This document shows, in pieces, positions 1 through 64,000 of a DNA stretch of 64,000 bases (positions are counted from its first letter, which is position 1; every line of letters begins with the position of its first letter). The position numbers and the translations under genes were made by a program. Origin of the DNA: Actinomycetota bacterium (GTDB lineage Bacteria > Actinomycetota > Aquicultoria > Aquicultorales > Aquicultoraceae); NCBI GenBank assembly GCA_018333515.1, contig JAGXSZ010000030.1:2501-66500 (forward strand). The letters run 5' to 3'. The notes below the pieces were generated by a model, which did no database searches, was not told where the DNA came from, and worked only from the letters and a program-made list of their open reading frames with translations.

Positions 1-2452
<2,452 letters not shown>

Positions 2453-2693
2453 GTCGTCACTTAACGGAAGCTGTGTAGTTCTTAAAGATTGAAGGCGAGC
2501 ATGCCCGGTGCATCGGGCATGCCGTGCTGGAGACTTCTGGGTTCATGGATCCCTGGCTTATACTGGTTCGGTGAAGAAGTAGCCGAATCATAAGCCACGA
2601 ACCATGAGTCTCGATAATCTGCTATACTGACGTTACCGATTTATCGGTCCGGTATGGCTCAGGGCGTAAGCCCTGGTTTGAAAAGTTTACATT
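2453..2693 (+). other. 23S-5S internal transcribed spacer with three hairpins
   Basis: No gene or tRNA found. Three stems are visible: GCATGCCCG/CGGGCATGC at about 2499-2523, a long stem starting GGCTTAT and closing ATAAGCC (about 2556-2597), and CAGGGC/GCCCTG at about 2660-2675. These are plausible rRNA processing stems. Confidence 0.6.
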
Positions 2694-2810
2694 TTCGGTG
2701 GCTATAGCGAGGGAGTAACACCCGTTCCCATTCCGAACACGGAAGTAAAGCCCCTCAGCGCCAATGGTACTGCTCTGGTAACGGGGTGGGAGAGTAGGAC
2801 GCCGCCGATT
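2694..2810 (+). rRNA. 5S rRNA
   Basis: Full-length 5S gene: contains CGAACACGGAAGTAAAGC (loop B/C region) and ends in GCCGCCG, which pairs with CGGTGGC at the 5' end to form helix I. It lies about 240 bases after 23S in the normal operon order. Confidence 0.95.
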
Positions 2811-2814
2811 CTAT

Positions 2815-2854
2815 AAGGCCTCTGTGAGAAATCGCAGAGGCCTTTCCTGTTTTT
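2815..2854 (+). terminator. rRNA operon terminator
   Basis: Ten-base stem AAGGCCTCTG/CAGAGGCCTT around a 10-base loop, followed by TCCTGTTTTT. It sits directly after the first 5S gene, as expected for the end of an rRNA operon. Confidence 0.85.
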
Positions 2855-2950
2855 AGATGGCCTTTGAGCTAATGCTTGGGATCCTTTTTTTTACGGGTAA
2901 TGCGTGAGCACGGGCGCAAAACAAACGATGCCTCAAGGTTGTAGTTCAGG

Positions 2951-2956
2951 TATAAT
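2951..2956 (+). promoter_or_regulatory. Extended -10-like box, leaderless start for mntA
   Basis: TATAAT lies 7 bases before ATG 2964, which puts the expected transcription start on or next to the A of the start codon. No Shine-Dalgarno precedes that ATG and no clear -35 box is visible. Leaderless transcription is inferred. Confidence 0.5.
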
Positions 2957-2963
2957 CAGGGCT

Positions 2964-3416
2964 ATGAGAGCGGAAAACGAACATGGAATAAAAAAGGAAA
3001 AACCGATAGAGAACCTTAAAAGGGTTTTGGGGCCGATATTGGCTGGATATCCGGTTGTCAGCGCCTATCTTTTTGGGTCGTATGCCGGAGGAGTTGTGCG
3101 CCCGGAGAGCGATATAGACATCGCGGTAAATCTCAGGCCCGGTTCAAGGCTCCCCGTTAACGAGGAATTAAGCTTGGGTCGGACGATAGAAAACCTGAGC
3201 GGCCTTAAACCGGTCGACCTGAGAGTAATAAACGACATGGCGCTCACGGTGCAAGGAGAAATTCTGACGAAGGGAATTCTGCTTTACAGCGCGGATGATA
3301 AAGCGCGGGTAGCTTTTGAAACAAGAACGCTGGCGCTCTATCTCGATTACCTTCCGCATCTCGAGCGTTTTCGCGAAGATTTTCTGGAATCCGTGAAGAA
3401 GCAGGGGATACTGTAA
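2964..3416 (+). CDS. mntA: MntA-like antitoxin, nucleotidyltransferase (MNT domain)
   Basis: About 150 residues with the minimal nucleotidyltransferase signature GSX10DXD: G38-S39 followed by D50-I51-D52. In characterised MntA/HepT modules this enzyme adds AMP to a tyrosine of the HepT toxin and so silences it. The next gene is a HepT family HEPN protein and overlaps the stop by one base (TAATG), the standard arrangement. An ATG-less upstream extension to 2904 is open, but ATG 2964 is favoured by the TATAAT box just before it and by family length. The module is set between two 5S rRNA copies, directly behind the rRNA terminator, which is an unusual location. Confidence 0.88.
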   Translation: MRAENEHGIKKEKPIENLKRVLGPILAGYPVVSAYLFGSYAGGVVRPESDIDIAVNLRPGSRLPVNEELSLGRTIENLSGLKPVDLRVINDMALTVQGEILTKGILLYSADDKARVAFETRTLALYLDYLPHLERFREDFLESVKKQGIL

Positions 3417-3844
3417 TGGTGGATAAGGCCGCAATTGACAGGATGCTCGAAAACCTGAAAACATACGTCGCTCAGCTGGATAGATTGTCGGGGTTTGGAC
3501 AAGATGAGTTTCTGTCGGACCCGGACAAACTTGGCAGCGCCAAGTATTATCTTATAATCGCAATCGAGAGCTGCCTCGATATTTCGAACCACATCATCAG
3601 TTCAGAAAATCTGCGCAGGCCAACGGACTTCGCCGATACGTTTGCCGTGCTTCACGAAAATGGCCTAATAGGCAAAGCATTGGAAGAGCGCCTGCAGAAC
3701 ATGGCCCGTTTTCGCAATTTGCTGGTTCACCCCTATGGAAAAGTCGACGATAAGCGGGTTCACGAGTTTCTCAAAACCAACCTCAGTGACTTCGATGAGT
3801 TTGCGAAGCGGATCGCTAATGCTATTGATAAATCTGAGCACTAA
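3416..3844 (+). CDS. hepT: HepT-like toxin, HEPN domain RNase
   Basis: 142 residues, mostly helical. The HEPN catalytic motif RX4HXY is complete: R100, H105 and Y107 in RNLLVHPY. HepT proteins are RNases (tRNA and mRNA targets reported) neutralised by AMP addition to the motif tyrosine by the partner MNT enzyme. ATG 3416 overlaps the stop of the upstream antitoxin gene, so the two are translationally coupled. Both partners look intact, so the module should be functional. Only 8 bases separate its stop from the second 5S-like sequence. Confidence 0.88.
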   Translation: MVDKAAIDRMLENLKTYVAQLDRLSGFGQDEFLSDPDKLGSAKYYLIIAIESCLDISNHIISSENLRRPTDFADTFAVLHENGLIGKALEERLQNMARFRNLLVHPYGKVDDKRVHEFLKTNLSDFDEFAKRIANAIDKSEH

Positions 3845-3851
3845 GCATGTT

Positions 3852-3966
3852 TTCGGTGGCCATAGCGAGGGAGTAACACCCGTTCCCATTCCGAACACGG
3901 AAGTAAAGCCCCTCAGCGCCGACGGCACCGTTATGGCGGCGGGCGGGAGAGCAGGATGTCACTTTT
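3852..3966 (+). rRNA. Second 5S rRNA copy with divergent 3' half
   Basis: From about 3850 to 3920 it repeats the first 5S gene with a single difference (GGCC for GGCT). After CAGCGCC the sequence diverges (GACGGCACCGTTATGGCGGCG) although a similar hairpin and the GGGAGAGCAGGA element remain. GGTGGC can still pair with GTCACT near 3958-3963 (two G-U pairs), so helix I may form. No rRNA gene precedes it; it follows the toxin-antitoxin pair. It could be a functional variant or a chimera left by recombination. Confidence 0.7.
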
Positions 3967-3969
3967 GAT

Positions 3970-3992
3970 GTTCGAATCCTACCCGGGGAGCC
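3970..3992 (+). pseudogene. tRNA 3'-end-like remnant
   Basis: GTTCGAATCCTACC followed by CGGGGAGCC looks like the T-loop, T-stem 3' strand and acceptor 3' strand of a tRNA. The 5' strand of the T-stem is missing (TGATG does not pair with CCTAC), and no D or anticodon arm is upstream. It is therefore a fragment, possibly left by an integration or rearrangement that joined the second 5S copy to a tRNA end. Confidence 0.5.
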
Positions 3993-4011
3993 CGCCCACA
4001 ACAAACGAAAT

Positions 4012-4701
4012 CTACCCCATCTGCGAGAGTTCTGCGACCCGCAGCGACCCGTCCTTTATCTCGTAGCACTGAGGCGCTCTTCGTGCGAGTTCCGATTTGT
4101 GGGTCACCAGCAGCAGGGTCAGACCTTCTTTGTTCAGGTCGAACAGGATGTCGCCGATTTGTTCGGCGCGCGGCGGGTCGAGGTCGTTGGTCGGCTCGTC
4201 GGCGAGGAGGATGGCGGGCTCGTTTATTAGCGCCCGCGCGATGGCGACGCGCCGTCTTTGGCCCAGGCTTAACTCGTGCGGCAGGTGTTTCAAGCGCTCG
4301 ACAAGACCGAATCGCTCGGCGAACTCATGCGCCCGCGCCCGCTTATCGCGGCCGCCGCGTCGCTTGTTCAACCACGCCGGCAGCAATATGTTTTCCAGGA
4401 CGGTCAGCGTTGGGATAAGGTGCGAGCCCTGGAAGATGAAGCCGATTCTCTCGTTGCGAAGGAGCGCGAGTTCTTTCTCGCCCATCGAAGGGATGAACGC
4501 GCCGTCGATAAAGACGTCGCCTCCGGTCGGCCTTAGCAGGCACCCGATGATGTTGAGCAAGGTCGTCTTGCCGCCCCCGGAGGAGCCGATAATAGATACC
4601 GCATCGCCTCCACCGATGCTAAGGTTTACGCCGGCCAATACCGGAAGGTCCCCGCCGCCGGGGCGCCGGTATGAGTGTCTGACATCGCGTAATTCGATCA
4701 T
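4012..4701 (-). CDS. ABC transporter ATP-binding protein, LolD/MacB type
   Basis: 229 residues with Walker A GSSGGGKTT at 39-47, a signature motif LSLGQRRR near 143, Walker B ILLADEPT near 165 and the switch histidine in LVTHKSE near 202. It belongs to the MacB/LolD/FtsE group that energises FtsX-type permeases rather than moving small substrates through a channel. The partner permease is the gene just upstream on the same strand (4810-6015), about 110 bases away. Substrate unknown: this group handles lipoproteins, peptides, cell-wall signals or cytoplasmic-membrane metal complexes. Confidence 0.9.
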   Translation of the reverse strand: MIELRDVRHSYRRPGGGDLPVLAGVNLSIGGGDAVSIIGSSGGGKTTLLNIIGCLLRPTGGDVFIDGAFIPSMGEKELALLRNERIGFIFQGSHLIPTLTVLENILLPAWLNKRRGGRDKRARAHEFAERFGLVERLKHLPHELSLGQRRRVAIARALINEPAILLADEPTNDLDPPRAEQIGDILFDLNKEGLTLLLVTHKSELARRAPQCYEIKDGSLRVAELSQMG

Positions 4702-4809
4702 CGCGTCTCCTGTGAAAGAAATCTACACCAATTTACATTTTTATGTCGATCTCACGGCGAAATTCGGGAAGTCCTCAAAGACCCACCCGTTCTCCTTTGT
4801 CTTGCTTGA

Positions 4810-6015
4810 TCACTCCAACTCTCCCTGGGCGATGGCGCGTGCCGGGTCGAGGGATGCCGAGCGGTATGCCGGAATGAGCGCCGAGAGCGTCACCGTTGCG
4901 ACTGCGGCCGCCAGGCATAATGCGTAGAGTCCCGCCGACTCCGTAAAAGATAGCGACAGGAACGGGAAGAGCGTGCCCTCCGTCGCCCACTCGCCCGCGC
5001 GCTGCGACACGAACCAGCCAAGGCCGATGCCGAACAACCCGCCGGCGACCGCCAAAAAGCCGCCCTCCCACAGGATGAGCCGGGCTACGCGCCCACGCAT
5101 CGCCCCGAGCGCGCGCATGATACCTATCTCGGTCTTTCGTTCGTTGACCAGGCTCGCAAACCGCCCCAGCAGCGCGACGAGCGCGACGAGCCACAGTACC
5201 GCCGTCAAAGCGTAGAGTAAGGTCGTTATTTTGCCCATCTGCTGCCGCGTGTCTCTCATGACATCGGCCGATACGATGGCGCGCACGCCGGGCAGTTCGT
5301 TTACGGCTTTTGCTACCAAGAAAGAACGCTTCGGGTCTTCAACGCGAATCAACACCGCCGAGAGCAGTTGCTCGGGGTTTCTGCCGACCCAGAGCGCCTT
5401 CAGGTCGGGGCTCTCAGCCGCCAGACTGCGCGCGGTGGCGAGCGGTATGAACGAAGAGTCATCCAGGCCGGTGCCGGTCGGCGCGAGTTGGCCGACCACA
5501 CGGAACATGCGCGCTCGAATTAAAAGCGTATCCCCGGTTTTGGCGCTGATTTTCGAGCCGACGATTATCTCTTGCTTGGCGAGCGGCCGCCCCAAGGAAT
5601 TACGCAGCCACGGGGTGACGGTAAAATCGGTTTCAGAATCTATGCCGATGACCCGCCCGGCCATCTTGAGACCGCATCACGGCGCGTCGGCGGTTCTGGT
5701 AAAGAATTGCGGGGTGGCTTGTTTTACGCCCCGTATCTTTCGTATGTCGGAGTAGGTCTTCTCACCCATGTACACATTTAAAGGCATTCCGGTAAAGAGC
5801 ATCTGCTCCGCCTTTAGCTCGATTTCTTCAGAGACCACAACGATGTCGGCGCCGAGCCGCTCTATTCCGACCCGCAGGCCGCGCTCCAGTCCCCGGCTCA
5901 ACCAGAGGGAGGTAAGTAGGGCCGCTACCGCTATCGCCACCGTAAAAATAGTGAGCACTGTATGAAAAGGACGGCGCTGAATGTTGCGTAAGACGACTAA
6001 GAACATATTTCTCAC
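4810..6015 (-). CDS. FtsX/MacB-type ABC permease with in-frame TGA; candidate selenoprotein
   Basis: Two reading segments (6015-5677 and 5664-4810) lie in one frame, separated only by TGA at 5679-5677 and four sense codons. Read through, they give a 401-residue permease of normal family length: N-terminal membrane helix (about 15-40), periplasmic MacB-like domain, and three C-terminal helices (about 255-390) of the FtsX core. The TGA is codon 113, in ADAP-U-CGLK just before RVIGID, inside the periplasmic domain. From memory, homologues often carry a Cys pair here, so U-C would replace C-C; this needs an alignment. A SECIS-like hairpin follows at the expected distance. Start ATG 6015 is preceded by GAAGAAGGTGAG. 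Alternative: a pseudogene with a point nonsense mutation, less likely because everything else is intact and TGA is flanked by coding sequence. Confidence 0.75.
5647..5679 (-). promoter_or_regulatory. Candidate bacterial SECIS element (TGA plus downstream hairpin)
   Basis: On the minus strand, TGA at 5679-5677 is followed by the stem GATGGCC/GGTCATC (7 pairs, one G-T) with loop GGGCG. The loop begins 18 bases after the TGA and starts with G. This fits the published bacterial SECIS model: apical loop 16-37 bases downstream and a G in the first two loop positions. Confidence 0.6.
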
Positions 6016-6045
6016 CTTCTTCTTTGCCTATTTGATAAGCGGTTA

Positions 6046-6075
6046 TTGACAAGGATTAAGAGAGCTTGATACAAT
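6046..6075 (+). promoter_or_regulatory. Sigma-70-type promoter of the DsrE operon
   Basis: TTGACA at 6046-6051 and TACAAT at 6070-6075 with an 18-base spacer, on the plus strand in the divergent gap between the ABC permease and the DsrE genes. It implies a long 5' leader of roughly 245 bases before ATG 6329. This is the clearest -35/-10 pair in the window. Confidence 0.75.
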
Positions 6076-6086
6076 TGTTACAATAA

Positions 6087-6140
6087 ACCCTAGTATACCT
6101 GTATGATAAGAGGAATACAAGTATGCCAGACCCTAGTATA
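6087..6140 (+). repeat. Direct repeat ACCCTAGTATA, two copies in the DsrE leader
   Basis: ACCCTAGTATA occurs at 6087-6097 and again at 6130-6140, 43 bases apart (about four helical turns), just downstream of the promoter. This spacing suits a pair of operator sites on one DNA face. The regulator is unknown. Confidence 0.5.
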
Positions 6141-6328
6141 ACCATAGGCACACTGGGAATACCGACAGATTAGCTTTTTGAAAAGGAGTACAGCCGGATA
6201 TTTGCGGTTGGCCTAACCCAAGAACCATCGCAACGGTAAACATAGCTGAAGAGCGGTCTGGAAGTTTTAGACACGTGTTACGGATAAGACCGTCAACCTC
6301 AAATAACTTAGAGAGGAGGGTTGTGTCG

Positions 6329-6667
6329 ATGCAAAGCTTACTACTTATTCTCAAGTCTTCTATGGAACAGGAGCAACACGCGCAATTTGTGTGGAATCTT
6401 GCTCAAGCGGCCGGAGCGAAGGGCCATCCCGTGGTCGTGCACATATTCGGCGACGGCATCTATAATTTGGTGCCCAACCTGAACGGCGTCGGGCCGGTCG
6501 GCGCGGTGGAGTCGGTCGGGGACGGAAACGTCCGCTTTATGTATTGCAACTTCAATGTTATTCAGCGAGGGCTCGAGGGTCAACTCGCGGCCGGGGCGAA
6601 GGCCTCCAACACGTCAGACGCGTCAATGGAAGTTCTAAGAAACGACCGGGTCCTTATGTTTTCGTAA
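6329..6667 (+). CDS. DsrE/DsrF-like protein (1 of 3)
   Basis: 112 residues with the DsrE-fold pattern: N-terminal strand LLLILKSS, then helix HAQFVWNLAQAA and a second strand VVVHIFGDGIYNL. DsrE/F/H (TusD/C/B) proteins carry sulfur as cysteine persulfides between enzymes in the cytoplasm. Only one Cys (YCNF) is visible and it is not in the classic DsrE position, so sulfur carriage is not assured. Start ATG 6329 has AGGAGGG 8 bases upstream; the longer frame from 6275 lacks a ribosome site. First gene after the promoter at 6046 and head of a run of three related genes. Confidence 0.75.
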   Translation: MQSLLLILKSSMEQEQHAQFVWNLAQAAGAKGHPVVVHIFGDGIYNLVPNLNGVGPVGAVESVGDGNVRFMYCNFNVIQRGLEGQLAAGAKASNTSDASMEVLRNDRVLMFS

Positions 6668-6700
6668 CCCGGCAGAGATTTTTCAAGGTGGGTGAATGTC

Positions 6701-7069
6701 TTGTCAGAACCGATGAAATTTTGCGCGGTAGTGCGCCAACCCCCAGTCGGCTCCAGGGAATCGCTAGAGATGCTCCGCTTTTCTTTTGGTATGGTCCTCC
6801 TCGGAGACGTTGCGCAGATTCACGTTGTCTTAGAGGGCGACGGTGTCTTTAATGCGCTAAGCGGTGCGCCGCTTAAGGCTATGGAGCGAGAGACGGCCCG
6901 ATATTATGTGGATGATTGTATAGACTTCGATGTTCTCATGTATGCCGTTAAGGAAGACCTCGACGCGCGTGGCCTGAAACAGGAAGACCTCGTCGACGGC
7001 GTCCAGACGATAGATATAAGCCGGGTAGCGGAGTTGGTCGGAGGCGCCGACGTAGTGCATTTTCTGTAA
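6701..7069 (+). CDS. DsrE-like protein (2 of 3)
   Basis: About 122 residues. The region FCAVVRQPP, then FSFGMVLLGDVAQIHVVLEGDGVFNAL, matches the DsrE/DsrF fold (nucleotide-like binding alpha/beta with a GDGV turn). Two internal Cys residues are seen (FCAV and VDDCIDF), the second in the middle where some members carry the active Cys. TTG 6701 is chosen because AAGGTGGG lies 8 bases upstream; GTG 6692 or ATG 6713 are alternatives. It lies 33 bases after the first DsrE gene and 28 before the third, so the three are co-transcribed, as DsrEFH or TusDCB trios are. Confidence 0.7.
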   Translation: MSEPMKFCAVVRQPPVGSRESLEMLRFSFGMVLLGDVAQIHVVLEGDGVFNALSGAPLKAMERETARYYVDDCIDFDVLMYAVKEDLDARGLKQEDLVDGVQTIDISRVAELVGGADVVHFL

Positions 7070-7097
7070 TTCGAGCAACGAGAGGAGGAATGACCAA

Positions 7098-7415
7098 ATG
7101 GCAACATTATGCATCAGCGCCCTGTCGCCGGGCGCCGTCCAGCGCCACGACCGTCTGCTTGAGATAACGCGCGGGCTTGCCGAAAACGGCGAGAAAGTCG
7201 ATTTTGTCTTTTACGGCAGCGGCCTCTACAGCCTCGTGGAAGGCAGCAAATCGGCGGAGGCTTTGGCTTCGTCGGGTGCATCGATTTATGCGGTCGCCGA
7301 TGACGTCGAAAATCGGGGGCTTGCGGGTCGGTTGATAGCGCAGGCGGACTTGGTCGGCTACGACAAGATCGTCGACATGATAATGGAGGCTGACCGGACG
7401 ATTACCGGCATTTAA
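7098..7415 (+). CDS. DsrE/DsrH-like protein (3 of 3)
   Basis: 105 residues: LCISALSPGAVQRHDRLLEITRGLAENGEKVDFVFYGSGLYSL resembles the DsrE/TusB fold, with a short C-terminal domain (DLVGYDKIVDMIMEAD). The only Cys is in LCIS near the N terminus. GAGGAGG is 10 bases before ATG 7098. Closing gene of the DsrE-like trio. Whether the trio forms an alpha2beta2gamma2 complex like DsrEFH is inferred from gene number and order only. Confidence 0.72.
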   Translation: MATLCISALSPGAVQRHDRLLEITRGLAENGEKVDFVFYGSGLYSLVEGSKSAEALASSGASIYAVADDVENRGLAGRLIAQADLVGYDKIVDMIMEADRTITGI

Positions 7416-7657
7416 TCGGCAAAATAGCCGGGGGCCGCCGGCGCCAAACGGACAATCGGCACCAGCGCCAGGCGCGCGTCCGGTGGGTTTTAATAGAGTT
7501 AACAGCATGCACAATGTCGGGGAGGAGGGTCGTTAACCTAGTTGGACAAGGTGTGGAAGGCAAGGATTCGGGGACAGTATTAACTCAACGCCGGCCGAAA
7601 ACAATAAATCAATCAAGCAAGGCTTGGCGTGTGATGACATCTAAAGGAGTGGATGAT

Positions 7658-8881
7658 GTGCTAAAACGAAGAGAACTCAGTGTGGTGCTACTGGTATTGC
7701 TGGTTGCGCTCGCGCTGGTCGCGGCGGGATGCGGGGGTTCGCAAACGGCTGTCGACAAGAAAGACGCGGCCGCCCCGGCGGCAGAGCCGGAAAGCAAAGC
7801 CGTCGCGGCGGGCACCGCGTACGTCGCCGGCATGGGCGGCCATCTCGCCAAGGTCGATTTCGAAATAGACCCGACCGACACCGACGAGCCGATTAAAGTT
7901 TTGGAGCTGGACAAGCTCCGCCTCGGAAAAGCCGAAAGCTACGGGACCCATGATGCCAGAATCGACCACGAACGGGGCGTTCTTTATTCGGCCGCTTTTG
8001 TTCGCAATCCCGACGGCAAGGTCAACGTAGTAAGCGTTGATTTAGGCACCGGCAAGGTAAAGAAAGACGTCGCGCTCGATATCAGTGCCAGATATATCGA
8101 CGGTCCGCTCTACTGCGCCTCGGGCCAGAGCAAAGACGCGTTTATTCCGGTACTCATGGGATACGAGGGCTACATCGATGTAATCGATAAGGATTCGCTC
8201 GAGTTGAAACACAGGGTATACCTCGACCACCCGGAGCTTCCCAAGGAGTATATGTGGGGACACGGAGTCAACACTCCCGATATGAAAAGCTTTCTCTTGA
8301 CCATCAACAGCACGACACCGGAGCGTGCAGGCAAGGGTCTGCCGAGAGGCAACGAGGATGTCCTTTTCTACTTGCTCGACATGGAACAACTGCTCCAGGG
8401 CAAGCTGCAAATCACCAAGAAAAGCGCTATCAAGGGCGACCCGGGCAAGACCGCGTCGCTCAGGCAGCACTATACGCATGACGGCAAATACCTCATCCAA
8501 ACCGTACGCGACAGAATGTGGATAATCGATGCCGAGACGTTGCAACTTGTCCATGAAGAAAAATTCCCGGTCGACGAGGCGATAGAAATCACCGACAAAG
8601 ACGCGGCCACCGGAGCGCCGATAGTCAAGAAGGCGCAGCTCGAGGTACATGACGCAATCGCTACCAAGGATGACAAGTACGCGATATTGACGATGCGCGT
8701 CCCGTTTAAGGGTGGCGAGAAAGAGGCGGCCATGGATGGAAGCTTGTTACTCTTCGACCTCGAAAACAAGAAGGTCATAGGCAAGCCGGTCTCGGTGTGT
8801 CGAAGCTGCCACGCCGATGAGCCCGATTTGAAAGACGCAACATCCAAACTTTGCGGTCTCGACGTAGTGTGGAAGAAGTAG
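7658..8881 (+). CDS. Beta-propeller-like lipoprotein with C-terminal c-type haem motif
   Basis: 407 residues from GTG 7658, which has AAAGGAG 8 bases upstream; this start gives a signal peptide with lipobox LVAAG-C25, so the protein should be lipid-anchored outside the membrane. The body has repeated WD/YVTN-like strands (VLYSAAFV, DGKYLIQTV, DKYAILTMRV) typical of seven-bladed propellers. CRSCH at residues 381-385 would bind one c-type haem near the C terminus, a layout seen in periplasmic electron-transfer or reductase-like propellers. It ends with a strong terminator and follows the DsrE trio by 240 bases. The substrate is not recognisable. The longer frame from 7514 lacks a ribosome site and would bury the signal peptide. 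Confidence 0.8.
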   Translation: MLKRRELSVVLLVLLVALALVAAGCGGSQTAVDKKDAAAPAAEPESKAVAAGTAYVAGMGGHLAKVDFEIDPTDTDEPIKVLELDKLRLGKAESYGTHDARIDHERGVLYSAAFVRNPDGKVNVVSVDLGTGKVKKDVALDISARYIDGPLYCASGQSKDAFIPVLMGYEGYIDVIDKDSLELKHRVYLDHPELPKEYMWGHGVNTPDMKSFLLTINSTTPERAGKGLPRGNEDVLFYLLDMEQLLQGKLQITKKSAIKGDPGKTASLRQHYTHDGKYLIQTVRDRMWIIDAETLQLVHEEKFPVDEAIEITDKDAATGAPIVKKAQLEVHDAIATKDDKYAILTMRVPFKGGEKEAAMDGSLLLFDLENKKVIGKPVSVCRSCHADEPDLKDATSKLCGLDVVWKK

Positions 8882-8927
8882 GCTTGCGAATATAACGGGC
8901 AAGCATGGATTCGGCCTCCTTCAAGGC

Positions 8928-8970
8928 GCCCTCCCTGGGTCACAACGACCCAGGGAGGGCTTATATAAAA
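8928..8970 (+). terminator. Rho-independent terminator after the haem lipoprotein
   Basis: Perfect 13-base stem GCCCTCCCTGGGT/ACCCAGGGAGGGC with loop CACAACG (8928-8960), followed by TTATATAAAAAA. It separates the lipoprotein from the glycosyltransferase. Confidence 0.85.
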
Positions 8971-8995
8971 AATGTGCGAACGAGGTTTTGAGCGA

Positions 8996-10780
8996 ATGCA
9001 AAACGTAGGCGTTTCATGGACCACTCCAAGCAGGCATATAGGTTTTGTCACGGTCACACTGCTGGCGGTAGGAGTTTTTCTATTGCTCGCGGCACACAGG
9101 GGGCTGGATAATAACTCGCTGGTATCATGGCGCTGGGTCTTTGCGCTGGTAAGCCCGGGCAGTCTGCTGCTACCTATTTGTTTGCTAATCGCCGGTGCTT
9201 ATTGGTATGTGAAGCGCTTTGATTATGAGCGGTATGAGGCATCCCTGCTCTTCGTTGTCTCGTTTGCGGCGGGCGCGCTCTTTTGGCGGACACCCGAGGT
9301 CATAGTCGACGCTTCGAGGTATTTCACTCAGGCGAAGCATCTCGAACTCTACGGTGTCGGGTATTTCCTCAGGGAGTGGGGCTTAAATATTTTCGCATGG
9401 ACCGATTTACCGCTCATCCCGTTTGTCTACGGCGTGATCTTTAAGGTCTTCGGCGAGTCGAGGCTGTACATCCAGGCCTTTACGACCATACTTTATGCTT
9501 TGACGGTCGTTCTGACATACCGGGTCGGGAAGATGCTCTGGGATAAGAGCACCGGTTTTTTGGGTGGGCTGCTATTGCTCGGTATGCCGTATTTGTTTAC
9601 GCAGGTGCCGTTGATGCTCGTCGATATTCCGGCGATGTTCTTTCTGATGCTCGCCGTCTTCTTGTTTATCAAGGCATTGACGCAGGGCGGCACGGCCCTT
9701 ATCGTTCTCTCGGCTGCGGCTATCTGGGCGGCGGTTCTGACGAAGTATTCAAACGTTTTGATGTTGTCGGTTCTACCCGTTGCGCTCGCCGTCTTTCTCG
9801 CCGTCAAGCGAAGCGGAGGCGAGGTGTTGCCGGGTTGGTCGAGGAGCACGGCGCCCGGTTGGCGCGAGATGCTCTTTCGGGGTATGGCCGTGGCGTTGGT
9901 CGCGTCCGCGCTTATAGGGGTCGCCGTTGCTTGGAAATACGATATCTTCGCGGCTCAGGTCGGTTTGCTCATGGACTACCAGCGCCCTGGGCTTAAGCGG
10001 TGGGGCGAAAGCCATCTGTCGACGTTTCTCTTTCAAGTACATCCGTTTATCACCGGCGCGGCGCTTTTATCGGTGTACGCCGCCGTTAGAAAGAGGGATT
10101 TAAAGTTTGTGGTCGTCGGCTGGCTGGTTTTGTTGGTGTTGCTCCTGCAAATCGAGAGAATTCGCTACATGATAAGCGTTTTTCCGATGCTCGCGCTTAT
10201 GGCCGCGTACGGGCTGCGGGAGATTAAGAGCGCGGAGTTAAGGCGCTATGTCGCGTTTTGCGCGGTGGCGTCGTCGCTGGCAATCGGGCTGTTTGCGTAT
10301 TTGCCGTTCATGGAGCGGATAAGCGCCGTAAACCTCAAAGACGCCGGAGAATATCTAAATTCTTCCGGCGCGAGGAATATCAGGGTCGTGACGACGTCGG
10401 CGGGCGATGCGCCCGAGGTCAATCCGGCGGTGGCGGTGCCCCTTCTCGACCTCTTTGCGGACGGGGCCATCGTATACGATTCGAGCCCCGCGCGGTCATT
10501 GCCGGAATCGATTTCGACATCATCGTTGCGGTTTACCTGGGAGCACAAGAGCCCGGAGTATTACTCGGGGGGGCAAAGCGGCGGTGATCAAGTGGTCGTG
10601 GTCATCTCCGAAGAAAAAGGTCGGTCCCTAACTGATGCCGCGGGCCGCGGGCTCGAAGGGTATCGTCGCACTAAGACATTTGATGATGGAGTAGGGTTTT
10701 TCCGCTACCAAACCGTCGTTACGGTTTATGAACCGTTAAGCATGGCGAGCGACGCGAGACCGGCGGCGTTTGCGAAATAA
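8996..10780 (+). CDS. Membrane glycosyltransferase, PMT/ArnT (GT39/GT83) type
   Basis: About 594 residues with roughly ten to twelve hydrophobic helices in the N-terminal two thirds and a soluble C-terminal part. The sequence EVIVDASRYFTQAKHLELYG in the first outer loop holds the acidic residue pattern (D-ARY-QAK) of polyprenyl-phosphate sugar transferases that glycosylate proteins or lipids outside the membrane. Acceptor and sugar cannot be told. Start ATG 8996 or 8972. It stands alone between a terminator and the transporter gene, which has its own ribosome site. Confidence 0.78.
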   Translation: MQNVGVSWTTPSRHIGFVTVTLLAVGVFLLLAAHRGLDNNSLVSWRWVFALVSPGSLLLPICLLIAGAYWYVKRFDYERYEASLLFVVSFAAGALFWRTPEVIVDASRYFTQAKHLELYGVGYFLREWGLNIFAWTDLPLIPFVYGVIFKVFGESRLYIQAFTTILYALTVVLTYRVGKMLWDKSTGFLGGLLLLGMPYLFTQVPLMLVDIPAMFFLMLAVFLFIKALTQGGTALIVLSAAAIWAAVLTKYSNVLMLSVLPVALAVFLAVKRSGGEVLPGWSRSTAPGWREMLFRGMAVALVASALIGVAVAWKYDIFAAQVGLLMDYQRPGLKRWGESHLSTFLFQVHPFITGAALLSVYAAVRKRDLKFVVVGWLVLLVLLLQIERIRYMISVFPMLALMAAYGLREIKSAELRRYVAFCAVASSLAIGLFAYLPFMERISAVNLKDAGEYLNSSGARNIRVVTTSAGDAPEVNPAVAVPLLDLFADGAIVYDSSPARSLPESISTSSLRFTWEHKSPEYYSGGQSGGDQVVVVISEEKGRSLTDAAGRGLEGYRRTKTFDDGVGFFRYQTVVTVYEPLSMASDARPAAFAK

Positions 10781-10827
10781 AGAAGTGCGGTTGTAGGTTA
10801 CTAGTTTTGAAGGAGGGATATTAGGGC

Positions 10828-12249
10828 GTGGAAACGACGAGCAAAAGTAATTTGTATTGGGCATATTTTATCTTGGGGCTGCTGGCGCTAGTGAGCATAG
10901 TCTTCACTCAGGCGCATGTGTACTATGTCTACCTGGTAGCATATATTTGGTTTGGGGTTGCCTACGGAATGCTCCTCCAGTACGGCAGGTTCTGCATCGC
11001 ATCGGCCTCGCGGGATTTGTTTGCTACGGGTGTGCCGAGGATGGCCGTGGTCGTCTTAGTCACACTCGTTTTTCTCAGCGTAGTGCAGGCGGCGTTAGCG
11101 GCCGCCGGTATGACCAGCCCGTTTTTCCAGGCGACACCGGTCGGGTTTCACCTGGTAGTCGCGGGCCTCATCTTCGGTTTCGGTATGGTTATCGCCGGCG
11201 GTTGCGCTACCGGCTCTGTGTATAAGATAGGAGAAGGTCACGGCACGTCTATTCTGGCGGTAGTGGCGCTCGTCTTCGGGCAAGCGGTCTTTGTCACCAC
11301 CGGCGGGTTTTTCAATCGATTTCTGCCTCAATCTTGGGTCGACTCGGCGGCTACGAAAACATGGGTGCCTAGCGACAAACTGACATCATGGTACGACACC
11401 TATCTCGTCGGCTATGTCTTCGATAAACCGAGCATCCAGCTCTCTCAGACAAGCTTTGTTTCAGAGAATTTTCCTGGAGTTGCGCGCTTTTTTGTCGGCG
11501 ATGCGCTTATTAACACCATGATTCCCGCCGCGCTGCTTCTCGTTGTCATCTATGTCTTCTTTGGCAGAAAAGGCTTTATTAAGAAGCGCAAAAAAGCTCA
11601 AGGAACGGTCGGGTTCAAAGACGAACTCGCCGGCATGTGGAACATGCTTACGGCGTCGAAGCGGACCATGAAAGTCGGCATGTTGATAGCGCTGACGATA
11701 GGTCTGCAGGTCATAGTCGCAAAGGGTCTGCATGTCAAATTCGGTGTCAACAACTTCGGCGAACTCCTTGCCAAGATGGGACATACGGCCGACTTGACCC
11801 CCGCCGGCAAGATCTTCGACCCCGGTTACTGGTTTATGACCACCCAGCAGTCGCAACTCGGTGCTTGGGTGCTCGGCAAAGTCGGCTTAAATATGCAGGA
11901 TAACGTCTTTTTGGGTGTCCTAAGCGGTCTGCCGGCACCTTGGCGCAACCCGGCGCTTTGGATGACCGGGGGGATTATCTTAGGGGCGATGGTTACGGCG
12001 CTGATAAACAGGGAGTTCAAATTCAACCTGCCAAAAGGTGAACTCATTGTATGGGGACTTGTCGGCGGCTTGCTTCTTGGAATCGGCGCGAGGCTCGGCC
12101 TCGGCTGCGCGGGCGCGTTCTTCGTCCGTATCGCGGGCGGAGATTTTGGCGCCTGGATGTTTTTCCTGAGTATGGTCGGAGGCGCCTACATCGGGGTTCT
12201 GTTCTTCAATTGGTGGACCGACCGGAAAATGGCAAAAGAGATGGGCTAG
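10828..12249 (+). CDS. YeeE/YedE-family transporter (thiosulfate/sulfur-type)
   Basis: 473 residues, about ten to twelve membrane helices arranged as two YeeE/YedE halves. Conserved motifs are GRFCIASASRDLF (near 54), GGCATGSVYKIGEGH (near 130) and GLGCAGAFFVRIAGG near the C terminus; the Cys residues in such motifs relay thiosulfate in characterised TsuA. The next gene is a TusA sulfurtransferase, as in tsuAB pairs, so uptake of thiosulfate or a related sulfur or selenium species is likely. GTG 10828 follows AAGGAGGG by 10 bases. A second, selenium-type YedE lies at 19960. Confidence 0.9.
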   Translation: METTSKSNLYWAYFILGLLALVSIVFTQAHVYYVYLVAYIWFGVAYGMLLQYGRFCIASASRDLFATGVPRMAVVVLVTLVFLSVVQAALAAAGMTSPFFQATPVGFHLVVAGLIFGFGMVIAGGCATGSVYKIGEGHGTSILAVVALVFGQAVFVTTGGFFNRFLPQSWVDSAATKTWVPSDKLTSWYDTYLVGYVFDKPSIQLSQTSFVSENFPGVARFFVGDALINTMIPAALLLVVIYVFFGRKGFIKKRKKAQGTVGFKDELAGMWNMLTASKRTMKVGMLIALTIGLQVIVAKGLHVKFGVNNFGELLAKMGHTADLTPAGKIFDPGYWFMTTQQSQLGAWVLGKVGLNMQDNVFLGVLSGLPAPWRNPALWMTGGIILGAMVTALINREFKFNLPKGELIVWGLVGGLLLGIGARLGLGCAGAFFVRIAGGDFGAWMFFLSMVGGAYIGVLFFNWWTDRKMAKEMG

Positions 12250-12381
12250 CCCGGGTTTTAGCGGATATCGCGGTTGGCCGCGGTGGCTTGGGGGGGGTGA
12301 AGCCCTCGACGCATACGGCTCAACCGATATGCGGCGTACCGATAGATGGGAAATTTTTAGACTACGAAGGAGGAAGAAGAA

Positions 12382-12633
12382 ATGGCGATGAAGTTTGACA
12401 AAACAGGTGATGGTGTATACACGCTCGATGTTTGCGGCTATGTCTGCCCGCATCCGCAGATATACACGAAAAAGTCGCTGGAGAAGATAGCCGAAGGAGA
12501 GGTTTTGGAGGTAGTCTTCGACAACGCGTCCTCGGCCGAGACGATAGTGCAAATGTGCGACCAGGACGGGCACGAGGTAATCGAGAACGCGCAAGGCGAC
12601 GGCAAGTTTGTAATCAAAATCGAAAAAGGTTAA
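12382..12633 (+). CDS. TusA-family sulfurtransferase (TsuB-like)
   Basis: 83 residues with the TusA signature CGYVCPHPQIYTKKSLEKI at about 17-35; C21 in VCP is the expected persulfide-carrying Cys. A further Cys is in VQMCDQDG. The protein should accept sulfur from the YeeE-type transporter encoded upstream. GAAGGAGGAAG lies 6-10 bases before ATG 12382. The 132-base gap after the transporter holds no gene and no evident terminator. Confidence 0.92.
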   Translation: MAMKFDKTGDGVYTLDVCGYVCPHPQIYTKKSLEKIAEGEVLEVVFDNASSAETIVQMCDQDGHEVIENAQGDGKFVIKIEKG

Positions 12634-12651
12634 GCGAAGGGGTGGTGTGCT

Positions 12652-13086
12652 GTGTCTGCTGAGTCGAAACGTAACGCGCCGCTTATGTTTGCAACCACCT
12701 TTGTGGCCTTGATTCTCGTTTCCCTGCTGGGCTACAGTTTTTCCGGGATGCATGCGGCAGATGTCGCCGCGTCCGGTATGTCGCCGGCCGGTGCTAAAAA
12801 GCCCGCCGCCGACGGAAAAGCGGTCTCTTCTCAAGCCGACCCGGACGAGGCGTCAAATATCTGCAGTATGTGTGGCATGGAGGACTGCAAGATGGGCTGT
12901 GAAGCGAAAGCTGCAGCAGCCGCTGACGGGGACAAAGACGAGCCTCGCGAAGAGTGCCTGTGCGAAGATGCCGACGCCAAGTCGGGCTCGACATCGAGTG
13001 ATGATGCACCAAAACCGGCACCAAAGCCCGAAGAACCGGCGAAAGCTTCCGGGTCGGGCGCCGCTGCGCCGGGGTACGGAAATTAA
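12652..13086 (+). CDS. Small membrane-anchored Cys-rich protein
   Basis: 144 residues. One N-terminal membrane helix or uncleaved signal (about 12-30) is followed by a polar, low-complexity Ala/Lys/Asp-rich segment. Two Cys clusters, CSMCGMEDCKMGC and a later ECLCEDAD, could bind a metal or an iron-sulfur cluster, or carry thiols. No family recognised. The gene starts 18 bases after the TusA gene (GTG 12652 with AAGGGG upstream), so it belongs to the sulfur-transport operon. Confidence 0.7.
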   Translation: MSAESKRNAPLMFATTFVALILVSLLGYSFSGMHAADVAASGMSPAGAKKPAADGKAVSSQADPDEASNICSMCGMEDCKMGCEAKAAAAADGDKDEPREECLCEDADAKSGSTSSDDAPKPAPKPEEPAKASGSGAAAPGYGN

Positions 13087-13174
13087 TGGGTTTCTGATTA
13101 AAGCGACGGTGAAAGAGGCGGCGGTTTGGCGATGAGTGATGAGCGATGAGAATCGATAAAACGGGTGGTCCCCT

Positions 13175-14671
13175 ATGAAATGCGCCCTTCTGATCCCGCC
13201 GTGGACGCCGACCGATATATTTCCCGCTAAGACGGCCGGGTCGCAGGTAAATTATTGGCAGCCGTTGGGCACGCTCTATGTCGCCGCCGGCCTGCGGCTG
13301 GCCGGCCATGAGGTCAAGCTCTTTGACGGCGCGTTCCTGGCCCGCGACGAGATGCTGGCCGAGGTGGAGTCGTTCGCGCCGCGTTTCGCGGGCATCTATT
13401 CGACGGCCTTTAGCTGGGTCGGAGCGAAGAGGCTCGCCGCCGCGATCAAGGGGCTGGATGAGCGGATATTTACTTGTATCGGCGGCCCGTATCCGATTGC
13501 GGCGCGGGAAAAGTGCCTTGCCGATGATGTGGAGCATGTTGTCGACGCCGTCGTAACCGGGGAGGGTGAGATAACCGTCCCCGAGATGGTCCGCGCGCTC
13601 GAACTGGGAGCGGGCCTTACGGGCGTCGCCGGAGTCGTCTTCCGCGACGGGGACGGTGTTGTAGCCAACGACGCCCGCCCGCTCGTCGACAACCTCGATT
13701 CGCTGCCTTTTCCGGCAAGGGAAGTCCTGGGCGACGCGGGTCTCTATCTCCCGCCGCCGGCGACTTACCGGAGACAACCGGTCGCGGTTATGCTGACGTC
13801 ACGCGGGTGCAACCGCCGCTGTATATACTGCTTTCAGTTGGATAAGGACAGGGACAGCGGTATACGCTATCGCGGCGTCGAAAACGTCCTGGCCGAAATC
13901 GAGCTGTGCCTGGAGCAGGGCTATAGGGAGATAAAATTTATCGACGACACCTTCGCCGCCGATTACGGGCGCGCGCTTCGTATTGCGCGGGAGATCAAGG
14001 CTAGGCGCCTCGATTTCACCTGGTTTGTGTCGGCCTGCGTCAACCAGGTCGACAAAGAGTTGCTCCAAGCCTTTAAGGACGCGGGGTGTTGGGCGATTTT
14101 GCTCGGAGCCGAAAGCGGTGTCCAGAAGAACCTCAATACCATAAAAAAAGGAATAACCCTCGATCAGACGCGGCAAGCGGTCGCGGCGGCGAAAGCGGTC
14201 GGGCTAAAGGTCATAACGCCGTTCATCTTCGGTATCCCCGGCGAGAGCTTCGAGGACGGCCTTAAGACGATAGAATTCGCCTGCGAACTCGACGCGGATG
14301 TCGCGAATTTTCACGCCATCACGCCGTTTCCGGGGACGGAATTATACGATAACGCCGCGAAATATGGAGCCGTCTCGGATGAGCTTACCGACTACACCTA
14401 TCAGGGGGCGGCGTTCGTGCCGTACACCATGAGCAGGGATGAGATAGTCGAGCTTCGCGCGACGGCCTTTCGCACCTTCTATTCGAGGCCCAAATTTTTA
14501 TTGCGGAGGGCGCTCGCGACCAGAAATATCCACGACCTCAAAGCCGCTTGTGCCGGCGCTAAGAGCCTATTTTGGCTCTGGGCCGATTCGCATGCGCTGG
14601 ATAAGCGCGCATCAGCCGGGAAGCCTGCGACCGGCGGCAAGAGGGCTAGCACAAAGAAAGGTTGGTGTTAA
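13175..14671 (+). CDS. B12-binding domain radical SAM protein
   Basis: 498 residues. The N-terminal part (about 1-140) has the layout of a cobalamin-binding domain: LLIPPW, then GTLYVAAGLRLAGHEVKLFDG and later VVTGEGEITVPEMV. The radical SAM domain carries the cluster motif SRGCNRRCIYCFQ (CX3CX2C) near residue 212 and FIFGIPGES. Members catalyse radical methylations or ring changes on lipids, cofactors or peptides; the substrate is not evident. Followed after one base by a cytochrome gene and then by a glycosyltransferase and a second radical SAM gene, all in one direction. Confidence 0.9.
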   Translation: MKCALLIPPWTPTDIFPAKTAGSQVNYWQPLGTLYVAAGLRLAGHEVKLFDGAFLARDEMLAEVESFAPRFAGIYSTAFSWVGAKRLAAAIKGLDERIFTCIGGPYPIAAREKCLADDVEHVVDAVVTGEGEITVPEMVRALELGAGLTGVAGVVFRDGDGVVANDARPLVDNLDSLPFPAREVLGDAGLYLPPPATYRRQPVAVMLTSRGCNRRCIYCFQLDKDRDSGIRYRGVENVLAEIELCLEQGYREIKFIDDTFAADYGRALRIAREIKARRLDFTWFVSACVNQVDKELLQAFKDAGCWAILLGAESGVQKNLNTIKKGITLDQTRQAVAAAKAVGLKVITPFIFGIPGESFEDGLKTIEFACELDADVANFHAITPFPGTELYDNAAKYGAVSDELTDYTYQGAAFVPYTMSRDEIVELRATAFRTFYSRPKFLLRRALATRNIHDLKAACAGAKSLFWLWADSHALDKRASAGKPATGGKRASTKKGWC

Positions 14672-14672
14672 A

Positions 14673-15134
14673 TTGAGATCATTTCGACCGCGAAATCCAA
14701 AGACCTATATGATAGTCATCGGCAGTGCCGTGTTATGGCTCGGTATCTTCTCTTATGCCGGCCTCGAGCTGACCTCGTCGACGCGATTCTGTCAGAGTTG
14801 CCATATCATGGAGTACGCGTATCTCTCTTGGTCCGAGGCGAAACATAGCGAACATGTCGAGTCGTGCGCCGACTGCCATATCCCGGGCGACTTCGGCGAG
14901 AAGGTGATATACAAGGCCAAATCGGGTACGAACGATTTCTACAAAAACCTGGTCGGTTTCTCCGGCATGATAGAGATTAAAGACGAGAGCAAAGCGATAG
15001 TCTTCGAGAATTGCCGGGGCTGTCATGCGGAGTACTTAAAGAGCGGCGACCACGAGGGCGGCAAAAATCCCAAGGAGTGCATAAAATGCCACCGGAATAC
15101 CGCCCATATCAAGGAGACGATAAAGAAGCATTAG
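14673..15134 (+). CDS. NapC/NrfH-type tetrahaem cytochrome c
   Basis: 153 residues: membrane anchor at about 11-32 and four CXXCH haem motifs at C40, C65, C114 and C136. NrfH/NapC proteins take electrons from menaquinol and pass them to periplasmic reductases. TTG 14673, one base after the preceding stop, gives a normal short N terminus; AAAGAAAGG lies upstream. No NrfA, NapA or other reductase is next to it, so its partner is elsewhere, or one of the haem proteins in this window. Confidence 0.9.
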   Translation: MRSFRPRNPKTYMIVIGSAVLWLGIFSYAGLELTSSTRFCQSCHIMEYAYLSWSEAKHSEHVESCADCHIPGDFGEKVIYKAKSGTNDFYKNLVGFSGMIEIKDESKAIVFENCRGCHAEYLKSGDHEGGKNPKECIKCHRNTAHIKETIKKH

Positions 15135-15162
15135 CGCGCGGCGCGTGAGATAGCGAGGCGAC

Positions 15163-16203
15163 ATGGAGCGATTAATCTCGGTCATAATCCCAAATTATAA
15201 CGGCGGCGCGACGATTCGAAAATGCCTGGAGGCGATCTTCGCCTCCGACTTCGAGCGCTTCGAGGTCGTCGTCGTCGACGATTGCTCGACGGACGCGTCG
15301 GTCGATATCATAGAGGAGTTCCCGTGCGAGCTGGTTCGCCTGGAGAGGCGAAGCGGGGCCGCGGCGGCTCGAAACGCGGGGGCAAGGCGCGCCAAAGGGG
15401 AGGCGCTCTTCTTTATCGACGCCGACTGCGTGGCGCATCGCGATACGCTTGCGCTGGTCGATATGACAATCTCAAAGCACCGGGGGGAGCGGGTAATCGC
15501 CGGCGGAACGTACGCGAGGATAGCCCATGACGACACCTTTTTCAGCACGTTCCAGTCGGTCTTCGTCAACTACTTCGAGACGAAGAGCGGCGGTGAAGCG
15601 GACTATATAGCGACGCACGCGCTCGCGATCGAGCGCCGCCTGTTCGAGGAGAATCACGGCTTCGACGAAGAGTTCCTGCCGATTTTGGAGGATGTGGAGT
15701 TTAGCCATCGCCTGCGCGCGAACGGCTGCCGGCTCGCGGTCAATCCGGATATCATCGTCGGGCACATCTTCGGTTTCTCCATGGCTAAATCGCTGAGAAA
15801 CGCCTACCGTAAAACGATGTATTGGACCATGTATTCTATCGGGAACAAGGACCTGCCGGCCGATTCCGGAACGGCCTCGGTCGCGCTTAAGTTAAACGGC
15901 ATCGCGTATCTCTTGGGTCTGCCGGCTATCGTTGCGGGCCTGACATTTGAGAACGCCATATTTTTGGCGCTCGGCTCGGTCTTTCTGTCGGCGGGCGTTT
16001 TTGTAAGCAGGGGACTGTTAAGGGCCTTTCGGCAAGCTAAGGGTTGGGGCTTCGCAACCGCCGCCGCGCTCTACTACCTGCTGCTCTATCCCGCGCCGAT
16101 TTGGGGCGGCGCTTTCGTGGGCACGCTTAAGTACCTGTCGCGAAGAAGCTTCAGCCGGCGCCGGGAGCCCGATCTTATCTTGGCTCGAAGGGAGTATGGT
16201 TAG
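15163..16203 (+). CDS. Glycosyltransferase family 2 with C-terminal membrane helices
   Basis: 346 residues. GT2 fold: SVIIPNYNGGATI at the N terminus, the VVDDCSTDAS strand, and the metal-binding FIDADC near residue 86, plus an ED pair (ILEDVEFSHRLR). Two hydrophobic helices lie near 245-285 and another near 300. It would transfer a sugar from a nucleotide donor at the membrane. Lies 28 bases after the cytochrome gene. Confidence 0.88.
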   Translation: MERLISVIIPNYNGGATIRKCLEAIFASDFERFEVVVVDDCSTDASVDIIEEFPCELVRLERRSGAAAARNAGARRAKGEALFFIDADCVAHRDTLALVDMTISKHRGERVIAGGTYARIAHDDTFFSTFQSVFVNYFETKSGGEADYIATHALAIERRLFEENHGFDEEFLPILEDVEFSHRLRANGCRLAVNPDIIVGHIFGFSMAKSLRNAYRKTMYWTMYSIGNKDLPADSGTASVALKLNGIAYLLGLPAIVAGLTFENAIFLALGSVFLSAGVFVSRGLLRAFRQAKGWGFATAAALYYLLLYPAPIWGGAFVGTLKYLSRRSFSRRREPDLILARREYG

Positions 16204-16205
16204 CC

Positions 16206-17294
16206 GTGTATTCCCCGCTTCGCTACGCCGGCCATATTTTCTGGAAGAGACGCCCCGTGCAGCTGACCTTTTTCGTCACCAGGCGATGCAACGCCGGCTG
16301 CCCGTTCTGTTTTTACCGGCGCAAGGGCGACGCGCAGCCGCTAAGCGAGCCGGAGTTAGCGCTGGATGAAGTAGAGAGGCTCGCGCCTTTTGTGGGGCGA
16401 TTGCTGTGGCTGGCGTTCTCCGGCGGCGAGCCGTTTATGCGCGAGGACATCGTCGACATAAGCCGGATTTTTTATAGGCACGCCAAGCCGTCGATAATGT
16501 TGATTTCGACCAACGGCCTGATGCCGGAGGCCATAGCGGAGCGGACCGAGGAGATTTTGCGGGATTGCCCGCGAACCACGGTCGTCGTCAAGCTGTCGCT
16601 CGATGGAGTGGGTGAGGCGCACGATGTCTTACGCGGGTCGCCCGGCAGCTTCGACAAGGTGATGCGGACCTACGGTTTGCTCGGCGAGCTTACCGGCAAA
16701 TATTCGAATTTTGAGCTTGGGATGAACACGGTCTTCTGTCCGGAGAACGAAAATGAGATGGAAGAGATATTCGATTTTACCAGGGGGCTTAAGCGGCTGC
16801 GAACCCACACGCTCTCACTTGTGCGGGGCGAGGTCCGCGATAGCGGACCGAAGGCGCTCGATTTAAATAAATACCGTGAGGCGGCCGGCAGGCTGGAGGC
16901 CGACATTAGGGGGCGCTCGCAAACCGGATATCGTTTCTTTGGGGCCGGGCTCAAATCGGCGCAGGACATACTGCAGAGGCGATATATCTATGAGACGATC
17001 AGCGCCGGGAAGCGCCTTATCCCTTGTTACGCCGGTGCGCTCAACCTGGTATTGACCGAGACCGGCGAGGTCTACCCATGTGAGATGCTGAGCCGGCGGA
17101 TGGGAAGTGTGCGCGATTATGATTATGACATGCGGGCGCTGGTCCGCTCCGATGAGGCGCGCTCGGCGGTCGGCCGGATTCGCGCGACCGAATGCCACTG
17201 TTCGCACGAGTGCTATTTTATGACCAATATCTTATTCAACCCGAGGCTTTATCCGGCGCTGTTGCGCGAGTCTTTAAAATTGGAGTCACAATAG
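16206..17294 (+). CDS. Radical SAM protein (SPASM-like C terminus)
   Basis: 362 residues. The cluster motif is CNAGCPFC (CX3CX2C) near residue 29, followed by the SAM-binding FSGGEPFM near 74 and NTVFCPEN. The C-terminal part has further Cys (PCYAGALNLVLTETGEVYPCEML and CHCSHECYF) as in SPASM-type enzymes with auxiliary clusters, which often modify peptides or sugars. GTG 16206 starts two bases after the glycosyltransferase stop, so translation is coupled. The operon ends with a terminator at 17311. Confidence 0.88.
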   Translation: MYSPLRYAGHIFWKRRPVQLTFFVTRRCNAGCPFCFYRRKGDAQPLSEPELALDEVERLAPFVGRLLWLAFSGGEPFMREDIVDISRIFYRHAKPSIMLISTNGLMPEAIAERTEEILRDCPRTTVVVKLSLDGVGEAHDVLRGSPGSFDKVMRTYGLLGELTGKYSNFELGMNTVFCPENENEMEEIFDFTRGLKRLRTHTLSLVRGEVRDSGPKALDLNKYREAAGRLEADIRGRSQTGYRFFGAGLKSAQDILQRRYIYETISAGKRLIPCYAGALNLVLTETGEVYPCEMLSRRMGSVRDYDYDMRALVRSDEARSAVGRIRATECHCSHECYFMTNILFNPRLYPALLRESLKLESQ

Positions 17295-17310
17295 TTCGGA
17301 ATCGAAAGAA

Positions 17311-17343
17311 AATGCAGGAGGGGCTTTAAGTCCCTCCTGCATT
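17311..17343. terminator. Bidirectional terminator between convergent operons
   Basis: Perfect 12-base stem AATGCAGGAGGG/CCCTCCTGCATT around GCTTTAAGT. It lies between the plus-strand radical SAM gene and the minus-strand haem protein gene. There is no strong T run. Confidence 0.7.
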
Positions 17344-17435
17344 CGGTGTTGCCGCATCGTTGGCCGCGTCTTCCATGCCTGGCCAACGTAGGACTTTTTC
17401 TTCATTCGTTAAGCCGCTATTTAGTTGTTAGACCG

Positions 17436-19094
17436 CTACCGAACCGGACAAGCATTGGATTTTGCCGGGGTCCGGGACATAGCTCCGAAGAAGCCGCCGC
17501 TCACTTTGACGCTTGCGCAGCCTTTGAAGGACTTGCCGCCATTGGTCTTTCCGGTCAGGCACGCTTCGGTGTCTCCCGCTTTAAGACCCGTCTTTGGAAT
17601 CTTGAAGTAAAGGAGAATGTCGGGCAAGCCGTCCCCATTGTAATCGACCACAGTATTTCGCGCATGGTCGAGCGGCGCACCCGCGAAGTCGAGCGAGTTC
17701 AGGTCGATATCCAAAGCATCGAACTCCGGTTTCCCGTAGAGGATGACGCGGAGCAACCCGCTGCTTCTCAGGCTGATACTGCCGGGCATCACCTTGATGT
17801 CCGCTGTCATCACCGGCGGCACGGTCGGCGGCACGGTCGGCGGCGGTGTTACCCGGGGCCCGAACTTAAGCGCATAGACTCCCTTGTTGAAGGAGTGTTC
17901 TATCTGCGCGTTGTCAAATACCGCGACACCGAAGTAGTAGGCGTCATTCAGGTTGTCGAATTGAACGTCGAAACCGCTCCCTGTGACCAGGTTGCGGCTG
18001 AACTCGAGCGTCCAGGTCTTGGTGGACGCATTGTAGCCGACCGTAGAGGTCGTCTCGACTTGCGCCGAGATATCACCCCTATCACCGGTGAGCGGGCGTA
18101 CCAGGATACCGGCTATCTCTTGCCCGACCGCGACTGCGCCCAAGGTCTCGGTAGTGTTTAGCACCCTATCCGCGTACGGAATAAAATAGGGGTCGAAGCC
18201 CGCTGTGTCGGTTGCCACCGGTTGTCCGGGGCCGGTGTGAGCCGGTGTCTGCGTGTCGCCTATCGTGGTGGTCGCCTCATTGTTGAGGTAGGCAAGTCCG
18301 GGGTCGCTTTTTCTGCCGGCGGAGGGAGTCGCCGTTGTCGGCAAGGTGTTGTCGACATACTGGTCATCGACGAAGCCCACCGTGCCGGTTCGAACCAGCT
18401 TCCAGTGCCACATATCGGCGATTTCGCCCGGGGCGTTGGTGTATTTTTTGTCGTTGGCTGTCCCGCCGCCAAACGATACGTGACAAAGAATCGCGCAGCC
18501 CTTCGTTTTGAAGTTGGCCACATTAGCGACGGTGGCCGTGGTATCTCTCGCACCCCAGATGACCGCGAACTTGTCCTCATAGGCCGCGTCGGCCGGTGGG
18601 GATGTTCGAAGCTGCGTGCCGCCATTAGTGGTGAACCAGCCGTTATCCGTCACGCTCGAGCCGCTTTGGCTCTTCGCGGGAACGCGCATCCAAGAACCAA
18701 TTCCCGAGTCGGCCGTCTTCTTCCAAGGCCGGCGCCTATCGCTTAGCGAGTTATCGCCCCACTGCGCCAGGAAGTAAACCTTGTCATCTGTATAGAGCGC
18801 TTTCATCGAAACGTTGGTACTCCCCGCCCAACCGTAGTTTACCGGAATCGAAACCGCGGTCGCCTTGTTCCAGATGGCTTCGACAACGCCGTCGAGGACG
18901 GGCGCGGCCCCTGCGTCGATGGGCTCGGCGGTCATGGTGTCCACCAGGCCGATGGCGCTAGCGCCGCCGGAGTGGCAGTCGCCGCAAGCGAAATCACCGT
19001 TTACGCCGGATGGAAACGCGAACAGGTTAGCGGCGAATGTCGCCACGGCCAGGGCCGTAAACAATCCCACAATCGCTATGACTTTTAATCTCAT
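17436..19094 (-). CDS. Secreted ethylbenzene-dehydrogenase-related haem protein
   Basis: 552 residues. Signal peptide (1-about 25) is followed at once by a c-type motif CGDCH (37-41). An ethylbenzene dehydrogenase gamma-subunit-like domain follows; it contains a second motif CAILCH (CX3CH) near 190, common in this family. The C-terminal part has a proline-rich linker (PPPTVPPTVPPV) and a domain with DYNGDGLPD, a calcium-binding-like loop. Likely a periplasmic or cell-surface electron carrier. ATG 19094 has GAAAGGAGGTG just upstream; a longer frame to 19151 has no ribosome site. Confidence 0.85.
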   Translation of the reverse strand: MRLKVIAIVGLFTALAVATFAANLFAFPSGVNGDFACGDCHSGGASAIGLVDTMTAEPIDAGAAPVLDGVVEAIWNKATAVSIPVNYGWAGSTNVSMKALYTDDKVYFLAQWGDNSLSDRRRPWKKTADSGIGSWMRVPAKSQSGSSVTDNGWFTTNGGTQLRTSPPADAAYEDKFAVIWGARDTTATVANVANFKTKGCAILCHVSFGGGTANDKKYTNAPGEIADMWHWKLVRTGTVGFVDDQYVDNTLPTTATPSAGRKSDPGLAYLNNEATTTIGDTQTPAHTGPGQPVATDTAGFDPYFIPYADRVLNTTETLGAVAVGQEIAGILVRPLTGDRGDISAQVETTSTVGYNASTKTWTLEFSRNLVTGSGFDVQFDNLNDAYYFGVAVFDNAQIEHSFNKGVYALKFGPRVTPPPTVPPTVPPVMTADIKVMPGSISLRSSGLLRVILYGKPEFDALDIDLNSLDFAGAPLDHARNTVVDYNGDGLPDILLYFKIPKTGLKAGDTEACLTGKTNGGKSFKGCASVKVSGGFFGAMSRTPAKSNACPVR

Positions 19095-19744
19095 AAAATC
19101 ACCTCCTTTCGATATCGATGAAAAACTGCGGTCAAGAACTTTCAACCGCATCCGGCATTTTGCCCTTCAAGTATGCCAATATTGCCGATATGGCGTGGAC
19201 TTAAACATGGAAATGATAGCTTAATCGTCTTCTTGCCTGGTGGGAAAGGAATATAAGTTACCGAGTCAAGCTTGACCTCAAAGTGATAAGACTAAGGTGT
19301 AAGGCCTCAAATAACGAGAACTCGAACGACAATGGCTTGTTGGTTAAGGGGGCTAATCGGGAGAGCCGTATGGCAAGCGCTGCAAAACTGCGTATCACAG
19401 GAAAAAATCGCGTATCACAGGAATATTAGAAATAAGAAACGCAAATATGTCATTGGGGGCGGAAGCAATACTCGCAAGCCCCAGTACCAATGATGTTGCC
19501 CCAATGTGCACACACATAACTGTTGATGCTGGTAATATGGAACACCATTAGAGCGGCCGGCACGTTTGAACACCACTTGTTATCAAAGTGAGAATATGAT
19601 TTAATATCTAACAACATAAGCAAAAACAATAAATCACATAAGGCTTGGCAGGAACTCCCACAAGTTCCCATAAACTAATACCGCCCCACTGCATTTAAAC
19701 AGCGATTATGGTGTGCCCCGAAGACACTGCGAAGGAGGTGTGTT
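19095..19744. other. 650-base intergenic region with short direct repeat
   Basis: No convincing gene. GCGTATCACAGGAA occurs at 19390-19403 and 19410-19423, a 20-base period. The region separates divergent transcripts (haem protein on minus, YedF/YedE on plus) and must hold both promoters. GAAGGAGGTG just before 19745 is the ribosome site of the next gene. No riboswitch or tRNA-Sec is recognised. Confidence 0.6.
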
Positions 19745-19951
19745 ATGAGAGTCGATATGAGAGGCATGTCGTGTCCGATGCCCGCAACCAAGACTAGGGA
19801 AGTGCTCAAAAACCAAGAAGATGACTTGGTCTTGCTGGTCGATTGCGGTGCCTCGATAGAGAATGTCACGCGGATTTTGAACGGCTCAAACCGCGCGTTC
19901 AAGACTATCGAGCATGATGGTTGGTTCGAGATTTCAGTTGGAAAGACTTAG
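19745..19951 (+). CDS. TusA-like protein, YedF type, of selenium cluster
   Basis: 68 residues: DMRGMSCPMPATKTREVL holds the CPMP TusA motif with Cys near residue 9. It corresponds to the N-terminal domain of YedF; the longer C-terminal domain of full selenium-type YedF proteins is absent. GAAGGAGGTG precedes ATG 19745. It is followed after 8 bases by the YedE gene, the usual yedE-yedF pairing, so it probably receives a selenium or sulfur species from the transporter. Confidence 0.88.
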   Translation: MRVDMRGMSCPMPATKTREVLKNQEDDLVLLVDCGASIENVTRILNGSNRAFKTIEHDGWFEISVGKT

Positions 19952-19959
19952 GAGGGGTT

Positions 19960-21165
19960 ATGAAAAAGTTTAGCCTGTTGTTTATGGTGGTGGGTGGATT
20001 CATAGTAGGTCTTACCGCTCTTATCCTAACAGCTCTAGGCAACCCGCCGAATATGGGTTTCTGCGTCGCATGTTTTGAGCGCGATATCATGGGAGCGCTC
20101 GGTTTTCATCGCGCGGCGCCTGTGCAATATCTTCGTCCTGAAATCATGGGTATCGTAATCGGCGCACTGGCGGCGGCTTTTGCCGCAAAGGAATTTAAAG
20201 CGAAGAGCGGTTCATCCCCGGCGCTTCGTTTCTTTCTTGGCATGCTCGTCATGATAGGCGCGCTCGTCTTTTTGGGGTGCCCGCTTCGCATGACGCTCCG
20301 TTTGGGTGGCGGTGACTTGAACGCACTAGTAGCCCTCGGTGGTTTTATCGTTGGCATTGGCGCAGCCGTTATGTTCTTAAAGAAAGGATTTAATCTCGGT
20401 AAAGCCGCGGACTCACGTCGCTCAGATGCTTGGGTGTTTCCTCTTATAATGGTAATCTTATTGATCTTTGTGTTCGCACAGCCCATCTTTAATCCAGGCA
20501 CACCCGTGATGAGTCAAGGCAAGCCGGTAATCGTCGACGGCAAGCCCCTTACGGGCGCGCCGGGCCCTATTTTTGCGACCAAGACGCCACCGACCGAACC
20601 GAAACCGTTTCCCGGTGCGATGCACGCAACCGTCTTAGCCTCATTGCTCGGCGGACTAGTCGTGGGAGCCATCGCGCAGCGGACGCGTCTCTGCTTCGTC
20701 GGCGGTATTCGTGACCTTATGCTCATGCGAGACACGCAATTGCTCAGCGGCTTTTTAGCGATTCTAGTGACCGTACTTGTTGGCAATATCGTTCTCGGGA
20801 AGTTCAACTTGGGCTTTGAGGGACAACCGATCGCCCACACCGAGCACCTCTGGAATTTCCTCGGCATGGGCCTTGTCGGTTTCGCATCCGTTCTGCTCGG
20901 CGGTTGTCCGCTCAGGCAGCTCGTGCTGGCCGGTAGCGGCAATACCGACTCGGCGATGACGGTCTTTGGTATGATGGTCGGCGCGGCTGTCTCTCACAAT
21001 TTCGTGTTGGCGGCGGGCAAACTGCCGGCAACCGGTGTGATGGGTGTTCCCGGCTATGGGCAATACGCGGTTATTCTCGGTTTGGTCATTGCGATAGGTT
21101 TTGCGCTGTTCAACTCAGACTTAGCTCGCGAACCCGCGGCCGAGCCGATTCCGAAAGCCGCCTAG
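19960..21165 (+). CDS. yedE: YedE-type putative selenium transporter
   Basis: 401 residues, about ten membrane helices. Motifs of the selenium-associated YedE group are present: GFCVACFERDIMGALG near 28, FLGCPLRMTLRLGGGD near 105, RTRLCFVGGIRDLM near 235 and GGCPLRQLVLAGSG near 310, with Cys in each. The group is found in genomes with the selenium trait. Start ATG 19960 follows AGGAGGGG closely; the frame is open back to 19921. It is followed by a SclA-like PLP enzyme and a DUF3343 protein, completing a known selenium gene set. Confidence 0.9.
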   Translation: MKKFSLLFMVVGGFIVGLTALILTALGNPPNMGFCVACFERDIMGALGFHRAAPVQYLRPEIMGIVIGALAAAFAAKEFKAKSGSSPALRFFLGMLVMIGALVFLGCPLRMTLRLGGGDLNALVALGGFIVGIGAAVMFLKKGFNLGKAADSRRSDAWVFPLIMVILLIFVFAQPIFNPGTPVMSQGKPVIVDGKPLTGAPGPIFATKTPPTEPKPFPGAMHATVLASLLGGLVVGAIAQRTRLCFVGGIRDLMLMRDTQLLSGFLAILVTVLVGNIVLGKFNLGFEGQPIAHTEHLWNFLGMGLVGFASVLLGGCPLRQLVLAGSGNTDSAMTVFGMMVGAAVSHNFVLAAGKLPATGVMGVPGYGQYAVILGLVIAIGFALFNSDLAREPAAEPIPKAA

Positions 21166-21204
21166 TATGCTAGCACTAGTATGCTAGCACTAGTATGCTA
21201 GTGC
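21163..21204 (+). repeat. Three tandem copies of a 14-base unit
   Basis: TAGTATGCTAGCAC is repeated at 21163-21176, 21177-21190 and, as TAGTATGCTAGTGC, 21191-21204. The first copy starts with the stop codon of yedE. Each unit contains the palindrome GCTAGC or TGCTAG(C), so the array can fold back on itself. Confidence 0.8.
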
Positions 21205-21215
21205 GTTTTAGCGGG

Positions 21216-21245
21216 CGAGGGCTTACTATATGCTGTAAGCCCTCG
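21216..21245 (+). terminator. Hairpin after yedE, terminator-like
   Basis: Perfect 11-base stem CGAGGGCTTAC/GTAAGCCCTCG with an 8-base loop. It lacks a following T run, so it may attenuate or stabilise mRNA rather than end transcription before the next gene. Confidence 0.5.
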
Positions 21246-21283
21246 TCACTATAGTATAAGCGAGTTCTGGTGTTGATGAAGAA

Positions 21284-22444
21284 ATGAAAAAAAATTACTA
21301 TTATTTCGATAACGCCGCCACGTCGTTTCCTAAACCGGCGTGTGTTGTGAGAGCGATGGTCGATTTCTCAGAGCGGGTGGGCGCGAACCCCGGACGCTCA
21401 GGGCATCGCTTGTCGATCGAGGCTGGGCGAGTGCTTTATGATACGCGAGATGCGCTCGCCGCACTTTTCAACATTGAGGACCCGCTCAACATCGTGTTTA
21501 CAAAAAACGCGACGGAAGCGCTGAACATTGCCATATTTGGGCTGATTATGCCGGGCGACCACGTGATAACCTCGTTTTTTGAACACAATTCCGTGGCGCG
21601 ACCATTGAGGTATCTCGAGCAACGAGGGGTCGAGTTTACGCGGATAGACCTGCACCACCACGATCCCGAGCCGGCGTTAAGGGCAGTGAGAGGCGCGATT
21701 AGGCAAAATACAAGGGCGCTAATAGTAAACCACGCTTCAAACGTGACCGGCGCGGTTGCACCGTTAGGCGTGCTCGGCAAGGCGGCTCATGACGCCGGTG
21801 TCGTTTTTATCGTGGATTCCGCGCAGACCGCAGGCGCACACCCCATCGATGTCGAGGCCCTCAAGATCGACCTCCTCGCGTTCACCGGCCACAAGGGGCT
21901 TCTCGGGCCGCAAGGAACCGGCGGTCTCTATGTCGACTCGAACATTCGGCTTGCGCCTTTCATTTTAGGAGGGACGGGAAGCGCATCGGAGAGCGACACG
22001 CAGCCGCACTTCATGCCCGATTTCTTGGAGAGCGGCACGCCGAATACCGTCGGCCTAGCCGGGTTAAAGGCATCCGTAGAGGATATCATAGAGCGCGGCG
22101 TGGTAGAAACCATGCGCCGCGAGGACGCGCTTCGTCTCCGTTTCGTCGATGGCTTGCGCGCTATTGCGGGCGTGCGGTTTTTTGGGCACGGCGATGGGGC
22201 CGAGCACATGCCGACGATATCGCTGGTCTTCGATGACCTCAATCCCTCGGAGGCGGGTTATGCGCTCGATAACGAGTTCAACATAATGGTGCGGGTAGGT
22301 TTGCACTGCTCGCCCTGGGCCCATGAGTATTTAGGCACGTATCCGGAGGGGACGGTACGGTTTAGCTTTGGCAGGTATACGACAGAGCAAGATATTGAAT
22401 ATGCTCTGACGGCGATAGACAAGCTGTGTGGAAACCCTAGGTGA
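21284..22444 (+). CDS. Class V aminotransferase, cysteine desulfurase/SclA-like
   Basis: 386 residues, PLP fold type I. The start YYYFDNAATSFPKP, the PLP Lys in FTGHKGLLGP (near 205) and the catalytic Cys in RVGLHCSPWAHE (near 350) mark the SufS/CsdB-like subgroup (TIGR01977-type) found beside YedE and DUF3343 in selenium clusters. It would release S or Se from (seleno)cysteine. The ribosome site before ATG 21284 is weak. DUF3343 follows after 9 bases. Confidence 0.88.
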   Translation: MKKNYYYFDNAATSFPKPACVVRAMVDFSERVGANPGRSGHRLSIEAGRVLYDTRDALAALFNIEDPLNIVFTKNATEALNIAIFGLIMPGDHVITSFFEHNSVARPLRYLEQRGVEFTRIDLHHHDPEPALRAVRGAIRQNTRALIVNHASNVTGAVAPLGVLGKAAHDAGVVFIVDSAQTAGAHPIDVEALKIDLLAFTGHKGLLGPQGTGGLYVDSNIRLAPFILGGTGSASESDTQPHFMPDFLESGTPNTVGLAGLKASVEDIIERGVVETMRREDALRLRFVDGLRAIAGVRFFGHGDGAEHMPTISLVFDDLNPSEAGYALDNEFNIMVRVGLHCSPWAHEYLGTYPEGTVRFSFGRYTTEQDIEYALTAIDKLCGNPR

Positions 22445-22453
22445 GAATCGGCA

Positions 22454-22669
22454 ATGGATAGAGTCATAACATTTTACTCATCGCATCTCGCAATTAAGGC
22501 CGAGAAGATACTCGATAGGAGTGGTATCACGGTGCGAATGATTCCGGTGCCGCGTCATATCAGCTCGAATTGCGGCATCGCGATTGGCTTTGAGCGGAGC
22601 TTAGAAGATGCTGTTGTTGAGTGCCTGATGCGCTCAAACATCGAGATAGAAGGCGTTTTCGACATGTAG
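22454..22669 (+). CDS. DUF3343 protein, putative Se/S carrier
   Basis: 71 residues: VITFYSSHLAIKAEKILDRSGI, then MIPVPRHISSNCGIAIGF, the DUF3343 hallmark with one conserved Cys (SSNCG). Members are small putative selenium/sulfur carriers encoded beside YedE and SclA-like genes. It is the last gene of the cluster. Confidence 0.88.
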   Translation: MDRVITFYSSHLAIKAEKILDRSGITVRMIPVPRHISSNCGIAIGFERSLEDAVVECLMRSNIEIEGVFDM

Positions 22670-22816
22670 CGGCTATCAGTTATCGGCCGTCAGCTTTCAG
22701 CTTATATATTAGCTTCAGGGATTTTGCGGTTCAAAATAGCAACCTTGCAACTAGTGATTTTAATTGATCGTAGCTTAAGCTCTTTGGGGCTGATAACGAC
22801 CAAGCATATGTGATTA

Positions 22817-22834
22817 TCAGGGCTAAAGCCCTGA
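22817..22834. repeat. Short palindromic element TCAGGGCT-AA-AGCCCTGA
   Basis: Eight-base perfect stem in the 200-base gap between the selenium cluster and the minus-strand HEAT gene. A mirror-like element, TCAGCCCT-TC-AGGGCTGA, lies at 32437-32454 in another gap, so it may be a dispersed REP-like element or a terminator stem. Confidence 0.45.
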
Positions 22835-22873
22835 GTGCTATGGGAGATAAAATATGAGCTGAAAAATTCCTGA

Positions 22874-23620
22874 TTATGATGGTCGACGGCGCGACACAGT
22901 CGTCCGTTTTACGGCGCGCGGTTGCCCGGATAGGCGTAGCGGTTTCTTGCCGAGGGAGCGCGGCTTGAAATGCCGCGGGCCGGCCTTTATCTCGTCGATG
23001 GACTGTTTGGCCAGCCCGCCCACGGTGATGTTGCGCAGCCCGCCCTTATCGTATATGCGGATGCCGTGCTTGTCTTTTTGAAGAGACTCGAGAATCTCAA
23101 TAGAGTCGCCGTCCCCGATGACCCCGAGCACCCACGCCGCGTGCCCGCGCGTCGTGTTGCTGGGGTTGCGCAAGAGTCCGATTACTTGGTGTAAACGGTT
23201 TTGCAGCAGGCTCGGGTTTTGCTCGCCGATTTTCCGCGCCGACCAGAGCAGCCCCTTCCACAATCTCGCGTCGTGGATAAAGGAGAAGAGCTTCGGTATC
23301 TCGTTTTCGAGCTGGTAGGAGCGCGCCGCAATGATCGCGCCTACCGCCTCCATGGAGCCCCAGGCATTGCCGCCGGAGCGGTCTTCGAGATTTAAAGTCA
23401 AACGGCTAATAATCGTTCGGAGCTTTTCGGCGCTGAAGATGTGGGGATTTCCGGCGATGGCCCCGAACCCTTCGGCGGCGCGCCAGCGCAACAGCTCATC
23501 CTCGCTGTATAGGAACGAGGTCAGCTGCCTGATCGTGCTCTTTTCTCTCGATGCCAACTCGACCAGCTTATCCGGCTCGTTGTTTCTCAAAAAGACTCTT
23601 ATTTCATCCTTGACGGACAA
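22874..23620 (-). CDS. HEAT-repeat protein (paralogue A)
   Basis: About 248 residues of paired helices: EDELLRWRAAEGFGAIAG, WKGLLWSARKIGEQNP and TTRGHAAWVLGVIGD are HEAT/Armadillo-type repeats; a basic tail (KPRSLGKKPLRLSGQPRAVKR) closes the protein. Such proteins serve as binding scaffolds; partner unknown. TTG 23620 is chosen because GGAAGGAG is 8 bases upstream and the new N terminus (SVKDEIRVFL) aligns with the paralogue's SLKDEVRILL. It lies 76 bases after the paralogue on the same strand. Confidence 0.75.
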   Translation of the reverse strand: MSVKDEIRVFLRNNEPDKLVELASREKSTIRQLTSFLYSEDELLRWRAAEGFGAIAGNPHIFSAEKLRTIISRLTLNLEDRSGGNAWGSMEAVGAIIAARSYQLENEIPKLFSFIHDARLWKGLLWSARKIGEQNPSLLQNRLHQVIGLLRNPSNTTRGHAAWVLGVIGDGDSIEILESLQKDKHGIRIYDKGGLRNITVGGLAKQSIDEIKAGPRHFKPRSLGKKPLRLSGQPRAVKRTTVSRRRPS

Positions 23621-23696
23621 AGGACACTCTCCTTCCGGTCGTTCGTCTTTTAACCTTAGCCTACCAGAGGTCTTCAATCAACAAGATTGGCGGACT

Positions 23697-24359
23697 CTAA
23701 GCGCGCAAGAGTTCCTTGAGAGACGATTTCGCGAGTTCGCCGACGGTAGTCTCGACCAACTCTCCGGTCTCGTAGACGACCAGAGAGCCGGCGTCACCGG
23801 TCATTTTTTCGAGAGCCGGACGAGCTTCTACGGCGCGCATCGCCCCCAGCGCCCACGCCGCATGGCCGCGGAGCGTCGCATCGGCGCTGTCCAGTAATTC
23901 CATCACCTTCGGTATGGACTCGGCTATCAGGTCGGGCCGTTTTTCGGCGATTTTCCGCGCCGACCAGAGGACGCCCCGGCTCAAAACCGGGTCTTCGATA
24001 AAAGAGAGCGCTATCGGCGCCAGGTCGGGATAGACGCTGATGCGCGAAGAGACGACCGCACCGAGCGCTTCAGGCGCAGGCCATGCCGTTGCCCCGGACT
24101 CTTCCATCAGCGACCATATCAAGCGCCGCGGAATGTTGCGTCCCGAGTCGGAGTTATTCGAGCCCTGCCTGCCGGCCACCGCGCCCAAAGCCTCCGCCGC
24201 GCGCCAGTGGAGGAGGTCGTCGGTCGAGTATAAAAAAGAAAAGAGATAGCGCACGACGCGCTGCTTGCCTATAGCCATCTCCGCCAGCGTTTCAAATTTC
24301 TTATTTTCGAGGAGGATCCTTACCTCATCTTTTAATGACACATTTTCGCCTTTGTCCAT
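23697..24359 (-). CDS. HEAT-repeat protein (paralogue B)
   Basis: 220 residues from ATG 24359. It parallels its downstream neighbour along its length: STDDLLHWRAAEALGAVAG, SRGVLWSARKIAEKRP and TLRGHAAWALGAMRA match the repeats of paralogue A, and both end with a GELV/GGLR-TVG-LAKSS segment. A tandem duplication is evident. Function unknown; members in other genomes are described only as HEAT domain proteins. The open frame runs to 24662, but this overlaps the divergent promoter region without a ribosome site. Confidence 0.75.
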   Translation of the reverse strand: MDKGENVSLKDEVRILLENKKFETLAEMAIGKQRVVRYLFSFLYSTDDLLHWRAAEALGAVAGRQGSNNSDSGRNIPRRLIWSLMEESGATAWPAPEALGAVVSSRISVYPDLAPIALSFIEDPVLSRGVLWSARKIAEKRPDLIAESIPKVMELLDSADATLRGHAAWALGAMRAVEARPALEKMTGDAGSLVVYETGELVETTVGELAKSSLKELLRA

Positions 24360-24587
24360 ATCCGATATTTCCCGGGCATCCTTAATCCGAGCGGCATACA
24401 AGTAATTATGCCATGATTGTTCCGTATGTAAAACCGACGCGAGAAGCCTCCGGGGCCGCGATATGATGAGACACGGAGCCGGATTGCCGGATTGGGGTTT
24501 TGGAAGAAGCCGTATGCGGGTATATAAGGACGCGAACAGCAGTTGTCGAGAGGTCGGCGAAGCACAAAAAACGGAGGTGGTGTAATA

Positions 24588-24785
24588 ATGGCTGAGAACG
24601 CGGTTTTCGAGGATGCCGGGACACTGGTCAGGAGGGCGCATGAAATCGAGGATATGATGCATAGCTATGTAACGGCCTGTACCGGACCTGAAATAGATGC
24701 CCTCAGGGAAGAGCTTATCGAAGTGACCTCAAAATTAGATGAGGTCAAAAGTAAGATGGGTGATAAGATAGATATAAAGTATTAA
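24588..24785 (+). CDS. Small helical protein (paralogue 1)
   Basis: 65 residues from ATG 24588, with GGAGGTGG upstream. Sequence pattern: helix, then YVTACTGPEIDALREELIEVTSKLDEV and a KY end. Its second half resembles that of the next gene (EV/EI at the same place, HVT/EVT, MDEI/LDEV). One Cys. No family recognised; divergent from the HEAT genes. Confidence 0.65.
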   Translation: MAENAVFEDAGTLVRRAHEIEDMMHSYVTACTGPEIDALREELIEVTSKLDEVKSKMGDKIDIKY

Positions 24786-24842
24786 CGACCACGATTATCG
24801 GCGAAAGCTTAATCGCGCGAAGCAGGCGGGGAGGCGAATGAT

Positions 24843-25055
24843 GTGAACGTGCGGGAACTGCTCGGCGAATATGAAGAGTTGGAGAAGAAAGCAAAAGAAC
24901 TCGAAGGAGAGCTGCGTTGCCGGCACGATTGTGAGGGGCTTTGCGTGACACCGGAGGTATGGCAGGCTAAAGAAGCGCTAATCCATGTTACGATGCGCAT
25001 GGATGAAATCAACGAGCTTCTTGGCAGGGATAAGCGGCCGGCTTACCACTATTAG
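24843..25055 (+). CDS. Small helical protein (paralogue 2) with Cys pair
   Basis: 70 residues from GTG 24843 with GGGGAGG upstream. N-terminal coiled helix ELLGEYEELEKKAKELEGEL, then CRHDCEGLCVTPEVW with three Cys, then a helix similar to paralogue 1. The Cys cluster (CX3CX3C) could bind a metal or cluster, which paralogue 1 lacks. Followed by a terminator. No family recognised. Confidence 0.65.
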   Translation: MNVRELLGEYEELEKKAKELEGELRCRHDCEGLCVTPEVWQAKEALIHVTMRMDEINELLGRDKRPAYHY

Positions 25056-25102
25056 AACACAACATCGCATGATGGCCGCGGCGACAAATTGAGAGTTTTT
25101 TC

Positions 25103-25131
25103 GGATGGGAGGCATAGCTTCCCATCCTTTT
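25103..25131 (+). terminator. Rho-independent terminator
   Basis: Stem GGATGGGA/TCCCATCC with loop GGCATAGCT region, followed by TTTT. It ends the small-protein pair. Confidence 0.75.
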
Positions 25132-25285
25132 ATGCTATACGCCACCCGGTTATGTTATTAGAATTCATATTGACAATACAAACCATTAGCAATTAAAATA
25201 TAAACAATTAGCTTCGCGTTCCATTTGGGCACAAGATGGCGGAATAGGGTGGAGCCTCAACCGGTTTAAAGATCGAGAGCATACT

Positions 25286-26245
25286 ATGGAATTGACGCAA
25301 AAATTACCTCAACCCCCAAAAAAAGGTCAATTAAGATATGCGGCGCTCTTTAAGGCCGCAGTGAGCGTTTTTTTGATAGGGGCGTTGCTCGCCAAATCGG
25401 ACCTCGCCAAATACGCCGAGCTTGTCGGTAATTCGTCACCGCTCTACCTGGGCCTCGCGCTTGTGATTACGGTCGTATCCATTATCCTTAGCGCTTATAA
25501 ATGGCAGCTTCTCGTTACCGCGCAGGGCTTTTCGGTGCCGCTGCGGCGGCTTATATCATCCTATTTCGTCGGCCTCTTCTTCAACAATTTTATGCCCACG
25601 AGCATCGGCGGCGACGTCGTTCGGGTATTGGATTTGCGCAAGATGACTTCGAGCGGGCCGGCGGCGGCGGCGTCGGTAGTCGCCGAGCGGGTACTGGCGG
25701 CGTTTACGCTGGGATTGATAGTCTTGTGCGGTGTAGCGTTCGGCACCGAGGTGATGGCGCGATATCGTGTGGTCATCCTTGTTTTTCTCGTCATCTGCGC
25801 GTTGGCACTCGTAGCCATATTATACGCGCACAAGTTAGCGCCGGCGCTAGCCCGGTATGAGGCTTCGATCGCCGGCAAGCTCAAAGAGACGGCCGAATCG
25901 ATCCGCTCCTCGGTCGAGGACAAGAACATCCTGGCAAAGGTCTTGTTCTACTCCTTCATCTTTCAGCTCATGGTCGTCGCGATAAACGTCTTCATCATCA
26001 AGGCGCTCGGACTCGACGTGCCCATAGCGTTCGTCTTTCAGTTTATCCCGATAATCTTAGCGATTACGATGCTGCCGATCTCGATGAACGGGCTAGGCTT
26101 GCGCGAGGCGACGTATGCGTATTTCTTTGCGCAGGCCGGCCTCTCGACCGAGGAGTCGGTGACCATCTCACTCTTTTTCTTCCTCATCGTCACGCTGGTG
26201 AGCTTGATAGGGGGTGTCATCTTTGCTCTTCGGAAGCAGGAATAA
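25286..26245 (+). CDS. Lysylphosphatidylglycerol synthase TM / UPF0104 membrane protein
   Basis: 319 residues with about eight to nine membrane helices. Typical family motifs are present: AYKWQLLVTAQGF, SSYFVGLFFNNFMPTSIGGDVVRVLDL and LGLREATYAYFFAQAGLSTE. UPF0104 proteins include flippase domains of MprF and uncharacterised membrane proteins, often beside glycosyltransferases; the aminoacyl transferase domain of MprF is absent. A glycosyltransferase follows two genes downstream. Confidence 0.85.
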   Translation: MELTQKLPQPPKKGQLRYAALFKAAVSVFLIGALLAKSDLAKYAELVGNSSPLYLGLALVITVVSIILSAYKWQLLVTAQGFSVPLRRLISSYFVGLFFNNFMPTSIGGDVVRVLDLRKMTSSGPAAAASVVAERVLAAFTLGLIVLCGVAFGTEVMARYRVVILVFLVICALALVAILYAHKLAPALARYEASIAGKLKETAESIRSSVEDKNILAKVLFYSFIFQLMVVAINVFIIKALGLDVPIAFVFQFIPIILAITMLPISMNGLGLREATYAYFFAQAGLSTEESVTISLFFFLIVTLVSLIGGVIFALRKQE

Positions 26246-26339
26246 GCTTCGCGCAATGCCCGTGAAAGATTCGCGCTCGACTATGGACGGGCGGTTGGCG
26301 CCGCAAGGGACTGCCTCCGGCGACACGGAGGATATATCG

Positions 26340-26804
26340 ATGCCCCACACGCCGAGCGCGTTGGTAGGCGAACGCGCTCGAGCGTATTTCGATAGCGGCT
26401 ATAATTGCGCGCAGGCGGTTTTGCTGGCGTCGGCGGAGGTTTTGGATGTGGATATCTCGCCGGACACAGTCAAGGGGATGGCGTCGTTTACCGGCGGTAT
26501 CGGTTACGCCGGATGTATCTGCGGCGCGTTGGTTGGGGCCTCGGTCTTTGCCGGGATACTAATGGCGGACGTGAGGCGACCACGAAAAAACAAGAAGGCG
26601 ACCGACGCTAGCGGTAAGCTCCACGATTCGTTTAAAGAACATTACAAGACGACCTGTTGCCGGGTGTTGCGCAAAGGGCGCGACTTCAAGGATAAAGGGG
26701 TTCGCTCCGAGTGCAGGGAGATTACCGCCAATACCGCGGAGCTTCTGTTAAATACGCTCGACTCCACAAAAACGGCATCGAAACCGGGTCGTGCGTTTAG
26801 ATGA
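26340..26804 (+). CDS. C_GCAxxG_C_C family protein
   Basis: 154 residues from ATG 26340, chosen because GGAGG lies 8 bases upstream; an open frame extends to 26214. The family pattern is plain: FDSGYNCAQAVL (C), then GYAGCICGALVGASVFAG (GCICGA), and later TTCCRV and SECREI. These are Cys-rich predicted redox or metal proteins that in some genomes are selenoproteins; here all sites are Cys. Part of the run leading into the ArsS-type genes. Confidence 0.85.
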   Translation: MPHTPSALVGERARAYFDSGYNCAQAVLLASAEVLDVDISPDTVKGMASFTGGIGYAGCICGALVGASVFAGILMADVRRPRKNKKATDASGKLHDSFKEHYKTTCCRVLRKGRDFKDKGVRSECREITANTAELLLNTLDSTKTASKPGRAFR

Positions 26805-26875
26805 CAAACGACTTTGTTGCGCCAAATCGAACCAAGTATTATGTTAAGCCAGTGCTAATCTAGCGGGTAAGCCTA

Positions 26876-27628
26876 TTGATAACAATCATCGTGCCCGTGC
26901 TCGACGAAGCGTCGGCACTCCCCGGTTTTTTGGGTCAATTCGAAGTGATGCGTGACGATTTCGAGCTTATACTTTGCGACGGTGGGAGCATCGACGGCAC
27001 CGCTGAGATCGCCGAGCGCCACGGTCTGCCGAATCTCGGCGTTATCCATGCGCCGCGCGGGCGGGCCCGTCAGATGAACGCCGGCGCGTTGGCCGCTAAA
27101 GCTAAAGCCGAAGCCAACGCCACAGAGATATCGATGGCGGCGGGTACGGTTAAGCCGGCGGCTTCAGGCGACGTCTTGCTCTTTTTACATGCCGACACCT
27201 ATCTGCCGGAAGGGGCGTTGCGCGCGATTGAGACGGCAATGCGTGACGAAGGGTTAGCCGGAGGGCGGTTCAAGCTTAGGCTGGACAATCCCGCGCTGCC
27301 GTATCGCATCATCGGGGCGATGATAACGATACGCGACGGCCTATTCGGCGGCTTCACAGGCGACCAGGCGATTTTTGTGCGCATCAGCGCCTTCGAGGCG
27401 CTCGGCGGCTTCGCCGATATCGAGCTTTGCGAGGACATCGATTTCGCGTGCCGTCTAAGGAAGGTCGGTAGAACGATACGGCTGCCGTTGTATGTGACCA
27501 CTGGGACGAGGCGCTGGGAAAAGAGCGGGCTCGTTAAGACGATTTTGCTCATGTGGATGATACGGATACTGTTTTACGCGCGGGTGTCGCCGGCGCGGCT
27601 GGCGCGGCTCTACGCGGACGTGCGATAA
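26876..27628 (+). CDS. Glycosyltransferase family 2, TIGR04283-like
   Basis: 250 residues: MITIIVPVLDEASALP, LILCDGGSIDGTAEIAERHG, RGRARQMNAGALAA, then VLLFLHADTYLPEGAL with the metal-binding HAD in place of DxD, and FGGFTGDQAIFVR. These are the marks of the small GT2 group found next to ArsS-type radical SAM genes. TTG 26876 start. It is separated from ArsS by 15 bases. Donor and acceptor unknown. Confidence 0.85.
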   Translation: MITIIVPVLDEASALPGFLGQFEVMRDDFELILCDGGSIDGTAEIAERHGLPNLGVIHAPRGRARQMNAGALAAKAKAEANATEISMAAGTVKPAASGDVLLFLHADTYLPEGALRAIETAMRDEGLAGGRFKLRLDNPALPYRIIGAMITIRDGLFGGFTGDQAIFVRISAFEALGGFADIELCEDIDFACRLRKVGRTIRLPLYVTTGTRRWEKSGLVKTILLMWMIRILFYARVSPARLARLYADVR

Positions 27629-27643
27629 TAAGGAGGGTTTTAG

Positions 27644-28588
27644 TTGAACATATGTACTCAAGATCTGTCGGTGACTCAACTCGACAGGAAAAGAATCGAT
27701 ATCCTGCAAGTCAATCTCGGGATGCGCTGCAACCAGGCGTGTGCCCATTGCCATCATAACGCCGGGCCGGGCCGCTCGGAGTTGATGTCGGCTGAGTCCT
27801 GCAACAAGACGCTCTCGTTTTTCGAGTCGAACGATATCTCGACGATCGAGCTTACCGGCGGGGCGCCCGAACTCAACCCTAATTTTAAAGATATGGTCAG
27901 GAGCGTGCGTGCGATGGGCAAGCATGCGGCGGTTCGTTCCAACCTGACCGTTTTATTCGAAGACGGCCTTGAGGGGTTGCCACAGTTTCTCGCCGAGAAC
28001 CGGGTCGAGCTGGTCTGCTCGCTCCCCTGTTACCTCGAGACAAACGTCGATTCACAGCGGGGCGAGGGTGCATATAAGAAGAGCATCGCCGCGTTGAGGA
28101 TGTTAAACGGCCTCGGTTACGGGGAGGAGGGCTCGGGCCTCCCGCTCTATCTCGTCTATAATCCCGGCGGCGCGTTTCTCCCCGGCGACCAGGCGGCGCT
28201 CGAAGCCGACTACCGCTCGAACCTCGAAGCTATGCACGGCGTCACCTTCAGCCAACTCTACACGATAACCAACATGCCGATAGGCAAATTCGCGAAACAG
28301 CTCCAGGCGGACGGCACCCTCGACGAGTACATGAGCCTGCTTAAAGAGAGCGTAAGTCTTCGTCTGCTCGATAACGTCATGTGCCGGCAGCTCATAAGCG
28401 TCGGCTGGGATGGGCGGGTCTTCGATTGCGACTTTAACCAGGCGCTGAATCTGCCGGCCGCCGGCGGGGAAAAGAGACTATGGGAGCGCTCGCTCGATGA
28501 AATTGTAAACGCGCCGATAACGCTCGGCGAGCATTGCTATGGCTGTATCGCCGGCAGGGGCAGCAGTTGCTGCGGAATTCTAAATTAA
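27644..28588 (+). CDS. arsS: ArsS-like radical SAM protein (arsenosugar biosynthesis type)
   Basis: 314 residues. The radical SAM motif is CNQACAHCHHNAGP (CX3CX2C) near 28-35, then ELTGGAPELNP and the conserved PCYLETNVDSQRG. The C-terminal Cys-rich part (MCRQLISVGWDGRVFDCDFNQAL and CYGCIAGRGSSCCG) carries auxiliary cluster ligands. ArsS enzymes join a 5'-deoxyadenosyl group to dimethylarsenite in arsenosugar synthesis. TTG 27644 follows AAGGAGG. No ArsM methyltransferase is in the window, so the true substrate could differ. Confidence 0.85.
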   Translation: MNICTQDLSVTQLDRKRIDILQVNLGMRCNQACAHCHHNAGPGRSELMSAESCNKTLSFFESNDISTIELTGGAPELNPNFKDMVRSVRAMGKHAAVRSNLTVLFEDGLEGLPQFLAENRVELVCSLPCYLETNVDSQRGEGAYKKSIAALRMLNGLGYGEEGSGLPLYLVYNPGGAFLPGDQAALEADYRSNLEAMHGVTFSQLYTITNMPIGKFAKQLQADGTLDEYMSLLKESVSLRLLDNVMCRQLISVGWDGRVFDCDFNQALNLPAAGGEKRLWERSLDEIVNAPITLGEHCYGCIAGRGSSCCGILN

Positions 28589-28600
28589 GGGCTTGTTGCG

Positions 28601-29389
28601 ATGATTGGGATTATCACCGGCTCGGGACTCTACGATTTACCTGGGCTCGAAAAGGCTGAGACGAAAAGCGTAGAGACGCCTTACGGCCAGGCCGGTGTCG
28701 TCGTCGGCGTATTGGATGGGCGCGAGGTCGCCTTTATCGCCCGGCACGGCGCCAATCACGATTATCTGTCGAACCTAATCAACCATCGCGCCAACATCTA
28801 CGCTCTGCGAGAGTTGGGCGCGCGCGCCATAGTCGCTACCTCGGTGATGGGCGTCGTCGACGGCTCGCTCGAATTGGCGCATGTACTTCTCTTCGACGAC
28901 CTCTATTTTCCCGACAACCGCCTGCCCGGCGGCGAAAGCTGCACGTTCTTTACCGAAGCGGGGCAGCCGCGGCGCGGACACTACATGTTCGGTTCGCCGT
29001 TTTCAGCGGCTATGGCTTCTATTGCTTTGCGGGCGGCGGGCGACATCGGGATAAGCGTGGTTGGAGGCGGCACATACGGACACGTCAACGGCCCGCGTTT
29101 CAACTCAAAAGCCGAGATACGCCGGCTCCAGGTAGCGGGCGTGACCGCGATTAGCCAGACCTGCGGCCCCGAGGCGGTACTCGCGGGCGAACTCGAAATT
29201 CCCTATCTGCTCGTCGGCTTCGGCATCGACTACGCCAACGGTGTAAGCCGCGAGCCTACACCCATCGAGACCTTGGACCGGAACCTCAATCTTGCCTCAA
29301 AGGTCATGCCGGAGCTGATAACAGGCACGGTCGCCCTCCTCGGCCCCGAGAATATCCCCTTCGAGGGGTTTGTCTACCGATTCGAATAG
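28601..29389 (+). CDS. mtnP: S-methyl-5'-thioadenosine/thioinosine phosphorylase
   Basis: 262 residues of the PNP/MTAP fold: GIITGSGLYDLPGLE at the N terminus, IARHGANHDYLSNLINHRANIYAL (phosphate and base site) and YGHVNGPRFNSKAEIR, then ISQTCGPEAVLAGELEIPY. It cleaves MTA or MTI to base and sugar phosphate. It lies 12 bases after ArsS; in arsenosugar pathways the adenosyl product is thought to lose adenine through such a phosphorylase, so the pairing is functionally sensible. Confidence 0.88.
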   Translation: MIGIITGSGLYDLPGLEKAETKSVETPYGQAGVVVGVLDGREVAFIARHGANHDYLSNLINHRANIYALRELGARAIVATSVMGVVDGSLELAHVLLFDDLYFPDNRLPGGESCTFFTEAGQPRRGHYMFGSPFSAAMASIALRAAGDIGISVVGGGTYGHVNGPRFNSKAEIRRLQVAGVTAISQTCGPEAVLAGELEIPYLLVGFGIDYANGVSREPTPIETLDRNLNLASKVMPELITGTVALLGPENIPFEGFVYRFE

Positions 29390-29447
29390 GTCTGCGGTCG
29401 AGCGGTCGAATACTCGCCAAGATATCGTTTGTTATCGAAGCCGGTGG

Positions 29448-29476
29448 TATACTGACAACATAGACCCCTGGAGGTG
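29448..29476 (+). promoter_or_regulatory. Extended -10 promoter and ribosome site for RDD gene
   Basis: TGG-TATACT (TATACT at 29448-29453) is an extended -10 box; no -35 is clear. GGAGG at 29470-29474 lies 8 bases before GTG 29483. Confidence 0.5.
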
Positions 29477-29482
29477 GATGTT

Positions 29483-29929
29483 GTGGACAACAGTAACGTC
29501 GGTCCTTTGCCGCGAATCATCGCCGCATTAATAGACGGGTTGCTCGTCGCGCTCGTTCTCAACGTCACTTTCCTGAGGCCCAACATATTTCCGGGCGTCA
29601 TCGACATCCGGGCGCTCATTGTCACCGCCGCGTTTATCGTATATGAAGCGCTGATGGTCTTTAAGCTGGGCACGACTGTCGGCAAGCGCATCATGGGCAT
29701 TACCATAGTCGACTACTCGACCCAGGGCAGACCGACCATGAGGCAGTGTTTTTTTCGCCCGTGGGTGAAGTTGTTTTTCGGGATAGGCATTATCAGCAAC
29801 ACCTTCGTCGCTTTTATGGGAATCCTCTTTTCGCTGCTTAACCTCTATAAACTCTCGACCGACAAGGAGCACCGCGCGATACACGACGTTATCGCGGGTA
29901 CGCTGGCACTCAGGGCCAAACGGCAATAG
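29483..29929 (+). CDS. RDD family membrane protein
   Basis: About 148 residues with four hydrophobic helices. The family motif is near the start (PRIIAALIDGLLVALVLNV) and GKRIMGITIVD follows at the expected place; the end (DKEHRAIHDVIAGTLAL) is also typical. RDD proteins are small membrane proteins, some linked to ion or Na+/H+ transport; function here unknown. GTG 29483 is preferred over GTG 29474 by its ribosome site. Confidence 0.85.
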   Translation: MDNSNVGPLPRIIAALIDGLLVALVLNVTFLRPNIFPGVIDIRALIVTAAFIVYEALMVFKLGTTVGKRIMGITIVDYSTQGRPTMRQCFFRPWVKLFFGIGIISNTFVAFMGILFSLLNLYKLSTDKEHRAIHDVIAGTLALRAKRQ

Positions 29930-29968
29930 GCGTCGCTTTGGTGATAGAAAGAAAGTTTATGGCTGCCG

Positions 29969-30751
29969 CTATTTTTCCGAGCCCCCGGTCATATCGAGAA
30001 ACGGCTTCAACAGCTCTATCGGGAGCGGGAAGATAATAGTCGAGTTCTTATCCGCCGCTATCTCGGTCAAGCTCTGTAAGAACCTCAGCTGTATCGCAGT
30101 CGGATGCCTGCCGATGACTTCGGCGGCCTGCGCCAGCTTCTCCGACGCCTGGAACTCGCCCTCGGCGGTGATTATTTTGCCGCGCCGCTCGCGTTCGGCT
30201 TCGGCCTGGCGCGCCATGGCGCGCTGCATGCTCTGCGGGATGTCGACGGCTTTTACCGCGACTTCCGATACCTTAATACCCCACGGGTCGGTCGCCTCGT
30301 CGATGATCTCACGCAGCTTCTGGTTGATCTCGTCGCGGCGTGAGAGCAGGTCGTCGAGTTCGGCCTGTCCGAGGATGCTTCGCAGGGTCGTCTGGGCGAT
30401 TTGTGAGGTCGCGAAGATGTAATCGGTTACATCGATGACCGCCTTCACCGGGTCGAGGACGCGAAAGTAGATGACCGCGTCGACGCGGACCGGCACGTTG
30501 TCGCGGGTGATGACATCCTGCGGCGGCACATCCATCGTGATTGTTCTGAGGTCGATTTTGACCATCTTGTCGATTATCGGGATGATAAAGAAGAGGCCGG
30601 GGCCTTTGGCGCCGATGACGCGCCCGAGGCGGAAGATGACGCCCCGCTCATACTCTTGCACGATTCTGACACTCGCCGAGACTATCAGGATGACGATAAC
30701 GGCTAATGGGATAAGCGACCCTAGAAGCTCTGCGATTTCCGGCATGTACAA
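29969..30751 (-). CDS. Slipin/stomatin-like SPFH protein
   Basis: 260 residues: one N-terminal hydrophobic helix ([16 protein letters not shown]), then an SPFH domain ([58 protein letters not shown]) and a coiled segment ([25 protein letters not shown]). Stomatins form ring scaffolds in the membrane. The partner NfeD protease gene is 16 bases upstream on the same strand, the classic stomatin-NfeD operon. Confidence 0.93.
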
Positions 30752-30766
30752 ACTCCCCCTTTATGT

Positions 30767-32104
30767 CTAAGTTACCTCTGTATTATTCGCCTCACTATGG
30801 CGTTTTACCTTCAAACGAAAACCTTGCAAGCTGACTATTTCAACCTCCTCGCCGACACCGATTGTTCCCTCGACGCTCTCGGCCGACCAGTGCTCGCCGT
30901 GGACAAAAACCTCGCCTCTCGGGGCGAGCGCCGTTCGAACCTCGCCGACAAGCCCAACCATGCCTTCGGCGCCGGTGGTCGGCGGCCGTTTTTGCGCGCG
31001 CAACGCCATTCGCATGGCGATGAGGATGAAGCCCGCGGTTGCCGCCACAGTCGGCACGATGATATACGGAGACACTCTTAAGCCGGGGACGGGCGACTCG
31101 AAGAGAATGAACGAACCGACGGTCATAGCGATAATACCTCCCACGCCGAGCACCCCGAAGCCGGGGTTGAACGCCTCCCCTATTAAAAGAGCGACCCCGA
31201 GGATGATAAGGATCAGCCCCGCGTAATTGACGGGGAGAACCTGCATCGAGTAGAGCCCGAGGACGATAAATATAGCGCCGCCGACACCCGACAGACCGAA
31301 GCCCGGGTTGGCGAATTCGTAGATGAGTCCGTAAAAGCCCAACATGAGCAGGAGATAAGCGACGTTCGGGTTGGCCAGCGTGTGCAGCACCCGTTGCCTG
31401 AACGACATCGGGTCTTCGACTACATCGGCGTTTTTTGTCTTTAAGGTCATGCGCCCCGCCGCAGTTTTCACGGAGGTGCCGTCGATGGTGTCGAGCAGGG
31501 CTTCGACACTCGGCGACACGTGGTCGATTACGTTCAGCTCGAGAGCGTTTTCGGCTGTGACGGAGACGCTTTTGCGCACGGCGTCTTCGGCCCAGTCCTG
31601 GTTGCGCCCGGTTTGCTTGGCGATGCCGCGAATATAGGCCACCGCGTCGTTTTCGGCCTTCTCGGCGACATCTTCGGGCATATCGCCGGCGATATTTACC
31701 GGGTGCGCGGCGCCGATGTTGGTGCCGGGAGCCATGGCTGCTACATGCGCGGCCATAGTGATAAAAGTACCGGCGGACGCCGCCCGCGACCCCGTCGGAG
31801 CGACATAGACGATGACCGGAATTTCGCTGGCAAAGATGTCTTTAATGATCAAGCGCATCGACGTGTCGAGCCCGCCCGGCGTATCCATGCGTATGAGGAG
31901 CGCCTCAGCCCGCTCGCGCTTGGCCGTGGCCAACGAGGTGTTTACGTATTCGGCGACGGCCGGGTCGATAATGCCTTCGACATCCGCGAGAATCACCCGG
32001 TTGCCGTTTTGCGCCGGCGCGGCGAGCGCGAAGAGGGCGACGATGATGAGCGCCAGGCTTACCGGCTTCAACATCCAGCGCCCCGATGCGGCGACGCGGC
32101 ACAT
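30767..32104 (-). CDS. NfeD-like membrane serine protease, long form
   Basis: About 445 residues. After a signal-like helix the ClpP-type protease domain contains LIRMDTPGGLDTSMR and APTGSRAASAGTFITMAAHVAAMAPGTNIGAAHPV, where the Ser in AASAG is the nucleophile and a Lys in the downstream EKAENDAVAY segment the base. Four hydrophobic helices (about 280-380) and a C-terminal OB-fold (GLVGEVRTALAPRGEVFVHGEHWSAES) follow. Such NfeD proteins cleave stomatin C termini, and the stomatin gene follows. The start is uncertain: 32104 or 32074 give normal signal peptides; the open frame goes to 32251. Confidence 0.9.
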   Translation of the reverse strand: MCRVAASGRWMLKPVSLALIIVALFALAAPAQNGNRVILADVEGIIDPAVAEYVNTSLATAKRERAEALLIRMDTPGGLDTSMRLIIKDIFASEIPVIVYVAPTGSRAASAGTFITMAAHVAAMAPGTNIGAAHPVNIAGDMPEDVAEKAENDAVAYIRGIAKQTGRNQDWAEDAVRKSVSVTAENALELNVIDHVSPSVEALLDTIDGTSVKTAAGRMTLKTKNADVVEDPMSFRQRVLHTLANPNVAYLLLMLGFYGLIYEFANPGFGLSGVGGAIFIVLGLYSMQVLPVNYAGLILIILGVALLIGEAFNPGFGVLGVGGIIAMTVGSFILFESPVPGLRVSPYIIVPTVAATAGFILIAMRMALRAQKRPPTTGAEGMVGLVGEVRTALAPRGEVFVHGEHWSAESVEGTIGVGEEVEIVSLQGFRLKVKRHSEANNTEVT

Positions 32105-32251
32105 GGTGAGCGTACTCTTCGCTCCGCGTTTTCGACTCTGAGCTGCCCGCGCTTGGGAATCGCGTATACGCATGCGTGTTATCGACCCTCGTTTCGCATA
32201 AATAGAAGCCAAAACCCGATGCCCGGATGTGACTCGGATCCGTATATGCAC

Positions 32252-32489
32252 TTGTTATGGTACCCAACTTCTCCTATATGCTAACAATCATGCTACTGTA
32301 CGGCAAGTCAATGTAGTAATATCGCCCGCCTTTCTTACGATCTTATCCACGACCGCGACCGTAATCGCGAGCGGGTCGCCGACTTCTTCAGGACTAAAGC
32401 CCTTCAGCCGCGTTTGGTAGCGCATAAACTAGTAGCTCAGCCCTTCAGGGCTGACCGTCAAGCTAAAGCCTTAAGCTTCAAGAAGTGGG
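32252..32489. other. Intergenic region with palindromic repeat
   Basis: No gene. Contains TCAGCCCT-TC-AGGGCTGA at 32437-32454 and neighbouring CTAAAGCCCTTCAG and CTAAAGCCTTAAGC words, resembling the element at 22817. Probably a REP-like remnant and the terminator for the PPC gene. Confidence 0.45.
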
Positions 32490-32927
32490 TTAGCCCAACT
32501 TCAGCAGGCTCAAACCCACCGCCGGGTCGAACTCGCGCACCGCGTTGATATCTTTTAGCTCTATCATCACCGCTTCCAGCACCAGGAACGCTTCGGAGTT
32601 CTCCCGCAGGCAGCCGACTTTTACCTCGTCGCGCTTTCCGAAGGCGCCGTGAAGATGTATCTTCGGCTCGTCGCCCTCCCAGAAGATGGTTCCGATACCG
32701 AGGACTTCGTTGCTCTCGTTTATTTCGCGCCAGATCGGAACCGGCGGCAGCTCATCCTTTTCGGGCCCGACCACCATCCGTCCTTTTTGCATCCCTCCGA
32801 CGAGGTAGAGGACCGCCGCCTTGATACTCTCTTTCCGGGCAATCTCCCTGAGGTTGTTTAAAACTTCTTCATCTGCCTTGAACCGGGCCACTACGACCCT
32901 GCCGATTTCTCCGACCCGGTAATCCAT
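32490..32927 (-). CDS. PPC/DUF296 domain protein
   Basis: 145 residues: MDYRVGEIGRVVVARFKADEEVLNNLREIARKESIKAAVLYLVGGM and HLHGAFGKRDEVKVGCL match the PPC (DUF296) fold, with the H-x-H (HLHG) metal-binding pair. Plant members bind AT-rich DNA; bacterial function is unclear. Single-gene transcript with no obvious link to its neighbours. Confidence 0.85.
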   Translation of the reverse strand: MDYRVGEIGRVVVARFKADEEVLNNLREIARKESIKAAVLYLVGGMQKGRMVVGPEKDELPPVPIWREINESNEVLGIGTIFWEGDEPKIHLHGAFGKRDEVKVGCLRENSEAFLVLEAVMIELKDINAVREFDPAVGLSLLKLG

Positions 32928-33229
32928 ATGCTCTCCTTAACAGACAATAATATTTTCGAATAGGCTAGCATGTTTTACGCAGGCTTGCATGCGTTTTACG
33001 GTTGCCGATAGGGATTTTGAGCGCTTTTCGGCCATGCATCCGTCGTCTTAATATCGACAACCCGAGCTTTGCAGGAAAAAGGGTACCGGATGAAGTAAAT
33101 AAGTAGATATAGAGATAGGGAAAGGAAACAGAAACAGAAAGGCGTACAGCAAGACATGTATCGGTCGTTACGCCAGGTAGCGGGTGAGACGATGAGCAAA
33201 GTTATAACTCTGACTTTGGAGGGTGTTTA

Positions 33230-33913
33230 ATGGAAGCGTTTGCAAATATTTTTCGGGTGACATACAGCCCGACAGCGGCATTTGAGCGCATCAAAGAGAA
33301 ACCGGCCTGGTGGGTTCCGGCAATTGTCTTTATCTTGGCTTCAATGCTTTATGCGTACATCAGCGCGCCGCTCGCTATGGACTTTGCCGAGCAGGAGATG
33401 CTGCGCCAATCGAGCCAGATGTCGCCCGAGCAAATCGAACAAGCGCAACAGATGCTGCGCTCCCCCTTGGCCCTGGTCATTACCATGGTCTCGACGCTGA
33501 TTGCGGCGATCGTCTCGATTCTCATACAGGTCGGATTCCTTCATCTCGTCTCTTCGATGCTGGGCGGTTCCGCGCGTTTTGCGGTCGGGCTGGCGGCAAT
33601 CGCATATGCGAACATGCCGATAGTCGTGCAGCAACTGGTATTTTCGACAAACACGGTCTTCAGTAAGACGCTCGTGATGCCCGGCTTTACCGCCATGCTC
33701 CCGCGCGACGAGGCCACCGGCATTCTCGGCACTTTTCTTGGCAGAATCGATATCTTCGCGATTTGGTCGCTCGTGCTAGTCGCTTTCGCCTTATCGATTA
33801 TCTACAAGCTATCGAAAGGCAAAGCCGCGGCTATTGTAGTAGGCTACTGGGCTGCGGGGACCATAGTTGCGATTGCTGCGAGTGCTATAGGCAGGGCTGT
33901 CGGCGGTGCGTAG
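33230..33913 (+). CDS. YIP1 family membrane protein
   Basis: 227 residues, about five membrane helices. The N terminus (ANIFRVTYSPTAAFERIKEKPAWWVPAIVF) is the typical Yip1 start, with LGGSARFAVGLAAIAYANMPIV at mid length. GGAGGGTG precedes ATG 33230. Function unknown; it lies 300 bases upstream of the MacAB-like operon, with no gene between. Confidence 0.83.
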   Translation: MEAFANIFRVTYSPTAAFERIKEKPAWWVPAIVFILASMLYAYISAPLAMDFAEQEMLRQSSQMSPEQIEQAQQMLRSPLALVITMVSTLIAAIVSILIQVGFLHLVSSMLGGSARFAVGLAAIAYANMPIVVQQLVFSTNTVFSKTLVMPGFTAMLPRDEATGILGTFLGRIDIFAIWSLVLVAFALSIIYKLSKGKAAAIVVGYWAAGTIVAIAASAIGRAVGGA

Positions 33914-34219
33914 CCGCGCTTAACTAAAGATTTCTCAGTCTCAGCGATTTTTAGACCAACAACAAGCGATTTAATAGTTTTCGATTTATTGTCTGCCACG
34001 CATGCGTTAGCGCTAAACATCCATTCGATTGCGAAAGGCTGCTATTTCGCTTGAGTAAGTGACAGCCGCGGCCAAGAACTGTTGCTTGATTATTCTTGAG
34101 CGTTGTCACAAAGAGGCTGCTCATAGTGTTATCATATATGGGTGAAAGATTAGATTCGTCCAATTTTGAGCGGGGCATGGAAGGTTTTCCAGCCCGGGCG
34201 GAAAGGGAATATTGGTGCA
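33914..34219. other. Intergenic region upstream of the MacAB-like operon
   Basis: No gene seen. AT-richer than the surroundings; holds TTGTCA at about 34107 and TATCAT at about 34133, but the spacing (21) is poor, so no promoter is claimed. Confidence 0.4.
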
Positions 34220-36058
34220 ATGGCAAGGCTAAGATTGAATCGCAAAATTATATTCGCGGTGCTCGGACTAATCGTTATTGCCGCAATCGCCTGGTGGCAG
34301 ATATCGCTGTCGCGTGGCGGCGAGACTATTGAGACTTCGACAGTTACCAAGGACGACATAGAGATATTTGTTTCGGCGCCCGCCAAAGTGACGCTCCCGA
34401 GCCGCGCCGACTTGAGTTTTAAGACCGGCGGAAAAATCGCCGCTCTGCGCGTAAAGAAGGGCGACACGGTCGCCGCCGGCCAGGTTCTGGCCGAACTCGA
34501 TTTGACCTCCATAAACCCGCAGATACGACAAGCCGAGGCCGGCCTCAAAATTGCACAAGCCAGCCTCAGCAAGCTGCGCTCCGGTCGCAGTAAAGGCGAG
34601 ATAGCGGTAGCGGAGGCCTCCGTCGACCAGGCGACCACCGCCATTGCGAGCGCGCGCCGCAGCTTGAAGACCGCCAACAAAATAGTAGAGCAGAGCAAGA
34701 AAAGGGCGGCGTTCAATGTCAACAGCGCCGAAGAAGGCGTCTATATCGCGAACAGACAGTTGACGAAAGCCCAGGCGGGCGCGCGCACCGAAGAGAGGAA
34801 TGTGGCAAGTTTGCAATTGAACCAGGCCCAGCAGTCACTCACTGACGCTCAGGCCAATTACGATAAAGTAAGCACTCTCAACTCAAAGATGATGGACGAA
34901 GCAAACCAGGCCGTATCGTCGGCGGAGGCGACGTTTGTGCATGCCAATAGCGTCTTCGCAAGCACGCCCGATACCGACCCCGCATACAACGCGGTAAAGT
35001 CGAGCAAACTGCAGGCCGAGGCCGCGCGCGACGGCGCAAGGGCCGCGAAGGAGCGCCTTAGCGCTCAGAACGGCCAATCTCTGCAGGCAGCTCAGACGCA
35101 GGTTAATGCCGCTCGGAAAGCTTACGATACCGCGTATTCCCAATATAACCTGGCGACAGCCGGTGCTCGAAGCGAAGACCTCCAAATAATCTCGAGCCAG
35201 CTTCGCCAAGCCGAAATAGCGCTCCAGATAGCCCAGATGGGTAAAGACGACGCCGGCCTCGAAGCGCAAATCGACGCCGCGCAAGGGCAGCTCGATACGG
35301 CCATAAAGAGCAGCCAGGTTGCGATAGCCCAGCTCCTGCTGCAAAAAGAGGGCGCGCGCGCCGCGGATGTTTCGGCGGCGCGGGGGCAGATAGAGCAGGC
35401 TCAGGCCGCGCTGACCGGCGCGGAGGTCATCGCGGAAGACGCTGTGTTACGAGCGCCGTTTGCGGGGCAGGTCGCTTCGGTAAACGGTAAAGTGGGTGAG
35501 ATAGCGGGGCTTAGTGCGGTTGCGGCCGCCACCGGCGGGTCGGGTGCGCTTATCACTTTAATAAACTTTGATAGGTTAGAACTATCGGCGGACGTTGATG
35601 AGACGGAAATCGGCAAGGTCAAGACAGGTCAAGCGGTACGCGTTATGCTCGATGCCTACGAGGATAAGGTCTTCGAAGGCGCGCTCACCAATATATCGAT
35701 AATATCGTCGAAGAACGCGACCGGTGGGACCATCTTCACCGTCACCATAGTCGCCAACCCCGTGAAGGAGTTGTTTAGGGAGGGCATGGGGGGCGATGTG
35801 GATATAATCGCAGAGAGCAAAAAGGATGTCATAACCATTCCGTTTGACGCCGTCAAGCTCGACGGCAAGAAGGCGAGTGTGTTCGTCATAAAGAACGGGA
35901 TCGCCAAAAAGCGCGATATCAAGCTGGGACTGACTTCGGATATCGCTTATGAGGTGGTCGACGGATTAAAAGAGGGCGAGGTCGTGGCCGTCGGAAAGAC
36001 CGACCTGAAAGACGGCGACCAGGTTAAAGTAAACGACGGTGGACGGATCGGGCAATGA
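34220..36058 (+). CDS. MacA-like periplasmic adaptor (HlyD/RND family)
   Basis: 612 residues: one N-terminal helix (about 8-28), a lipoyl half-motif (ALRVKKGDTVAAGQVLAELD), then an exceptionally long coiled-coil hairpin rich in Ala/Gln/Glu (about 120-400), the second lipoyl half (DAVLRAPFAGQVASVNGKVGEIAG) and a beta-barrel domain. This spans the space between inner-membrane pump and outer envelope. ATG 34220 is preferred to 34166, since it places the helix near the N terminus and has AAAGGGA upstream. The next two genes encode the matching ATPase and permease; ATG 36055 overlaps its stop. Confidence 0.88.
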   Translation: MARLRLNRKIIFAVLGLIVIAAIAWWQISLSRGGETIETSTVTKDDIEIFVSAPAKVTLPSRADLSFKTGGKIAALRVKKGDTVAAGQVLAELDLTSINPQIRQAEAGLKIAQASLSKLRSGRSKGEIAVAEASVDQATTAIASARRSLKTANKIVEQSKKRAAFNVNSAEEGVYIANRQLTKAQAGARTEERNVASLQLNQAQQSLTDAQANYDKVSTLNSKMMDEANQAVSSAEATFVHANSVFASTPDTDPAYNAVKSSKLQAEAARDGARAAKERLSAQNGQSLQAAQTQVNAARKAYDTAYSQYNLATAGARSEDLQIISSQLRQAEIALQIAQMGKDDAGLEAQIDAAQGQLDTAIKSSQVAIAQLLLQKEGARAADVSAARGQIEQAQAALTGAEVIAEDAVLRAPFAGQVASVNGKVGEIAGLSAVAAATGGSGALITLINFDRLELSADVDETEIGKVKTGQAVRVMLDAYEDKVFEGALTNISIISSKNATGGTIFTVTIVANPVKELFREGMGGDVDIIAESKKDVITIPFDAVKLDGKKASVFVIKNGIAKKRDIKLGLTSDIAYEVVDGLKEGEVVAVGKTDLKDGDQVKVNDGGRIGQ

Positions 36059-36774
36059 CGATAGAGGTAAAAGACCTTTACAAGATATATTCTCTCGAAG
36101 GCGTCGAGATACACGCGGTAAACGGGATAACGTTGACTATAGAAGACGGCGAATTCGTCTCGATTATGGGACAATCGGGCTCGGGCAAATCGACCTTGAT
36201 GCATATCATAGGATGTCTCGACAAGCCGACCAGCGGCTCGGCCAAGATAGACGGGCAAGAGATAACAGACCTTACCGAGAATGAGCTGGCCGACTTCAGG
36301 CTCGACAAAATAGGTTTTGTCTTTCAAACCTTCAACCTCATGCCGCGCGCGTCCGCGCTAAAAAACGTCGAACTGCCGCTTATATACGCCGGCGTGAGCC
36401 GCGCGGAACGGCGCGAGCGCGCCGTCAAGATGCTCGAGTCGGTGGGCCTCGGCGACCGCCTCGGCAGTCGTCCCACCCAGCTCTCCGGCGGCCAGCAACA
36501 GCGGGTCGCAATCGCGCGCGCTTTGATAAACGACCCGAAAATAATCTTTGCGGACGAGCCGACCGGCAACCTCGACTCCAAATCCGGCACCGAGATAATG
36601 GCCATACTCGATTCGCTTCACAGGCAGGGCAAGACGGTCATCCTCGTCACGCACGAGGCCGAGGTGGCCGAGCACGCGAACCGGCTAATCCGTCTACTCG
36701 ACGGCAAGGTCATCGAAGACGGCCCCATTAAAGCCAACAACACAGGTGGGAAGCGTAAAAATGAACTTGTTTGA
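36055..36774 (+). CDS. MacB-type ABC ATP-binding protein
   Basis: 239 residues: Walker [10 protein letters not shown] near 40, signature [15 protein letters not shown] near 143, Walker [14 protein letters not shown] near 162, and switch histidine in [12 protein letters not shown] MacB/LolD-type ATPase. It overlaps both neighbours (4 bases with the adaptor gene, 14 with the permease gene), so the three are translationally coupled. Confidence 0.92.
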
Positions 36775-37948
36775 GAGTTTCCGGCTGGCGCTCGATGCGA
36801 TAAGGGCGAATAAAATGCGCTCGGGTCTTACCACCCTCGGCGTCGTAATCGGCGTATCCGCGGTCATCCTGCTCGTCTCCGTCGGCCAGGGTATGCGAAA
36901 CTATGTCACCGAACAGTTTCAGGGTATCGGGGCAAACCTCATACTTATTATGCCGGGCGATGTCGATTTCGGCTCGGGTCAGGAACCGATTTTCAGCTTT
37001 AAACTCCGCGTCGATCACGTGCGAAAACTGGAGCGGGAGGCGGTGTACGCGAAAGAGGTCGGCGCGGCCATAGAAAACCGCGGTACGGTCAAGTTCGGCA
37101 GCGAATCGCGCCGCCCCGGGGTCTATGGGGTCATGGGAAACTACAATGTGATGTTCAATTACCCGGTCGAACGGGGCTCTTTTATCACCGATACCGATGT
37201 CAATGGAAACCGGAAGGTAGCTGTTATCGGTGAGACTGTCGTCGAAAAACTCTTCGGCGGCGCCGACCCCATCGGACGTCGAATCAACATCGAAGGGCAG
37301 AAATTCACAGTAATCGGCGTGCTGGAGCCAAAAGGCCAGTCACTCGGAATAGATCAGGACGACATCGTCTACATCCCGATTACGGTGGCCCAGCGCATTT
37401 TCGGCATCGAGTGGGTGAGCTGGCTGGCCATCGAGGCCATCGATGAGAACAGCATCGATCTCGCCGTTGCCGAAAGCGAGCGCATTCTCAGCAAGACCCT
37501 CAGTGAAGACGATTTTTCAGTTATGACGCAAGAGAGTCTTGTCGGAACACTTGAGCAGGTTTTCGGGACGCTGACGCTCATGCTCGGCGGCATTGCGGGC
37601 ATATCGCTTATCGTAGGCGGCATCGGTATTATGAACATCATGCTCGTCTCGGTGACCGAGCGCACCCGCGAGATCGGTATCCGAAAAGCGGTCGGCGCAA
37701 AGACCCACAATATTATGATCCAGTTTATTATCGAAGCCGCGACTTTGAGTATCTTAGGGGGAATCATCGGCATTGCGATTGGTGTCGGGGGCTCCCTGCT
37801 CTTGCGTATGGTGCTCCCCAGCGAAGTCACTATGTGGTCCATCGCGCTCGCCTTCGCGTTCTCAGCCGCCATCGGCATATTCTTCGGCGCATACCCCGCG
37901 TTTAAAGCATCCCGCTTGAGCCCAATCGAAGCACTTAGGCATGAGTAG
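36761..37948 (+). CDS. MacB-type ABC permease (FtsX domain)
   Basis: 395 residues from ATG 36761, which has GGTGGGA upstream (an open frame begins at 36746). N-terminal helix MRSGLTTLGVVIGVSAVILLVSVGQGM, a periplasmic MacB domain (about 50-260) and three C-terminal helices; SVTERTREIGIRKAVGAK is the typical cytoplasmic coupling segment, and AYPAFKASRLSPIEALRHE the usual end. With the adaptor and ATPase it forms a tripartite efflux system; substrate not known. Confidence 0.92.
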   Translation: MNLFESFRLALDAIRANKMRSGLTTLGVVIGVSAVILLVSVGQGMRNYVTEQFQGIGANLILIMPGDVDFGSGQEPIFSFKLRVDHVRKLEREAVYAKEVGAAIENRGTVKFGSESRRPGVYGVMGNYNVMFNYPVERGSFITDTDVNGNRKVAVIGETVVEKLFGGADPIGRRINIEGQKFTVIGVLEPKGQSLGIDQDDIVYIPITVAQRIFGIEWVSWLAIEAIDENSIDLAVAESERILSKTLSEDDFSVMTQESLVGTLEQVFGTLTLMLGGIAGISLIVGGIGIMNIMLVSVTERTREIGIRKAVGAKTHNIMIQFIIEAATLSILGGIIGIAIGVGGSLLLRMVLPSEVTMWSIALAFAFSAAIGIFFGAYPAFKASRLSPIEALRHE

Positions 37949-37966
37949 CCGCGGTGGCTTTTTTAT

Positions 37967-38527
37967 CTAGAGCTTTATAACCGCGCGCTCTTTGTATTCG
38001 AGGTACGCCTGCCCGAAGCGCTCCACCAGGCTTTTCTCCTCTTCTTTTGAGACGACCATGAGCGTGAGCGCGACCACCAGGGCGTAGACGAGGCCGAGCA
38101 TCGACGCGCTCCACATCGAGAGGCCAAAGCCGACCACGACTCCGCCCAAGTACATGGGGTGGGTCGTGATTCGAAAGGGACCTGTTGTGGTGATCTCCCC
38201 GGCGGTCGGGGGGACGAAGGTCGCAATCCTAAGCGTAAGTCCGGCCCATATTAAAAAGAGCGCGCCTCCTACCGCTATCAGTAACCCAAACCATGAGAGA
38301 AACGGCGTAACCGGCTGGTGGCGGTCGATCAACATAAAGAGAGGGAAGGCCACGACGTTGCTCGCCGCCGCAAAGATATGGGCATAGACCAGAACGGGGC
38401 GCCAGACCTTCGCGACTCGCCGGTATACGCGATATTTCCACGCGACGAATCCATATGAGACGACCACATAGAAACAGAGTGATACGAATATTCGAAGAGT
38501 GACCCGATAGTCCAAATTGATATCCAT
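37967..38527 (-). CDS. Isoprenylcysteine-carboxyl-methyltransferase-like membrane protein
   Basis: 186 residues with four to five helices. ITTTGPFRITTHPMYLGGVVVGFGLSMW carries the SAM-binding HPMY(L)G motif of the ICMT/phospholipid methyltransferase group, and KEEEKSLVERFGQAYLEYKERA is the usual end. Substrate unknown. ATG 38527 is preceded by AAGGGGG; the open frame extends to 38578 without a ribosome site. Convergent with the MacB permease. Confidence 0.85.
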   Translation of the reverse strand: MDINLDYRVTLRIFVSLCFYVVVSYGFVAWKYRVYRRVAKVWRPVLVYAHIFAAASNVVAFPLFMLIDRHQPVTPFLSWFGLLIAVGGALFLIWAGLTLRIATFVPPTAGEITTTGPFRITTHPMYLGGVVVGFGLSMWSASMLGLVYALVVALTLMVVSKEEEKSLVERFGQAYLEYKERAVIKL

Positions 38528-38635
38528 ATAGACCCCCTTAATGGTTGATTTACCCCAAAATGGTCGCCGGGCAATCATGCAAACGTTCTTCGGCCAATCA
38601 TCGAGCCTCAGACACTTAAACCGGCGTTGACAGTT

Positions 38636-38721
38636 GGATTATATACCGGCATACCGCCGCCTACATCTAGCACGGTAGTCGTGCAAGCCTAAGACATCCA
38701 AACCGATCGGATTATATACCG
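38636..38721 (+). repeat. 13-base direct repeat upstream of the MFS gene
   Basis: GGATTATATACCG at 38636-38648 and 38709-38721, 73 bases apart (about seven turns), in the divergent gap between the methyltransferase and MFS genes. TTGACA at 38627 lies just before the first copy. A paired operator is one reading. Confidence 0.5.
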
Positions 38722-38764
38722 CGATGTATCCGCATGGCCGATATAAAAAGCGGTCTTACTCGTA

Positions 38765-38770
38765 TATAAT
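38765..38770 (+). promoter_or_regulatory. -10 box for a leaderless MFS transcript
   Basis: TATAAT at 38765-38770 with ATG 38778 seven bases on: transcription would start at the ATG. It mirrors the arrangement before mntA (TATAAT, seven bases, ATG). No -35 is clear. Confidence 0.5.
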
Positions 38771-38777
38771 GATTGCT

Positions 38778-40085
38778 ATGCCCAATTCTACCATCGGCTT
38801 TATCGCCGGCAAAAGCAGTACAAACGGAACGCTTCCAGGCCGTCGTATCCATTACGGCATTTGGGTGCTGATAGTCGGGATATTGACTGTCTTCGGCAGC
38901 ATTGGTCTGGGCCGCTTCGCAATCGGCATGATAATCCCGGAGATGGGCGTAGCGCTGGGCCTCACCAACACGCAACTCGGACTCATCGTCTCCGGGACCT
39001 TCTTCGGATATTTGGCGAGCACCGCGGTGAGCGGGTATCTCTCGTCCCTGTACGGGCCGAGAAAAGTCATCGCCGGCTCTATGTTTTTGATTGTCTTCGG
39101 GATGCTCATGGCGAGCAGCGCGACCGGGTTTTGGATGGCGGTTGCGGGCCAGCTTTTGATAGGGATCGGAACCGGTGGAAGCAATGTTCCGACTATGGGC
39201 CTGGTGACAAGGTGGTATGCGCGCAGGTTCCGGGGAACCGCCTCCGGTTTGATGACGGTAGGAAGCGGCCTCGGGTTTGCCGTCGCCGGAACATTGGTAC
39301 CGTTTCTCATCGCTTTTTACGGGACCGACGGCTGGCGAGCCGGTTGGTTTTATCTCGGCGCTATCGTTTTAGCGATAGCCTTCCTCGGGGTGCTGGTATT
39401 TAGAAACAGTCCCGGCGAGGCCGGACACGAACCGGTCGGGGGTACGGATGTCGCGCCCGAAGCCGGCCATGTCGAGTCGCCGACGGCGGGCCGGCTCGAT
39501 ACGAAGGGACTTTATCGTTCGCGCCCGCTCGCGAAGCTCGGCGCGACGTATTTCATGTACGGTTTTTCATACGTGATGTTCACCACCTTTTTCGCGAAAT
39601 ACCTCATAGAAGAGGTTGGTTTCTCGGCGACGCGCGCCGGCGGTCTCTGGTCTACGATTGGGGCGGTCAGCATTTTAAGCGGGTTTCTGTGGGGGATGTT
39701 GTCGGATAAAATCGGCCGCAAGCAGGTGCTCTTTATGGTCTACCTTCTGCAGGGACTCGCTCTGGCGGCGCTTTCTGCCACCAAAGACCCCGGCCCGGTA
39801 GTCGCTGTTTCGCTTGTCTATGCGCTCACACTGTGGAGCGTTCCCGCGATTATGGCGGCGACATGCGCCGATTATGTCGGCGGCGCGCTCGCGCCCACGG
39901 CCTTCGCCATAGTCACGCTGTATTTTGGGGCCGGACAAGTGATAAGCCCCTGGATAAGCGGCTACATCGTCGACGTCACCAGCAGCTTCTCCGTCCCGTT
40001 CATGGTCTCGGCGGCGGCCGGTTTCGCGGGCGCCGCGCTATCGCTCATGCTGTCTGAGCGCGCCGACATGACGGCACAGCGCTAG
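38778..40085 (+). CDS. Major facilitator superfamily transporter
   Basis: About 435 residues with twelve hydrophobic helices. MFS signatures: SLYGPRKVIAGS in loop 2-3 and SDKIGRKQVLFMV in loop 8-9 (D-x-x-GRK). The N-terminal part (GSIGLGRFAIGMIIPEMGVALGLTNTQLGLI) resembles the YbfB/YjiJ-type MFS group. Substrate unknown. The open frame starts at 38724; ATG 38778 is favoured by the -10 box. Confidence 0.88.
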   Translation: MPNSTIGFIAGKSSTNGTLPGRRIHYGIWVLIVGILTVFGSIGLGRFAIGMIIPEMGVALGLTNTQLGLIVSGTFFGYLASTAVSGYLSSLYGPRKVIAGSMFLIVFGMLMASSATGFWMAVAGQLLIGIGTGGSNVPTMGLVTRWYARRFRGTASGLMTVGSGLGFAVAGTLVPFLIAFYGTDGWRAGWFYLGAIVLAIAFLGVLVFRNSPGEAGHEPVGGTDVAPEAGHVESPTAGRLDTKGLYRSRPLAKLGATYFMYGFSYVMFTTFFAKYLIEEVGFSATRAGGLWSTIGAVSILSGFLWGMLSDKIGRKQVLFMVYLLQGLALAALSATKDPGPVVAVSLVYALTLWSVPAIMAATCADYVGGALAPTAFAIVTLYFGAGQVISPWISGYIVDVTSSFSVPFMVSAAAGFAGAALSLMLSERADMTAQR

Positions 40086-40287
40086 ATTTTAAGGAGTATC
40101 GTCCTGGGCGATTGTCGACGCGAGGGTATTTCACTAGTTGTTTATGTTAAGATAAGTTGATTAACATCCGCAAATACTCCATGGTGAAGAGCGCGGACCC
40201 GACTTGAAACGAGGGCCGGCCGACAATACCAATGGATGATAAGGAAAGACAGCAAGGCTGAAAGACAGAAAGGCTGGTGGTAAGAGG

Positions 40288-40866
40288 ATGTCCGCACTGG
40301 ATTCCCTAAAAGGCGATATGGATCCGCTCACTAAGCGGATTGTTTTTACGGCTATTTTCACCTCTGAGCTGGAAAAAGAGGGCTGTTCACCGGTCGCCGC
40401 CGGTGATTATGCGGTAGAGTTGTATACTTCCGGCGAGTATAAAGCCGCCGGCGTCGACGTAATCGCCCCTTCCGGTGAAGCTCAAAAGGTATTGCGGCAA
40501 CTGGGCTTCACAAAGAATGGAGACGCATGGGTCAATAGCGACATAGATATGACCGTGCGCATAGTGGATGAAAGCTTAGGAGATGAGCAGTTGAAGCGGG
40601 TAAACCAAATCGACGTAAGCGGAGCGAGCGTATACTTGCTCGGCCTGGAGGACACTGTTCTCGCCAAGCTCAGAGACTTCGCGTTCGAGCATGAGGTTGC
40701 CGCCAGCACCTGGGCCCAAGAGCTGGTCGAGGCGCACCCCGGCGAGATAGACTGGATGTATCTGAAGGCTAACGCCGAGAAAGAGGTCATGGTCGCGCTC
40801 GAGGGTCTCATCGGTGAACTCGGCATCGAGGAAGACGACGACGACATGTTCAAGGCGAAGTATTAG
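40288..40866 (+). CDS. Possible DUF6036-type nucleotidyltransferase-like protein
   Basis: 192 residues. GDYAVELYTSGEYKAAGVDVIAPSGEAQKVLRQLGF has the strand-helix layout of the DUF6036/AbiEii-like nucleotidyltransferase fold, but GVDV is a degenerate active-site motif. LGLEDTVLAKLRDF is also typical of that group. Acidic C terminus (GIEEDDDDMF). No toxin partner lies next to it, so an active transferase role is doubtful. Confidence 0.6.
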   Translation: MSALDSLKGDMDPLTKRIVFTAIFTSELEKEGCSPVAAGDYAVELYTSGEYKAAGVDVIAPSGEAQKVLRQLGFTKNGDAWVNSDIDMTVRIVDESLGDEQLKRVNQIDVSGASVYLLGLEDTVLAKLRDFAFEHEVAASTWAQELVEAHPGEIDWMYLKANAEKEVMVALEGLIGELGIEEDDDDMFKAKY

Positions 40867-41267
40867 ACGACCCGTTGGACTTGCTATTTTATAAAAGGAT
40901 AGCGGCTCTTGGCCGTGCTTGCGATGGTTGCGCCGGTTCGGTCGAAAAAATAGAGGTTGCCGGGCGCGCCAGGGCAATGCTTGTTTTGCTACGTCTATTT
41001 TAAGCATGAGCAAATCTAATCCCTACCACCGTTACCTCCAATATCATCGGGCAATCGATTTATTTGAAAGACTTCTGGCGACTTTTTGCCCTCCCCCAAC
41101 GATGAAAACCGGTCAATAGAGACCTAGGAGACGGCCGGAGATACGCAGGAGGCTTAATATTTTACGAAGCATAGTGTACAATTAGCATCGGGTTAGTGTG
41201 TTTATAGTAGTGCGCTTAGAGTATCGGTCGCAACACATAACAACGCCATAACCGGAGACCTGATTCA
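40867..41267. other. 400-base intergenic region
   Basis: No gene supported; a weak ORF at 40919 has no ribosome site or family. No riboswitch recognised; the c-di-GMP aptamer hallmark was sought and not found. Confidence 0.4.
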
Positions 41268-43265
41268 ATGACTGACCTTGGAAAGCTAGCCGCGGATAAC
41301 ATGACTATTGTGATGCTCGTTTATGGGCTGGCGCTGTTTACGCTAGGGGTGGCCGTTTTGCTTAGCGCCCTTAGGCCGACGAGCTTAAGGTTTGCAAGAT
41401 ATCTCCCATGGCTTGCGGGATTCGGCTTTATCCACGCGATTAACCAATGGCTCGATATGCTCACCCTTATCGACCAGTATAAATTTCTTCCCGAAAGCTG
41501 GCTTTTTGTAATCATTAAGACGGCTATATTCGCAAGCATCACATTGTTTCTTCTTAAATTTGGAGCCGGGCTTCTGGTGACGACAGATGAGCGGTATCGC
41601 GCATTTAACGCGGTGCCGCTCATTGTTTACTCGATATGGGCAGTAGGCCTTGGAGGCTCTTTTGTGTTAACCGGCTTCGGCATAGAACAATGGTTGAGAA
41701 ATAGCGAGATTCTAACACGTTATTTGCTTACTTTTCCGGGCGCGGTCATAGCCGGCTCGGCACTGTTTTTGCAGTATAGAGGCTTCTTAAAAAAAGGTTT
41801 TGGGGCCGCCTCGCATGGCTTTCTAATCGCAGTCGTCGCCCTTTGGCTAAAGGCGCTAACCTGCGGGCTGGTAGTGCCGTACATCTCATATTTCCCGGCG
41901 TCAGTCATCAATTATGACTCCTTCATGTCGTTTGCCGGATTTCCCGTTCAGATTCTTAGGGCGGCCAATGCCATACTGATTGCTTTTGGCATTGTGTACG
42001 GCATGCGTGTTTTCAATATCGAAGAGCATAAACTAGAAGAGCGTCGCAGCATGGAGCTGCTTGCGCTTGAAAATATCTCTCGCGAGATAGGAAGAAACCC
42101 CGATCTCTCCAAGGCATTAATGTGGGCCATAAGGGAAATCATAAGACTTTTTGACGCCAAGGCGGGCGCCGTTATTATGGTCGGTGAGCAAACAGGAAGG
42201 CCGAACATAGAAGTCGAACACGGCTTCGTTCCAGGCTTTGCTCAAGGCTTTGAACGCATGTCCTCGGTGGATGCTGAGAAATGCCCCGTCGGAAGAGTTA
42301 TAAAAGAACAGAAGCCCTTTGTCACAACGGATATGGCGGAATGTCCTTTGATGGTCGAAGCGGTTGACGGGCCGGAAAAAGTCAACGCCGTTACGCTGCT
42401 CCCGCTTACCGCAAAAACGAAGACATTCGGCGCAATCGCGCTACTTTTTGAGGATGTCGAAGCTCTCAAGCCATCGAACGTGGAATTCCTGAGCACTTTT
42501 GCGAATCAGATCGGCCTGGCGGTAGAAAATGCTCAATTGGAAGAGCAGCGCCGCATAGCACTTGTTCTCCAGCGCAGTCTTTTGCCTAAAATACCGACGG
42601 TGCCTCAACTGGATATCGGCGTTCACTACCAATCGGCGACGGTCGGCACCGAGGTCGGCGGCGATTTTTACGATTTTATCGACCTCGGCAATAGCTCGAT
42701 GGGTATCGTCCTTGGGGATGTGGCCGGCGCGGGCATCGATGCGGCGGCTACCGTCGCGATGGCCAAATACGCGACAGCGGGCTTTGCCCTTGACAACAAC
42801 TCACCCGCCGACAGCATGAAGAAATTGAATAATCTGGCTGTCAAACAGCTGACGGCCGGCAGGTTTATTACCGCAGTCTATGGCGTCTACGACATAGAAA
42901 AGGGTCTCCTGGTTTTTAGCAACGCGGGCCATTTACCGCCTCTTATTATTAGAGGAAGAACGAGAGAGGCGGTTTTTCTAAGCAAAGAAAGCGGTATCGC
43001 TCTGGGTATAGTCTCCGATAGAGAGTATCCGCGAGAAGAGGTTTCCATAGACCATGGCGATTTGCTGATTCTTTATACCGACGGCTTAATCGAGGCACGG
43101 CATAGCCGTGAGTTCTGGGGCGAGAACCGGCTCGTAGAATTGGCTAAGGATAGTATCGATATGCCTGCGCAGGTCATAGCGGACAACCTGTGCGGCGGCG
43201 CGAGAGAATTTTCCGGCGGCGCCTTAACCGATGATATAGCGGTCGTCGTTATCAAAAGGCTATAA
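41268..43265 (+). CDS. Membrane SpoIIE-type protein phosphatase with GAF domain
   Basis: 665 residues. Seven or so N-terminal helices (about 15-245) are followed by a GAF domain (about 265-425; LSKALMWAIREIIRLFDAKAGAVIMV) and a PP2C-type SpoIIE domain (about 440-665) with metal ligand motifs GGDFYDF and VLGDVAGAGIDAAA, LYTDGLIEAR and TDDIAVVVIKR. Such enzymes dephosphorylate anti-anti-sigma factors and thus tune alternative sigma factors. No sigma-factor partner genes are adjacent. Confidence 0.9.
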   Translation: MTDLGKLAADNMTIVMLVYGLALFTLGVAVLLSALRPTSLRFARYLPWLAGFGFIHAINQWLDMLTLIDQYKFLPESWLFVIIKTAIFASITLFLLKFGAGLLVTTDERYRAFNAVPLIVYSIWAVGLGGSFVLTGFGIEQWLRNSEILTRYLLTFPGAVIAGSALFLQYRGFLKKGFGAASHGFLIAVVALWLKALTCGLVVPYISYFPASVINYDSFMSFAGFPVQILRAANAILIAFGIVYGMRVFNIEEHKLEERRSMELLALENISREIGRNPDLSKALMWAIREIIRLFDAKAGAVIMVGEQTGRPNIEVEHGFVPGFAQGFERMSSVDAEKCPVGRVIKEQKPFVTTDMAECPLMVEAVDGPEKVNAVTLLPLTAKTKTFGAIALLFEDVEALKPSNVEFLSTFANQIGLAVENAQLEEQRRIALVLQRSLLPKIPTVPQLDIGVHYQSATVGTEVGGDFYDFIDLGNSSMGIVLGDVAGAGIDAAATVAMAKYATAGFALDNNSPADSMKKLNNLAVKQLTAGRFITAVYGVYDIEKGLLVFSNAGHLPPLIIRGRTREAVFLSKESGIALGIVSDREYPREEVSIDHGDLLILYTDGLIEARHSREFWGENRLVELAKDSIDMPAQVIADNLCGGAREFSGGALTDDIAVVVIKRL

Positions 43266-43271
43266 AGATTT

Positions 43272-45347
43272 TCAATTTACACCCCTGAGCGGTCGCAGGC
43301 TGTTAAGTGTCACCCCGACAGTCGTGACGTTGTGTGCGAAGGCCGATGCGGCGGGCGATATTGCCCCCAATAGCCCAAGACCTAATAAGGCGGAGTTAAT
43401 TCCAACGATATACCCGAAGTTTTGCTTAATCAAAGACAAGGCGGTCCGTGACATTATCCTAGCGTCAATAATGTTTAAGAGGTTTCCGTCCAGGAGTAAT
43501 ATGTCACACGCCTCTTTGGCAATGTCCGCGCCTTGCTTCATAGATATGCCAACATCCGCGTGGGATAGGGCGGGGGAGTCGTTTACGCCGTCTCCGATCA
43601 TTGCGACCGTGTGGCCTTTGTCTTTAAGCCTCTTTATTATCCCGGTCTTTTCTTCAGGGAGTACCTGCGCGTAATACTCCTTTATGCCCAATCCCTTTGC
43701 CACATTGCGCGCGGTCGCCTCGTTATCTCCGGTTACCATAATGATTCTTTTCACCCCTGATTTCTTTAGTTTGCGCAAGAACCTTTGGGCGTTGTCTCGC
43801 AGAGGGTCTTCGATTGTTATAACCCCCGCAAGCTCTTTACCGATTGCGACGTAAAGAATCGAGTGACCATTCGCGGCAAAGTTATCTATGGACTGCTCCA
43901 CGCTTGCTATAGCAATGCCCTCGTCTTCGTGAATAAAATGTTTGCTTCCAACAAGCACCCTCTTCTTGCCCAACCTGGATGCGATGCCGTGTGCGACGAC
44001 GTATTCCACATCCGCGTGCTCTTCGTCATGGACAACGCCTTCTTTCTTTGCCTTCTTTACCACCGCGGTAGCAACAGGGTGGGGAAAGTGCTCTTCCAGG
44101 CAAGCGGCATGTCTGAGAATATAGTCCCTGCTGTATCCATTAAAGGCGATGACATCCACGACCTTTGGCGTAGCCTCTGTAAGGGTGCCGGTCTTATCGA
44201 GAACAAATACGTCCGCATCCGCCATCTTTTCTATAAACTTGCCTCCCTTTATCAAGACCCCCTTCTTCGCCGCTTTCATCATGGTCGCCATTATGGTCAA
44301 CGGGCTTGAAAGCTTTATAGCGCAAGAATAATCAACCAGCAGGGCGGATGCCGCCTTTGCGGGGTTACCGGTAAGGGCATATGTAAGCCCTCCAAGGAGG
44401 AAAGAATATGGGACGATCCTGTTTGCGAGTTTTTCCGCGTGGCTCTGCACGTCCGCCTTTAGGTCTTCGGACTCCTCGATCAGTTTGACGATTTTTGATA
44501 TTCTTGTGGCTCCGCCAACGCTTAATGCCTTTACGGTAAGAAATCCTTCTTCTATCGCGGTGCCCGCATAAACCATTGTGCCTTGACGCTTCATCGCCGG
44601 CAGCGGCTCCCCAGTCAAGGATGACTGGTTTACCATTGCCTCACCTTCAAGAATTATTCCATCGACGGCTATGCGCCCGCCCGTTCTCACGATGACGGCG
44701 TCGCCCTCTTTTAAATCAACCACCTTAACCCGCTCTTCTTTATCGCCGTTTTTTATCCAGGCATGATCGTCGGTGAACCGGAACATCTCGGTGAGTATCT
44801 TTCTAGACCTGTCCTTTGTCCATTCTTCCAGGTAGTCACCGACCTTTAAAAGCAGCGAGATTACCCCTGCCGTGCGGTAATCTCGCATGCCTATTGCTGT
44901 GCTCAGGGCCAACGAATCAAGGACATCGATATTTAGGCCTCTTTTTAGAAGAGACCGGACTCCCTTTTCGATGATGGGCAGAGCCCCGTAGAGGGCGATA
45001 AACGGCTTAGCGGGGGGAGGCGTTAAGGGCGATATCAGCAGCATAGCCCCCGCTTTAATAACGGACTTCTTTTTTCGCACGAGATTTTCGGCCGCGGGGG
45101 CGCCTCTCTTGTGGCGCCCCGTTAACGGCATATTTTCTATAGCCCGTAAAAGGTTGCCCTTAGTATTGGGGTTGCCGTTTAGCGTTATGAGAACGTTTTT
45201 TGTTCGGCCATTAAAAGCGGCTTTCTCGACGCCCCCAACATCGCGCAGGGTCTTTTCTACCTGTGTTAAATCTATGCCCGGTTTTTTGGGAATGGAAAGT
45301 CGTATCCTCAATCTGCCGGGCAACTCATGGACGATAGTGTAATTCAT
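43272..45347 (-). CDS. P1B-type metal ATPase with SCA motif (FezB-like)
   Basis: 691 residues. N-terminal degenerate HMA-like domain with the motif LPGRLRIRL (9-17), lacking CXXC. Actuator TGEP near 245, phosphorylation motif DKTGTLT near 385, HP locus (EHFPHPV) near 425 and GDGVNDSPAL near 600. The metal-site motif in the membrane helix is DYSCAIKLS (near 341), that is SCA instead of CPC; I associate this with the P1B-6 group, which includes FezB of ferrosomes. It should move a transition metal, probably iron. The two small genes upstream are 6 bases and 1 base apart, so all three are one operon. Confidence 0.85.
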   Translation of the reverse strand: MNYTIVHELPGRLRIRLSIPKKPGIDLTQVEKTLRDVGGVEKAAFNGRTKNVLITLNGNPNTKGNLLRAIENMPLTGRHKRGAPAAENLVRKKKSVIKAGAMLLISPLTPPPAKPFIALYGALPIIEKGVRSLLKRGLNIDVLDSLALSTAIGMRDYRTAGVISLLLKVGDYLEEWTKDRSRKILTEMFRFTDDHAWIKNGDKEERVKVVDLKEGDAVIVRTGGRIAVDGIILEGEAMVNQSSLTGEPLPAMKRQGTMVYAGTAIEEGFLTVKALSVGGATRISKIVKLIEESEDLKADVQSHAEKLANRIVPYSFLLGGLTYALTGNPAKAASALLVDYSCAIKLSSPLTIMATMMKAAKKGVLIKGGKFIEKMADADVFVLDKTGTLTEATPKVVDVIAFNGYSRDYILRHAACLEEHFPHPVATAVVKKAKKEGVVHDEEHADVEYVVAHGIASRLGKKRVLVGSKHFIHEDEGIAIASVEQSIDNFAANGHSILYVAIGKELAGVITIEDPLRDNAQRFLRKLKKSGVKRIIMVTGDNEATARNVAKGLGIKEYYAQVLPEEKTGIIKRLKDKGHTVAMIGDGVNDSPALSHADVGISMKQGADIAKEACDILLLDGNLLNIIDARIMSRTALSLIKQNFGYIVGINSALLGLGLLGAISPAASAFAHNVTTVGVTLNSLRPLRGVN

Positions 45348-45353
45348 TACTTA

Positions 45354-45533
45354 TTAATCTTTTTCCTCCGAAAGTTTCTCTAGTATTTGCTCCATCCTCT
45401 CGATTCTTGTCTCCGCATCCTGCTTCTCTTTGATCCTGGAGAATATGTAGGAACCTCCGACTACCGCGCCCGCGCCCAGGGCAAAGTTTAACGCGGAACG
45501 GAGATACTTTATGGTTTTCATCGTAGTATGCAT
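45354..45533 (-). CDS. Small membrane protein of the P1B ATPase operon
   Basis: 59 residues, too short for simple ORF filters: MHTTMKTIKYLRSALNFALG, then a Gly-rich hydrophobic helix (LGAGAVVGGSYIFS) and a charged coiled tail (EKQDAETRIERMEQILEKLS). ATG 45533 has a GGAGGAAAAA site. Stop lies 6 bases from the ATPase start and the start abuts the stop of the next upstream gene. Presumed accessory of the ATPase. Confidence 0.75.
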   Translation of the reverse strand: MHTTMKTIKYLRSALNFALGAGAVVGGSYIFSRIKEKQDAETRIERMEQILEKLSEEKD

Positions 45534-45956
45534 CTATTTTTCCTCCTTGCCGGGTTTTCTTTTAGCCAATTTCTGTTCCACGGTTTTTTCTATTTTGTCC
45601 AGGATCTCTTTTTCTTTTTTTATAGCGTCTCCGGTCGTTTCGAGTTCTTTGTGATAGGCATAAATCGCTTCAGCGGTAATATCCTCCGCGTTCTCTCTTG
45701 CTTTTTCTACTCTTCCCGCTGCCCATTCCTTGAAAGCGTAGCCTTCTTTTACTACACCTACCAACGCCGGCCTCAATTTCTGCGAGGCTTTTCCGACTCC
45801 GATCACGGCAAGAGCGCTCAACGCACCCACCGTTGCGAGGCTCAGGTTTTTTTTGAGGAAGTAGCCGGTAAAATGCTCCCCCAGATGCTTGCCGGCATTC
45901 TTTCGCATGTATTCGCTTACTTGCTTTTGTAAGTGCTCTCCCATGTTCTTCTCCAT
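45534..45956 (-). CDS. Accessory protein of the P1B ATPase operon
   Basis: 140 residues. Basic N-terminal helix (EHLQKQVSEYMRKNAGKHLGEHFTGYFLKK), hydrophobic segment LSLATVGALSALAVIGVGK followed by LRPALVGVVKEGYAFKEW, and a long charged coiled tail ending in Lys. The hydrophobic helix plus amphipathic ends would suit a membrane-curving or scaffold role next to the ATPase; this is inferred. No recognised family. AGGAGGAGC precedes ATG 45956. Confidence 0.72.
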   Translation of the reverse strand: MEKNMGEHLQKQVSEYMRKNAGKHLGEHFTGYFLKKNLSLATVGALSALAVIGVGKASQKLRPALVGVVKEGYAFKEWAAGRVEKARENAEDITAEAIYAYHKELETTGDAIKKEKEILDKIEKTVEQKLAKRKPGKEEK

Positions 45957-46181
45957 AAATGCTCCTCCTCTATGCCCACCACGGTCGTCAACGATTCTAC
46001 AACTAACTATTTAAATTTATGTTTTCCCTTGCAGCCAAGCCTCAGCTTTGTGTGCGTACGCAGTCTATACCCAACTTTCAAAAAATAGAAGCTGAGCCGC
46101 AACGATTTTCGAGCTACAACAAATGGAAATCGCCGTTTATCCGGTTGTCATTTTGAACCGTAAACCACGGATTTTTGAGCT

Positions 46182-46604
46182 TTAAGACTTCATGATAGCG
46201 TTCGCTACGATTGGGCCTAAAACCCTCAACGGTTTTGGCAAAAGGAAATGTGATGCGATATCGACCGCTGCGCGAATGGCGACCCTCGTTATTTTTTCGT
46301 TGCCCTGATTGTTCGCGCAGCGCGAACAAGGGGAACCATGATACGTTTCAATAATGTGTGAGCTATCGATTTCGCCTTTAATTTCATCGAGGATATTGCC
46401 AATTTGCTCTATGAGAACTTTGCTTTCAATGTTTGACGTATTGAAAATTATTAGTATCCTCCCTGTTCGGGGATTAATATCCGACCTTATCACTCCCGTG
46501 ATCGCGTTGATTTTAATTGCTAGGAGTGAGCAGCTGTGTTTTTTTCCGATTAACTCGCGGCCTTCAAGCCTCAGGCGGCCTGGAGTTACGCTTACCGGTG
46601 CCAT
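46182..46604 (-). CDS. HMA2-like protein with PGRLRL motif
   Basis: 140 residues. VTPGRLRLEGREL at the N terminus repeats the PGRLRI motif of the ATPase N terminus. A ferredoxin-like fold (ITGVIRSDINPRTGRILIIF) follows, then CSRC near 94-97 and a C-terminal hydrophobic helix (HFLLPKPLRVLGPIVANAIM). HMA2-type proteins occur in metal-ATPase and ferrosome-like loci. Start ATG 46604 with GAGGAAAAAC upstream. It lies about 225 bases upstream of the ATPase operon, same strand. Confidence 0.75.
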   Translation of the reverse strand: MAPVSVTPGRLRLEGRELIGKKHSCSLLAIKINAITGVIRSDINPRTGRILIIFNTSNIESKVLIEQIGNILDEIKGEIDSSHIIETYHGSPCSRCANNQGNEKITRVAIRAAVDIASHFLLPKPLRVLGPIVANAIMKS

Positions 46605-46659
46605 CGTTTTTCCTCCTCAAAAGCATGGGTACTCCGATTCCAACTGAGATAATCGAGCT

Positions 46660-47178
46660 TTACGGCTCAAGCTTATCTCTAGATATATTATGAACAGCCG
46701 CGCGTATGTCCGCGCTGCCTGAGCCCTCTGACAGACCAACATCCGGCTGGTTGCATGTCGGGTTTATTTGCCTTCCCGCGCCACCAGGACTATGCGATGA
46801 TCTCTCTTGGCACCCGCAGCCCCCCGCGCAGCCGTGGGTCGAGCCGCCACCGCATCCGCAGCCTTGCTCGGCGCGGCACCGGCAGGCGGCGCGATTACTC
46901 TTCTTTAACTCAGCGATGCAATCTCTCACCGATGAGACACTGCAGTTATGGCTGCAAATCAAATTGATCTTGTTTTCTCTCGCCAACTTGTAGACGTGGC
47001 GAGCCGCTTTATGCGATATGAGATTGGTAAACAGAATAACGCCGTCGGTCTCCGCGATTTTCTTACAAAGCCCGACACTATATCGGGGAAATACTTTTAT
47101 GTGCAAATTTTCTTCCTCGGCAAGCTTGGGGTAATGTTGGTTCAACCTAGTCAAACCTCCTATAATCGCAACTGTCAT
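46660..47178 (-). CDS. DUF2325 protein with Cys-rich tail
   Basis: 172 residues. The N-terminal 95 residues fit DUF2325 (TVAIIGGLTRLNQHYPKLAEEENLHIKVFPR and VILFTNLISHKAARHVYKLARENKINLICSHNCSVSS). The rest is a tail with CRCRAEQGCGCGG and HGCAGGCGC, eight Cys and His in a short span, likely metal binding. DUF2325 proteins are thought to sense or bind ligands in metal or redox operons. Between a FeoA-like gene and the HMA2-like gene. Confidence 0.75.
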   Translation of the reverse strand: MTVAIIGGLTRLNQHYPKLAEEENLHIKVFPRYSVGLCKKIAETDGVILFTNLISHKAARHVYKLARENKINLICSHNCSVSSVRDCIAELKKSNRAACRCRAEQGCGCGGGSTHGCAGGCGCQERSSHSPGGAGRQINPTCNQPDVGLSEGSGSADIRAAVHNISRDKLEP

Positions 47179-47189
47179 ATCGTTCCTTT

Positions 47190-47429
47190 CTAAGCCGTGT
47201 CAGCGATTTCTACGGTAACTTCTTTAGCAAAGGAAAGTGGAAGCGTGATCAACGACTTGTTTTCGAGTTCGACCTCCACAAACTTTGGTTTACTATCGGG
47301 ATACCGGCAGATTACCCGCAAGTTGCTGCCCCGGCTCACCCCGGCTTTTATATACTTTAGGTTATCTTCCGCCCAGGAAACCGCTTTAACGTGACAACGA
47401 GTATATGTGGGAATATCCGCAAGCGACAT
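47190..47429 (-). CDS. FeoA-like SH3-domain protein
   Basis: 79 residues from ATG 47429, which has GAGGAGG upstream (frame open to 47480). LADIPTYTRCHVKAVSWAEDNLKYIKAGVSRGSNLRVICRYP is the strand pattern of FeoA/SH3-like domains that regulate ferrous iron transporters. FeoB is not in the window, so it may instead serve the metal ATPase or exporter. First gene after the Fur-like box. Confidence 0.7.
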   Translation of the reverse strand: MSLADIPTYTRCHVKAVSWAEDNLKYIKAGVSRGSNLRVICRYPDSKPKFVEVELENKSLITLPLSFAKEVTVEIADTA

Positions 47430-47540
47430 AATAAACCTCCTCGCAACCTTTAGCCCCACATTCCCCACCCCTCCAAGCAACTTTTCATTGAATTTCCGGG
47501 ATCCAATATGAGTTTAGTGATGCCAAACTGTTGATAATAT

Positions 47541-47559
47541 GAGAATGAGACTCAGTCTC
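47541..47559 (-). promoter_or_regulatory. Fur-like box upstream of the metal operon
   Basis: GAGAATGAGACTCAGTCTC matches 14 of 19 positions of the E. coli Fur consensus and contains the perfect palindrome GAGACT-C-AGTCTC. It lies about 110 bases upstream of the FeoA-like start, in the gap after fetB, where the promoter of the minus-strand metal genes should be. Confidence 0.6.
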
Positions 47560-47676
47560 TTCTCAAGAAAAATTATAACCGTCTCTTTTCAAGATGTCAA
47601 TAACTCTTGGAGTACATTTTTGGATGAGGCAAGACGCAGGTAGTTCAGATTACGGAGAAGCGATAGGCAAGTTGGT

Positions 47677-48453
47677 TTATCCGAGCAATATTTGCTCGGC
47701 CTTATTGAAGCACAGGCTTCGCGCAATAAACGCGACGATAATGCTGCCGATTGCGGTTGAGCCTACGAGCATCAACATAACTACAATCTGGTATTTTATC
47801 GACAAGATGGGGTCGACACCTGCCAGTATTTGCCCTGTCATCATTCCGGGCATAAACACAATGCCCACCGCCATCATCGAATTTGTCGATGGAATCATTC
47901 CCGCCTTAATCGCCTCCCTTGTAATCCGAGAGGTCGCTTCACGGTGATTTGCGCCGAGGCACAGGTAGAGTTCGACCTCATCGCGACTTTTTCGGATATC
48001 CGCGAATATCCGTTCGAGGGTGATGGCGATAGCGGTCATCGAGTTCCCAACGACCATGCCGCCGAGCGGAATGAAATACTGTGGTTTGTACCATGGCTCA
48101 ACCTGCACGACGAAGGCGGTCACGACAATCGTGACGAACATGTAGCTTGTGAACATGGATAGAAACGTCGGTACAAAATAGGGGATACTTCGTTCTTTTA
48201 CCCGGCTTCTTATGGTGAAGGCGGCGAAAACTATCATGCCTGTGAAGACAAATAAAATCAGGTAGAGGTTGTTGATCGCGAATATATATTTAAGGATGTA
48301 ACCGATCATGAATAGCTGGGCGAAGGTGCGAATCGTACCCCAGAAGATATCCCGCTCTAAGTCGAGTTGGAGGCGTATGGACGCAAGTCCCGCAATAATT
48401 ACAAAAATCAGGCTTATCAGCAGCTGCCCGTAGGTTATGTCTACAACACTCAT
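47677..48453 (-). CDS. fetB: FetB-like iron exporter permease (UPF0014)
   Basis: 258 residues with about seven membrane helices. QPQYFIPLGGMVVGNSMTAIAITLERIFADIRKSRDEVELYLCLGA and TREAIKAGMIPSTNSMMAVGIVFMPGMMTGQILAG are the hallmark of the YbbM/FetB family, which with FetA exports iron and protects against peroxide stress in E. coli. Its start overlaps the ATPase gene's end by 4 bases. Confidence 0.9.
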   Translation of the reverse strand: MSVVDITYGQLLISLIFVIIAGLASIRLQLDLERDIFWGTIRTFAQLFMIGYILKYIFAINNLYLILFVFTGMIVFAAFTIRSRVKERSIPYFVPTFLSMFTSYMFVTIVVTAFVVQVEPWYKPQYFIPLGGMVVGNSMTAIAITLERIFADIRKSRDEVELYLCLGANHREATSRITREAIKAGMIPSTNSMMAVGIVFMPGMMTGQILAGVDPILSIKYQIVVMLMLVGSTAIGSIIVAFIARSLCFNKAEQILLG

Positions 48454-49112
48454 CCCGCATGCTCCTCCAGGCCGTCTTGTTTAAGCGTATATCGCCGTGC
48501 TTGCATGTGCTTGGGCTTAAAATCCAGATGAGTGACCATGAGTATCGCCAAATTCTCTTCACCGGCCAGCCTCTCGACATACTCCTCGACGACTCGGCGC
48601 GAACCTTGGTCGAGAGCGGAGGTCGGTTCATCCAGCAGCAATGCCTTTGGTTCAAGTAGTAGCGCCCGTATAAAAGCGAGCCGCTGTCTTTGGCCGACCG
48701 AAAGGACCATGGCCTGGTCTGAGAGCGCGATATCGTTTAGTTTGAATTTACGGAGGAGGCCGATAAGGGTCTCATCGGTTGGCGGCTTAAGGCCTCTTAG
48801 TGACTCAAAGCCAAAGGGTAAGAGCAAGTTGTCCTTGACAGTGCCCTCGACCATGACCGGGGTCTGTTGTATGTAGCAGATTCGCCGTCGAAGTTCGACA
48901 ATTTTATAATCGGTTAACGGCCGTCCGTCTAGGTCGATCCGTCCGCTCGTCGGGTCGTTAAGCCGGTTTAAAAGCCGCAGCAGACTGGATTTACCGCTAC
49001 CCGAAGGCCCGCCTATGATTACCAGGTCGCCCGCGTCTACCTCCAGCGACACATTGCTAAATAACACACTAGCATTGAAGGTGAGCGAGATATCGATTAA
49101 CTCAAGCAACAT
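48450..49112 (-). CDS. fetA: FetA-like iron exporter ATPase
   Basis: 220 residues: Walker A GPSGSGKSS near 36, signature LSVGQRQRLAFIRAL near 143, Walker B ALLLDEPTSALD near 160. Together with the overlapping FetB gene this is a typical two-gene iron exporter. The block fits an iron-homeostasis theme with the adjacent P1B ATPase genes. Confidence 0.9.
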   Translation of the reverse strand: MLLELIDISLTFNASVLFSNVSLEVDAGDLVIIGGPSGSGKSSLLRLLNRLNDPTSGRIDLDGRPLTDYKIVELRRRICYIQQTPVMVEGTVKDNLLLPFGFESLRGLKPPTDETLIGLLRKFKLNDIALSDQAMVLSVGQRQRLAFIRALLLEPKALLLDEPTSALDQGSRRVVEEYVERLAGEENLAILMVTHLDFKPKHMQARRYTLKQDGLEEHAG

Positions 49113-49246
49113 GATTTATTCCCGCTTATCGGTTATCGGTTATCGGCGGCGGCTCGCTTCAGGATTGGCGTTCCTGTTCTAGATTGTAATCCATCAGCGG
49201 TTGTTTGTCCCGCACTCCTTGTAAGATAAATGAGAAGGGTTTCATA

Positions 49247-51457
49247 CTATAGGGCCCCTTCATCGAAAGCCTGTTCCAACGATTCCGTCAGATTCGAGCT
49301 GCGGCGCGCTATTATGTTTCTTACCGAATCATCGCGTTCGATGATTCGAACGAGGGCGTCGACCGCGATTTCATCGAGTTTGAATCCCCTGTCTTTCTTT
49401 AGCTCAACAAGGGCTTCCTCTATGCTGAGGGCTTTTCGGTAGGGGCGATCGGAGCACATCGCTTCGAAAGCATCCGCTACCGCGAGTATGCGCGCCTCCA
49501 GCGGTATGGCCTCCGCCTGCAGGCCATACGGATATCCCGAGCCATCGAGCCTTTCGTGATGGTACAGTATGGCCTTCAAGACCGGTTCGAGCTTCGTGCG
49601 CGTCAAAATTCGCTCGCCGAATATGGGGTGGAGCCTGATTTCCTGGAATTCCTCGTCGGTGAGCGCACCTTCTTTTTTTAGTATGTTATCGGGAATACCG
49701 ATTTTTCCCACGTCATGGAGGAGGCCCGCGATACGCAAGTGCTCGATACGAGGGTGGGAAAGCGCAAGCTCATGGCCGATCAATGTGGCAAACGAGGCGA
49801 CATGTTCAGAGTGACTATGTGTATACTGGTCTTTTGCGTCCACAGCGGCGGCAAGCGCGTGAAGCGTGTCGATATAGTACGCTTCTTCGATGAGCCATTT
49901 ATCTTCTTCAGCTACCGGCCCATACAATTCCTCACCGTCATATATTAACGTCAGGTTTTTACCTTTGCGCTTGGCTTTATACATAGCCGTGTCGGCCGCC
50001 CCTATAAGGCTGTCTTTGTCTAGCGCATGGTCTGGGAATGTGGCTATACCTAAACTTATAGTTATTCTCCCGATATCTTCGAGTGTCTTCGAGTTGATGT
50101 CCAGGCGGAGTCGCTCGGCAACACTATAAGCGTCATTTGAAGGTGTTTCGGGAAGGATTATAGCGAATTCCTCGCCACCGATGCGACATGCTATATCGGT
50201 ATCGCGGATAGATGCGCGCATCCGCTCCGCCAGCATCCGCAGCGCGTCATCGCCTTTTTTGTGACCGAAGGTGTCGTTGATCTTCTTGAAGTCGTCGATG
50301 TCGGTCACGATTATACTTAGAGGTCGACGGCATCGGTAAACCCGGTCTATCTCGCCGGCCAGGCCATCGTGGAAGTAGCGGTGGTTGAACAAGCCCGTCA
50401 GTCCATCGGTATATGCTTTTTCCTCCAATAGTAAGCGGTTGCGCTCTAGAGAATCGCTCATAATATTGAAACTTGTCGCAAGCTCGTCTATCTCTTTGAT
50501 TCTCGTATAATCGATACGCTGTTTATAGTTGCCTTCGGCGATCATTCGGGCTCGTTTCGACATCAGCCTGAGCGATTTCGAGATGTTCGACGCTACCAGA
50601 TATGATGCTATCAGCAATATTAGGAGTGTGCCGAAATTGACCGCAAGAACCGTTAGCGTGTTGCGCTTCTTCGCTTCGACATTGTCGCTTGTCGAGATAA
50701 GCGCATAGATATAGGCTTTGTTTCCGCCATCTGTTTCTATCTCGACCCTATCGAGGATGTAGTTAGACCCCTGTGCGATCATGCCGTCGGAAAAAGGACG
50801 GAAATGGTTCTCGTCGAAACTGTGTTTGAGTGTTGTGTCAACCGCGCGCGGCGATGACCCGGCAAGCAGGTTGCCGTATTCTATGACAATCTCGCCGCCG
50901 GTTTTTTCCTTTATTCGCGCCAGAAACGCCTGGTCGATTCGATTGCCGGCCACGATATATCCGATTACGCGCCCGTTTTCAAGCTTGACGGGGGCGACGG
51001 CGTTTATCCAGACGGTGTCCCTGTTGCGGACGAAGAGTGAGAACCGTTCGGCTCCGCTATCAATGCTGAACAACGTCCTATGCGCGTCCATCTCCGGTCC
51101 CACATGGGCGAGGTCGTTGCCGTTTTCGTCGACCGCTCTTATGCAATCGACGACAAAGATGCTTTTGGATAGCTGAAGCTCCTCTACGAGCAAGTGCTTA
51201 TTCCGCCGTTCAATGCTTTCGCGTACGACCGAGCTGTTCGCGAGCACCGCGGTTTCAGGGACGAGGTGATGCTCCGCTCCGTGGAATTCCTCTTTGATGA
51301 TATAGCGCGATCGCTCAATAGTTCGAATCGTGGTTGCGCGAGATTGCTCTTCTATTAGGCTCAGGGTCGAGAGTAAGGTCAACACCGTTCCTATTAGCGA
51401 GATGATGATTATGGGCAGGAGTATTTTTTTGCCGATGTCCAGGCTCTGATAATTCAT
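49247..51457 (-). CDS. Membrane GGDEF and HD-GYP protein with Cache-type sensor
   Basis: 736 residues. Helix (about 12-32), extracellular Cache-like domain (about 35-270), second helix, HAMP (about 290-345), GGDEF domain with an intact CRIGGEEFAIIL motif (near 450) and a C-terminal HD-GYP domain: HSEHVASFATLIG, LLHDVGKIGIPDN and HHERLDGSGYPYGL. It can in principle both make and degrade cyclic di-GMP; which prevails cannot be told. A second HD-GYP gene follows 5 kb on. Confidence 0.93.
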   Translation of the reverse strand: MNYQSLDIGKKILLPIIIISLIGTVLTLLSTLSLIEEQSRATTIRTIERSRYIIKEEFHGAEHHLVPETAVLANSSVVRESIERRNKHLLVEELQLSKSIFVVDCIRAVDENGNDLAHVGPEMDAHRTLFSIDSGAERFSLFVRNRDTVWINAVAPVKLENGRVIGYIVAGNRIDQAFLARIKEKTGGEIVIEYGNLLAGSSPRAVDTTLKHSFDENHFRPFSDGMIAQGSNYILDRVEIETDGGNKAYIYALISTSDNVEAKKRNTLTVLAVNFGTLLILLIASYLVASNISKSLRLMSKRARMIAEGNYKQRIDYTRIKEIDELATSFNIMSDSLERNRLLLEEKAYTDGLTGLFNHRYFHDGLAGEIDRVYRCRRPLSIIVTDIDDFKKINDTFGHKKGDDALRMLAERMRASIRDTDIACRIGGEEFAIILPETPSNDAYSVAERLRLDINSKTLEDIGRITISLGIATFPDHALDKDSLIGAADTAMYKAKRKGKNLTLIYDGEELYGPVAEEDKWLIEEAYYIDTLHALAAAVDAKDQYTHSHSEHVASFATLIGHELALSHPRIEHLRIAGLLHDVGKIGIPDNILKKEGALTDEEFQEIRLHPIFGERILTRTKLEPVLKAILYHHERLDGSGYPYGLQAEAIPLEARILAVADAFEAMCSDRPYRKALSIEEALVELKKDRGFKLDEIAVDALVRIIERDDSVRNIIARRSSNLTESLEQAFDEGAL

Positions 51458-51821
51458 CTTGTTGGATTGTAGTTATTATTGAAAAAACGCACGTAAACCT
51501 CGATTCACCGGCTGTATCTATCGAAATATTTCTAAGCGGCGGTCTAATTGACTATCGACCGGAAACGCCCTTCGGATTAGTTAAATGTCCAATGTCGGCG
51601 GCGAAATTAAGCCGGGGGCGGGCGGGGTTCAACATGGTATTTACGCGGTGGAAGTATGGCACATGCGGAATCCGGTGATTTTGCGCGCTCGTTGCGCCCG
51701 GATGGAGCGGCACTGAAGTGAAGCGCATCTAATCTCTTGTAGCTAGGTGATAGAAGTACGGGCGGCAGGGCATAATATATATGAGTCGTGAAGCCATCGT
51801 ATGTTGTGGGGGTGAGAGCAG
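51458..51821. other. Intergenic region between divergent genes
   Basis: No gene supported. It separates the minus-strand GGDEF gene from the plus-strand GMC operon and must hold both promoters; CATAATATATATG at about 51770-51782 is a possible -10 area. GGGGGTGAG precedes TTG 51822. Confidence 0.4.
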
Positions 51822-52214
51822 TTGTCCATCGGTGCGCCACTCGAGCTATGGGTGCTTATAATATCGATCGCCTTGCTCTCGTTGCTCTGGGGGCAAGTGT
51901 TGATAATGCATTATCGCGGGTCGTTCTACCATCTATTGATGTGGGAACCGGTCGTGTTGATACCGATAGTCGTCGTCGCGGGTTTGGTCGCTTTGGTCTT
52001 GCGCGGAATCGCGCTCGACGTCTTCGCTATATTGGCGGCCCTGACCTTTCTTGCCGGCTTGGCGGGGACTGTTCTTCACGTCAGGGGCGTTAGGCGTCGT
52101 GTCGGGGGATGGAATCTCGACAACATCATGGTCGGCCCGCCCGTCTTCTTTCCGCTATGTCTCAGTCTTATTAGCCTCGCGGGTATTGTCGCCGGCGTCT
52201 TTTGGAGGTATTAA
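51822..52214 (+). CDS. Small membrane protein upstream of gluconate-dehydrogenase-like pair
   Basis: 130 residues from TTG 51822 with GGGGGTGAG upstream. Four hydrophobic helices: ELWVLIISIALLSLLWGQVLI, VVLIPIVVVAGLVALVL, VFAILAALTFLAGLAGTVLHV and PVFFPLCLSLISLAGIVAG. No family recognised. It overlaps the next gene by 13 bases, so it is coupled to it. It could anchor the GMC complex to the membrane in place of the usual cytochrome subunit; this is a guess from context. Confidence 0.7.
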   Translation: MSIGAPLELWVLIISIALLSLLWGQVLIMHYRGSFYHLLMWEPVVLIPIVVVAGLVALVLRGIALDVFAILAALTFLAGLAGTVLHVRGVRRRVGGWNLDNIMVGPPVFFPLCLSLISLAGIVAGVFWRY

Positions 52215-52807
52215 TGGAGGGCTATCCGGGCTATAAGGTCATCGACGGAGAAGATTCATGGGATTCCAAAACAAGGTTCGTCGTTGAGCGCAGGGTAGGC
52301 ATTATCCCAAAGCCCTTGTTTTTTGACCCCGATGAGGTGAGGACGCTCGAGGCCGCCGCCGCGCGTCTGCTGCCCCAGTCGCGGAAGGAACCGATTCCGA
52401 TAGTGCCGTTTGTCGATGAGAAATTGGCGAGAAACGTGACCGACGGCACACGATATGAGAATATGCCCCCTATGCGTGAATTCTGGAGGCTATTTGTCGC
52501 GACTCTCGACGAAGAAGCCCGGATCCGCCATGAAAAGCGCTTTGACGCGCTGGGGGAAGAAACTCAGGATACGGTGCTCGGTGCGATTCTGAAAGGCGAG
52601 ACGCACTCGCTTTCCTGGCGGAAGATACCCGCTCGCCCGGCCTTTGAGCAAATCGTCTCGACGGTGGCCGCCATCTATTATGCGCACCCGAGCGCATGGA
52701 GTGAGATAGGGTGGGGCGGGCCAAAATATCCCGGGATATATGTAAGGGTGCGGTGCGGGCGCAAAGACCCCGAAGAGGCGGGCGAGGTCGGCCATGTCCG
52801 CGACTAA
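52202..52807 (+). CDS. Gluconate 2-dehydrogenase subunit 3-like protein
   Basis: 201 residues: FDPDEVRTLEAAAARLLP and the helical MREFWRLFVATLDEEARI-type layout match the gamma (subunit 3) family that accompanies GMC dehydrogenases and carries them to the periplasm. No twin-arginine signal is seen in the N terminus here. It overlaps the GMC gene by 14 bases, ATG 52794 falling inside it. Confidence 0.78.
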   Translation: MEVLMEGYPGYKVIDGEDSWDSKTRFVVERRVGIIPKPLFFDPDEVRTLEAAAARLLPQSRKEPIPIVPFVDEKLARNVTDGTRYENMPPMREFWRLFVATLDEEARIRHEKRFDALGEETQDTVLGAILKGETHSLSWRKIPARPAFEQIVSTVAAIYYAHPSAWSEIGWGGPKYPGIYVRVRCGRKDPEEAGEVGHVRD

Positions 52808-54341
52808 CGCCGGGCATGTAGATGTTGTCATAGTGGGTGTGGGAGCTGCCGGCGCCGTGCTCGCGGCTAAGCTGGCGCGCGCCGGGCTATCGGTGGTCGC
52901 CCTGGAGGCGGGCGCGCACCGGGATTCGGAGGATTTCGCTAGCGACGAACTCTCAATGCTCTATGAACTCTTCTGGCTCGATGAGCGAATCAGTGGCGGC
53001 CGCGACCCTATCGAACTCGGATGGCCGAATTCGGGGCGCGGCGTCGGTGGCGGCACCGTTCACTTTGTCGGGTATGCCCTTCGCTTTCATGAAGACGACT
53101 TTCGAACGAAGACCGTCGATGGCGTTGGCGAAGACTGGCCTATCAGCTATCGGGACTTGGAGCCGTATTACGCTGAGGTCGAGCGGTTCAACCAGGTCTC
53201 CGGTCCAACCTTTTTTCCGTGGGGTCCATATCAGGGGCCCTTCCCTAAAAGAAGCCATGAGCAGTCTTGCATGCACGATACCTTCCGGCGCGGCTGTGCG
53301 CGAATCGGAGCGCGTTCAACCGCCGGGCCGATGTTTATCATAACGAGCCCCACAAAAGACCGTAAACCCTGCACATATCGGGGTTTCTGCAAGTTCGGAT
53401 GCAAGCCGAAAGCTAAATCGAGCACCCTTGTCACCTATGTTCCCGAGGCCCTAAGGCATGGCGCGACAATTCTTCCAAACGCTATGGTCACAAGGGTAAA
53501 TATCGGCAAAACGGGCAGAGTCGAGAGCGTGACCTATGTCCATAAGGGTAGGGAATTCGAGCAACAAGGCGATACCTTTATTCTCTCGGCGTATTCGGTA
53601 GAGACCGTGCGTTTGCTCTTACACTCGACATCGGCGAGCTTTCCCGATGGGCTTGCCAATTCTTCCGGTGTCGTCGGTAAATTCTTGATGGTTCACTCCG
53701 CCGACTTCGTTATCGGCAAGTACGATGCGATGATAAGGCAATACCGGGGTCCGCAAGGATTAGCTTTGACCCAGGAGTGGTACTCGCGAAAACCGAACGA
53801 CGGCTTTGCGCGCGCCTACACGATCGAGACCGAGACTTTGCAGCCAATCGAGTTTTCGAAGGCGTTAATACGGGGGAAAGGCCTGTGGGGCCGGCGCCTT
53901 GTCGATGAGATGCGAGATTATAATCATTACGCGAGCTTCGGCATTGTCGGTGAGTGCCTGCCGAGCGAGAACAATACCGTAACCCTCTCGGACGAATTGG
54001 ACGAATTCGGGATTCCAAGAGCTAAAGTGACCTATTCGTATCTCGACAACGACAAGAAGATAATCGAGCACTCTGTTCGCAAGTGCGAAGAGATACATGC
54101 CGCCGCGGGAGCGGTCGAGACCTTTCAATACCCGGGGTCGGCGCACTTACTCGGGACATGCAGGATGGGCGACGACCCCGGGACATCCGTCGTAGATAAA
54201 TGGTGCCGCGCGCATGATGTAGAGAACCTTTATGTCTGTGACGGCAGCGTTTTCACTACCGGGGCCGGCGTCAATCCGACTCTTACGATAGAAGCGCTCG
54301 CCGCACGGACTGCCGATTATATAATTGAGACGAAAAAGTGA
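52794..54341 (+). CDS. GMC-type FAD-dependent oxidoreductase
   Basis: 515 residues: FAD motif VVIVGVGAAGAVLAAKLARAGLSVVALEAG (GXGXXG) near 10-40, LGWPNSGRGVGGGTVHFVGYALRF and the C-terminal GTCRMGDDPGTSVVD, VYVCDGSVF and GVNPTLTIEALAAR. It belongs to the gluconate/sugar dehydrogenase group rather than soluble oxidases. The pair with a subunit-3 gene suggests a membrane dehydrogenase feeding electrons to the quinone pool or a cytochrome; no cytochrome subunit is adjacent. Substrate unknown. Confidence 0.88.
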   Translation: MSATNAGHVDVVIVGVGAAGAVLAAKLARAGLSVVALEAGAHRDSEDFASDELSMLYELFWLDERISGGRDPIELGWPNSGRGVGGGTVHFVGYALRFHEDDFRTKTVDGVGEDWPISYRDLEPYYAEVERFNQVSGPTFFPWGPYQGPFPKRSHEQSCMHDTFRRGCARIGARSTAGPMFIITSPTKDRKPCTYRGFCKFGCKPKAKSSTLVTYVPEALRHGATILPNAMVTRVNIGKTGRVESVTYVHKGREFEQQGDTFILSAYSVETVRLLLHSTSASFPDGLANSSGVVGKFLMVHSADFVIGKYDAMIRQYRGPQGLALTQEWYSRKPNDGFARAYTIETETLQPIEFSKALIRGKGLWGRRLVDEMRDYNHYASFGIVGECLPSENNTVTLSDELDEFGIPRAKVTYSYLDNDKKIIEHSVRKCEEIHAAAGAVETFQYPGSAHLLGTCRMGDDPGTSVVDKWCRAHDVENLYVCDGSVFTTGAGVNPTLTIEALAARTADYIIETKK

Positions 54342-54443
54342 CGGCGACACTTCTTACCCAAACTACCGCTCTCAGGGCAAAGCAATTAAAGGATTCCGCA
54401 CGTAAAGCCGATAGCCTATGCAATACTAAGAGAATAACGTTGG

Positions 54444-56396
54444 GTGCATATGTATATGAAAACCGAGCGGCTCAAGACCATTGTATCGGCACCAAACTAT
54501 GACATTATCGCAGTGTTTTGCGGCGCTATCGCAGTATTGGCGATTCTGAGTACGCTGTTTCTAAAAGAGAGCCCATACCTCAAAGTCTCTACTTCAGGTC
54601 TTCCTCTATTAGCGGTCATTTCCAACGTCGACATAATCGCATTGGGAATGGTCGCCATATCGATATTGTGGGTCTTCCTCTTATTTAAAACTATCTATAG
54701 CAAGGCCAAGAAAGAGGCATGCAGGCGAGAGAAAGAGCTAGAGGCGCTCAATGAAGTCGCGCTCGCCGTAGGCCGGTCGCTCGACCTTGACAAGGTACTC
54801 GATAATGCATTGAAGTCGGTCGTCAAGATAGGAAACTTCGATGTCGGCTTCGTCTATCTCTTAAATCAAGACAAGAATGTGCTGGAAATAGCGGCAGCTT
54901 ATGGAGAAATCCCAAAGACGCTCGCCGCCAAGCTCTCGACGCTTCACCTCGGGCAAGAGGTCTGAGGTGTGGTCGTCAAAGAAGACCGGTCGGTCTATCT
55001 GGAGAACCTGGAAAATGACCCCGTCGGCTCCCAATCGGAAGTCGTTGTCGCGCTCGGTATTAAGTCTGTCGCCGGGACACCCCTTCGATATGAAGGAAAA
55101 GTCGTTGGAGCGCTTACCGTAGGCAAGACCTATGCGTCGAAGATTGCCGCTGAGGATATCGCGCTCATCGGCTACATGGCTAACCAGATCACAACCGCAA
55201 CCGTAAAAGCTCAGCTCTACAAGCAAGAGCATGAAGCACGAGTACGCTTAGGCGCCCTTGAGAATATTGCGAAAACCGGGCTGAAAATCGTCGGTATCGA
55301 TGACCTAATAGATCAAATCAAAGAACGGATCATCGAGTCTACCGGAATGAGTTGGGGCGCGATAATCCTTCTCAATAGCTGTGGCGGGTATCCTGTAGTC
55401 GAGCACGCGTCAAGCGGTTGCAATATGCTCAAAGGGCGTAACCTAGTAGAGGATTTCGGGCTTATCAACGAGATACTGGAGGTGGGCGAGACGCGCATCG
55501 TCAAGAAATCCGAGTTCGGCGGCGAAGAATACGGTTTCGTCGATAAGAAAATCAAGAGCATAGCAATGATACCCATTGCCTTGCAGCGGAATCGCGCTTG
55601 CATTATAGCATTGGGTAAAGATGATTGGATAACTTTTGAAGCGCACGAGATAGACTTCATCGAAGCTTTGGCCCACCGGGCTATGCTGGCAATCGAGAAT
55701 TCACTCCTGTTTAGTAAGCTCGAGCGCTCTTATCTGGAAACCATCGAGTCGCTCGCAAAAGCGGTCGAAGCGAAAGATCAATATACGTGCGGGCACTCCG
55801 AAGAGGTCGCAGTAATCTCAAAGGCGATTGCGCTCGCGATGGGCATAGATGAAGCGCGGGCCGAGAAGGTTCATGCGGCAGGCTTACTCCATGACGTAGG
55901 CAAAATCGGCATATCGAGCAAGATTCTATATAAGGCAGCCTGTTTGAACTGCGATGAGTATGCCGAGATTAAACTCCACCCGTTGAAGGGATATCAAATA
56001 TTGAAACCGCTCGCCGATTTCGAAGACCTCGCCAACATCGTCCTCCAGCACCACGAGCGCTATGACGGTTGTGGATACCCCTATGGCATAAGCGGTGAGG
56101 GTATTCTTATTCAAGCCAGAATACTAGCCGTGGCCGACGCGTACCAGGCGATGACTTCGGAAAGGCCGTATCGCGAGCCTCTACCCTGCGAACAGGCTAT
56201 AGCCGAGATAAGAAAGGGGTCGGGCAGCCAGTTCGACCCGCTCGTCGCCGAAGTGTTTATCGCCCTCTTTGAAAGTGGCGAGCTTCCTCAGGCCCCCCAG
56301 AGAAGGGATACCTGTAGCGTCGAGATGTGCAAGAAAGCTTCGGATGAAGGACGCGATTGCGCGAGAAACGGTTGCACGGGCTTCGAAGTCGCTTGA
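54444..56396 (+). CDS. GAF/HD-GYP protein with in-frame TGA; candidate selenoprotein
   Basis: Two same-frame segments (54444-54965, 54969-56396) are divided by one TGA at 54963-54965. Read through, 650 residues: two helices (about 20-85), GAF domain 1 with the TGA at codon 174 in LGQEV-U-GVVVKED, where other GAF domains have a small residue (LGEG-AG pattern), GAF domain 2, and HD-GYP (CGHSEEVAVISKA, LLHDVGKIGIS, HHERYDGCGYPYG), then a Cys-rich tail (CSVEMCKK, DCARNGCTG). A SECIS-like hairpin follows the TGA. A nonsense mutation is the alternative, but GAF 1 is otherwise whole. The start may be ATG 54450 or 54456. HD-GYP degrades cyclic di-GMP. Confidence 0.7.
54963..54996 (+). promoter_or_regulatory. 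Candidate bacterial SECIS element in GAF/HD-GYP gene
   Basis: After TGA 54963-54965, stem AGACC/GGTCT (54983-54987 and 54992-54996) closes a GGTC loop at 54988-54991. The loop begins 22 bases after the TGA and starts with GG. GGUC is also in the apical loop of the E. coli fdhF SECIS. Confidence 0.6.
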
Positions 56397-56447
56397 GCAT
56401 CACGGCGCCCCTGTTTGTACACTCCGAACCACACAGGAGCAACATTC

Positions 56448-56472
56448 CAAATATCGAAATTTTCGATATTTG
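56448..56472. repeat. Perfect 12-1-12 palindrome CAAATATCGAAA-T-TTTCGATATTTG
   Basis: A 25-base perfect inverted repeat with AT-rich arms, in the gap between convergent genes. It could be an extra terminator stem or a protein site. Confidence 0.7.
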
Positions 56473-56491
56473 TCGAGTCTCAGAGCATAAA

Positions 56492-56517
56492 AAAACCGGG
56501 CGCTCGTGCCCGGTTTT
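56492..56517. terminator. Bidirectional terminator AAAACCGGGC/GCCCGGTTTT
   Basis: Ten-base stem with 6-base loop and A/T runs on both sides, between the HD-GYP gene (plus) and the next gene (minus). Works in both directions. Confidence 0.85.
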
Positions 56518-56539
56518 GATTGCGCGCGTTGATTCGCGG

Positions 56540-57094
56540 CTATTGAACCATTCCCGTGGTTGAGTCTTGAACCGTCCATTGTTCCTTGTCGTTCTTGACG
56601 AAGGTCCAGTTCGTTTTCCAGATACCGTTTTGCCCTAAATCTAGGTTGACACCCAAGACGGCTATATTTTTATCTATCTGCGGCTCCCCTATTGTATAGC
56701 TAACCATTCCGTAACCTTGCAGGCTCTGCTGTAAACTATTGACGTCGCTCTTCTGCTGCTTGCTCAGCGGCTGCATTGTAAATGCCGTCTGCCAGTCCGC
56801 CGCCTTCCAGGCCGCGTAGTATTTTTCGCAGTATTGCTTTAGGTCGGTGCCGTTAGGCACCACCGTCGCGGGTTCGCTTGAGCTGACCGCCTCGTTAGGT
56901 ATGGGTGCCGGTGCCGGCGCCGGTGCGGCTTGCGGTTGCTGCGCTTGTCCTTGGTTTTGTTGGGTCGAGCTAAGTTGGCCTACCGGCCCGGGAAGTGTTG
57001 TCTCCGTGCTTGGCTTGAACAATATCGCATACGCGACCAGGCTTAGTAGAGCTAAGGCTATAATGGCTACCGGCAATATTCTTTTCATCTCCAC
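56540..57094 (-). CDS. Membrane-anchored hypothetical protein
   Basis: About 184 residues from GTG 57094 (AAGGAAG 6 bases upstream). N-terminal helix PVAIIALALLSLVAYAILF, then a Pro/Ala/Gln-rich linker (QQNQGQAQQPQAAPAPAPAP) and a soluble domain (KQYCEKYYAAWKAADWQTAFTMQP, then VLGVNLDLGQNGIWKTNWTFV) resembling NTF2-like folds of the DUF4878 type. Function unknown. Ends at the bidirectional terminator. Confidence 0.7.
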   Translation of the reverse strand: MEMKRILPVAIIALALLSLVAYAILFKPSTETTLPGPVGQLSSTQQNQGQAQQPQAAPAPAPAPIPNEAVSSSEPATVVPNGTDLKQYCEKYYAAWKAADWQTAFTMQPLSKQQKSDVNSLQQSLQGYGMVSYTIGEPQIDKNIAVLGVNLDLGQNGIWKTNWTFVKNDKEQWTVQDSTTGMVQ

Positions 57095-57204
57095 AAAAAA
57101 CTTCCTTTCACGAGAATCTAACATTTCTCTAACTGTTACTTTACCGCAAAACGCGCTATTTTTTCAAGCGGCAAAATAATAGAAGCGAAATCCGGAAGCT
57201 GTGG

Positions 57205-57210
57205 TATAAT
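57205..57210 (+). promoter_or_regulatory. Extended -10 promoter of the rhodanese gene
   Basis: TGG-TATAAT (TATAAT at 57205-57210), an extended -10, 74 bases before TTG 57284. No convincing -35. Confidence 0.5.
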
Positions 57211-57283
57211 TCAAATCAGCATATTTGGCTACCTATACCCGGTAGGGCATATAACTAACCGATTGAACCAGGAGGTCGACGAG

Positions 57284-57733
57284 TTGTCCAGTTTGAGTAA
57301 GTATGTGGTTGTAGCTGCTATTCTCGTTTCGATGGCGTATATTGTCGGGTGTTCATCCGACCAGACCGTCGCGCCCGACCCAGGCGTATCGCGAAACCCA
57401 GGCGCGCCGCAAACACAACAGCGGGCCGCTTATCAAAATATCGATGCGGCAAAAGCGAAAGAGCTTATCGATTCGGACACGAATCTTCAAATCATCGATG
57501 TGCGCGAAGAGTATGAGTTCGCGGAGGGTTATATCACGGGCGCGAAGCTCATCCCCATCGGCCAATTTACTTCGAGGATGAACGAAATCGACAAGAACAA
57601 ACCGGTTCTAGTCTATTGCGCGGTCGGTTCCAGGAGCGCGAGTGCCGCCGAAGTGCTGGCGCAGAGCGGCTATACGAACGTCTATAACTTTGGGGCGGGC
57701 ATGGGCAGCTGGCCTTATGAAACACAGAGGTAG
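57284..57733 (+). CDS. Rhodanese-domain lipoprotein
   Basis: 149 residues from TTG 57284 (AGGAGG 8 bases upstream): signal peptide with lipobox (SMAYIVGC), then a rhodanese domain with the active Cys in VYCAVGSRSA near residue 111. It transfers sulfane sulfur, or carries it, outside the membrane. A start at 57263 would be without a ribosome site. Confidence 0.88.
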   Translation: MSSLSKYVVVAAILVSMAYIVGCSSDQTVAPDPGVSRNPGAPQTQQRAAYQNIDAAKAKELIDSDTNLQIIDVREEYEFAEGYITGAKLIPIGQFTSRMNEIDKNKPVLVYCAVGSRSASAAEVLAQSGYTNVYNFGAGMGSWPYETQR

Positions 57734-57815
57734 CCGCGAGGCGCAAAAATAACTTGGTGATAATATTTACATTCAATCGGGTTGCTGTATAATCAAGCTA
57801 TCTGAAGATATCAAT

Positions 57816-57849
57816 GCCGTAAAGGTGAGCTATAGCTCACCTTTACGGC
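57816..57849. repeat. 34-base perfect palindrome with no loop
   Basis: GCCGTAAAGGTGAGCTA is followed directly by its exact reverse complement. It sits between the convergent rhodanese and dapA genes. There is no T run, so it is not a classical terminator; cruciform or binding-site roles are possible. Confidence 0.85.
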
Positions 57850-57921
57850 GTCTAGGGTCGATATTTAATTAGATATATTCACGGGTATTCATCGACAATC
57901 ATGCGATCTTTTTTTACTGCG

Positions 57922-58821
57922 TTAAATCTTCCCTAAATCCACCAGAGCGCGTCGCAGCACTTCCCGACCCTTGTCGGTCATGGGTACGAGCGGTAAGCGA
58001 ACCGGGCCGGCCGGTTGGCCCATCCACGTGAGCGCTTGCTTGACCGGAGTCGGATTCGGTTCGACAAAGAGGGCGTTGACCACGTCGAGTGTCTGGTAGT
58101 GGATGTCGCGCGCTTTCTCGATCTCTCCGGCACCGACAAACTTTACCATTTGGTCGATCTCCCGGCCTATTACGTGTCCGACCGCGGCGACCGCACCGTG
58201 TCCGCCGAGACACAAGAGGGAGAAGGTCAAGGCGTCTTCGCCCGAGTAGACATGAAAGTTCTGTCGCAACGTGGCTTGCAGTATCTTCATGGTCTGCGTG
58301 ATATCGCCGGAGGCGTCTTTCAGCCCGACGATGGTGTCGATTTCGGAGAGCTTGATGACCGTGTCCGGCTCGATATTTCGCGCGGTCCGCCCCGGTATGT
58401 TGTAAACGATTATCGGCAATTCGGTAGCTTTTGCGATTTCTTCAAAATGTCTCAGCATTCCTTCCTGGCTCGGCTTATTGTAGTATGGGCCGACCTGCAA
58501 TGTCCCATCCGCGCCGAGTTCGGCGGCTGCTTTTGTCATATAGACGGCTTCGGCGGTCGAGTTCGAGCCGGTGCCGGCGATTACCGGAACCCGGCCGGCG
58601 ACCGCATCGATGGTGATTTTGATTACCTCGAGGTGTTCTTCGTGTGTGAGCGTTGGCGACTCGCCGGTCGTGCCGCAGGGAATAAAAGCCGCGGCGGCTT
58701 GCTCTTTTAGCGTATATTCAATAAGGTCCCTGAGCCCTTTTTCGTCTATCTTGAAATCTTCGGTGAGGGGAGTGATTATCGGGAGAAGACATCCTTTTAA
58801 ATCCCATTTCTTTTGGTTCAT
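57922..58821 (-). CDS. dapA: 4-hydroxy-tetrahydrodipicolinate synthase
   Basis: 299 residues, TIM barrel. Motifs: GTTGESPTL near 47, YNIPGRTARN near 138 (active Tyr), and IVGLKDASGD near 163 with the Schiff-base Lys. It joins pyruvate and aspartate semialdehyde in lysine and diaminopimelate synthesis. CCAGGAGGAATCG precedes ATG 58821; a TATAAT box on the minus strand lies at 58905-58900. Stands alone, not with dapB. Confidence 0.95.
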   Translation of the reverse strand: MNQKKWDLKGCLLPIITPLTEDFKIDEKGLRDLIEYTLKEQAAAAFIPCGTTGESPTLTHEEHLEVIKITIDAVAGRVPVIAGTGSNSTAEAVYMTKAAAELGADGTLQVGPYYNKPSQEGMLRHFEEIAKATELPIIVYNIPGRTARNIEPDTVIKLSEIDTIVGLKDASGDITQTMKILQATLRQNFHVYSGEDALTFSLLCLGGHGAVAAVGHVIGREIDQMVKFVGAGEIEKARDIHYQTLDVVNALFVEPNPTPVKQALTWMGQPAGPVRLPLVPMTDKGREVLRRALVDLGKI

Positions 58822-59028
58822 ATCGATTCCTCCTGGCCTTATTTGTCATTCGATTTAATGGTTGAGCATAGAGCGACATCAATTGCTCTTAAATAAATCA
58901 TTATACCTGTTTTATCCGGCCCATGCCGTCTTTTTATCGACTCGCACCGGGGATTTGCGGCTCGCTCTTGCGTATGGAATCTAAGGGACAATAGGGGAAC
59001 GGAGAGGAGCGAGGAGGTTGGGAAACGG

Positions 59029-59214
59029 TTAAGGCCGTTTCTGTTCCAGATATCGCTCGATATCCTTTAAGCCGCGATCGGCCTGGCATTTTACTATTGC
59101 TTCGCTGATAATAGATTGCATTTTTTCGTGCGTGTAGACTATTTCGTGGAGCAGGTTTTTAATCTTATCTAGTTTTTGGTTTTGGGCATCCGCCCAGGCA
59201 TCGTAGTCACTCAT
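59029..59214 (-). CDS. Small helical protein of unknown function
   Basis: 61 residues: DYDAWADAQNQKLDKIKNLLHEIVYTHEKM and a C-terminal IERYLEQKRP. Helical, one Cys (VKCQADR). No family or ribosome site is clear, so support is limited to codon use and length. Confidence 0.45.
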   Translation of the reverse strand: MSDYDAWADAQNQKLDKIKNLLHEIVYTHEKMQSIISEAIVKCQADRGLKDIERYLEQKRP

Positions 59215-59330
59215 AGCAATATATTACCAGAAAATTCCAAAACGCGCTACCCAAACCGGGTTTTTTAGTCTTCGCTTGCGGGCGATAGCCATGCGTTTAG
59301 CTTATCTCGCACCGAGGGCGGGGCATCGGT

Positions 59331-59336
59331 TATAAT
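59331..59336 (+). promoter_or_regulatory. -10 box before FliK-like gene
   Basis: TATAAT at 59331-59336, 54 bases before ATG 59390. No -35 is clear. Confidence 0.4.
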
Positions 59337-59389
59337 GCGTTTAAGGCAAGCGAAAAGAGCCAGCAGGCATTAAGACGACAGGAGCGAAG

Positions 59390-60562
59390 ATGCAGCCCGG
59401 CGGGATAAATGTTACCGGGGCAAATGCCCCGATATTCGTAAAAGCGCTCGCGGGAAATGCCGACTTAAGCATGTCTCTCAAGCAGGGGGATATTGTGCGG
59501 GCAAAGGTCTTGGCGTTCTCCCAGGGTAGCGCGGTCTTAAATATCGGCGGCATGAAAATTCCCATATCTACGCAGCTTGCGATGCGTGCGGGCGAGGCGC
59601 TGACGCTCATGGTCATGGAGCTAAAACCCGACCGGGTCGTGCTCAGAAGGCTCGATACCCCAGGCGAACAGGTCGCGGGTGTCAGATACACCAAGGAAGA
59701 ACTGGCGACGCATCTTTTAAGGCAGACCGGACTAAAGGGAGGCGAGTTGGCCCGCGCGGTCGAAATTATCGTCGGCGAGAAGGTCGACACCGGGAGAGGC
59801 ATCGACGACTTGCTGCGAAATATCTCGAGGTTCGAAGGCGAAGGCAAAGCCGGTACCGACTTGGAGCGCTTGCTGCGCTCGCTTCGAGCTGCGACGGCCC
59901 GCCCGGGGAGCGGCGAGACTATCGAAGCCGGGATAAAGGCGTTCGTCCGGGCAATCGACAGCGAAGCCGAACTTCTGCGATATCTCGACGGCGATGACGG
60001 TAGCTTGGACAACCTTAAAACCCATCTTCTCGAAGCGAGGGCGGCGCTCCAACTTGGCGTCGCCGCCGAGCGGGCTGAATTGTTTTCCGGGCTGCGCTCG
60101 TCAATCCAGAAGATGCTCGACCTGATCAATTCGACAAAAGCGTTAAACCTTCCGGTTGAGGCGCAGGCCAAAGAGGTCATCTATATACCGCTGCCGGTTC
60201 AGATAGGGGACGGGCTCGGAACGGCCGAAATCCGTATCGACCAGCGGCCCGCGGAGGGCGGGGGCGCTAGCGCCGGCTCCCGGTTTTCAATCGGGTTTTC
60301 GCTCGATATGCCGTCGCTCGGCAAGACGCGGGCACTGTTGGAGACAGCCGACAGTTATGTAAACTTCTCGATTTTTATCGAAAACATCGAAGCGCTTGTC
60401 GGCATCGACAGCCACCTGCAAGGGCTGAAGACATCGCTGGAGGCTCTTGGTTATGCGGTCGGGAGACTCTCGGCGGCAAGGCTCCCCGCAGAAGAGGCGA
60501 TTAAGAGTCTGGTTGAGGAAAAGAAGAGCATCAAGCAAGCGGGAATCGACGTGAGGGCATAA
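59390..60562 (+). CDS. FliK-like hook-length control domain protein
   Basis: 390 residues. N-terminal beta-rich part (LKQGDIVRAKVLAFSQGSAVLNIGGMKIPISTQLAMRAGEALTLMVMELKPDRVVLR), helical middle, and C-terminal part (VIYIPLPVQIGDGLGTAEIRID, then IFIENIEALVGIDSHLQGLKTSLEALGYAVG) like the Flg_hook domain. Followed, overlapping by one base, by an FlhB-like gene, as in many flagellar-linked pairs. No other flagellar gene is in the window. Confidence 0.75.
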   Translation: MQPGGINVTGANAPIFVKALAGNADLSMSLKQGDIVRAKVLAFSQGSAVLNIGGMKIPISTQLAMRAGEALTLMVMELKPDRVVLRRLDTPGEQVAGVRYTKEELATHLLRQTGLKGGELARAVEIIVGEKVDTGRGIDDLLRNISRFEGEGKAGTDLERLLRSLRAATARPGSGETIEAGIKAFVRAIDSEAELLRYLDGDDGSLDNLKTHLLEARAALQLGVAAERAELFSGLRSSIQKMLDLINSTKALNLPVEAQAKEVIYIPLPVQIGDGLGTAEIRIDQRPAEGGGASAGSRFSIGFSLDMPSLGKTRALLETADSYVNFSIFIENIEALVGIDSHLQGLKTSLEALGYAVGRLSAARLPAEEAIKSLVEEKKSIKQAGIDVRA

Positions 60563-60858
60563 TGGCCAAGGGCGGGAAGAAGGAAGGGAAGAAAAAGGCG
60601 GTTGCGCTAGGCTATGAGGCCGACAAGGACAGCGCGCCTAAGGTTCTGGCTAGGGGCTCGGGACTCGTCGCCGACCGCATTACGGAGCTGGCTAAGGAAA
60701 AAGGGGTCACGCTCTATGAAGATGCCGCGCTCGTCGAAGCGTTGAGCGCCGTCGATATAGGTAGAGAAATCCCCGAAGAACTCTACAAAGTCGTCGCCGA
60801 AGTCCTGGCCTTTATTTACGCGCTCGATAACCACGCGGCGCGCGCCGCTCGCGGATAG
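60562..60858 (+). CDS. FlhB C-terminal-like export switch protein (FlhX type)
   Basis: 98 residues: KKAVALGYEADKDSAPKVLARGSGLVADRITELAKEKGVTLYEDAALVEALSAVDIGREIPEELYKVVAEVLAFIY matches the cytoplasmic domain of FlhB/EscU, after the NPTH autocleavage site, which is missing here. Such short proteins can replace the cleaved FlhB tail and interact with FliK; the preceding gene is FliK-like. Confidence 0.88.
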   Translation: MAKGGKKEGKKKAVALGYEADKDSAPKVLARGSGLVADRITELAKEKGVTLYEDAALVEALSAVDIGREIPEELYKVVAEVLAFIYALDNHAARAARG

Positions 60859-60873
60859 CTTGGCGCCCCGGTT

Positions 60874-61860
60874 CTAAAGCGCGCTCTCACGCATCCTTCG
60901 CATTAGCTCGTCGCGCCCGAGCAGGCCGTCTTGCGCCCCGATGCTCCCGACTACCGAGGCCGCGTTTATTGCGGCCATATGCATGGCGGTTCGGATATCA
61001 CGGCCCATGATTATCGCGGCCACAAAGGTCGAGCCGAACGAGTCACCCGCTCCGGTGGGGTCGACGACCGTTTCGCTCAACGCTTCCTGAAAATGGATAG
61101 CCCCGCCGTCGCTTGCGCAGCTGCCTTCGCCGCCGCAGGTCAAGACGACTATCCGCGGGCCGGTCTTCAAGAGTTCGGTTACGAGTGTGCGGTTGTCATC
61201 GTGCGCGAAGCCCGGGTCTCTCGTTCTTAATAGGTGGAACGCCTCGGAGTGATTGATAATCAGGATATCGAGCTTCTCAAGGATGGGCGACATATACTCG
61301 AAGCCCTGTTCGAGTTGGCCGAGGCCGGGGTTGTTCGCGACCTTGATAGAATTCTCTTTGGCGAAGGCGACAAGGCCGGAGAGAAGTTCGGGCGCTTGTC
61401 TGGAAATCGGGCTGACATACAGCCACGATGTGGCTTTGAGTTTAGTCCGGTCTTCGATTTTCAGGTTGCGATTCGCCCCTGAATAGAAGAGGACGGTGCG
61501 GTCGCCGACGCCTTCCGGCAGCAGGATGACGGAGGTTCCCGTTCGGAGCGACTCGTCTATCGTGACCAGGTGGGTGTCGGCTCCCTCGTCGGCCAGTTCG
61601 ACAATGATTTGCTCGCCCATCTCGTCGCGGCCGACATTGAGATACGGGGCTACTTTGAGCCCGAGGCGCGCCAGAGAGGTCGCCGCGTTGCAGGCGCCGC
61701 CGCCGTCCGTAAAATGCGCCTGCTCTATAGATACCTTCGCTCCGACCGGAAAAGCGAGGAGCTGTCCCTCGAAGACGGAATCATCGGGTACGATTTTAGC
61801 GCGGCTCGTCAAAAAAAATATATCCCTGCTCGCGCTACCTATCGTAATCACGTCTTGCAT
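60874..61860 (-). CDS. PfkB-family carbohydrate kinase
   Basis: 328 residues: VGASRDIF start, GGGACNAATSLARLGL near 50, and the C-terminal DPTGAGDSFGSTFVAAI with the catalytic Asp (GAGD). It phosphorylates a sugar or nucleoside; substrate not identified. ATG 61860 has AAGGG 10 bases upstream; the open frame begins at 61878. Confidence 0.88.
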   Translation of the reverse strand: MQDVITIGSASRDIFFLTSRAKIVPDDSVFEGQLLAFPVGAKVSIEQAHFTDGGGACNAATSLARLGLKVAPYLNVGRDEMGEQIIVELADEGADTHLVTIDESLRTGTSVILLPEGVGDRTVLFYSGANRNLKIEDRTKLKATSWLYVSPISRQAPELLSGLVAFAKENSIKVANNPGLGQLEQGFEYMSPILEKLDILIINHSEAFHLLRTRDPGFAHDDNRTLVTELLKTGPRIVVLTCGGEGSCASDGGAIHFQEALSETVVDPTGAGDSFGSTFVAAIIMGRDIRTAMHMAAINAASVVGSIGAQDGLLGRDELMRRMRESAL

Positions 61861-62012
61861 CGTATCATCGCCCTTCATATAGTCTTCTTGGCCGCTGCTC
61901 AGTCGAGTGCGCTATGTGATGAGGCCTTAGCGCATGCTTTATTGAGAGGCTACCATCTATAGAAAGGCTACCATCTGAGCCGTCGTCTATCAAGGCGGGT
62001 GAGTGCTTCGCT

Positions 62013-63833
62013 CTATTTGCGGCGACCCGGTAGGTCTTCGAGTATGCCCTTGAGTTCATGCGGGGTCTCGACGGCGGGGAGACACATTCTGCCGATGCAT
62101 GGGTAGATTACCGGGTGCTTCTCCGCCGGATACCCCAGAGCTTCGACGACCTCGTAATCGCTGATAGGGTCGAGGATCTTTATGGCTTTACCCGGCACAT
62201 AGGTTCGAAACGCTTCGCGCAACAGTTCCTTGGCGCCCGGCTCCGAACCTGTCACGACAGCCGTCAAGACCACCGGTTGGGTTAAGAACTCGTCGACTGC
62301 CAGCACAAATAGAGCGAGCGCGGTAATCGGGGTAGACGAGCCAAGCTCAAGACTCGCGAGGGTTCTGCCGACCATCTCTTCGTACCTGGAGTCATCGCCG
62401 AGGTAGGACAATCGATAGAGTTGTCGGGCGAGCAACGCGTTTTCCTGCACGGGAGTGGTTTTGACGGCCAGCGCTCCGAGGTGCGGTTCGCCGCTGATAT
62501 CAGAGCTGTCGGCGAAAGTGCCGTCGCTGTTTAAGAGGGTTTTCTCACAGATACCGGCGAGTGCCATAGCGCTGTCCAGGTACTTATGCGTACCTGTAAC
62601 ACTGTAAGCATCGAGCAGCGCCCCGATAGTGCCGGCTTGGCTCGATATGCGGCCGAAAAGGTGAGCTTCGCCATCGAAGTAATGGGCCATGCCGGCCTCG
62701 GCCGAATAGCAGGTCTCCATCAGGAAGTTCACGGAGCGCAGCGCGAAATCGCGATAGGCTTCGTCGCCGAGGACTTGATAAGCCTCCAGGTAAGCCGAGA
62801 CCATCGCCGCATTCGTATCGACGTAGATGATTCGGTCGATGAATGGGAGTTTATGCTTGAGGCGTTCATCCGCGTCAAGCTTATAGAACGCCTCGCCGGC
62901 GTCCTGGCTGCCCGCGAAGCCGCCGTTTTTCTTGTCGGCGAAGTACGAATCGATGAAAGCGAGCGTCTTTTCGGCGACATCGCGGTACTTGATGTTGCCG
63001 GATACTTGATATCCGCGCAGGTAGTCGAGGATGAGCGCCGCGTTGTCTCCGAGCATCTTCTCGTAGTGCGGCTCGCTCCAATCACTCTCGGTTGAGTACC
63101 TGAAGAAACCGCCCCACTCCTGGTCGAAGAGGCCGCCATCGGCCATCCCGTTGAGTGTCCGCGACGCCATCTCCAGCCAATCGGTGTTGTTTTCAAGGTA
63201 GGCGCGTCGAAGGAGCAGCTCTGTTACGGGTGAGTTGGGGAACTTGGGCTTGTCTGAGAAGCCGCCATGCTTCGCATCGAAGGTGCGCTGTAGCATATCC
63301 AGAGCGTCGCTTACCAGGCTCTCATCGAGGTTAAAATGCGCGGCCTCCTTCATCGACGCGGCCTGAAGAATCTGCTTGCGCTGTTCTTCGGCCGCCTCTT
63401 CCAGGCGGTCGCGGTGTTCAGCGTAGTAGTCGGCGACTTTTTCGAGGAGCGATATGAGTTCATGCGGCGGGACATATGTTCCCCCGCTCATCGTCTCGCC
63501 GTTGGTTGTCAAAATCGCGGTAGTCGGCCAGCCCCCCATGATGTAGCGCTCCTGAATATCGGGTCGTTTGTCGGCGTCGACTCTGACCGGGACGTAGCGC
63601 TCATTGATTATCGATATAATCTGCTCGTCGGAGTAGGAGGTCTCATCCATCACGTGACACCAGTGGCACCAGACCGCCGACAGCGACAGCAGGATGGGTT
63701 TCTTCTCGCTCGCGGCGCGCTCGAAGACCTCCGGCCCCCAGCTCAACCAGTCGATGGTGTGGGCCTTATTCGGATTGGGCGAGAAGCGAAATTCCGGCGT
63801 TGTGCTCTCGGGTTGCGGCTTTGGAGAACTCAT
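62013..63833 (-). CDS. DUF255 thioredoxin-fold protein (YyaL/spermatogenesis-associated type)
   Basis: 606 residues. N-terminal thioredoxin-like domain with WCHWCHVMDETSYSDEQI near 54 (CXXC in WCHWCH), then a helical (alpha/alpha) domain with MLGDNAALILDYLRGYQ. Conserved bacterial family of unclear function, perhaps redox or glycan related. AAAGG lies before ATG 63833. Confidence 0.9.
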   Translation of the reverse strand: MSSPKPQPESTTPEFRFSPNPNKAHTIDWLSWGPEVFERAASEKKPILLSLSAVWCHWCHVMDETSYSDEQIISIINERYVPVRVDADKRPDIQERYIMGGWPTTAILTTNGETMSGGTYVPPHELISLLEKVADYYAEHRDRLEEAAEEQRKQILQAASMKEAAHFNLDESLVSDALDMLQRTFDAKHGGFSDKPKFPNSPVTELLLRRAYLENNTDWLEMASRTLNGMADGGLFDQEWGGFFRYSTESDWSEPHYEKMLGDNAALILDYLRGYQVSGNIKYRDVAEKTLAFIDSYFADKKNGGFAGSQDAGEAFYKLDADERLKHKLPFIDRIIYVDTNAAMVSAYLEAYQVLGDEAYRDFALRSVNFLMETCYSAEAGMAHYFDGEAHLFGRISSQAGTIGALLDAYSVTGTHKYLDSAMALAGICEKTLLNSDGTFADSSDISGEPHLGALAVKTTPVQENALLARQLYRLSYLGDDSRYEEMVGRTLASLELGSSTPITALALFVLAVDEFLTQPVVLTAVVTGSEPGAKELLREAFRTYVPGKAIKILDPISDYEVVEALGYPAEKHPVIYPCIGRMCLPAVETPHELKGILEDLPGRRK

Positions 63834-64000
63834 AAAATTCGACCCTTTCTTTAAATAATAATCTGCCGGTCTTTCTGCGCACCGCAGCCTATCTTTGGCA
63901 TCCTTTATTTATAACCATTCTAGCCGGCCTTTGAACGCTCGTCCTCGGGATGTGTGTCGACGCAGGTCGGCAGTCCGGCATATATGGTCGGATACTTTGG
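63834..64000. other. Window end, no gene seen
   Basis: Upstream region of the DUF255 gene. No promoter or gene identified before the window ends. Confidence 0.4.

Follow-up and report, generated by a model that had tools for sequence, protein, structure and literature searches.

Can an in-frame TGA be read as selenocysteine (Sec) in an ABC permease? This question is raised by one gene of the window, the whole stretch of 64,000 nucleotides that was analysed. The gene encodes an FtsX/MacB-type ABC permease, a candidate selenoprotein, on the minus strand at 4810-6015, and comprises 401 codons including one TGA that would have to be read through. Its frame starts with GTG at 6015 and ends with a terminal TGA at 4812-4810, and the sole interruption is the TGA at 5679-5677 (codon 113), the proposed Sec codon, which is followed by a TGC at 5674-5676 encoding Cys114, the second residue of the putative U-C pair. 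The predicted peptide around the site reads TRTADAP-U-C-GLKMAGRVIG. The first-pass annotation had described the permease as a single frame broken only by TGA, and this description holds for the minus strand from 6015 to 4810. Two Pfam matches exceed their cut-offs, MacB_PCD at residues 19-239 (9e-15) and FtsX at residues 270-391 (3e-16), and the former runs across codon 113. With MacB_PCD, a C-terminal FtsX domain, a LolC/MacB-like fold and a partner ATPase, the protein meets the criteria for a type VII (FtsX/MacB-type) permease.

Our reading is that the internal stop codon is very probably read as Sec, as judged from sequence evidence in the absence of expression data. We assign a probability of about 85% to the full reading, in which SelB and tRNA-Sec would decode UGA codon 113 with the help of a SECIS hairpin 18 nt further on, yielding a full-length permease that would work with the LolD-like ATPase encoded at 4012-4701. 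Sec would then take the place of the first Cys in a vicinal Cys-Cys (CC) pair of a flexible periplasmic loop, forming a Sec-Cys pair. What the sequence itself demonstrates is the frame, the pairing of Sec with Cys, a hairpin of SECIS type, the machinery for Sec and, before as well as after the TGA, purifying selection. The selenoprotein proposed in the first-pass annotation has thus gained support from the Cys of homologues at the site, the sel genes, the UGA-containing selD and fdhA genes and the bSECIS hairpin.

Probable decoding of UGA as Sec in the source genome

The genome was checked for selA, selB, selC and selD, as had been proposed, and all four are present, clustered on a contig (C23) apart from that of the window. 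Of these, selB, selC (tRNA-Sec) and selD were identified by model (SelD, 364 bits; cut-off, 125), and selA was identified by sequence reading and by its position beside selB. The selD gene itself carries an in-frame UGA (KSG-U-AAKMGPG), and fdhA, encoding the formate dehydrogenase alpha subunit on another contig (C19), has one in-frame TGA, in DHCARL-U-HS. Given the sel cluster and these two UGA-containing genes, both of which code for ordinary selenoproteins, the bacterium almost certainly decodes UGA as Sec, as far as gene content can tell.

The same observations bear on the idea that the TGA is read as some other amino acid, through genome-wide recoding or suppression. Nothing except the open frame favours it, and we give it next to no weight: many genes of the window end in TGA, the residue aligned with the TGA is Cys, and tRNA-Sec, SelA, SelB and SelD are all present. 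The earlier statement that TGA serves as an ordinary stop in neighbouring genes agrees with open reading frames that end with TGA at 36774, 54341 and 56396.

Cysteine homologues and the SECIS-type hairpin

A scan of GTDB species genomes yielded 80 loci, of which about 55 were assigned to a CC permease subfamily with members in Actinomycetota, Nitrospirota, Desulfobacterota, Bacillota, Gilliamella and archaea. Nearly all of the roughly 55 subfamily homologues checked carry CC at this place in the periplasmic loop, the TGA occupying the position of the first Cys; the second, Cys114, is invariant in alignments of 20 and 43 sequences. Whether related permeases have Cys at codon 113 had been named as a check on the Sec reading, and this check was passed, the CC aligned with the TGA being essentially invariant. 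The motif is absent from the more distant FtsX paralogues compared. The three nearest homologues (L007, L008 and L009, with identities of 63, 60 and 59%) belong to the same family but to other genera, and they have TGC-TGC or TGC-TGT at the site as against TGA-TGC in the permease. The tree places the Sec form as sister of three Cys forms and nests it among Cys forms, so that a replacement of Cys by Sec is simpler to assume than the reverse. The Cys-form permeases (e.g. L007-L011 and L061-L114) belong to the same family and share the loop and the partner ATPase with the Sec form, but they have Cys at the first position, and a bSECIS-like hairpin is found at the site in only two of 59 Cys homologue records, being missing from the other 57.

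Both halves of the permease appear equally constrained, with no relaxation past the TGA, which fits a full-length protein: conserved sites are changed at 19% upstream and 22% downstream of the TGA, and nonsynonymous change downstream of it amounts to 0.26-0.30 against a saturated synonymous 0.80-0.85. This comparison is blind to a very recent change. No second TGA-bearing homologue was found among matches of comparable strength in about 1,400 distinct genomes (relatives and phylum samples of the source genome, G400, G397/G1193 and G398, covering four phyla) or in the 80 named loci, and none of roughly 100 further homologues has TGA at the site. Other stops flagged in homologues proved to be gene ends or an unrelated TAG. 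The permease gene is missing from the three genomes of the same genus. Conservation of the UGA across more than one species, a supporting criterion that is not strictly required, is therefore not met.

Since the TGA is seen in one genome only, we retain a base-calling error or a fresh nonsense mutation as an unlikely rival that is not strictly excluded. A change from TGC to TGA, which takes a single base, would make the gene either a young pseudogene or really an intact Cys-Cys permease, and the genomes of the same genus, being without the gene, leave room for it. Against this stand the absence of any frameshift or relaxation downstream of the TGA, the complete Sec machinery and a matching SECIS geometry.

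The hairpin, GATGGCC-GGGCG-GGTCATC at 5647-5665 on the minus strand, starts 14 nt into the stretch that begins with the TGA and has seven pairs including one G-U, a 5-nt loop and an energy of -9.6 kcal/mol for the hairpin alone, with 18 nt between the TGA and the loop. Published bSECIS limits are a loop of 3-9 nt, a stem of 4-16 bp, a spacing of 16-37 nt and at most -7.5 kcal/mol, and the model also requires a G within the first two loop positions (PMC13188914). The permease hairpin satisfies all four published bSECIS rules, and the earlier description of a 7-bp hairpin with a GGGCG loop 18 bases past the TGA, within the SECIS window, stands up to these limits. The SECIS elements of the same genome offer a further comparison. 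That of fdhA has a spacing of 18 and a 5-nt loop starting with GG, as in the permease, on a 5-bp rather than a 7-bp stem, and TGGCCGG lies at the identical offset in both hairpins; that of selD has a spacing of 17 and a 3-nt loop.

How often would such a hairpin arise by chance? Among in-frame codons of the long open reading frames of the window, 4.8% are followed by a bSECIS-type hairpin and 1.8% by one as stable as that of the permease, and synonymous recoding of the permease peptide gives 5.6% and 1.8%, respectively. With chance odds of 2-5%, the hairpin by itself is only moderately significant. When fdhA-like geometry is applied without an energy limit, 0.5% of codons pass as against 24% of the synonymous recodings of the permease peptide, because the peptide AGRV favours GGCCGG codons. 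We accordingly rejected the hairpin as a proof standing alone, both for the 2-5% and for the 24% that fit the looser geometry. Across the window, 24 frames contain a TGA flanked on either side by 60 or more open codons, and the strict hairpin filter is passed by two of them, that of the permease and an antisense frame close to the rRNA region.

For the mutation or error explanation, these odds of 2-5% come on top of another coincidence, namely that a stop could arise in the permease gene through 113 different single-base changes, only two of which would fall on the CC pair. Moreover, the residues at the 5' arm of the hairpin are KM in the TGA-bearing permease and VS or YS in the orthologues, a departure that, judged on the aligned residues, is in the direction a SECIS would need. 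We estimate the joint probability of coincidence to be of the order of 1 in 1000 or less, with the sel genes left out of account.

Predicted fold, gene neighbourhood and a possible function

An AlphaFold model based on 43 sequences has a mean pLDDT of 87 and a LolC/LolE/MacB-like fold. Strands 97-107 and 121-125 flank the loop that holds residues 113-114, a block of low confidence (mean pLDDT 56), and the Sec-Cys pair is accordingly predicted by the model to sit in a loop of the periplasmic domain. The best fold matches are the solved structures of LolC/LolE and MacB (Foldseek E 1e-18 to 1e-16, 16-19% identity); the permease scores far under the NCBIfam cut-offs for both LolCE (40.6 of 362 bits) and MacB (23.7 of 966 bits). 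The fold also bears on whether the TGA is a true stop, which would leave an N-terminal piece of 112 aa and a piece of 284 aa restarted at the ATG at 5664. Such an ATG does exist, 12 nt past the TGA, but it has no preceding Shine-Dalgarno-like stretch, the gene would be cut within the part that encodes the periplasmic domain, separating strands that are adjacent in the predicted fold, and no homologue was found split at that site. We consider a true stop very improbable and keep to the full-length, Sec-containing permease in what follows.

Next downstream of the permease and in the same operon lies the gene for an ABC ATPase of the LolD/MacB type (4012-4701, minus strand), and an ATPase of this type adjoins the CC permease in most homologous loci. 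On the other side, a divergent cluster at 6329-14671 (plus strand) holds three DsrE-type genes, a CxxCH lipoprotein gene, a YeeE/YedE gene, a TusA/YedF-like gene and a gene for a B12-binding radical SAM protein. It opens with a DsrE-family protein (6329-6667), followed by a DsrE/DsrH (TusB/C-like) protein (6713-7069), a DsrH (TusB-like) protein (7098-7415) and a putative lipoprotein with a C-terminal CxxCH (7514-8881, start codon uncertain). The last has homologues among the beta-propeller proteins encoded ahead of the CC permease in Nitrospirota and Desulfobacterota, with E-values of 3e-119 to the copy in G007, a genome of another genus, and 1e-68 to Desulfobulbaceae copies. Further along come a YeeE/YedE-family membrane protein (10828-12249) and a TusA/YedF-like sulfurtransferase (12382-12633). 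The Cys orthologue of G007 (TGC-TGC) stands in the same divergent arrangement as the Sec form, the two genomes having in common the three DsrE-type genes, the CxxCH lipoprotein, a 600-aa membrane protein and YedE. Gene order from DsrE to YedE is identical between the two.

The first-pass annotation had taken the yedE and YedF-like genes as part of a selenium gene set, an interpretation that did not survive comparison with NCBIfam, where both score far below the selenium-specific cut-offs. A selenium role for these adjacent genes was rejected on that basis, and the divergent cluster looks like a sulfur relay rather than selenium metabolism.

Near CC permeases of other organisms we found genes for NosL, PCu(A)C, DUF4418, FtrD-like and CxxCH beta-propeller proteins as well as YedE, the last in nine other loci; multicopper-oxidase-like sequences also occur there, as judged by eye only. 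The neighbours NosL, PCuAC, FtrD-like and DUF4418 suggest copper/iron or thiol handling. Sec usually marks the reactive atom of its protein, and its presence here would single out the conserved CC pair as the functional site of these permeases. We infer, from neighbourhood and analogy only, a redox or metal transport step with Sec-Cys as its putative reactive site, which would exchange electrons or bind a soft metal. Movement of the periplasmic domain, driven by ATP, might then power a hand-over based on thiol redox or on a soft metal (Cu(I)/Fe). Put as a whole, the permease may represent a new selenoprotein family of the mechanotransmission type, with a Sec-Cys pair in its periplasmic loop and an ATP-driven relay that passes electrons or soft metal ions (Cu(I), Fe) along the membrane or across it; the Cys-Cys forms of other phyla would act likewise with thiols. 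This proposal is tentative, and we hold it with less than even confidence.

Among the closest known systems is FetBCD, a putative ABC transporter of the fetMP-fetABCDEF iron cluster in Campylobacter jejuni, whose ABC permeases are likewise tied to thiol redox and the uptake of iron. When iron is limiting, Campylobacter needs FetBCD in order to grow, and a supply of reducing power has been proposed as its role (PMC10783030). A Gilliamella cluster has a CC permease with its own ATPase beside FtrD-like, FetB-like, FetC-like and FetD-like genes. Its FetB/FetC-like permeases are distinct and lack the CC motif, the CC permease being a separate, additional module, so that we rejected identity of the CC permease with FetB or FetC; FetB/C-type permeases are relatives of it, not identical with it. 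FetA (FtrD-like) and a second permease are not found beside the Sec permease, and such a set lies on another contig of the same genome (C31:64000-78000, locus L183 of G000). This locus encodes a CopA-like P-type ATPase, a CsoR-like repressor and an FtrD-like (DUF2318) protein together with an ABC ATPase and two FtsX permeases without CC (FetB-like/FetC-like), forming a second metal cluster. Elsewhere, CC modules, which often include DUF4418 and an ATPase of their own, stand beside CC-less FtsX permeases (L058/L106, L096, L104/L105 and L074/L084/L089). This pairing suggests two cooperating transporters in one metal system.

Among catalogued selenoproteins, SaoP (NF040733) is the one ABC permease subunit and is predicted to belong to a metal-related system (PMC13188914). 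The candidate resembles it in being a putative Sec-containing ABC permease subunit in such a system; the permease gave no match to the NF040733 model at E<=0.001. An FtsX/MacB-type permease is missing from this 2026 catalogue of prokaryotic selenoproteins (PMC13188914), and a text search of the literature for selenoproteins with FtsX returned nothing relevant, unpublished database annotations being outside its scope. The permease belongs to a known family, of which it would be a Sec form and the first selenium-containing transporter. CC permeases are widespread and unexplained, and in several phyla they have copper and iron genes as neighbours. Their role, including the cargo of ABC transporters in iron clusters of the fetABCDEF type, becomes testable by a one-residue change.

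A second candidate gene and other features of the window

A further gene, at 54444-56396 on the plus strand, encodes a membrane/GAF/GAF/HD-GYP signalling protein and has an in-frame TGA at 54963-54965, within the first GAF domain, which Pfam reads straight through. Its orthologue in another genus (L055, 1119-3026, plus strand; 50% identity) has TGA at the same codon. In distant solved homologues the residue shown at this site is Ala, Thr or Val, not Cys. A hairpin at 54983-54996 has 5 bp, a GGTC loop and a spacing of 22 nt, and the orthologue has the same SECIS-like hairpin. The hairpin of the window gene failed the contiguous-stem energy filter but reaches about -10 kcal/mol once its outer pairs are included. 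Both genes use identical codons (CGG TCG GTC) beneath the hairpin, although only 37% of codons for identical residues agree. On these comparisons the gene looks like a second new selenoprotein candidate, conserved in two genera, unlike the TGA of the permease. Judged by eye only, the window also contains an apparent rRNA region, with a LAGLIDADG-endonuclease-like sequence (GWVIGFVDGEGCFSIGF) in the open reading frame at 858-1409 (plus strand), and a 5S-rRNA-like stretch near 3850-3970.
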